A stretch of DNA of 29,899 bases from a virus, in the IMG/VR virus record IMGVR_UViG_3300006754_000093, positions 1 through 29,899 of that record; one strand, given 5' to 3'. Under the pieces are notes generated by a model. That model saw only the letters and a program-made list of their open reading frames with translations. It was not told where the DNA came from and ran no database searches. This document shows, one piece after another, positions 1 through 29,899 of the stretch. Positions within the stretch are counted from its first letter, which is position 1. Each line of letters begins with the position of its first letter. The translations under genes and the position numbers were made by a program.

Positions 1-882
1 CCCCCAGTAGGCGGTAAGGTAGCTTTACGAGCCTTATTTTATAATGACGGACAATTAGTAGATCCTGTGGACGTTAGCTCAGTATCTATTTTTAAATTAA
101 GCTCCTACTCCTCCAGTGCGCGCTTCACTCCTACTGATAACCTCGTATCAGCATCACCCCTAATGCAATTTGCTCCAAATGCGTTCTACGGTAATGCGCC
201 ATCAGACTATGTTGCTACTTGGGGACATGCCAACGCAGCCGATTTTTCTAATGCTAGTGGTATTTTTAAAATGCGAACAGGAGACTATGTAGCACCCCTT
301 AGAATGGATAAAGCCCTTTCGGGAGGTTGGGAAGGTACCACAGTAGAATCTGCTTCTGTCAGTGCAGCCACATCTTATATTGATGTTTGGACAGTTAAAC
401 TTTTGGCTGGATCTCAATACCAATGCTTTATTCATTCTTGGTCTTTATATCAAGATACATTCTTTTCTATAACAGAACCTCTTTTACTTAGAACCAGTAC
501 AAAATTAGCAAACAAACATCTGAGACTAGGTGAAAAAATAGATCTCAAGGCTCCTGTAGAGCTAACGGTGGAGAATAGAAATATAGATTCATCTATAATT
601 AACACTTTGAAATCCACATTGATTACTGAAGGTGCTTTTAAAATAACCAAGGTTAATGATAATACTTCTCTAGAGGGTCCATTTACTGTATATTCCTTTG
701 CTGACACTCTTGGTTCTGTTCAGGTAACCTCAGATGGAACCCTGATTTATACATGGGATACAAGTAATATTCCTACCTCCAGCAGCTTTGGAGAAGCTAA
801 GGGAACTTACGCTGTCCAAATACAGTACATGGCTAATGGTGAAAAGATTATATCACCTAGGTTCTATCTGAGTGTTGATTAG
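1..882 (+). CDS. Partial virion structural protein, beta-rich, unrecognised
   Basis: The reading frame is open from base 1 to the TAG at 880-882, giving 293 visible residues. The true start lies upstream of the window. A GTG at base 67 could be read as a start, but in-frame coding sequence precedes it (PPVGGKVALRALFYNDG), so I treat the gene as 5'-truncated. The protein is rich in Ser, Thr, Val and aromatic residues, has one cysteine and shows no transmembrane segment or catalytic motif. Alternating hydrophobic stretches suggest beta-sandwich domains, and the last about 50 residues look Ig-like (GTYAVQIQYMANGEKIISPRF). This fits a virion protein such as a neck, decoration or tail component, but I do not recognise the family. 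Its last 30 bases overlap the 3' end of the opposite-strand primase gene. The coding call is firm; the structural role is inferred from composition and context. Confidence 0.7.
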   Translation, partial: PPVGGKVALRALFYNDGQLVDPVDVSSVSIFKLSSYSSSARFTPTDNLVSASPLMQFAPNAFYGNAPSDYVATWGHANAADFSNASGIFKMRTGDYVAPLRMDKALSGGWEGTTVESASVSAATSYIDVWTVKLLAGSQYQCFIHSWSLYQDTFFSITEPLLLRTSTKLANKHLRLGEKIDLKAPVELTVENRNIDSSIINTLKSTLITEGAFKITKVNDNTSLEGPFTVYSFADTLGSVQVTSDGTLIYTWDTSNIPTSSSFGEAKGTYAVQIQYMANGEKIISPRFYLSVD

Positions 883-1842
883 GTACTCTATGTCGTAGTC
901 TTTAGTATTTTCGCGGACATATTGTTTTAAATCCATGTCCTCTCTCCACGCTTCATTCCAATCTTTATAAGCTTTGGGAGGAAGACATATTTTTATGGAT
1001 GGCATCATTAACTCCCTTCTCATTCTTTCTATTTTATCTACGCCCATTTTTCCCGCTGTATCATTATCATAAGCAATAACAAGTTCACACCCCATATCTC
1101 TTATTTCTTCTATCTGAATCTGAGACGGCGAACTTCCCATGGTAGAGGTAGCGTTAACACCTGCTAACTGGAGAGACCTCGCATCCAAAGGACCCTCGCA
1201 AATAAGCACTGTAGTATCGCTCTGAAAAGGATATAAAACGCTGGAGGCTCTAACTTGGGTACTGTCGGGGTTTAGATACTTCGGAGTTTCTTCAAGCAGA
1301 GCCCTTGCCTGAAAAAAGAATAGGTCACCTGAAGGTTTCTTGAAAGGTATGATGATTCTATTTTTATACTTCCCGTCTGTAGCTACGTAGAAGGGCTCAT
1401 CTTCTGTTTCCTCGGTATGAAACATTTTTCTGCCCCAAAGATATTTCCAAGCCAATTGAACTAAAGAATCTTTAGAGTAACAAGAATATATATCTATAGG
1501 AACCCAAGAGGACATATCCACATCTAGAGATGTAGAAATATCCTCAATAAAGGGTTTAGGATCTGGGGAGTCGTCGGCAAGAACCTCAAACAAAATCTTT
1601 GCCTCTGCTCTTTTGTAAGAGGTTTTTTCAACTTGGGCTACAAATTGTATAAAATTACCTACTTTATGAGCTTTAAAGTCTTGCCACATCCCTGTGCTTG
1701 TATTTATAGAAAATTTATTTTTCCAATCGTCCACAAAAATGGAGGGCATTGTAAATTCTCGCCCGCCTGAGGAGTATCGTCCAGAATTTCTGAAATTATG
1801 GTCAAGATACTCTCTTATATACTTAGGAGAAATTATGTTCAT
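853..1842 (-). CDS. DnaG-like TOPRIM DNA primase with cysteine-free N-terminal domain
   Basis: Likely synthesises RNA primers for phage replication. With the chosen start the protein has 329 residues. Residues 160-191 resemble the DnaG catalytic core: KNRIIIPF, an Arg at 180, and PKYLNP at 187-192. A TOPRIM domain follows at about 211-290, with E216-G217 in LICEGPLDA and the acidic pair D259/D261 in IAYDNDTAG. Downstream KDWNEAW (293-299) resembles the conserved KDxNE-type motif after the TOPRIM core. Residues 28-70 align by eye with the CHC2 zinc-binding domain (MPSIFV like tPSFSV; VGNFIQFV like GGDVIDFV), but residues 1-120 contain no cysteine, so a normal zinc site is absent. No helicase domain is present. 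The frame extends upstream to an ATG at 1941, but the start at 1842 is better: the extra 33 residues are unlike the family, and a weak GAGATAG lies upstream of 1842. The start lies within the divergent nuclease gene, and the stop lies inside the end of the preceding structural gene. Confidence 0.85.
   Translation of the reverse strand: MNIISPKYIREYLDHNFRNSGRYSSGGREFTMPSIFVDDWKNKFSINTSTGMWQDFKAHKVGNFIQFVAQVEKTSYKRAEAKILFEVLADDSPDPKPFIEDISTSLDVDMSSWVPIDIYSCYSKDSLVQLAWKYLWGRKMFHTEETEDEPFYVATDGKYKNRIIIPFKKPSGDLFFFQARALLEETPKYLNPDSTQVRASSVLYPFQSDTTVLICEGPLDARSLQLAGVNATSTMGSSPSQIQIEEIRDMGCELVIAYDNDTAGKMGVDKIERMRRELMMPSIKICLPPKAYKDWNEAWREDMDLKQYVRENTKDYDIEYLINTQIEPR
1825..1829 (+). promoter_or_regulatory. 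Ribosome binding site of the nuclease gene
   Basis: AGGAG five bases before the ATG at 1835. This decides that start over the upstream in-frame ATG at 1694. The same bases lie antisense within the first codons of the primase gene. Confidence 0.75.
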
Positions 1843-2608
1843 TAAAACTATCTCAGAGTCTAAGGCCAACACATTCATGCAGTGTAATCTAAAATACAAA
1901 TTTAGATACATAAATAGATATAAGGAAATGTCAAAAAACAAAGATGCTTTAGACTTTGGATCCTATATCCACAAGATCCTAGAAAAGGGGTACCAGAAGA
2001 CCTCCCTAGAGGACCTACTTACTATAGCAGCCGAGGTCAAGAAAAACTATAAAATTACAGAAAAAAAAGATAGCAACACAGAAACGTGCTTAAGAAATTT
2101 TCTTAAATTTAATGGACCTTTGACGGAAACAGTCGGAGTAGAACTGATTTATGATATAAAGTACGATGAGAAGAATGATATTAGTCTCAATGGTATTATT
2201 GATAGAGTAGTGAAAAGTCCTCAGGGTGAATACTTAGTTATTGATTATAAAACAGGGAAGAGGGAGCTGAAGAAGCATGAATTATACCAAAACCACCAAA
2301 TGCAAGGATATGCTTACGCTGTCCATAAATTGTTCAAAGTTCCAATAGATAAGATAACGGTAGCTCACTTCTACCCTGTAACTGGTAACTTGGTTACTGT
2401 TAGGTTTTCATGGGCTCAGATAAGTTCTTATTTAAGGAATAAAATAGATACTGTTTGGAAAATAAGAAAAAAGAAGAAGGAAGAGTTTCCCCCTTCAAAG
2501 AATGAGTATTGCTGGTGGTGTGGATACTCCTCTATGTGTCCCGAATTCTCTAATCCACATCAAATAGCAGAATCAAAGAGGAAACACGAGGATAGGAAGA
2601 AAAAGTAG
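1835..2608 (+). CDS. PD-(D/E)XK nuclease, RecB/AddB/Cas4-like with predicted 4Fe-4S cluster
   Basis: Predicted DNA exonuclease of 257 residues, acting in recombination, end processing or host DNA breakdown. Visible motifs in order are Cys17 (FMQC), GSYIH with His46, E103, GIIDRV with D123, VIDYKTGK with D137 and K139 as the (D/E)xK core, QMQGYAY with Q155 and Y159, and a C-terminal CWWCGYSSMC with C226, C229 and C235. One N-terminal cysteine plus three C-terminal cysteines is the iron-sulphur arrangement of AddB and Cas4 nucleases, so the catalytic set looks complete. The C-terminus is a Lys/Arg-rich tail. The start at 1835 is chosen because AGGAG lies five bases upstream (1825-1829) and family-like sequence begins there; the frame continues upstream to 1694, but that part overlaps the primase antisense. 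No Cas1, Cas2 or CRISPR repeats are present, so a CRISPR role is not supported. Confidence 0.88.
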   Translation: MFIKTISESKANTFMQCNLKYKFRYINRYKEMSKNKDALDFGSYIHKILEKGYQKTSLEDLLTIAAEVKKNYKITEKKDSNTETCLRNFLKFNGPLTETVGVELIYDIKYDEKNDISLNGIIDRVVKSPQGEYLVIDYKTGKRELKKHELYQNHQMQGYAYAVHKLFKVPIDKITVAHFYPVTGNLVTVRFSWAQISSYLRNKIDTVWKIRKKKKEEFPPSKNEYCWWCGYSSMCPEFSNPHQIAESKRKHEDRKKK

Positions 2609-2610
2609 AA

Positions 2611-2886
2611 TCAGAGGATTAATGGATGATATAATGATATATCTATTGATTCGTAAAAGTTTGATATTTGCTCCTCTGAGTACTTTAACTTCTTTTTAAA
2701 GAAATTAGTTAGGGATTCTTTTTTTAAGGGTTTTCTGTCTGAAAGAGATTTTAAAACCTTCATTTGGAAGGATGTTATAAATTTTTCACTATATTTATGT
2801 CTCCATTTTTCTAGAAATGAAGCATCTAAAGTAAAATTAATAATATCAATAAAATCAACAAAATCCTTGGAATCATTGTAATACAT
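2611..2886 (-). CDS. Hypothetical 91-residue protein, unrecognised
   Basis: A small gene of 91 residues, rich in Lys, Phe, Ser and Ile, probably mostly alpha-helical and without transmembrane or cysteine motifs. It starts at ATG 2886-2884 and has a good AAGGA (plus-strand 2892-2896) with five-base spacing, which supports it as a real gene. Its stop ends two bases after the stop of the converging nuclease gene, and its start faces the plus-strand structural operon across a 32-base divergent gap. Adjacency to the primase and nuclease suggests a DNA-metabolism accessory or small regulatory protein, but nothing in the sequence shows a function. C-terminal wording such as YESIDISLYHPLI could serve as a search handle. 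It is not an obvious shadow, because the plus strand opposite it carries no long frame. Confidence 0.65.
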   Translation of the reverse strand: MYYNDSKDFVDFIDIINFTLDASFLEKWRHKYSEKFITSFQMKVLKSLSDRKPLKKESLTNFFKKKLKYSEEQISNFYESIDISLYHPLIL

Positions 2887-2918
2887 TTAAATCCTTATAA
2901 TATAGTATATAAGAGTAT
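2887..2918. promoter_or_regulatory. Divergent AT-rich promoter region
   Basis: The only divergent non-coding gap in the window, 32 bases, almost entirely A and T. On the plus strand it contains TATAAT (2896-2901) and TAGTATATAA (2903-2912), followed by AAGAG near the ATG at 2919. The motif with one further A to its left (ATAGTATATAA) recurs at 22193-22203 just before another start. Either element could be a -10 box for the tail operon. There is little room for a classic -35 within the gap, so any -35 would lie in the 91-residue gene. A promoter here is likely from gene orientation, but the exact boxes are inferred. Confidence 0.5.
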
Positions 2919-3422
2919 ATGAGAAGCCGAAATTTTCTACAAAATAAAAAGTATTTTGATTATCTCAGTTCTCAGGTAGCTGAAGGGGGTCAAACTCCTG
3001 TTGTTATTAAAAAAATACTACCTACTCAGGTAAGGGTAGGTGATTTGATAAGTTTTACATATTCAGGAACTAGATACGATTATACGGCTCTTGTGGCCGC
3101 TACGCCCAGATCCCCGAAGGGGTTGTACACGGCTAGACATACAAGAAATTTACTAATAACCACTTTTTTACTTGATAATTATTCTATGGAAGAACAAGCT
3201 ATATTATTAAAAAAGGTACACTCAGAAGATATGAATTCTAGACAAGAAATAGTAAGATATAAAGCCGAAGAACATATAAAGTATTTTAGACGGTTATGGA
3301 GATTTTGGTCTGATTTTATGGAAGAGATAAATGTTAAGATTAAATCTAAAACTAAATTAGATAGTAGAAATTTTAGAACTTTCATATCTAATAAAATTGT
3401 ACACTGTAAGGTATTAAGATAA
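2919..3422 (+). CDS. Hypothetical 167-residue protein, first gene of the tail operon
   Basis: Unrecognised protein. Residues 28-85 look like a small beta-barrel: VVIKKILPTQVRVGDLISFTY, then repeated short strands up to RNLLITTFLLD. Residues 90-150 are charged and helical (EEQAILLKKVHSED, YFRRLWRFWSDFMEEI). The C-terminus is basic. The N-terminal segment with VGDLISFTY resembles SH3-like barrels by eye only. The start has AAGAG shortly upstream and follows the divergent promoter region. Its stop codon overlaps the next start (TAATG at 3420-3424), so it is translationally coupled to the tape measure-like gene. That position is typical of tail-completion or chaperone-type proteins, which is a suggestion only. 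Confidence 0.7.
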   Translation: MRSRNFLQNKKYFDYLSSQVAEGGQTPVVIKKILPTQVRVGDLISFTYSGTRYDYTALVAATPRSPKGLYTARHTRNLLITTFLLDNYSMEEQAILLKKVHSEDMNSRQEIVRYKAEEHIKYFRRLWRFWSDFMEEINVKIKSKTKLDSRNFRTFISNKIVHCKVLR

Positions 3423-5095
3423 TGGCAAGATCAGAAGAAGATAATAAGTGGCTAGAAAAAATATATAAGAATACTAAGGGATCTAATGTCTTCTTAAAAG
3501 ATTTAAAAGGCATAGCAGCCGACTTAAAAGGGGTGTTAGGGGGTGTAGTAGGTAACCTCCTTAGTTTATTTACTGATGCTGTTACTATGGGCGCGAAGAT
3601 GGAGGAGGTGGGTGCTAGGTTTGGGGCATCCTTTAACTCCATGTCTGATGACATGCACACACTATCAGACACTATGCAAAAGTCTGGTGTTCCTGCTAAT
3701 GTTTATGAGGCGATGATTCTAAAATTACAGGCCAATAGACTTGGTTTGGATCTTAACACTAAGTCTGTGCAGCAGATGTATAAAGTTTCCCTAGCCACAG
3801 GAGAGAATTTTAATACGTGGGGCCAAGGTATTCTTAATGCCACTATCGGAACACGGGAGTCTACTGAAGCTCAAGGTAGGCTATTCACGGCTGTGGAAAA
3901 TAACTCTAGAACATTTAATATGACGAGAACTGAGTTAGTAGGTGCCTTAAAAAGCTTAAATAGATCAACTACTAATCTTTTTGCTGCAACTGGCGGCTCT
4001 GTTGCCGCAGCGGGAGAGTTCACTACAATGATGAGAGGTTTATTGCCCGACCAAGCATTATTTGGTGAAGCAATGAATACGTTTAATCGTCAATTTACTA
4101 TGGGCGGCATCACAGAATCCATAGCAATGGGCTTCCCAGTGAATTCTATATTGGACGGCAACGCTACGTCTGCGGAGATGCTTCAAGTAATGTTAGAGCA
4201 GGGGTCTATGGCGCAAAGTTTGTTATCTAAAAATGGTAGAACCGCTATTATCGGAAACGAAGCAATGAAAGGAGCTTTTGGTGATTTAGCAAGTAAGATT
4301 GCTGTTAGAGAAGGAATACTTAAAAGAGCTGAGATGCTTCTAGGTAAAGCTGAGATAGAAGGATTAAATGAGAAAGAATTATCAATTCGGTTACACGCAG
4401 AGAGTAAAAGAAAAGCAAAAGAACAACAAGATTTAACTAATACTTGGAACATGATAAAGAGAGAAATTGTAACTCCCTTTATTAATGAAGGAGCAAAATT
4501 CTTTGTTAGCGTAAAAGAACTTTTTGGAGCAGCGTGGTTGAGGGGAGCATTGAAAGAGGCTTTTAGGATATTTGGTGAAGTAGTTTTTGGATTTGGTAAA
4601 CTTCTTATAATTGGGATACAAAAGGTTGCTGATTTTTTTGGTTTTGAAGAGATTGCCAAAAGCATGAGAGGTGTCACGGCCAGTATGAATAAGACGGCTT
4701 CCACTATAAAAAGTAAGTGGAATAGTGGCGCAGGGGGATCGGCCATTGGAAGTAATCCTCCTACTCCTGTTACAAAAGCTACAAGTCCGACAGCAACGAC
4801 GACACCAACGACAACTACAGGAGGGGCTGCAATAGGAACGGGAACTAATAAAGGGAAAGTAACCAGTAGTACCCGATCTTCTATTAACTCAGCCATGGAC
4901 TCCCCCCCAGAGGAAGTTAATGTTGCCCCCCCAGTAGAGATAGATACTGCTCCATTGGAGGAGGCTGGAAAAGAAACAAACGACATTCTTGGAGATATTC
5001 GGCAGATGATAGGCAAGGAACCGTTCTCTCCCTTCACTCCCCCAGCATTCAGAATCCAAGGTGTACCATTAGGTAGTACAGGAGGGAATTACTAA
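3422..5095 (+). CDS. Tail tape measure-like protein
   Basis: A 557-residue protein that probably sets tail length and occupies the tube lumen. It is largely alpha-helical. A hydrophobic Gly/Leu/Val stretch lies at about 36-57 (GVLGGVVGNLLSLFTDAV), and a second amphipathic to hydrophobic stretch at about 381-407 (FGEVVFGFGKLLIIGI). Between them are helical segments rich in Ala, Gly and Met. Residues about 437-480 form a Thr/Ser/Pro/Gly low-complexity linker, and the last 70 residues are Pro- and Glu-rich. Two hydrophobic patches, helical body and position directly before baseplate genes fit a tape measure. At the usual rule of roughly 1.5 angstrom per residue the tail would be under 100 nm, close to T4, whose gp29 is of similar size. 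No peptidase or lysozyme motif is visible. Start and stop are unambiguous (TAATG overlap upstream; stop immediately before the next ATG). Confidence 0.65.
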   Translation: MARSEEDNKWLEKIYKNTKGSNVFLKDLKGIAADLKGVLGGVVGNLLSLFTDAVTMGAKMEEVGARFGASFNSMSDDMHTLSDTMQKSGVPANVYEAMILKLQANRLGLDLNTKSVQQMYKVSLATGENFNTWGQGILNATIGTRESTEAQGRLFTAVENNSRTFNMTRTELVGALKSLNRSTTNLFAATGGSVAAAGEFTTMMRGLLPDQALFGEAMNTFNRQFTMGGITESIAMGFPVNSILDGNATSAEMLQVMLEQGSMAQSLLSKNGRTAIIGNEAMKGAFGDLASKIAVREGILKRAEMLLGKAEIEGLNEKELSIRLHAESKRKAKEQQDLTNTWNMIKREIVTPFINEGAKFFVSVKELFGAAWLRGALKEAFRIFGEVVFGFGKLLIIGIQKVADFFGFEEIAKSMRGVTASMNKTASTIKSKWNSGAGGSAIGSNPPTPVTKATSPTATTTPTTTTGGAAIGTGTNKGKVTSSTRSSINSAMDSPPEEVNVAPPVEIDTAPLEEAGKETNDILGDIRQMIGKEPFSPFTPPAFRIQGVPLGSTGGNY

Positions 5096-6100
5096 ATGAG
5101 TATATCATATAACTACGATGGGACTGTAAATACATACAACGAAAGATCTAAATTATGGAAAGACTTATCTCCTCTTCCAGGGGGAGACAGAGCTTTAGAA
5201 TTAAGATCAGGAATCTTTCTTGAATATCCAAAAGCAAAAATAGAGGATACTAACCCAATTACTTTTATTCCATTTTATGAAAATCCAATAATCTCGGAAA
5301 GAAAATCAGCTCGGTTAGTAGAGTACAATCCAATAAATAGAGGATCAACTTTGTTTTCCCATGTAGGAGCAGACGCTAGATCTATAAATATTGAATTTAT
5401 ATTGTCATTAGCTCATATTAAAAGTTCTTGGAAAAGTGTTTTAAATACAAAGAAAGCTTTTTCTAATTTAGAAAAAAAAGATAGCGAAATGAATAGATTT
5501 TTTGAACGCTTTGTTTCCAGAAGCACAGAAAACCGTAGGCAGGATGATAGCACTAATGTAATTATTAATAGGGTACACAGCGTTCCTTCGGACGCTGCTC
5601 CTCCCGCAAGCTTGGCAGAGGGTATTGCTTCTATAAATGTAGAAGGATGGGAATCTAATAGCGAGGAAAAATTATTAAATCTAGCGGGGCCTTGGAAAAA
5701 ATATGAAGTTACTCACACCGAGACATGGGATGCAAAGAAAACTGTTTTAGATTCTATTACATTTATCTTAGGATTAATAAGAACTTGTGTTGCTGGAAAT
5801 GCTGAGAACTCAATTTTAGGTCCCCCTACTCTTAGATTAAGACACGGATTATCCTATCAAGATGTTCCTCTTTTATGTAGAGATTATAGTATTAAGGTTG
5901 TAGAAGAAGCTGGCTATGATATGGGGACCCTTCTTCCTTTAAGAATAAAAATTTCTTTAAGTACTGTTGAAAATAGAACGGGTGATTTTGGTAAGTTTAA
6001 TCCAGGAAAAGCAATTAAGAGAGATAACCTCGCAGGTTGGGAGGCGGTAATGAAGGACGATAATATCAATTCTACAGACCCACAAAGGATAAACTCATGA
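5096..6100 (+). CDS. Baseplate/tail-tube initiator-like protein
   Basis: A 334-residue protein likely to sit between tail tube and baseplate, comparable in place to T4 gp48/gp54 or LysM-adapter proteins. Residues about 54-108 carry the most family-like text: FIPFYENPIISE, then RGSTLFSHVGADAR and INIEFILSLAHI. This pattern (proline-rich strand, Arg-Gly turn, then beta strands ending in a His) is seen in proteins preceding gp53/LysM proteins in contractile phages. A helical part and a short acidic segment follow, and a beta-rich region from about 215 to 300 includes PPTLRLRHGLSYQDVPLLCRDYSI. GGAGGG lies about nine bases before the ATG. The ATGA overlap with the gp53-like gene indicates coupling. 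The precise T4 equivalence is uncertain. Confidence 0.6.
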   Translation: MSISYNYDGTVNTYNERSKLWKDLSPLPGGDRALELRSGIFLEYPKAKIEDTNPITFIPFYENPIISERKSARLVEYNPINRGSTLFSHVGADARSINIEFILSLAHIKSSWKSVLNTKKAFSNLEKKDSEMNRFFERFVSRSTENRRQDDSTNVIINRVHSVPSDAAPPASLAEGIASINVEGWESNSEEKLLNLAGPWKKYEVTHTETWDAKKTVLDSITFILGLIRTCVAGNAENSILGPPTLRLRHGLSYQDVPLLCRDYSIKVVEEAGYDMGTLLPLRIKISLSTVENRTGDFGKFNPGKAIKRDNLAGWEAVMKDDNINSTDPQRINS

Positions 6101-6375
6101 GTAGAGAACAATATTTAATACCGATAACACACAAAGGTAAGACTATCCTAACGTCAGTTGGATCTACTATTTATGAAAATTCTACTAGTAATGCTGATAA
6201 TAGTATGTTTAGAGCAGGGTACGTCCCCGCAGGGTATGACCACAGACCAGACCTAATTTCTAATCTGTTCTATGGAAACAGCGATAATTGGTGGACTGTG
6301 ATGGAGATTAATGGATTGTCCGATCCTTTTGAAAGCTTAAATATTCAGGATGAGGTTAGGCTCCCCAATGGCTAA
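6097..6375 (+). CDS. gp53: Baseplate wedge protein, T4 gp53/LysM-like
   Basis: A 92-residue protein. The second half shows the recognisable signature HRPDLISNLFYGNSDNWW followed by MEINGLSDPFESL and a C-terminal VRLPN. This is the pattern of gp53-type wedge subunits and related LysM-like proteins (RPDLIS..FYG...WWv..e.NgI.dPfe.l..G..irlP). In T4, gp53 joins wedges around the central hub. This protein is about half the length of T4 gp53 (196 residues), so it represents mainly the LysM-like core. The start overlaps the previous stop as ATGA. The 3' end overlaps the hub gene by eight bases if the hub starts at 6368. Confidence 0.82.
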   Translation: MSREQYLIPITHKGKTILTSVGSTIYENSTSNADNSMFRAGYVPAGYDHRPDLISNLFYGNSDNWWTVMEINGLSDPFESLNIQDEVRLPNG

Positions 6376-9157
6376 TACAGCGGAAGTAAAAAGCAGTAGG
6401 ACTCCTGAAATTGCAACTATTAGGGAGACAATCAATACTCCCCAACTTATTCTTGGGAGAAATAGGGGGGATATTTTTGGTGCCCTTGAAAAACTGAAAG
6501 ACCCAGAGGCCAAAGGGTCAGTATTCTCGTGGTATAAGAAAGCCATCGACAAGGACCATAAAGCTATATTTTTATCTACTATTGAAAACTCAGATATACT
6601 TGAGTTCTCTTATAGTATAAATGCAGGGGGGGCTTCAAGGGAGCAGGGGCAATTTGTTGTCAAAGTATTAGATCCTACTAATACCTTTGAAGATAGATTT
6701 TTCTCTTTCTTTTCTATAGGATCTAAAAGTTATTCCGATTGGATATCTTCTTATGGTAATAGGAGTATATCAAAGGAAACAGATGGAATTATGATAACTT
6801 TTGGGGAGACAGATGACCCCAAAAAATGGGCACCTACCCAAAAGGTAGATCTTATTTATGTAAATTATGAATTGGGTCCCAATAATGTAAGAATATTTAC
6901 ACTTACATTCGCTCCCTCCTCAGGAATGACGGCCTTAGGTGCTACCCCCGAAGAGGAAGCGGTTACAACAGGAAATCTAAATAGAACTTATTCTATCCAA
7001 AGAACATACATAGATTCCAAGTATGTTGATGAATTGGTAGTAGTAGAACGCGCCCCTATTTTAGTTCTTAATCTTATAAAAGATACTTTTGCTAAGTTCA
7101 CTGATGTACCTACTTTTTTAATAGCACAAAAATCTGTATATGAAGCCCTAGACAGGCTTTGGTCCGCTGCCTGTACCAATGCCGTTAACAATTTTATGGC
7201 TAGTACCAAGGGGTATAATTTACGTAGAGGAGGGGCTGGACAAGAATTCAATCGAGCAACAGAATTTGCCCCGATATATAAGGATCTATTTGGACCCTTA
7301 CAAATAGGGGAGACTCCTTCGGGCGTGATGGCTAGCATACCAGGGGCGCATGGGGGTCAAGTTAGGGATACTCTTGATAAAGCAGGATGGCGAACTACGG
7401 GATGGAAAGCTAGGGACGATGCCGAGGAAGCAAGAATAAGAGAACGGTACTCTCGTGAAGAAACGGGACAGAGAAGGGCTAAACTTGCGGACCTTCAGAA
7501 GGCGGCATTGGCCTACATGACTACGAACGATCTTACGGAGTGGTATGCGGGCATTGAGGATTTTATTGGAGACGCTGGTGATATCATTGTGTCCCACGCT
7601 CCTCTTCTGCGATCCCTTGGCCTTCATGGGATAACACGCACAAGACAGAGTGGTATTCGTGCCCAAAAAAAAGGGAAAAGGCGAACTCCTGAGGAACAAC
7701 GAAAGTGGATACTAGGGGAAATAAAAAAAACTCTGGATCAGCTTGTCGCAGAAGGTGCAGAAGATAAGGTCAGAGCATACTTAACTGAGCAAGATTTAAA
7801 AAGGTGGCGCAAAGGAAATATTAATAATTTAGATAGAGCTGATGCATACAAAAGAATAACAGGAGTAGACATAGAGGAAGTTAGAAAACCCATACCAATA
7901 GATAGTGTAGATCAGTATGTATTACATTTGAACGCAGCTTATGATTTTTTTCAGAACTTAGGTTTTACGATAGCAGAAGATTTTACACCCACAGAGTCCT
8001 CCAACCTTACAGGGGCAGGACTCTCTCGCACTGGAGATGAGGCACATCAAGACGCTCGTAAGCAAATGGAAAAGATGATAGTTGATATTCATATTAGATT
8101 AACAGGAAAAACTAGACAAGAAATGAAAGATCAAGCTTTAAGTATTTTAAGTAAAATAAATTCAGCCGATACTTTTATAACTCAAGTATTTTCAGAGATT
8201 AAACTTTGTGAACTAGTTTATACAAAACTCGCTGAAAAAGGTATCCCCCCCAGCACAAAAGAAGATTTTGATAGATTTATTCTAATATCTACAGGAGAGG
8301 CTTATTCTAATCTTTCGCAAATAAAAGAAAGTAAAGATTTTAAATCTACTAATGATACCCTATTCGCAGCCCTGCATGAAGCATTTGTGGAGTTTAAGGG
8401 AGAGATATATTCTGACGTTATTGAAAAAACTGTTATGCACACCTTTACTTATGGAGATATAAATTCTGATATATTAAGTTTTAACTTTGATTTACGTCCA
8501 TGGTACGCATACCTTATAGCTAATGTTATACCTACTATAGCTACAAATGGCTTGTTAGGTAGGAATGCCTCTCATAATAACTTATTTGGATCTATAGCTA
8601 GTTATATTAAGAATACTGGAAATAGAGACACGGGGAACATACGGGGAATTGTAGAGGCTTGGTATGATAAGCATGAAGAGACTCCTGTTCCCAATACTCC
8701 AATATTTGATAGACTACCATTTAAGGATAGAGGGGAGATTCAAGAGGCGTTACTAGGATTCACTAGAGAAGAGTTTATAGACAGTGTGATGGAGTACCTT
8801 GAGGCTAATTTTTCTGCGATAGAAAACCATCAATACGTTATCGTTGATCCTATACAAAAATCTAGTGCTATAGATAATATATTAGCTATGAGAGAGAGGG
8901 TATCCGAAGTTACATTTACAGGACAAATAGAAACTTTACCATATTATAAATTTATGTCCCCCGTTAGAAGTCTAATGTCTAAAATTAATATTAATTTTAG
9001 AGAACCTGATATTAAAATAAATGATTTCTTTGATAGCCGTGAACCCTCTAAATGGTTATCTGGGGAATATACAATACAGGGACTTAGTTTTATTGTTAGC
9101 CAAGGAAAGGTGAGTACTTCTTTTAATATAGTTAAGAATTACAAATTAGAGAACTAA
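6368..9157 (+). CDS. Baseplate hub protein, gp27/gpD-like, with large helical insertion
   Basis: A 929-residue protein, far longer than T4 gp27 (391). The first part (residues about 70-200) has the beta-rich hub look: LEFSYSINAGG, FVVKVLDPTNTFEDRFF. The later part has the hub signature HTFTYGDINSDILSFNFD (about 691-709) and ends with SGEYTIQGLSFIV and TSFNIVKN, as in hub proteins that bind the spike. Between them residues about 320-490 are highly charged and helical (RERYSREETGQRRAKLADLQ). Bases 7321-7560 encoding part of this segment are much richer in G+C than the flanks, consistent with acquisition of a domain. The start at 6368 is preferred over an in-frame ATG at 6350, because TTAGG (6356-6360) is seven bases upstream and 6350 has no such site. 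The spike gene follows after three bases. The hub assignment rests on motifs and neighbours. Confidence 0.75.
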   Translation: MANTAEVKSSRTPEIATIRETINTPQLILGRNRGDIFGALEKLKDPEAKGSVFSWYKKAIDKDHKAIFLSTIENSDILEFSYSINAGGASREQGQFVVKVLDPTNTFEDRFFSFFSIGSKSYSDWISSYGNRSISKETDGIMITFGETDDPKKWAPTQKVDLIYVNYELGPNNVRIFTLTFAPSSGMTALGATPEEEAVTTGNLNRTYSIQRTYIDSKYVDELVVVERAPILVLNLIKDTFAKFTDVPTFLIAQKSVYEALDRLWSAACTNAVNNFMASTKGYNLRRGGAGQEFNRATEFAPIYKDLFGPLQIGETPSGVMASIPGAHGGQVRDTLDKAGWRTTGWKARDDAEEARIRERYSREETGQRRAKLADLQKAALAYMTTNDLTEWYAGIEDFIGDAGDIIVSHAPLLRSLGLHGITRTRQSGIRAQKKGKRRTPEEQRKWILGEIKKTLDQLVAEGAEDKVRAYLTEQDLKRWRKGNINNLDRADAYKRITGVDIEEVRKPIPIDSVDQYVLHLNAAYDFFQNLGFTIAEDFTPTESSNLTGAGLSRTGDEAHQDARKQMEKMIVDIHIRLTGKTRQEMKDQALSILSKINSADTFITQVFSEIKLCELVYTKLAEKGIPPSTKEDFDRFILISTGEAYSNLSQIKESKDFKSTNDTLFAALHEAFVEFKGEIYSDVIEKTVMHTFTYGDINSDILSFNFDLRPWYAYLIANVIPTIATNGLLGRNASHNNLFGSIASYIKNTGNRDTGNIRGIVEAWYDKHEETPVPNTPIFDRLPFKDRGEIQEALLGFTREEFIDSVMEYLEANFSAIENHQYVIVDPIQKSSAIDNILAMRERVSEVTFTGQIETLPYYKFMSPVRSLMSKININFREPDIKINDFFDSREPSKWLSGEYTIQGLSFIVSQGKVSTSFNIVKNYKLEN

Positions 9158-9160
9158 AAG

Positions 9161-10402
9161 ATGCAAGTTTATAGATGTACAGTCCATACCGTAGAGGATA
9201 TAACAAAGACTGGTAGGTTTACGGTGATTCTTCCTAACAGCCCAAGCCCAGTATGGGTTACTTACGTAAGTCCCTCAAATAATGTGGACGGTGGATTTTT
9301 TGCTCCACCAACTCCAAGTACAGAGATTTTAGTTCTTGAGGTAGATGCTTCAAATCATAATAGGGGGTCGGCTGGTCTTTATTATTTAGGAGCTATAGTC
9401 GGTACCAATAGATTTCTAGCAGACGCTCTAGATGATGAGGAATTGAACTCTGATTTTACCACAAACCCACAGGGAGCTACAACTCTCCAAACTAAAGGAG
9501 ATAAGATAGACTTTACATCTTTGGGAGCAAACGCTGAAAGCCCCCCTGTTCTTCCTTTATGGATAGATGACACCTATGCCAATGATATTCTTCCATCTAA
9601 AAATGCATTTTTAGGAAAGGGTAATGGCGGGATCATTATCGCAGATCAGAAAGTTGGAGGGGATTCTGATGCATGGATGAACGCAACAACTACTCTTCAA
9701 GGGGGAGCTGGTAAGAAGATAGAATTATGTGAAACTCCTGCTCAAGATTTTATTAATATAACTACAGGACAAGACGATGCATTAATCGAAGATCATATAA
9801 TCTTAGCAGGGAAGCAAGATGCCGCAGGGGTAGAAGGTGGAACATATTCAGCGGGAGAATTTAGGGTAGATACTCACGGACCTGCAAATATAGTTAGTAG
9901 GGACGCAGGAGTTGAAGTTAGAGTTAAAGAAGGAAGAAATATCGAAATCCTTAATGATTCTACAGGTTTTATGTCCCCAAACCCAGCAGGTAGGAAACTT
10001 TCATTTATTGGAGGTGGAGACGCTATATACATCCCCGAGGTAGATGAGATCGAGTCTGTGGCGTACCCACCCCTCCCTTGGGCTTCAGTTTTTGGAGTAG
10101 GGCAAGTACACCCTGACCTTTTCCCGCCAGGATTCGGATTTAACCCTTTAGACAAGGGAGATGAGAGTTATGGGTGTGTTAATATAAAATCAGAATGGAA
10201 TAATATTAATTTAGAGGCTCTGGGTCCCGATTCTGTTATACATATAAGTGCGCCATATAGTGCTTCTAAAATAGTTATTACTACTGGTGGTACAGTAGAT
10301 ATAGTAGCAACACAGAAAGTAAGTATCACAAGTGGAGAGAAAATAGAATTAAATGCTCCATATATAGATATTAATAGCGGTATAAGGGTAGATTTAGACT
10401 AA
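9161..10402 (+). CDS. Central spike protein, gp5/gpV-like without lysozyme domain
   Basis: A 413-residue trimeric cell-puncturing spike candidate. Residues 1-80 form the OB-fold typical of gp5/gpV/VgrG spikes: GRFTVILPNSP, WVTYVSP, GGFFAPPTPSTEILVLEVD, GLYYLGAIVG. A mixed region follows with alternating short strands (GNGGIIIADQK, FRVDTHGPANIVSRDAGVEV). The C-terminus, from about 350, has short periodic beta repeats (IVITTGGTVDIVATQKVSIT, IELNAPYIDI) as in triple-stranded beta-helix spikes. The lysozyme domain of T4 gp5 is absent, so any peptidoglycan hydrolase would be another protein. No His-rich iron-binding tip is visible at the C-terminus, so a separate PAAR-like tip is possible but not seen here. 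A Pro-rich stretch at about 290-325 (YPPLPW, HPDLFPPGFGF) interrupts the repeat. The stop overlaps the next start as TAATG. Confidence 0.82.
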   Translation: MQVYRCTVHTVEDITKTGRFTVILPNSPSPVWVTYVSPSNNVDGGFFAPPTPSTEILVLEVDASNHNRGSAGLYYLGAIVGTNRFLADALDDEELNSDFTTNPQGATTLQTKGDKIDFTSLGANAESPPVLPLWIDDTYANDILPSKNAFLGKGNGGIIIADQKVGGDSDAWMNATTTLQGGAGKKIELCETPAQDFINITTGQDDALIEDHIILAGKQDAAGVEGGTYSAGEFRVDTHGPANIVSRDAGVEVRVKEGRNIEILNDSTGFMSPNPAGRKLSFIGGGDAIYIPEVDEIESVAYPPLPWASVFGVGQVHPDLFPPGFGFNPLDKGDESYGCVNIKSEWNNINLEALGPDSVIHISAPYSASKIVITTGGTVDIVATQKVSITSGEKIELNAPYIDINSGIRVDLD

Positions 10403-13400
10403 TGGGATTTGATAGACAAAAAGCAGATTTTTTATTTAATACTCTTGATAACCAGACTCCCGCTATGGATATTTTAGAGACTCAGTTCGGAGTTCCTTCT
10501 TGTGCTACTGACTTAGCGGGAGAAGTGTTAGCATTATTTCCTTCAAGTCCACTAGAGAGTTTAAGTAAATCTATTCAAGCAGGAAAGAAAGCAGCTCAGG
10601 ATTACATTAAGGAACAAAAGAGGAAGTTGTTCCTGCAACTTGGAATAATAGAAGCAAAAACCGCTAATGGGATGATGACATTAACCAGCAATTTGAGTGA
10701 TTCTGTCTTAGGTGGAGGTTTTCTTGGTTCTCTCGGAAGCTTGGTAGGAATGGCTAGCGAGGTTTGGGATACAGTTACTGGTATTGTCGATAAAGTCCAG
10801 CAAATAGCTAATTGTATTGATCAACTTTCAACCCATGAATCCTTGAAATCTAACCACTCCGCTCTTGCTAGTAAGTATGCCAACTTTGGTGGTTTTTGTA
10901 AGATAAATGGCAGAAGAAACGCAGATCATATTGATGCATCTTCTTGTGAAGATGCAGGAGGGGTATGGATACCAGGAGTGGACCCTGACAAAGTAAAGGA
11001 ATATAGAGAAGATTTAGATGCAAAATACGCAGTGGAGAGGAAAAATATAATTAATGCTCTTGCTTTTGTTACAAAATCACAAGAACAACTTAATATTATC
11101 AATGAAATACTTAATAATCGTTACCTTGATCCCGACAACTACCCAGAACCCTGCTTTGATGGATCCGTATATGTAGAAAGCCAAGGAAAAACTGTAGCTG
11201 AGATACTAGAAGGGACAGGATTTTGTGTTAGGATGCCTGGACAGGGAGGTTATTGCAGTTTAGGGACACAGTACAAGGATAAGCAAGCCTGTGAAGACGC
11301 AGGAGGTAGGTGGACCGTAGATGAAGAAAAGCTACCACAGGAGAAGTTCTGGGTTAAACCTGAGAGGCTAGATCCTCCCATAAGTACTAAAGAAAAGTTT
11401 ATTTTAACAAGAACAGGCATTTACTACGATTCTGTTAATGGGGGGATTGATCTACCTTCTAATTTAGAAGATATTGTTGAATGTGAATCTGTTATTCCCG
11501 AAGCATCTCTAAGATGGATGTATTTGTATAATCCTAATTGCGGAGGTAAGGGGGAATCTGTTTCTTTAAAGGAATTTAATAAATGGGCTAACACTATATT
11601 CGATATTGAAAATACAGAATTAGAAAACGATCCAAAGATAAAAGAATATTATAACAAAGATCGTTTTCTAACACAAATTCAAGGAGAAAGAAATAGACGA
11701 GTTTATGATACCTCTTCCTATATAAAAGATTTATTGGTTAGTGGGTACGCTGAAGACTCTGCCTTGGTTAGTAATGCGAAGCAAAATGTAAATTCAACCA
11801 TTGAAACTTATGAAAATAAAATAAATAGAAGAAAGAAACAAATACAAATAGCTGTAGTTTTGGGAGGCGCAGAAATAGGGAAAGTTCCTGTTAATGATTT
11901 TTCATTCTTAGATAACACACAAATAAAAATACATGAAAAGGCTCAATCAAGGTTAGCCTTTCTACCTGGAGAAGTTTCCAGTGTCGTGCTGCCTTTAAAG
12001 ATAGCAAGTACAATAAAGAAAGACACTGCCTTAAAAACAGTTTATATAAATCATTTACATGTTCCTACGACAGGAAGAGGTTCAATAATATCATCGGCAT
12101 CATCGGTAACATCTACCCAAGCCCCTGTAGTGTCCCTCACAGACAACATCGTAACTACAGATTTGATTTCTTGTTATAATTTTTTAGGGGCTAATGTAGA
12201 ATCCAAACCAGACTCAATAAATTTTAGCGTAGAAAATACCGCTGATACTGGGACTTCATACAATGCACAAATAGTAGCAAGCTCTTTTGACACCGTGTAT
12301 CCCTCTGGAGTTGGGATAGCCCAGTTCAAGGGTATTTGTAGTTTCTTCTCAGGGACAAATACTAAAGCGTCCTACTACTTATCTCCTCCCTCTGCCCAGT
12401 ACCTACAGTCCCCATACAATCCTTTAAGTTATATGAGGCTTCCTCAAAATATAAATGATTTTGAAAGTCTTCTTTATAAGAGAGAAGGTTTTACTCTAGA
12501 TTGTTGGATTCATGTACCCACATTAATGACAAGTAGTTATGATGGGTGGGATACTTCTCTAGAATCCTCCTCCATGCACAGGATTCTTTTAGGTAATGAG
12601 AACCGTGGGGGAGATAAGCAGGTTACAGACGCAGAAAGAATGGAGATATTCCAAGATTACGACTCCGTTAAGGGTTTATTGGTAGGCTTTACGAGGGATA
12701 GGAGATTTACAAAGAACTTACCTCTTTCAAATGATACTGGACTAAACCCTGTAGATTCTGATCTAAAGTTTTATATGGCACCCACAAGGTCTATAAATAC
12801 TAGTAGTATAACTTTCATACCAAAAGCTAGTTTAGATTGTTTCGCAAATACCACCGACCCCCAGAGATATTTGGGAGCAGTGTTAGATGTGACAGGTCCT
12901 ACTGGGACTACTTCTGCTTTGGGAGATTGTTCATCTACTTTTAAGCATTTATCTATAACTTGTGATCCTTCTGGGGATGGAAGAGTTGCTATTTACTCTG
13001 ATGGGGTAGAGGTTCTGTCTCAAAATTATGTTAATACTTTTGGATTTACAGGACCTCCTAATATCCCGTCTCCTGTAGATTCTAGTAGCTTCAGCTACAC
13101 AAATTTATATGAAAATTCTTTACCAAAAGGATCTATAACCTATATTCCATCTGCTGTATATCAGGGAGATTTCTGGAGATGGAATGCCCCAGGAGCGGCA
13201 GGGTTTACCCCTTGGATAATTGGTGGCGGTTACACAGACGGAATGACCAATAAAGAATTTGGATATAGCCCAAGCTCCGATTCGGGTATGAATTTTCTTG
13301 GATCTAAGGACGGTGGCTTAAGAAGTGGCTTTAATGGAATGGTCGGGAGTTTAAAGCTATATAAAAGGGCACTAAATAGTGCGGAAGTATTAAAGAACTT

Positions 13401-13440
13401 TAATGCTCAGAAGGGATTCTTTAAGAATATACAAACATAA
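10402..13440 (+). CDS. Large baseplate-associated protein with C-terminal LamG-like domain and paired Cys motifs
   Basis: A 1012-residue protein. Residues 1-170 are mostly helical, including a Gly-rich amphipathic part (GGGFLGSLGSLVGM). Two copies of a Cys motif occur: F-C-K...SCEDAGGVW (about 167-189) and Y-C-S...ACEDAGGRW (about 285-304). A helical and charged middle (about 385-500) follows. The C-terminal part (about 690-1010) looks like a laminin-G/concanavalin jelly roll: FTLDCWIHVP, HLSITCDPSGDGRVAIYSDG, FNGMVGSLKLYKRALN. LamG-like domains often bind sugars, so a surface-binding role is plausible. The gene lies between spike and gp25-like genes, a place where a core baseplate protein would be expected. 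TAATG overlaps link it on both sides. I do not recognise the whole protein. Confidence 0.72.
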   Translation: MGFDRQKADFLFNTLDNQTPAMDILETQFGVPSCATDLAGEVLALFPSSPLESLSKSIQAGKKAAQDYIKEQKRKLFLQLGIIEAKTANGMMTLTSNLSDSVLGGGFLGSLGSLVGMASEVWDTVTGIVDKVQQIANCIDQLSTHESLKSNHSALASKYANFGGFCKINGRRNADHIDASSCEDAGGVWIPGVDPDKVKEYREDLDAKYAVERKNIINALAFVTKSQEQLNIINEILNNRYLDPDNYPEPCFDGSVYVESQGKTVAEILEGTGFCVRMPGQGGYCSLGTQYKDKQACEDAGGRWTVDEEKLPQEKFWVKPERLDPPISTKEKFILTRTGIYYDSVNGGIDLPSNLEDIVECESVIPEASLRWMYLYNPNCGGKGESVSLKEFNKWANTIFDIENTELENDPKIKEYYNKDRFLTQIQGERNRRVYDTSSYIKDLLVSGYAEDSALVSNAKQNVNSTIETYENKINRRKKQIQIAVVLGGAEIGKVPVNDFSFLDNTQIKIHEKAQSRLAFLPGEVSSVVLPLKIASTIKKDTALKTVYINHLHVPTTGRGSIISSASSVTSTQAPVVSLTDNIVTTDLISCYNFLGANVESKPDSINFSVENTADTGTSYNAQIVASSFDTVYPSGVGIAQFKGICSFFSGTNTKASYYLSPPSAQYLQSPYNPLSYMRLPQNINDFESLLYKREGFTLDCWIHVPTLMTSSYDGWDTSLESSSMHRILLGNENRGGDKQVTDAERMEIFQDYDSVKGLLVGFTRDRRFTKNLPLSNDTGLNPVDSDLKFYMAPTRSINTSSITFIPKASLDCFANTTDPQRYLGAVLDVTGPTGTTSALGDCSSTFKHLSITCDPSGDGRVAIYSDGVEVLSQNYVNTFGFTGPPNIPSPVDSSSFSYTNLYENSLPKGSITYIPSAVYQGDFWRWNAPGAAGFTPWIIGGGYTDGMTNKEFGYSPSSDSGMNFLGSKDGGLRSGFNGMVGSLKLYKRALNSAEVLKNFNAQKGFFKNIQT
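10935..10956 (+). repeat. Perfect 9-bp inverted repeat with 4-base loop
   Basis: TGCATCTTC (10935-10943), loop TTGT, then GAAGATGCA (10948-10956). It lies within the codons of the first Cys motif of the LamG-like protein. There is no T-tract after it, so it does not look like an intrinsic terminator. Confidence 0.7.
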
Positions 13441-13934
13441 TGATTTCTGATAACAAAAATATTTACGGATCTTTGCCTTCTAAAGCAGCTAAGAGACAGA
13501 TAGCCTCCCAAAATAAATTTTTAATGGGTATTAGCTATCCTTTTGCTCAATCTAGAACAAAAAGAGTCCTTGGAGACGTACAAAAAGTATCCAATGTAGA
13601 TTATTTTGCAAAATCAGTGGACAAAGAACTAATAAGAGGGATGTTGAGACAATTATTCCTAACTCGTAAAGGTGAAAGGGTAATGAACTCTTCTTTTGGT
13701 CTTAATTTAGATGATTACGCCTTTTCTCCTCTTGATATAACAACATTTGAAATTTTAAGAGCGGATATAACGACACAAATCAGTATCTTTGTACCTTTCT
13801 TTGAAATAATAAAGCTAGGTATATTTGAATCTGATCCCACTATAGCAGAGAATGGGTTGGTAGTTAAATTAACGGGACAAATACGAAGTAATAATCTTAT
13901 AGATCCCTTTGAAGTTGAGGTAAACATAGGATGA
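13440..13934 (+). CDS. gp25: Baseplate wedge protein, gp25/GpW family
   Basis: A 164-residue wedge subunit. The central signature is LRQLFLTRKGERVMNSSFG (about 67-87) followed by LDDYAFSPL, matching the gp25/GPW family, in which the GER motif of the core strand is highly conserved. The remainder has the expected helix, then beta-strand pattern ending in LVVKLTGQIRS and FEVEVNIG. In T4, gp25 forms the wedge core with gp6 and gp7 and nucleates the sheath. About 50 residues precede the core and are basic, slightly longer than in T4 gp25 (132 residues). TAATG overlaps the previous stop and ATGA the next start, so it is co-translated with the gp6-like gene. Confidence 0.92.
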   Translation: MISDNKNIYGSLPSKAAKRQIASQNKFLMGISYPFAQSRTKRVLGDVQKVSNVDYFAKSVDKELIRGMLRQLFLTRKGERVMNSSFGLNLDDYAFSPLDITTFEILRADITTQISIFVPFFEIIKLGIFESDPTIAENGLVVKLTGQIRSNNLIDPFEVEVNIG

Positions 13935-15553
13935 GTTTTTCAGGAACTGTAGATTCAGATTTTATGAAACTAGGTAAGATACCAGAGAATAGAAAATCTG
14001 ATTTTATAAATTTTGCTGCTGTTGATTACGAGACAATAAAACAATCTTTGGTTGAGTACATAAATGCGGTGTACCCCGAAGATTTTAATAACTTTTATGG
14101 TTCGGAATTAGGGATGATGCTAGTAGAGCTTGTGGCCTATATGGGTGCGGTAAATTCATTTAAGGCAGATACTCTAGCTAATGAATGTTTTTTAAATACA
14201 GTAAAAAATAGAAATAATCTAAGAAAATTACTTCAACTTATAGGGGTGTCCTTAAAAGGACCAGCCTCTGCGTCCTCTAGAGCACAATTAACTTGGAATG
14301 AGTCCACAAACCCTACAGACTCCCAAGTCTCCGCAGTATCTTTCTCTAACCAAAATAGAGTTGTGACAGTAGCTTCTCCTGAGGATGGGAGCCCCGTAAC
14401 ATATTCCCTATATAAGCTAAATTCAAATAATGAAGTAGTAAATATAGAAAATAGCGCAGACTCTATAACAATAAATGGAGCAACTGATTCTGATAATAGT
14501 CTAAGCTCCGTGTACTCTAATTTAGCATTATTAGAGGGTGCTCTAATCTTAGAGACAGGAACATTTGGCTCCATTGATCAAGTAAAAACTATAGCTTTAG
14601 GTGAAGGTCCTGTAGTAGAAAAAAGCGTTAGAGTGTATATTACAGCAGATTCCACAGCAGATCAATCTGCAACTGGAACCTATACTCAAGTAGATAAGAT
14701 ATTCTCTGCCTCGGGTAGCTCTGATAAAATCTTTGAGGTGGCCTATTCTAATAACTATAACGGTGTTGTTATTTTTGGGGATGGTGCTATTTCGCAAGCT
14801 CCTCCTCATAATGCAACTTATGCTGTAACTTATAGAGTTGGTGGTGGATCCAGAGGAAATTTAGTAAAAGAATCTATAAATGCGTTAATAATAGGAACCG
14901 ATGGAGATGATAATTCCCTTAGTTGGAGAGTAGAGAATATAAGCGAGATGACGGGAGGTAGAAACGGAGAAACAGCAGAACAGGCTAAGAGATATGCTCC
15001 TTATACTTTTAAATCCCAAGATAGACTTGTAACTTTAGAAGATTATATAGCATTCGGAAGTAGGTTCTACAGTGCTATTGGAACGACTGCCAAGGTAGCA
15101 GCAGTTACTAGGGAGGGCTTTTCTTCTGCTAATATAATTGATTTATTCGTATTAGAGAAGGCTACCGACCTACAACTTCAAAAAGCGTCTCCAACATTTA
15201 AAAATAATCTACTAACTGAAATTGATGCTAAGAAGATGCTTACTGATCATGTAGTTATAAATGATGGAGTGATACGGACTTTAGATTTAACAATAAATCT
15301 TAGATTAGATAGAGAATATCGAGAAATAGAAGAAGAAATTAAAAGAAAGGTAACCGCACAGGTACTAGACTTTTTCTTTGTGGATAATATGGAATTTGGA
15401 CAAGAATTTCTTAAAGTTGAGCTGGAGAGAAAGATATTCCAGCTATCAGAAATTAGATTTGCAACAATTGATAATATTGATGATATTATCCCTGTAGATC
15501 ATAATGAAATAATACAACTTAATAATTTTAGTTTAGATATAGTGTATCTCTAA
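13931..15553 (+). CDS. gp6: Baseplate wedge protein, gp6/BaseplateJ family
   Basis: A 540-residue protein. The N-terminal part (about 1-110) includes FNNFYGSELGMMLVELVAYMG and NLRKLLQLIGV, the usual opening of gp6-like proteins. The central BaseplateJ part has VIFGDGAISQAPP and YRVGGGSRGNLV (about 282-313), then TGGRNGETAEQAKRYAP and QDRLVTLEDYIAF (about 342-377). The C-terminus is strand-rich with LDLTINLRLDREYREI and ends in a helix/strand region. In T4, gp6 dimers tie neighbouring wedges and form the inner iris of the baseplate. The length is close to T4 gp6 (660). Coupled to the gp25-like gene by ATGA and to the gp7-like gene by TAATG. Confidence 0.92.
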   Translation: MSFSGTVDSDFMKLGKIPENRKSDFINFAAVDYETIKQSLVEYINAVYPEDFNNFYGSELGMMLVELVAYMGAVNSFKADTLANECFLNTVKNRNNLRKLLQLIGVSLKGPASASSRAQLTWNESTNPTDSQVSAVSFSNQNRVVTVASPEDGSPVTYSLYKLNSNNEVVNIENSADSITINGATDSDNSLSSVYSNLALLEGALILETGTFGSIDQVKTIALGEGPVVEKSVRVYITADSTADQSATGTYTQVDKIFSASGSSDKIFEVAYSNNYNGVVIFGDGAISQAPPHNATYAVTYRVGGGSRGNLVKESINALIIGTDGDDNSLSWRVENISEMTGGRNGETAEQAKRYAPYTFKSQDRLVTLEDYIAFGSRFYSAIGTTAKVAAVTREGFSSANIIDLFVLEKATDLQLQKASPTFKNNLLTEIDAKKMLTDHVVINDGVIRTLDLTINLRLDREYREIEEEIKRKVTAQVLDFFFVDNMEFGQEFLKVELERKIFQLSEIRFATIDNIDDIIPVDHNEIIQLNNFSLDIVYL

Positions 15554-18500
15554 TGTCTAAAAGAAGCGTAACAGATAATTTTACTAAGTATACGGGAACT
15601 CTAACGAGACCCACAGCGGGAAGTCCCGAGAGAATCCTCCCAGGTTCCCAGTCCTATTTTAAGAGAAATTACTTAGATGCTGTAAAAATTATTACGCCAA
15701 ATGTGTACTTTGACGATGATATATCGCTTAGTGGGGTTGAGGTTACCGAAGTAGACCAGCTAATTAACTCACATATTTTAGCTGCTGATTCTTCTGCTGT
15801 TATATACGTATCCTCCCTTCCAACCGTAGAGTATCTTAGCTCCGTCAGCGCAGTGGGTGGTATTTCTAAGTATTTTGTGAAACAGAATAACCTTACTTGG
15901 GTTTCCCCCACTAACTTTGAGAACAATATACTTCAAAAGATAGGAAAGACTTTATCTAATTTCAGTTCTAGTGGAGATTTGTTAAATTATATATCAGGAA
16001 CTTTTCTTCCTACAATAGAGCTAGAAAAAAATGATGGAACTCCTGGAAATAATCTAGCAACAACAACAGCTTCTGCGTTCTCTAACGATAGTTCAGGAAC
16101 CCATAAGTATTTAATAGATAAATTATCATGGCTTTACTTTCTAAACGCCCCAGACCCAGCAGGAGCTAACGTAAGACCTTCGGGGTATTCAACCTCGGGT
16201 GAGGTTGCAACTCTTCTTGCTAAAAACCTTTGGTTTGGGGAAGTTATTGGTTTAGATGATTGTTTAAAGATATTTGAAAGATATTTGTGGAGTAATTATT
16301 ATTCCTTCTCGTCCATTGATGAGCGTATTTTACCTGAGAAATACAGAACTTCTGGTTCTGATGCTACATCTGGTTATAATGCTCTTTCTTATGTCTCAGG
16401 AACACAGCATAGGGATAGATTAGAAACTTTAGTTAGTGTTCTTTATGAGGGAGATTATTTTAATCTAAACGATACTAAAGTTAGGGATTCATTTTCTGAT
16501 TATATCAGCACCACCTCTTTAATTTCAGATGAAGATTCAGCAGGACCCCTTAATAGGGCATTAAAAGCATTCTCCTTCTCTTTTGCTGATAGAAGTTCAG
16601 AAATAAAAGAACTTGAGACCCTCGTTGATATAGATCACTGTCCTGATGAGCTACTCCCTTATTTAGCTGATTTAATCGGGTGGACGTTGATCGGACCAGA
16701 CTCAACACGACACAGGAATCAGCTCAGACAGGCTGTATCAATTTATAAGGCTAAAGGAACGAAGAGATCCGTCCAGGGCATGGTTGATTCTGTGTTCGGC
16801 AGGGACGGAGCCTTTAATATAACCTCTGGGACTCTATTTGATCTGTGGGAATCTTATATTCCTAATATAGTATTTTATACTCTGATGACGAGTTCTAATC
16901 TAACAGAGAACGGGTTAGCTTCCTTTAGTAAGGATAGGGCTGACGTTTTGGGGTTGGATAGCTATTCTACTAATTTAGAAACCAATGTTAGGTTAGCTGT
17001 TGATAGGATTATGTGGGAATTAGCTAATGAGTTCCCTAATAATTTTATTTTTGGGAACTCATTATTTCCTAGAGTTACATTCTTCTTAGAGCCCCCTAAA
17101 ACTCATTTACCCGCTTTTCTTCCCCTAGATCAGGAAGAGATAAAATACGAAGGCCCATGGAACAGAACCGAAGATGGTGATTTCTATACGGGATCAGTTT
17201 TTAATATAAGAACTTCCCATAAAATAATACCAAAACAAGATCAAAATTTTATTTTTACTTATAGGGATAGGGTTATGCCTATTCCACCATGGGAAGAGAT
17301 AAAGTATTATTCTAATTGTCAAGTATCTCTTCCATTATTAGAATCTTTAAAAAAGAAATTAGTATGTTTTGGTGTGGATACAAATTCGGCTAATAGTGTT
17401 CACTCTTATATTCTTAATAATACTTTAGAAAAAGAAGATGTAAATTTTTATAGAAATTCGTTCCTATTCTTTACAACAACAGAACAAACACCTTTTAATT
17501 ATGACAAAGTAGTTAATAATACTAGGCCCTATGGGGATGATTTATTTAGGTACTTACCTTTTTGGAGTTCTAAGTCTTCTCATTTTAAAATTTCTTTGTC
17601 CGCAAGTTCATTCGATTTTGCTTCTATTAATTTAGATAAAGAATCAAAGTATGCTTTATCTAGAGTAAAAACTCTTGTTAATACGGTAGCTCCAGCCCAT
17701 GCTACAGCCGATATAATTCTTGACGTATCTTCTGTTGAAGATACTAATATAGCTCTTAGTGCAATCTCTACAATGAAGGCTGTTCTTGGGTTGAGTTCCG
17801 TGGCCGTATCTTCTAATGCCTCTGCCACAATACTTACTAACTTTGCTGTTAGTACTATAAATCCAAGAAATACGAGCGTCTTACCAGCGGGTCAACAAAC
17901 AGTATTTAGAAGAGAAGCGGCTAATAGCTTGAGCGGTGCTTTGATGGGATCTGGAGTAGCGGATATTTTCTTCTCGGCTGCTCCGCGCAACGCTATTCGG
18001 AGAAAAAATCATAAGTATTTAATGAACTGGGAGAATGTAGATATTAGGGATGGGATGGGGTCTGCTGGGTATGACTGGCTTTATAGGGCAACACAACTTC
18101 CCGTTAACAAAGATGGGGGGAGTTTTTATTCAACAGGTGCAAACCTTCTAACCTCGGGGATATTCTCACTTGGATTCATCCCCAGTAGTTTATCCTTCTC
18201 CCCTGTTCCCCTAAAGAGAGATCCTAATAACTTTGGAAACCTTATTGATAATGTAACCATAAGTCCTGTTTGGAACAACTGTCAAGCTTATAATTCTTCC
18301 GACAGCTTTTTTGGGGTTGAAGTAAGTACTACCTTTCCTTTGAGGGGATTGTCTGGGGTTGATAGCTCGGCTGCGTCTTCTTTCTTTGGCAAACGAGGCT
18401 CTTTAACTGAATTGCAAAGCTTACAACATAGAGTAAGAGAGGCTTCGATCCTACATGAGGCTTCCTCTATAGTATCAGGATATTATAATCCCGATGGGAC

Positions 18501-20229
18501 TGTGAATTCTTCGTGGCCTGTGTCCTCCTCAAAAATACAACCTGTAACAGTGTCCAGTTGGTACGTCGATGAATATAGGGATGTATTAAACTCAATTGCT
18601 AATCAATTACATGAAAATACTATTAGTGTTAGTAATTTAAACTATATGGGAGATTTTGCTTTTGGATCTACATTACATAAGTTTTATAAGGATTGGCTTG
18701 ATCACTATACAAGAGTTCCTATAAATTTTAATTTCAAGTATGATGCGGGTGCTAATAATATTATAACTCATACTTACGGTCCTTACTTATTCAATGATGA
18801 TTATGAAATTACTGCGTCGTCCATAGATGATGTAGCTCCTGGATTAATAACCTCCTCTATTGGCTCAGTTAGGACAGGGGATCTTATTAATATAGGTTAC
18901 TATTTTGGTAGGGGAGCAATGGCAATGGCTCCATCTAACGCATGGGGTATAACAAATTATGCTGCCTCCAATGCTTCAGACATGTATGTAGGAAGAATTG
19001 AAGTGAGAAATGATTCTTTCTTAAGTGGAGTAGAGTTTGTTGATACATCTAACCCATACGCAGTACAACAAGCACAATTCTATACCACCAGTAGGGGTAC
19101 GCTTGATTTCAACTTAACGGGGGCTTATATACCTCCTAATGAACCCTATACCTTACCTACCACATTTGCCTTTTTAAGAGTTACAGGTTTGGATAAGGAT
19201 GTAAAAACTAAAAATATTCCTGAGTGGATGAAGTCCTCAGTTTTACAAGATAATCTTGTTATTAAATATGGAAGAAACGCCGCCAATACCTTCCCAAGAA
19301 TAAGATATAAGATAGAACCTGATTCTAGTAGACCTGATTTTAAAAATTACTTATTTCCAAATTCGGACTACCAGATAGATATTAATGCTGCTAATATACA
19401 TTCAGATTCTGACCTTATAGGAGGCCGTACTTTAAAGGTTTGGATTCATACTGAGCCTATTTCCTATACTTACAAAAAACCAGATAAAACGTATACAACA
19501 GAAAATTCTATATGGTCTTTCTCTAACGGCACATGGGTAAGACATAAACTCTCAGTTATAAATGAAGACTTACCTTTCGGAATAGTTCCTGGATTATCTA
19601 TTGGAAGTAAATTTACAGAAAAAAATATAACTGATATCATTAGATACGGCGAAAAAGAAAATTCTTCAATGAGAGATATAAAGACTAACAAGATTATAAC
19701 TCCATACCACAATCTTTCACCTAGGGTAGGGTGCATGGCAGGAGGAACTTCCTCGGAGGAGGAAGTTCCGAGCGTTTACCGCTGGGCCTCCCAGTCCTTG
19801 TTTGAAACTCTAAGTTTTAATTTCAATACAAACAATAATGGAATTAAGGATCAGATAACAGAAAAGATTCATACCAAGGATAGAAAATATTACATAGAGA
19901 TATTCTTGGAGACAGCAGATCCAGACTCTTTTATATTACTTAATACCATTAGTATGTATAATAAAACTTTTAGAGAAAGAGCGATAGTTCCCACAAGCTA
20001 TAATAAGTATGAACTAAATAAGCATGAATTAAAAGCATGTTTTGATTATTTTACCTCTCTAGCAAAAAGTACTTTAGCTTCTAGAAATGCAATTACAACT
20101 TCTGGGGAGATGGGGGTTAGTGGAGGGGGTAGATTAAGTTATAGAGATAATATAAAGAGAGAGATTTATGCTCTGTCTGGAGATGGAAGTTTTAATCAGG
20201 TGAGTTCTCTGATTATTAGAGGAAATTAG
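15553..20229 (+). CDS. Large baseplate wedge protein with P2 gpI-like core (gp7 equivalent)
   Basis: A 1558-residue protein, the largest in the window. Residues about 355-420 contain the tail protein I signature: DIDHCPDELLPYLADLIGW, then RHRNQLRQAVSIYKAKGTKR and VQGMVDSVFG. In P2 this is gpI and in T4 part of gp7, the wedge subunit that pairs with gp6. Position right after the gp6-like gene agrees. T4 gp7 has 1032 residues; here there are about 500 more, including beta-rich regions in the second half (about 950-1400), which may be added domains that bind fibres or other peripheral proteins. A strong stem-loop lies in the gene at 19744-19769, in codons for a Ser/Glu run. The stop TAG directly abuts the next ATG. 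Confidence 0.85.
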   Translation: MSKRSVTDNFTKYTGTLTRPTAGSPERILPGSQSYFKRNYLDAVKIITPNVYFDDDISLSGVEVTEVDQLINSHILAADSSAVIYVSSLPTVEYLSSVSAVGGISKYFVKQNNLTWVSPTNFENNILQKIGKTLSNFSSSGDLLNYISGTFLPTIELEKNDGTPGNNLATTTASAFSNDSSGTHKYLIDKLSWLYFLNAPDPAGANVRPSGYSTSGEVATLLAKNLWFGEVIGLDDCLKIFERYLWSNYYSFSSIDERILPEKYRTSGSDATSGYNALSYVSGTQHRDRLETLVSVLYEGDYFNLNDTKVRDSFSDYISTTSLISDEDSAGPLNRALKAFSFSFADRSSEIKELETLVDIDHCPDELLPYLADLIGWTLIGPDSTRHRNQLRQAVSIYKAKGTKRSVQGMVDSVFGRDGAFNITSGTLFDLWESYIPNIVFYTLMTSSNLTENGLASFSKDRADVLGLDSYSTNLETNVRLAVDRIMWELANEFPNNFIFGNSLFPRVTFFLEPPKTHLPAFLPLDQEEIKYEGPWNRTEDGDFYTGSVFNIRTSHKIIPKQDQNFIFTYRDRVMPIPPWEEIKYYSNCQVSLPLLESLKKKLVCFGVDTNSANSVHSYILNNTLEKEDVNFYRNSFLFFTTTEQTPFNYDKVVNNTRPYGDDLFRYLPFWSSKSSHFKISLSASSFDFASINLDKESKYALSRVKTLVNTVAPAHATADIILDVSSVEDTNIALSAISTMKAVLGLSSVAVSSNASATILTNFAVSTINPRNTSVLPAGQQTVFRREAANSLSGALMGSGVADIFFSAAPRNAIRRKNHKYLMNWENVDIRDGMGSAGYDWLYRATQLPVNKDGGSFYSTGANLLTSGIFSLGFIPSSLSFSPVPLKRDPNNFGNLIDNVTISPVWNNCQAYNSSDSFFGVEVSTTFPLRGLSGVDSSAASSFFGKRGSLTELQSLQHRVREASILHEASSIVSGYYNPDGTVNSSWPVSSSKIQPVTVSSWYVDEYRDVLNSIANQLHENTISVSNLNYMGDFAFGSTLHKFYKDWLDHYTRVPINFNFKYDAGANNIITHTYGPYLFNDDYEITASSIDDVAPGLITSSIGSVRTGDLINIGYYFGRGAMAMAPSNAWGITNYAASNASDMYVGRIEVRNDSFLSGVEFVDTSNPYAVQQAQFYTTSRGTLDFNLTGAYIPPNEPYTLPTTFAFLRVTGLDKDVKTKNIPEWMKSSVLQDNLVIKYGRNAANTFPRIRYKIEPDSSRPDFKNYLFPNSDYQIDINAANIHSDSDLIGGRTLKVWIHTEPISYTYKKPDKTYTTENSIWSFSNGTWVRHKLSVINEDLPFGIVPGLSIGSKFTEKNITDIIRYGEKENSSMRDIKTNKIITPYHNLSPRVGCMAGGTSSEEEVPSVYRWASQSLFETLSFNFNTNNNGIKDQITEKIHTKDRKYYIEIFLETADPDSFILLNTISMYNKTFRERAIVPTSYNKYELNKHELKACFDYFTSLAKSTLASRNAITTSGEMGVSGGGRLSYRDNIKREIYALSGDGSFNQVSSLIIRGN
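19744..19769 (+). repeat. Perfect 11-bp inverted repeat with 4-base loop inside the gp7-like gene
   Basis: GGAACTTCCTC (19744-19754), loop GGAG (19755-19758), then GAGGAAGTTCC (19759-19769). As RNA it would be a stable, GC-containing hairpin. It is followed by GAGCGTTTACC and not by a U-tract, so it is not a standard terminator. It encodes part of a GGTSSEEEVPS segment, probably a surface loop. Confidence 0.8.
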
Positions 20230-21495
20230 ATGAAGATTAAAGGCGAAGTAGAAGTATTTAAAATAATGCAGGACGGAGCATCCGAAAGTGTTCTCAAAGA
20301 GAGTAACATGGTGGTGGATGGTGCGTCTGAAGTTATTGTTGATATGCTTACTACTCCTTATAGTCTAAAGAACCTAGCAGGATCAGAATCTCTCAACCCC
20401 TCTAACTTTACAATACAAGCAGTGTCCTTAGGAAAAGCTGAGAAGCTATACGGGGGCCATCCTGACACAAGTGCAGCAGACACCGATGTTATTGGTATGC
20501 ACGGATTTTACAACAACAGAAACTTATCTTCTATTTTTGCAGATAAGAACGCTGACGCTGACCTATCAGCATTTATAGGTGCTAGAAATTTAGGCGGGGC
20601 TTCTTCTTTTACTCCTTCTTATGAACTTCCAAAGGATCCACGCCCACGGGACACACGATTAGAGAATTCATCCAAAACTCAAGTCCAGTTGTATTATGAG
20701 CTTTCCGCAGTGTCCGAGTATCCAGAGCTAACAACATACACTGCTCTTTTCAGTCCTTCAAATACTCCTTCTTGGAGAAATGCAAGTGCTTTAATAACTC
20801 CTAATGGACATAATTTAAATTCTTATTATTCATCTTCTGTTAAAAGTATGGAGACTCTTTACCAAGGATGCTATGCTCCTAGTAGTGGGGTTAATATTTA
20901 TATATGGGATACTTCTGTAACTAGGGGCGCGGTCACAGAGACATCAGCCCCTTGGACCTACCTACTTTCCAGCATAAACACAGTAGTATCAGGGGTTAAG
21001 GGTAGATACAATACTGTGGGGTCTATGGATAGGGAGGGTTATTTAGTAGCTTATCCTATACAAAATCACCCTGCTAGCGGAGATACTACTCAGGGCGTTG
21101 CGGTGTCTGCTGCTACCGCTAGTTCCTTGACAAGTGTGTCCTACACAGGGGGAGGTTTAGTTGACGGGTCTGCCGCCTTTATAGGAAGTCCTGCTGTATG
21201 TTATAACTTCACTATCTCTTCCACTGATCTACTATGTCTAGCAGCATATAAAGGATTTACCAATATAGGGTTGTGGGCTTTAGACGCTAAAGAAACATTT
21301 AAAAGCGAAGCTGCTCCCGTAGCATGGACCACGCCAACTAACAATAGAAAATACAAACTATTTGCTAAAAAAGTATTTAGCGAGGATTTAACAACCATAA
21401 ATGATGCGGTCGCTGCGAGGCTTGCTGGTATAAAAAATTATGCAGATCTAACTATTCAGTGGAGAATAAACTTTGATTTTGGGAGGACATTCTAA
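20230..21495 (+). CDS. Tail/baseplate-associated protein, paralog 1 of 3
   Basis: A 421-residue protein and the longest of three adjacent paralogs. The N-terminus reads GEVEVFKIMQDGASESVLKE, then SNMVVDGASEVIVDML, matching the other two. The C-terminus has NIGLWALDAKETF, then LFAKKVF and ADLTIQWRINFDFG, corresponding to the (E)xGLF...lvAyk...K...l.i.W.i.F pattern found in many phage tail proteins. The additional middle (about 70-340) is Ser/Thr/Tyr-rich and lacks obvious repeats. It likely sits at the baseplate edge or in a fibre connector; T4 gp8/gp10-like roles are conceivable but not shown. The ATG abuts the previous TAG, with AGAGGA about seven bases upstream. The stop overlaps the next start as TAATG. 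Confidence 0.75.
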   Translation: MKIKGEVEVFKIMQDGASESVLKESNMVVDGASEVIVDMLTTPYSLKNLAGSESLNPSNFTIQAVSLGKAEKLYGGHPDTSAADTDVIGMHGFYNNRNLSSIFADKNADADLSAFIGARNLGGASSFTPSYELPKDPRPRDTRLENSSKTQVQLYYELSAVSEYPELTTYTALFSPSNTPSWRNASALITPNGHNLNSYYSSSVKSMETLYQGCYAPSSGVNIYIWDTSVTRGAVTETSAPWTYLLSSINTVVSGVKGRYNTVGSMDREGYLVAYPIQNHPASGDTTQGVAVSAATASSLTSVSYTGGGLVDGSAAFIGSPAVCYNFTISSTDLLCLAAYKGFTNIGLWALDAKETFKSEAAPVAWTTPTNNRKYKLFAKKVFSEDLTTINDAVAARLAGIKNYADLTIQWRINFDFGRTF

Positions 21496-22196
21496 TGGGG
21501 GGTCACCTTAAAGTAACAAAGATTTACGATGACTATAAAGAAGTGGTTGTCGATGATAGTAATATGTTAGTTCGGGGACTTGTTGTAGATATAGTTTCTA
21601 TATTAACAGGAGAAGCAGTTAGTATACCATCTATAACCCCTGGGTATCTTCAGTTGGGAGTTAGTGGTATGAACTCTTCTCGGGATGGGGGTTTAGCGTC
21701 TGGTATATTCTATCATTTATCAGCACCCCTATCCTCTACCTCCCAGTATGGAGATGAGACTACATTAGAGCTTCAAAAGTTGAATAGATCATTTCTTGCG
21801 TCCACCGCAGACAGTGGAACTACCTACAGTGAAATGTTGTTTTTGAGTGCTGGCGTGTCTAGTGCCCCTGCGTCCTCTATAGAAACGTCTTCGACCTCGG
21901 ACAAGCACTGGTTTATTCCTATACCACGAACTAATATTACTAAAACTTATTTAGACTCTGTAGAAGTGAGTATAGTTTTAGATAAAGACACGGCAAATGG
22001 TATTTTATTAAGAGAATTTGGATTATTTTCTAAAAATCCGATAGGATACAAGAATGATAAGCCCTTATTAGTGGCATACAAGCAGCTTAGTGAACCTTTA
22101 ACTAAAAGATCTGAGTTTAAATTGCTTATAGAATGGAGTATTGGGTTCTTAGGGAATTCAAATATTTATGATAATATAACTCCTGGAGTTAAATAG
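21495..22196 (+). CDS. Tail/baseplate-associated protein, paralog 2 of 3
   Basis: A 233-residue paralog. N-terminus: GGHLKVTKIYDDYKEVVVDD followed by SNMLVRGLVVDIVSIL. C-terminus: LREFGLFSKNP, then LLVAYKQLSEPLTKRSEF and LLIEWSIGF. Between these is a Ser/Thr-rich beta-type region. It lacks most of the middle found in paralog 1. Coupled by TAATG to paralog 1. Its TAG stop overlaps the TAGTATATAA motif that precedes paralog 3. Function is inferred from the pattern only: a small virion protein at the tail tip or fibre base. Confidence 0.75.
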   Translation: MGGHLKVTKIYDDYKEVVVDDSNMLVRGLVVDIVSILTGEAVSIPSITPGYLQLGVSGMNSSRDGGLASGIFYHLSAPLSSTSQYGDETTLELQKLNRSFLASTADSGTTYSEMLFLSAGVSSAPASSIETSSTSDKHWFIPIPRTNITKTYLDSVEVSIVLDKDTANGILLREFGLFSKNPIGYKNDKPLLVAYKQLSEPLTKRSEFKLLIEWSIGFLGNSNIYDNITPGVK

Positions 22197-22203
22197 TATA
22201 TAA
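22193..22203 (+). promoter_or_regulatory. Repeated ATAGTATATAA motif, possible late promoter -10 element
   Basis: The same 11 bases occur at 2902-2912, upstream of the first tail gene. Here they start over the stop of paralog 2 and end nine bases before the ATG of paralog 3, in one of the few intergenic gaps of the operon. In AT-rich DNA an 11-base match can arise by chance, so this is a candidate only. Confidence 0.3.
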
Positions 22204-22212
22204 TGAAGAGAT

Positions 22213-22800
22213 ATGAAACAAAATGATATATTAGATGTATCTGGTCATTTAGAGATTTTTAAAATATTTTCTGATGGCACAGAAGAGAAAGTATTTGATG
22301 ACCATAATGTCATTACTTCTGGGATGGGAGTAGGTCTAGCTATGCTTTTCGCTGGACAGGGATCCTCTACGGTGGAAGACTTCCAGATAAGATATTTCCA
22401 AGTAGGATCAGGAGCCCCAACTTCATATGATTATACTCAAGGTAGTTTAGGTGGATACCAAAAAACAGAAGCAGAGTATGGGAATAATGTTGTTGTAAGT
22501 AACCATAAAAGAATGTTACCCCAAGGAGGTCCATCACCTACGAATGAGATATTCCTACTCATCTCCGATAATGTAATAAAGAAATCTTCTTCCACTTCGG
22601 TTACCTATGTTTTATATTTGCCTGAGGATTCATCTTTTGAACAAGACTTGAATGAAATTGGATTATTTATGTCTAACCCTTTAGCAGTCCTTATATCAGG
22701 CCAAGATAGGAGGAGTCCTTTGGTAGCCTATAGAACCTTTAATAATATAAAGAAAACGAACCAGTTCTCGTTGGTATTTAAGTGGAAGTTGAGTTTTTAA
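22213..22800 (+). CDS. Tail/baseplate-associated protein, paralog 3 of 3
   Basis: A 195-residue protein, the shortest and most compact copy. N-terminus: SGHLEIFKIFSDGTEEKVFD, then HNVITSGMGVGLAMLF, and a strand IRYFQVGSG. C-terminus: LNEIGLFMSNP, SPLVAYRTFNNIKKTNQF, LVFKWKLSF. The ending closely follows the general tail-protein pattern in which a Glu-x-Gly-Leu-Phe turn is followed by an Ala-Tyr/Arg strand, a Lys-Thr and a final Trp strand. It probably shows the minimal domain of this family. AAGAGAT lies directly upstream of the ATG, after a 16-base gap from paralog 2. The next gene begins three bases after its stop. Confidence 0.78.
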   Translation: MKQNDILDVSGHLEIFKIFSDGTEEKVFDDHNVITSGMGVGLAMLFAGQGSSTVEDFQIRYFQVGSGAPTSYDYTQGSLGGYQKTEAEYGNNVVVSNHKRMLPQGGPSPTNEIFLLISDNVIKKSSSTSVTYVLYLPEDSSFEQDLNEIGLFMSNPLAVLISGQDRRSPLVAYRTFNNIKKTNQFSLVFKWKLSF

Positions 22801-22803
22801 GTT

Positions 22804-25800
22804 ATGCCTTTTTTAGAAAATGATTTATATTTAGCACAAGGTGACGATAAGTTAGTAAGAGGGGACTGGACTAGTACTGTCTATAAGTATGATGCAAGCT
22901 CTTTTTATAATTGGGAGCAGGATAATCTTCCTCTTTACGATTTAGAGGAAAGAACCGAGTTTAATTGGGAGCAACTGGGTTATCCCACTTCTTCCCTTAC
23001 TGGGCTTCACTTGAGTGTATCGGATTCGTCCGTGGACGCCACTGGCCCATATCAAGTGTTCTCCTCCGTAAGCGCAGCGTTAAACAAGCTACCAAGGACT
23101 CTTAGATTTCCTGTAATTATAGAGGTTGCTGTTAGTGGTAATCTTGGGAATATTGATATTCAAGATTTCGAGTTTGTAGGTGATGGGGGATTAGAAATAG
23201 TAAATAGAGGATTTGCTAAGATCCTTAGTGGTTCTGGGGCGGGTACGGTTTGGGATACCTCGGCGGCAGGTGCCACTTCCTCCATTACTTCTTTGTCATC
23301 TATAGATCTTAGTAGTACCATGGGCAATACCAGCTCCTTGGCAACGGCCACCAATGTAACCACTGTTCATGGAAATAATTTTTGGAATAACTGGCATCGC
23401 TCTTTTATAAGAATGGCAGATGTTTTCAGTATAGCTGCTATTACCTTCGAGGACTATGGATACGGAAGTAGAGATGCTCCCAAAACTCCCACCCCCGACT
23501 ATAGAAACAATGGAATAACAGCGACTATAAAAAATACAAGTCCTGGTTTTTTCTCTAATACTAACAGTGTATTTTCTTTTTCTGATTATACAGATTCTAC
23601 TTACGCCTACGACTACAATGGAAGTTTAATGGGTAGTTTCACAAGTAAAGCATTAAGACCCTCTAACATGGCTAACCTTCAAGCAGCTACCGATAGAGCA
23701 ACCAGAATAAAAGCACTCCCAACGGGATTTGTCTATGCAAATAGTGCCCAAAGAATAACAGTAAAGAACTGCAACGGACCTCTTTATATTAGAGGTTTCG
23801 TTGTTGATGGTAACTTAGCAACTGTTGCTATCGAACCAGCCCAAGACCACGGGGTAGCAAATGGTATTGAAATAGAAAATTCAAATGTTCTTTTAGAAAA
23901 CTGTGCTGTTATGAGGTGCGCAGAGACTGGGCTTAAAATAACTAACTCCAAAGTAAATTTAAATAGAGGATTTACTTCTTATAGAGTTTATCCTTTGGCT
24001 GCTAATACTAGAGGTAGTTCCACTGCTTATGGAATGCAAGCTAATAATTCAGAAATTACCTTAAGTGGTGCTTATGATGTTAGTTCGGGACTTCCCTCTG
24101 ACTCCCCTTTCTCGTTTGCTCACTCTCCTGTAGGGGTTCAACTAAATAATTCTATTCTTAAAACTCCTGAGGGTGGGAGAGGCAAGGACTTGAAGGGGGC
24201 TTCAGTAGTAGGGGCACAAACTCCATATAATCAATTGTATCTTGATACTTTCTTAAATACAGAAGTAGGATTAGAGGCTAATGATTCAACTATAGATTTT
24301 AATCATACTCTTATGTCTTATATGAATGAAGTGGGTATTAGATTAAATAATACTACTTTAAAGGTAAGTGAGATAGTTTGTGATCATAATAATTGGTGCG
24401 GTTTAGAAGGTAAAAATAGTACAGTAGAATATTATAAAACCCTACATGGATTAGGTAATAGCTTAGTGTCTCCGAATAAAGCTTTAGATTTCTTATTTAA
24501 TGGACAACATCTTGATTTAGAGAATTGTGTTTTTAAGAATAAAAAATTTAAATTATTCGATATTGATCGTCATATTTACCCCTTTGAAATAGGATCAGGT
24601 GGTTATAGAGTAAGAGATGGAGTTACAATTCCTGGGGTTCATCTTAAGAATACTAAAGCTGATTTTATGCAAATGAGAACCTTGGCAGGGAACGCCTCAT
24701 ACTCTTTCACAGCAACCGAACCTGTATTAGGTGAAGCATATTATATTGATGAGGGAAGTAATGTTAAATTTATGGGATGTAGTGGAGATACCTACTGCAC
24801 CAGAATAGAAGGAGACGATAGTTCTTATGATGCTCTATTAGATAGTACTCCTATTTATGTTGATAATGGTTCAAAGGTAGAATTCAACGGACCTACTGTT
24901 CTAGGCAGAGCAGGTATAAATGTAGGTGCTAATAATAATTCTGTAATTAAATTTGCTCCACATAATACTGAAGGAAAATTGGATGTTAGTTCGTATGCTC
25001 TTTCTGATACAAACCAGCATACTAGAGTAGAAATGCAATCGTTTAAATCTTGTTTGGTTGCTGACAATGGATCAACAATAGAAATGAAAGATTGTGGAGA
25101 TTTTAATAGATTATGGGCTAAGTCTCCCGATTCTTACGTTACTAAGGCTACTTCTGGGCTCATTGCAGCATCCGATTACAATGCCAGCGATGCTAATGGA
25201 ACTTCACTTTATACTTCTGGGGGTTATATTCAATTTTATCCTAATCCAATAACTAGAGGAATAACTGACGTTACGGATCCTACTGCTCTTTCTTATCTAG
25301 TATCTACTCTTGATCCTATTGGTGGCCTCGATACTAGCAACACACCTACATTTGACCCAACTGAATATAGTAAGTATTCTTGGGGTGGTATGTGTGTAAG
25401 GGCTAATAAGGGGAGTGAGGTAAAAGTTCTTAACACTCATTTCCCTTGTGGTTGGCAAAATGCTTCCTCAGTAACATTAGATGTCTCGGCAGGAGTCCCA
25501 GCGACCACCACATGCGGCAAGCTCTATATTTGGAATATAGGAGATGATTCAAGGTTGCATATGTCGCATATCTCTGTGAGTGGAAATTATCCAGGAGATA
25601 CAGGGTATTATGGTCCTAGCGGTCTTTATGTTTCTAGTGTAGTGGGATGTGGGGGGGCCCATGTAGCTTTATCTGCTGCGCCTTCGGCTACTCCTAATAC
25701 TGGAAGATTAAGTGTTCTTGATTCCTATGGGATGCGTCCCGCCATCGCAGCAGACACCGCAACAGGAGTGTCTGCAATAGAGGCAAGAACAAGTTTTGCT

Positions 25801-26367
25801 AATAAGGGACCATTTAGAATTTACTTCTCTGTAGATCCCATGGCACACTTTTTAGGATATACTAGAGGTGGAACTGCTGGTTTCGCTGGAGCTTATCAGA
25901 GTTCATCTAACTTAGACGCTGGCTATTCTTGGGATTACCCACCTTCTGCTGTGGAGATAGGAGAACCACTACAGGAATTAGCTCAAGGCTATAATCCATC
26001 TAGAGATTGTAGTACTCCCGATCCTACGACAGTAAGTGCTATATATAACCAGTTAGGATTCCAAACGGCTGCTTCTGCTGGTGGGGAACCCCTGTCTACC
26101 ACCTTCTTCTACGCTTCTGGTATGTTGGATGAGTCTTATGTGAGTAGGATTTGGTTGGACGATTCTGCTATGAACACTTTTGCTAACGCTAAGAATGCTA
26201 CAAAGGGGACATCAGGACGACCTAAATTGGTCTCATACTACCGAGCCGTGAACGCTAAATACGGATCTTCGTACACTGGTGATTTTGGAAATACAGACGG
26301 CTGGAGAAATGGTTATGGACTAGGGTTCAGATCTCCCAATATATTTGATTTTAATAAGGATACATAA
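22804..26367 (+). CDS. Beta-helix tailspike-like protein with N-terminal anchor motif
   Basis: An 1187-residue virion protein, probably for host-surface binding or glycan processing. Residues 27-60 contain YKYDASSFYNWEQDNLPLYD and LEERTEFNWEQL; the DNxPxxxLE core (D40-N41, P43, L47-E48) recurs near the N-terminus of the next protein and may attach both to the virion. From about 358 to 870 it shows spaced turns of the form Asn-x-Ser/Thr-hydrophobic (ENSNV, TNSKV, NNSEI, NNSIL, NDSTI, NNTTL, KNSTV, NGSKV, NNSVI, NGSTI, KGSEV), typical of right-handed beta-helices. No clear catalytic motif could be picked out by eye. The C-terminal 250 residues are Gly/Tyr/Ala-rich and may trimerise or bind the receptor. 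TAATG couples it to the next gene. Confidence 0.8.
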   Translation: MPFLENDLYLAQGDDKLVRGDWTSTVYKYDASSFYNWEQDNLPLYDLEERTEFNWEQLGYPTSSLTGLHLSVSDSSVDATGPYQVFSSVSAALNKLPRTLRFPVIIEVAVSGNLGNIDIQDFEFVGDGGLEIVNRGFAKILSGSGAGTVWDTSAAGATSSITSLSSIDLSSTMGNTSSLATATNVTTVHGNNFWNNWHRSFIRMADVFSIAAITFEDYGYGSRDAPKTPTPDYRNNGITATIKNTSPGFFSNTNSVFSFSDYTDSTYAYDYNGSLMGSFTSKALRPSNMANLQAATDRATRIKALPTGFVYANSAQRITVKNCNGPLYIRGFVVDGNLATVAIEPAQDHGVANGIEIENSNVLLENCAVMRCAETGLKITNSKVNLNRGFTSYRVYPLAANTRGSSTAYGMQANNSEITLSGAYDVSSGLPSDSPFSFAHSPVGVQLNNSILKTPEGGRGKDLKGASVVGAQTPYNQLYLDTFLNTEVGLEANDSTIDFNHTLMSYMNEVGIRLNNTTLKVSEIVCDHNNWCGLEGKNSTVEYYKTLHGLGNSLVSPNKALDFLFNGQHLDLENCVFKNKKFKLFDIDRHIYPFEIGSGGYRVRDGVTIPGVHLKNTKADFMQMRTLAGNASYSFTATEPVLGEAYYIDEGSNVKFMGCSGDTYCTRIEGDDSSYDALLDSTPIYVDNGSKVEFNGPTVLGRAGINVGANNNSVIKFAPHNTEGKLDVSSYALSDTNQHTRVEMQSFKSCLVADNGSTIEMKDCGDFNRLWAKSPDSYVTKATSGLIAASDYNASDANGTSLYTSGGYIQFYPNPITRGITDVTDPTALSYLVSTLDPIGGLDTSNTPTFDPTEYSKYSWGGMCVRANKGSEVKVLNTHFPCGWQNASSVTLDVSAGVPATTTCGKLYIWNIGDDSRLHMSHISVSGNYPGDTGYYGPSGLYVSSVVGCGGAHVALSAAPSATPNTGRLSVLDSYGMRPAIAADTATGVSAIEARTSFANKGPFRIYFSVDPMAHFLGYTRGGTAGFAGAYQSSSNLDAGYSWDYPPSAVEIGEPLQELAQGYNPSRDCSTPDPTTVSAIYNQLGFQTAASAGGEPLSTTFFYASGMLDESYVSRIWLDDSAMNTFANAKNATKGTSGRPKLVSYYRAVNAKYGSSYTGDFGNTDGWRNGYGLGFRSPNIFDFNKDT

Positions 26368-28715
26368 TGGCATACACAAATACAGATCATTTATTCTCAC
26401 AACCTGTTAGGTATTATAAGGCTAATGATCCTTATTACTATGAGGTTGATAATATCCCAATTAGACAATTGGAAGAGAATGTTTTATGGGTAAAAGACCA
26501 AATAGATAGTCTAATATCTCCTGCGTCTGGGGAGCCCGTAACAGGGAGCCCGCTCTTTGTGGGGGATGATATAGATTTAGAGTATATAAAACAACTTAGA
26601 CCTAAGGTTGTTGGTGGAAGGTATGTATCTGTAAATGCGGGTAGGTTTAATGCTAGAGTAAATGATGCTTATAATGTTAAGGATTCTCTTGCTCAATTGA
26701 TAGCTTCTTTTGGTCTTCAAACTACCTGTGCTAATGCCCCATCGTTGACACAAAATGACACAGCGGCGTTCTTTGATTCTATTTGGGAGTCTTATACAAA
26801 GAAACTTACCTCGGCAACTTTTACTAGTTGTCCTGGGGAGAGCCTCACAGCAGGAGGAATGAGGTCAAATGGTTTAGAGACCATGTATACTTTCTACATG
26901 TCGAATGATTTTGGGTACCCCATTTCTGGGAAGAGTGTAACTTCATACGGTGCTCCTGAATATGAGTCTACTTTAGGACAAGGAAAAACATGGCCTGCCC
27001 TGTGGCACTTAGATATTAGTAATTTATTTGGACAAAATGGAACTATAGGATTAAACACAAATCACATAAAAATAACACAGCATTGGAGAGGTGTGGTTAG
27101 GACTGCCGTAGCAGATTTTAGGGGAGAGACCATAGAGATAGCTCCATTTAGTGAATACGACTACTGGTACGCCGAAGAAGTTAATGGATCTGAGGTGGTA
27201 ACCTCTTTAGATGATTTAGCCTCTCAGAGAATAGATCTTTTAGTAGTGTATACGCAGCCTATAGATGCTTCGGGAGCAACTTTGTCTGAATATGATGGAG
27301 TTAATCCTATTCCACTTGCATCCCAAGCAGTAGGCACTCCAAAAAAAATAACTACTCCCCGCTTGGGTATTATTAGGGGTGCTGGTATTGGAATCAAGCG
27401 TACCCCTACTGGTGGTATAGATTTGTTAGACAAGAGAATAGTTCCTGGAGAGCAAAAAATACTTGCTAACTTGAATGATCATACAGATGGGGGAAGTAAC
27501 ACTGGAATTAAATTGAGAAATGGCACTATAGTCCATGGATCATTCCCGTCCCCAGATGATCTCGTTAATATAGCTCCTAACCTTACTTTAGGTTTGGCTG
27601 ATAATGATTTACAACTTATAGGGCAGACTGCTCTCCCTATAGCCTATATTGTCGTAGATAGAGATACTGATAATCTTAGTCAAGATAATGTTATTGATAT
27701 CCGTCCATTCTTTAGAACTACTGAATTAGCTTACAATGAAAGAGCAGGAATAGCAGCAGCCCAGCCAGCAATATCATTTGCTAACCCAGTAGTTGGACAA
27801 GCAGAAATAGTTAAGGTTACTAACTGTTTAGAAGGTACGATGGATGCAAAAATAGCTGCTGGGGTCCTCACCATCACCCCACCCAATACATTACATCCTT
27901 TAAGTTATGCAGAGGTAACAGAACCGACTGAAGATATAATATTTACATCAATGTTTGATGATAGCAAATATTCTTCTTATGAACTCCATTCCACAATTAT
28001 GATTGGAGATAACGATAGAATGTTCCCGTCGTGGGGGGACTTCGGAGGGTATCCAAGCTGGGTTTGGATGTTGTATGGAGGCAACAACGAAGGCGCGTGG
28101 ATGAATTCTTTTCCGTATTTTTTAGCTGCTAATTTTTCAAAAGATAACGGAGCCAATTGGGATACTAATGCTGTTTATCATACTATGCTGGGAGGGGCGG
28201 ATGGCGGTTATAAGGGAAATGGATGGGACCAAAAAAATATGGGGGGCCTAACCCCTCTCCTATCTGAAGGTAAACATTCGTGTGTATCTCAAATTTATAC
28301 TCTATCAGGAGGTCCTGCTTTAATATCAACCACGGGAGCAGCCCAATGTAATACCGTGAAGACCGCGGCGGAACAAAAAGAAGCGCATGCCCCCTGCTTC
28401 AGAGCATGGCTCGCCGATCACCTCAATCTGTACCCGAACACGGTGAGGTTTGATAAAAATGGTTCTTATACTAGCTATAGTACAAAAGTTTGGATTGCGG
28501 AAGATTCAGATTATCTATCTGAGACTAATTATCTCGGTGGATTAAAACTAAGTTTAGGAGTTAGAAAATTCCGCTCTACTATTTTTGAACATTATAATCA
28601 GGGAAGTACGTACTTGCCAGGGGGGGACCCACCTGGGAATCCTGCCCTAATAGGATCAAGACCCACATTTAAACCAGGAAGTACGTTTACATTATACGGC
28701 AGGCTTAAATTTTAA
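26367..28715 (+). CDS. Tail fibre/structural protein with shared N-terminal anchor motif
   Basis: A 782-residue protein. Residues 16-45 read YYKANDPYYYEVDNIPIRQL then EENVLWVKDQID, with D28-N29, P31 and L35-E36 matching the motif in the preceding tailspike. A helical or coiled-coil-like stretch follows to about 50. The middle contains IDLLVVYTQPIDASG and, around 445, VIDIRPFFRTTELAYNERAG, text that looks like a long structural protein and not an enzyme. The C-terminal third includes a Trp/Gly-rich region (FGGYPSWVWMLYGGNNEGAW). Bases about 28331-28450, encoding TVKTAAEQKEAHAPCFRAWL and neighbouring residues, are unusually GC-rich and use CTG, CTC and GCG codons, suggesting a recombined segment in the tip. 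AAGGATA precedes the start. Confidence 0.75.
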   Translation: MAYTNTDHLFSQPVRYYKANDPYYYEVDNIPIRQLEENVLWVKDQIDSLISPASGEPVTGSPLFVGDDIDLEYIKQLRPKVVGGRYVSVNAGRFNARVNDAYNVKDSLAQLIASFGLQTTCANAPSLTQNDTAAFFDSIWESYTKKLTSATFTSCPGESLTAGGMRSNGLETMYTFYMSNDFGYPISGKSVTSYGAPEYESTLGQGKTWPALWHLDISNLFGQNGTIGLNTNHIKITQHWRGVVRTAVADFRGETIEIAPFSEYDYWYAEEVNGSEVVTSLDDLASQRIDLLVVYTQPIDASGATLSEYDGVNPIPLASQAVGTPKKITTPRLGIIRGAGIGIKRTPTGGIDLLDKRIVPGEQKILANLNDHTDGGSNTGIKLRNGTIVHGSFPSPDDLVNIAPNLTLGLADNDLQLIGQTALPIAYIVVDRDTDNLSQDNVIDIRPFFRTTELAYNERAGIAAAQPAISFANPVVGQAEIVKVTNCLEGTMDAKIAAGVLTITPPNTLHPLSYAEVTEPTEDIIFTSMFDDSKYSSYELHSTIMIGDNDRMFPSWGDFGGYPSWVWMLYGGNNEGAWMNSFPYFLAANFSKDNGANWDTNAVYHTMLGGADGGYKGNGWDQKNMGGLTPLLSEGKHSCVSQIYTLSGGPALISTTGAAQCNTVKTAAEQKEAHAPCFRAWLADHLNLYPNTVRFDKNGSYTSYSTKVWIAEDSDYLSETNYLGGLKLSLGVRKFRSTIFEHYNQGSTYLPGGDPPGNPALIGSRPTFKPGSTFTLYGRLKF

Positions 28716-28727
28716 GAAAATAGTACT

Positions 28728-29899
28728 ATGGCTAGAATTAATTGCCAACCTTGTGAGATAATCCCTATAGTATGTGATTGTTGTCACGAGATCTTATGCT
28801 ATTGTAGCACTAATAAGGTAATAAGATGTATTGATCCTTGCTTTCCTGAGAGTGATGCTCACTATCCTGGAGGTGCCCCCCTACCTTATTTTATAGAGGG
28901 AATGGTCCCAGACGCAAACTTCGATGCTGGGTTTTCAAACCACGTTATTCCAGGACCCCTTGTGTCTTCTATTATTACTAGTGCTTGGGATCCTAAATAC
29001 AATTTATTCTCCTATCAAGAGATAAATGATTATCTAATAGGTTCAAACGGGAGAATAATATCAGGAAGTTATATTAATGATATAAGCTCTTGTACAGACC
29101 TACATGATAGTTTAACTACTAATCGACCTTTTGCTAATGCTCATTTAGGTCCTAAAATAAATACTGTAGTAGATGATCTTCTTAGTAAATCTAAAGATCC
29201 TAATGAAACTTTTGAGAACTATGCTACCCAAGGTTCTAACTTAGGTAATTATGTTTGGAGATCTCCAACAAATAAGGTTCCGTACAATGAACAAATATTT
29301 TATCTTTTAAAAAATAGTTCTTTTATTTATGATTCTATTTCTAACGGAGTAGAAACATTTTTAGAAAGTATAAAATATAAAAACGTAACTAGTTATAGTA
29401 AATTTAGAAATAAATATATGGCAGCTATAACAAAGAGCATCCTCATAGGACAGTTCAATAAGTATTTCCCAGAAGGAAAGATGGAAAAAATAAAATCTTT
29501 CTCTGAACAAGCATATCTCGGGAAAGCAGTTACCATAATAAATACAGTTTCATCTCTTCCCTCTCAGTTGGGATTTGGCACAACCTCTTCTATAAATCTA
29601 GGAAATTCTAAAACATATATTTCTGAGACAAGAAGAAGGTTTAATTCGGGACAATCAGGCCAAAGACTTACCAACAATGTTTTAAAGCAGTACTGGAAGT
29701 TTGTTCCCTCTGATATAAATCTTAGAGCAAGGGTATACAGAGACAACGGGGGCACCACTTCTGCTCTAATAACTAGTCTTGGGGGGAGCTTTTATAATAT
29801 AGCAGGGTCTGCTGTTAAGGCAGATGAAATGATCCAATCAATCAAAGTAAATGATGATGACACTATATCTACTCATAGACCTGATGGCACTACAGCTAG
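28728..29899 (+). CDS. Partial protein with cysteine-rich N-terminus, unrecognised
   Basis: The frame opens at ATG 28728, 12 bases after the previous stop, and stays open to the end of the window: 390 complete codons plus two bases, so the 3' end is missing. The first 38 residues contain nine cysteines (6, 9, 16, 18, 19, 24, 26, 34, 38) and His20, with pairs CxxC and CDCCH, suggesting metal binding or a disulphide knot. Only one further cysteine follows in the visible part. The rest mixes Ser/Asn/Tyr-rich stretches with helices (ESIKYKNVTSYSKFRNKY, GKMEKIKSFSEQAY) and has no transmembrane segment. No clear AGGA-type site is seen; AAGAAAA lies upstream. Its place after the fibre genes suggests another virion protein. 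Confidence 0.75.
   Translation, partial: MARINCQPCEIIPIVCDCCHEILCYCSTNKVIRCIDPCFPESDAHYPGGAPLPYFIEGMVPDANFDAGFSNHVIPGPLVSSIITSAWDPKYNLFSYQEINDYLIGSNGRIISGSYINDISSCTDLHDSLTTNRPFANAHLGPKINTVVDDLLSKSKDPNETFENYATQGSNLGNYVWRSPTNKVPYNEQIFYLLKNSSFIYDSISNGVETFLESIKYKNVTSYSKFRNKYMAAITKSILIGQFNKYFPEGKMEKIKSFSEQAYLGKAVTIINTVSSLPSQLGFGTTSSINLGNSKTYISETRRRFNSGQSGQRLTNNVLKQYWKFVPSDINLRARVYRDNGGTTSALITSLGGSFYNIAGSAVKADEMIQSIKVNDDDTISTHRPDGTTA

Follow-up and report, generated by a model that had tools for sequence, protein, structure and literature searches.

The baseplate hub gene and its neighbours

The window analysed here is the whole of positions 1–29,899 of IMG/VR record IMGVR_UViG_3300006754_000093, from a marine virus of bacteria. 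An open reading frame of 935 aa (6350–9157, plus strand) lies in a cluster of baseplate genes; an alternative ATG at 6368 gives a 929-aa form. Directly 5' of it is a small baseplate wedge-like protein in the gp53-like slot (6097–6375, plus strand; PHROG 1269 and others, E ~3e-5), and directly 3' is a putative spike in the gp5-like slot (9161–10402, plus strand), which has no PHROG or Pfam match and is assigned from its position, conserved in relatives. The cluster also holds a gp25-like wedge gene (13440–13934, plus strand; PF04965 GPW_gp25, E 6e-9) and a gp6/J-like wedge gene (13931–15553, plus strand; PHROG 219, E 8e-36) that served as the anchor for locating relatives. Just upstream of the baseplate genes is a probable exonuclease gene (1694–2608; PHROG 69, E 2.5e-28), its start overlapped by a 362-aa minus-strand ORF (853–1941). 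At 20230–22800 are three consecutive ORFs of 421, 233 and 195 aa; the latter two both match PHROG 5417 (unknown function), which suggests tandem duplicates.

The 935-aa protein matches no Pfam or PHROG family at E 0.001, and tblastn of the whole protein against phages found no match. A scan of 28 hubs of its family against PHROGs found two families, each matching one member weakly. A profile match is not a strict requirement for a hub of the gp27 type, since T4 gp27 and its fold relative Mu gp44 have no detectable sequence similarity (PMC3004832). AlphaFold2 (AF2) was run twice, with 7 and with 28 sequences, and the 7-sequence model had the poorer middle. With 28 hubs, two blocks (about residues 22–185 and 690–925) are modelled at moderate to good confidence; the region between them is predicted to be helical, mostly at pLDDT <50, too low for contacts to be taken from the model. 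The best PDB match of the model by Foldseek is T4 gp27 (1k28_D, E 5.7e-4, prob 1.00), with a low TM-score across the whole protein, followed by a KP1-variant baseplate and further T4 entries. Judged by its gene place and predicted fold, the ORF at 6350/6368–9157 is a gp27-like baseplate hub, as the first-pass annotation had proposed.

T4 gp27 is built of two homologous tube domains (PMC3004832). The predicted first tube (beta-barrel) domain here covers about residues 26–192 (6425–6925, plus strand), an N-terminal block conserved in about 25 hubs; AF2 block means are mostly 50–87 over residues 22–185 of the 929-aa form. The C-terminal tube-domain block covers about residues 687–935 (8408–9154, plus strand), with a family-profile score of 69.8 bits (i-E 5.5e-23) and AF2 block means mostly of 50–86. 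The region from the first tube domain to an anchor motif, LGFTI, comprises residues 193–539 (6926–7966, plus strand), with uncertain borders set by profile anchors. The anchor itself, which we call LGF, is at residues 537–541 (7958–7972, plus strand); by collinearity, its counterpart in other hubs is the conserved 'lGlel' motif. The region preceding it contains a GC-rich, charged, predicted-helical segment, residues 321–480 (7310–7789, plus strand; GC core 7312–7551), which is the subject of this analysis. Two minus-strand ORFs, 6988–7338 and 7298–7699, overlap it.

Composition of the GC-rich segment

The interval 7312–7551 has 129 G or C in 240 bases, the highest count among all 240-base windows of the 29,899-base contig. 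The first-pass annotation placed 129 at 7321–7560, where an exact recount gives 128 (53.3%); the peak itself is real, and the flanking counts given with it (37/120 at 7021–7140 and 14/60 at 8101–8160) are exact. The rise spans about 7250–7790, past the limits first drawn. Relative to 80-codon windows of coding sequence (mean 0.383, sd 0.050), the peak has z = 3.1. It was matched in 0.15% of 2000 permutations of codon order along the coding sequence, a significance that is somewhat overstated because shuffling strips natural autocorrelation.

To separate amino acid content from codon choice, we computed the GC expected when codons are redrawn by the contig's own usage with amino acids held fixed. 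At 7322–7561, GC is 0.529 observed and 0.468 expected from amino acids, against a coding mean of 0.383. Amino acid content (more Ala, Arg and Gly; fewer Asn and Phe) thus accounts for 58% of the rise and the remainder is synonymous, so Arg, Ala and Gly content, raised earlier as a possible full explanation, covers the larger part. Compared with the remaining hub, residues 321–480 are richer in Arg (10.6 vs 4.9%), Ala (11.2 vs 6.6%) and Gly (10.0 vs 5.8%). The charged helices described from the sequence agree with a charged fraction of 33% vs 25% and a low-confidence helical prediction.

The synonymous remainder is mild (GC3 0.46 observed vs 0.32 expected, z ~3). Among 386 codon windows ranked by synonymous excess, a hub window is barely first, closely followed by those at 16573, 22864 and 21675, which deviate about as much. 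The codon usage of residues 321–480 deviates more than that of 99% of equal-sized (160-codon) contig windows, a rank that depends on the limits chosen: the 80-codon core is in the top 7% and a 210-codon version in the top 15%. The largest excesses in the segment are at CTT (8 vs 3.1 expected) and CGA (4 vs 0.6), with GCG also raised (4 vs 1.9); TTA (1 vs 5.3) and AGA (5 vs 10.5) fall below expectation. This direction of shift, CTT for TTA and CGN for AGA, agrees with the initial impression from the sequence. Of the three codons then named as increased, CTT and GCG are indeed up, and CGG is absent from the listed enriched codons.

An insertion in the middle of the hub

Syntenic hubs were located through the gp6-like anchor protein in viral contigs and in one contig of an Altibacter metagenome-assembled genome (MAG). 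Complete related hubs are 760–1111 aa long, and the 595-kb phage record LR756511 has a syntenic ORF of 719 aa. Such lengths are family-wide, so the large total length of the window hub cannot be credited to the GC-rich segment alone. The Altibacter-binned contig (NZTP01000017.1, locus L119) carries a relative of the baseplate cluster and is a possible hint of flavobacterial hosts for the wider family, subject to binning error.

The middle region of all hubs aligns poorly, and lengths were compared between profile anchors. From the first tube domain to the LGF anchor, the window hub has 347 aa, compared with 119–178 aa in 21 hubs outside the window's clade (a set that includes some close pairs). 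This is 13 sd above those relatives, a surplus of roughly 190–200 aa. From LGF to the C-terminal block, the window hub has 156 aa vs a median of 242, so the surplus is partly offset: the total middle is 503 aa vs a median of 404. The window's LGF anchor matches the family profile weakly (−1.3 bits), and its placement therefore comes from collinearity. A global profile alignment put the LGF equivalent near residue 312, and the segment again fell within unmatched surplus. These comparisons support a location of the GC-rich segment in an insertion, the exact borders of which are uncertain. Hubs of other lineages (L030/L037, L050 and L119) have extra residues after the LGF motif, with 325–431 aa from LGF to the C-terminal block; growth thus appears to be a general property of the hub middle.

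The closest non-sibling by gp6 (L012, 69% identical) has a sequence that ends before the insert. The nearest complete relative, L013 (gp6 60% identical), carries an insertion at the corresponding position, with 307 aa separating its first tube domain from LGF. This insert holds the GC maximum of its hub (0.512, top 0.7% of its locus), with 0.465 expected from amino acids and ordinary codon usage. The first-pass annotation had reasoned that an acquired domain would be refuted if close homologs all carried the segment at ordinary composition; L013 is ordinary in its codons but GC-peaked at the same site. When the window insert was aligned locally to other hubs, L013 alone beat all shuffles. The first alignment with L013 clashed with the LGF anchor, so a restricted test was used, in which the shared pattern GAH...AGW...DD..AR had a shuffle p of 0.016. 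The resemblance is weak and only suggestive of homology between the two inserts. A clade-specific scan for further insert-bearing relatives returned the known loci alone.

The closest contigs are 99.5–100% identical to the window across the hub region, and their differences are not confined to adenines. Between the window and one 99.5% identical sibling (L011), 39 of 45 differences over 6743–15154 lie in the genes for the hub and the putative spike, none in the gp25-like gene and two in gp6. On small counts, pN/pS is about 0.84 for the hub and 0.3–0.4 for the spike and a 1012-aa ORF. Seven changed bases in the run 7018–7024 replace Lys-Tyr by Ser-Gly. We considered the GC-rich segment as a hot spot of recent change and rejected this: it holds 2 of 10 sibling amino acid changes (K384T, L419F), the share predicted by its length. 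In the 1558-aa ORF at 15553–20229, a probable tail protein, ungapped register with the sibling is lost after 17119, which points to an insertion, a deletion or a replaced stretch.

Origin and role of the insert

The reading we favour, with some confidence, is that the GC peak is the most Ala/Arg/Gly-rich part of a lineage-specific, probably ancestral helical surplus in the hub middle and not a recent acquisition. The insert probably predates the split between the window phage and L013 and has since diverged fast; this is the simplest reading of an L013 insert that has the same place, a GC maximum and ordinary codons. Horizontal acquisition of the segment as a domain from a higher-GC source, not yet ameliorated, was the original proposal. 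It draws on the raised GC3 and on the outlying codon usage of the 160-codon segment, but equal synonymous excess occurs in other windows of the contig, and the insertion at the same site in L013 has ordinary codon usage. A search with the segment by itself, as suggested at the outset, covered phages, plasmids, viral contigs, GTDB genomes, Pfam, PHROGs and the PDB, and matched only near-identical sibling contigs; where viral and genome contigs were scanned by pattern, close relatives alone are detectable. No donor or relative outside the hub family was returned. Of the proposed acquired domain, the insertion is upheld by the anchor distances; the outside source is not borne out, given the lack of a donor, the 58% of the rise that comes from amino acids, the equally deviant windows and the ordinary codons of L013. 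We regard a foreign source as unlikely. Less likely still is that there is no discrete insert, the hub middle being simply fast-diverging and the GC peak a fluctuation in amino acid content. Ala, Arg and Gly do explain most of the rise and the middle of every hub is poorly alignable, but the distance from the first tube domain to LGF is far outside the range of the 21 relatives, the total middle is also longer than the median, and synonymous GC is raised too.

For the role of the insert, we prefer by default a structural one, in which it would pack with partners; an envelope-active role is the main alternative. The surplus would enlarge the inter-tube domain, and three copies might then project from the trimeric hub ring. 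These could pack against wedge and spike proteins of the same lineage and so make the tip stiffer or adapt it. An enzymatic or sugar-binding domain for envelope penetration, housed in the hub like the domains of cyanophage A-1(L), seems to us improbable. Enzymes embedded in hubs have precedent in that phage (PMC10966104) and the size is similar (~200 aa), but relaxing the thresholds brings up no credible match in Pfam, PHROGs or the PDB. The segment has one chance-level match in Pfam, none in PHROGs and one chance-level match in the PDB (E 0.58), and no lysozyme, endoglucanase or peptidase domain is recognisable in it by these databases; for comparison of catalytic motifs it has one counterpart, which is distant. 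We give similarly low weight to a broader reading, that hubs of this marine myophage clade carry a helical domain outside all known families, which forms three tail-tip appendages acting on the host envelope (by binding, or on membrane or wall), and that it belongs to an insertion hot spot in the hub middle which receives different domains in different lineages.

The hub belongs to a largely unannotated family of long marine-phage baseplate hubs, in which growth of the inter-tube domain would differ from lineage to lineage. Inserts that touch the host would be new factors determining how its envelope is penetrated; inserts that do not would show how a symmetry-adapting hub tolerates large additions. 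Related IMG/VR hubs (L013, L017, L021, L030, L050, L114 and others) share synteny with the window hub and are homologous to it in both tube-domain blocks, but among them only L013 has its surplus before LGF, in the stretch that follows the first tube domain; in the rest a surplus is either lacking or lies further downstream.

Among characterized systems, T4 gp27 (PDB 1K28) similarly has two tube domains bracketing a middle region, and is likewise encoded amid wedge genes of the gp53, gp25 and gp6 types. The two proteins have no sequence-profile match. The T4 protein is about 390 aa (44.4 kDa; PMC3004832), so the window hub is more than twice as long, as first noted, and its helical middle of about 500 aa is without counterpart in T4. 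Two long (722 aa) phage tail proteins also match the hub model: SPO1 gp12.1 (BFVD B6V2P9; E 1.7e-4, prob 1.00) and a baseplate protein of phi812 (PDB 9euf_E; prob 0.54). Both align in part, over about 190–310 columns, with no sequence similarity found. Hub gp15 of the Anabaena myophage A-1(L) is likewise a conserved barrel enlarged by extra domains. Those domains are named enzymes (lysozyme, endoglucanase and peptidase, with activity tested for two; PMC10966104), whereas none is recognisable in the window hub. Compared with these systems, the window hub appears to be a modest variation on the known baseplate machine.
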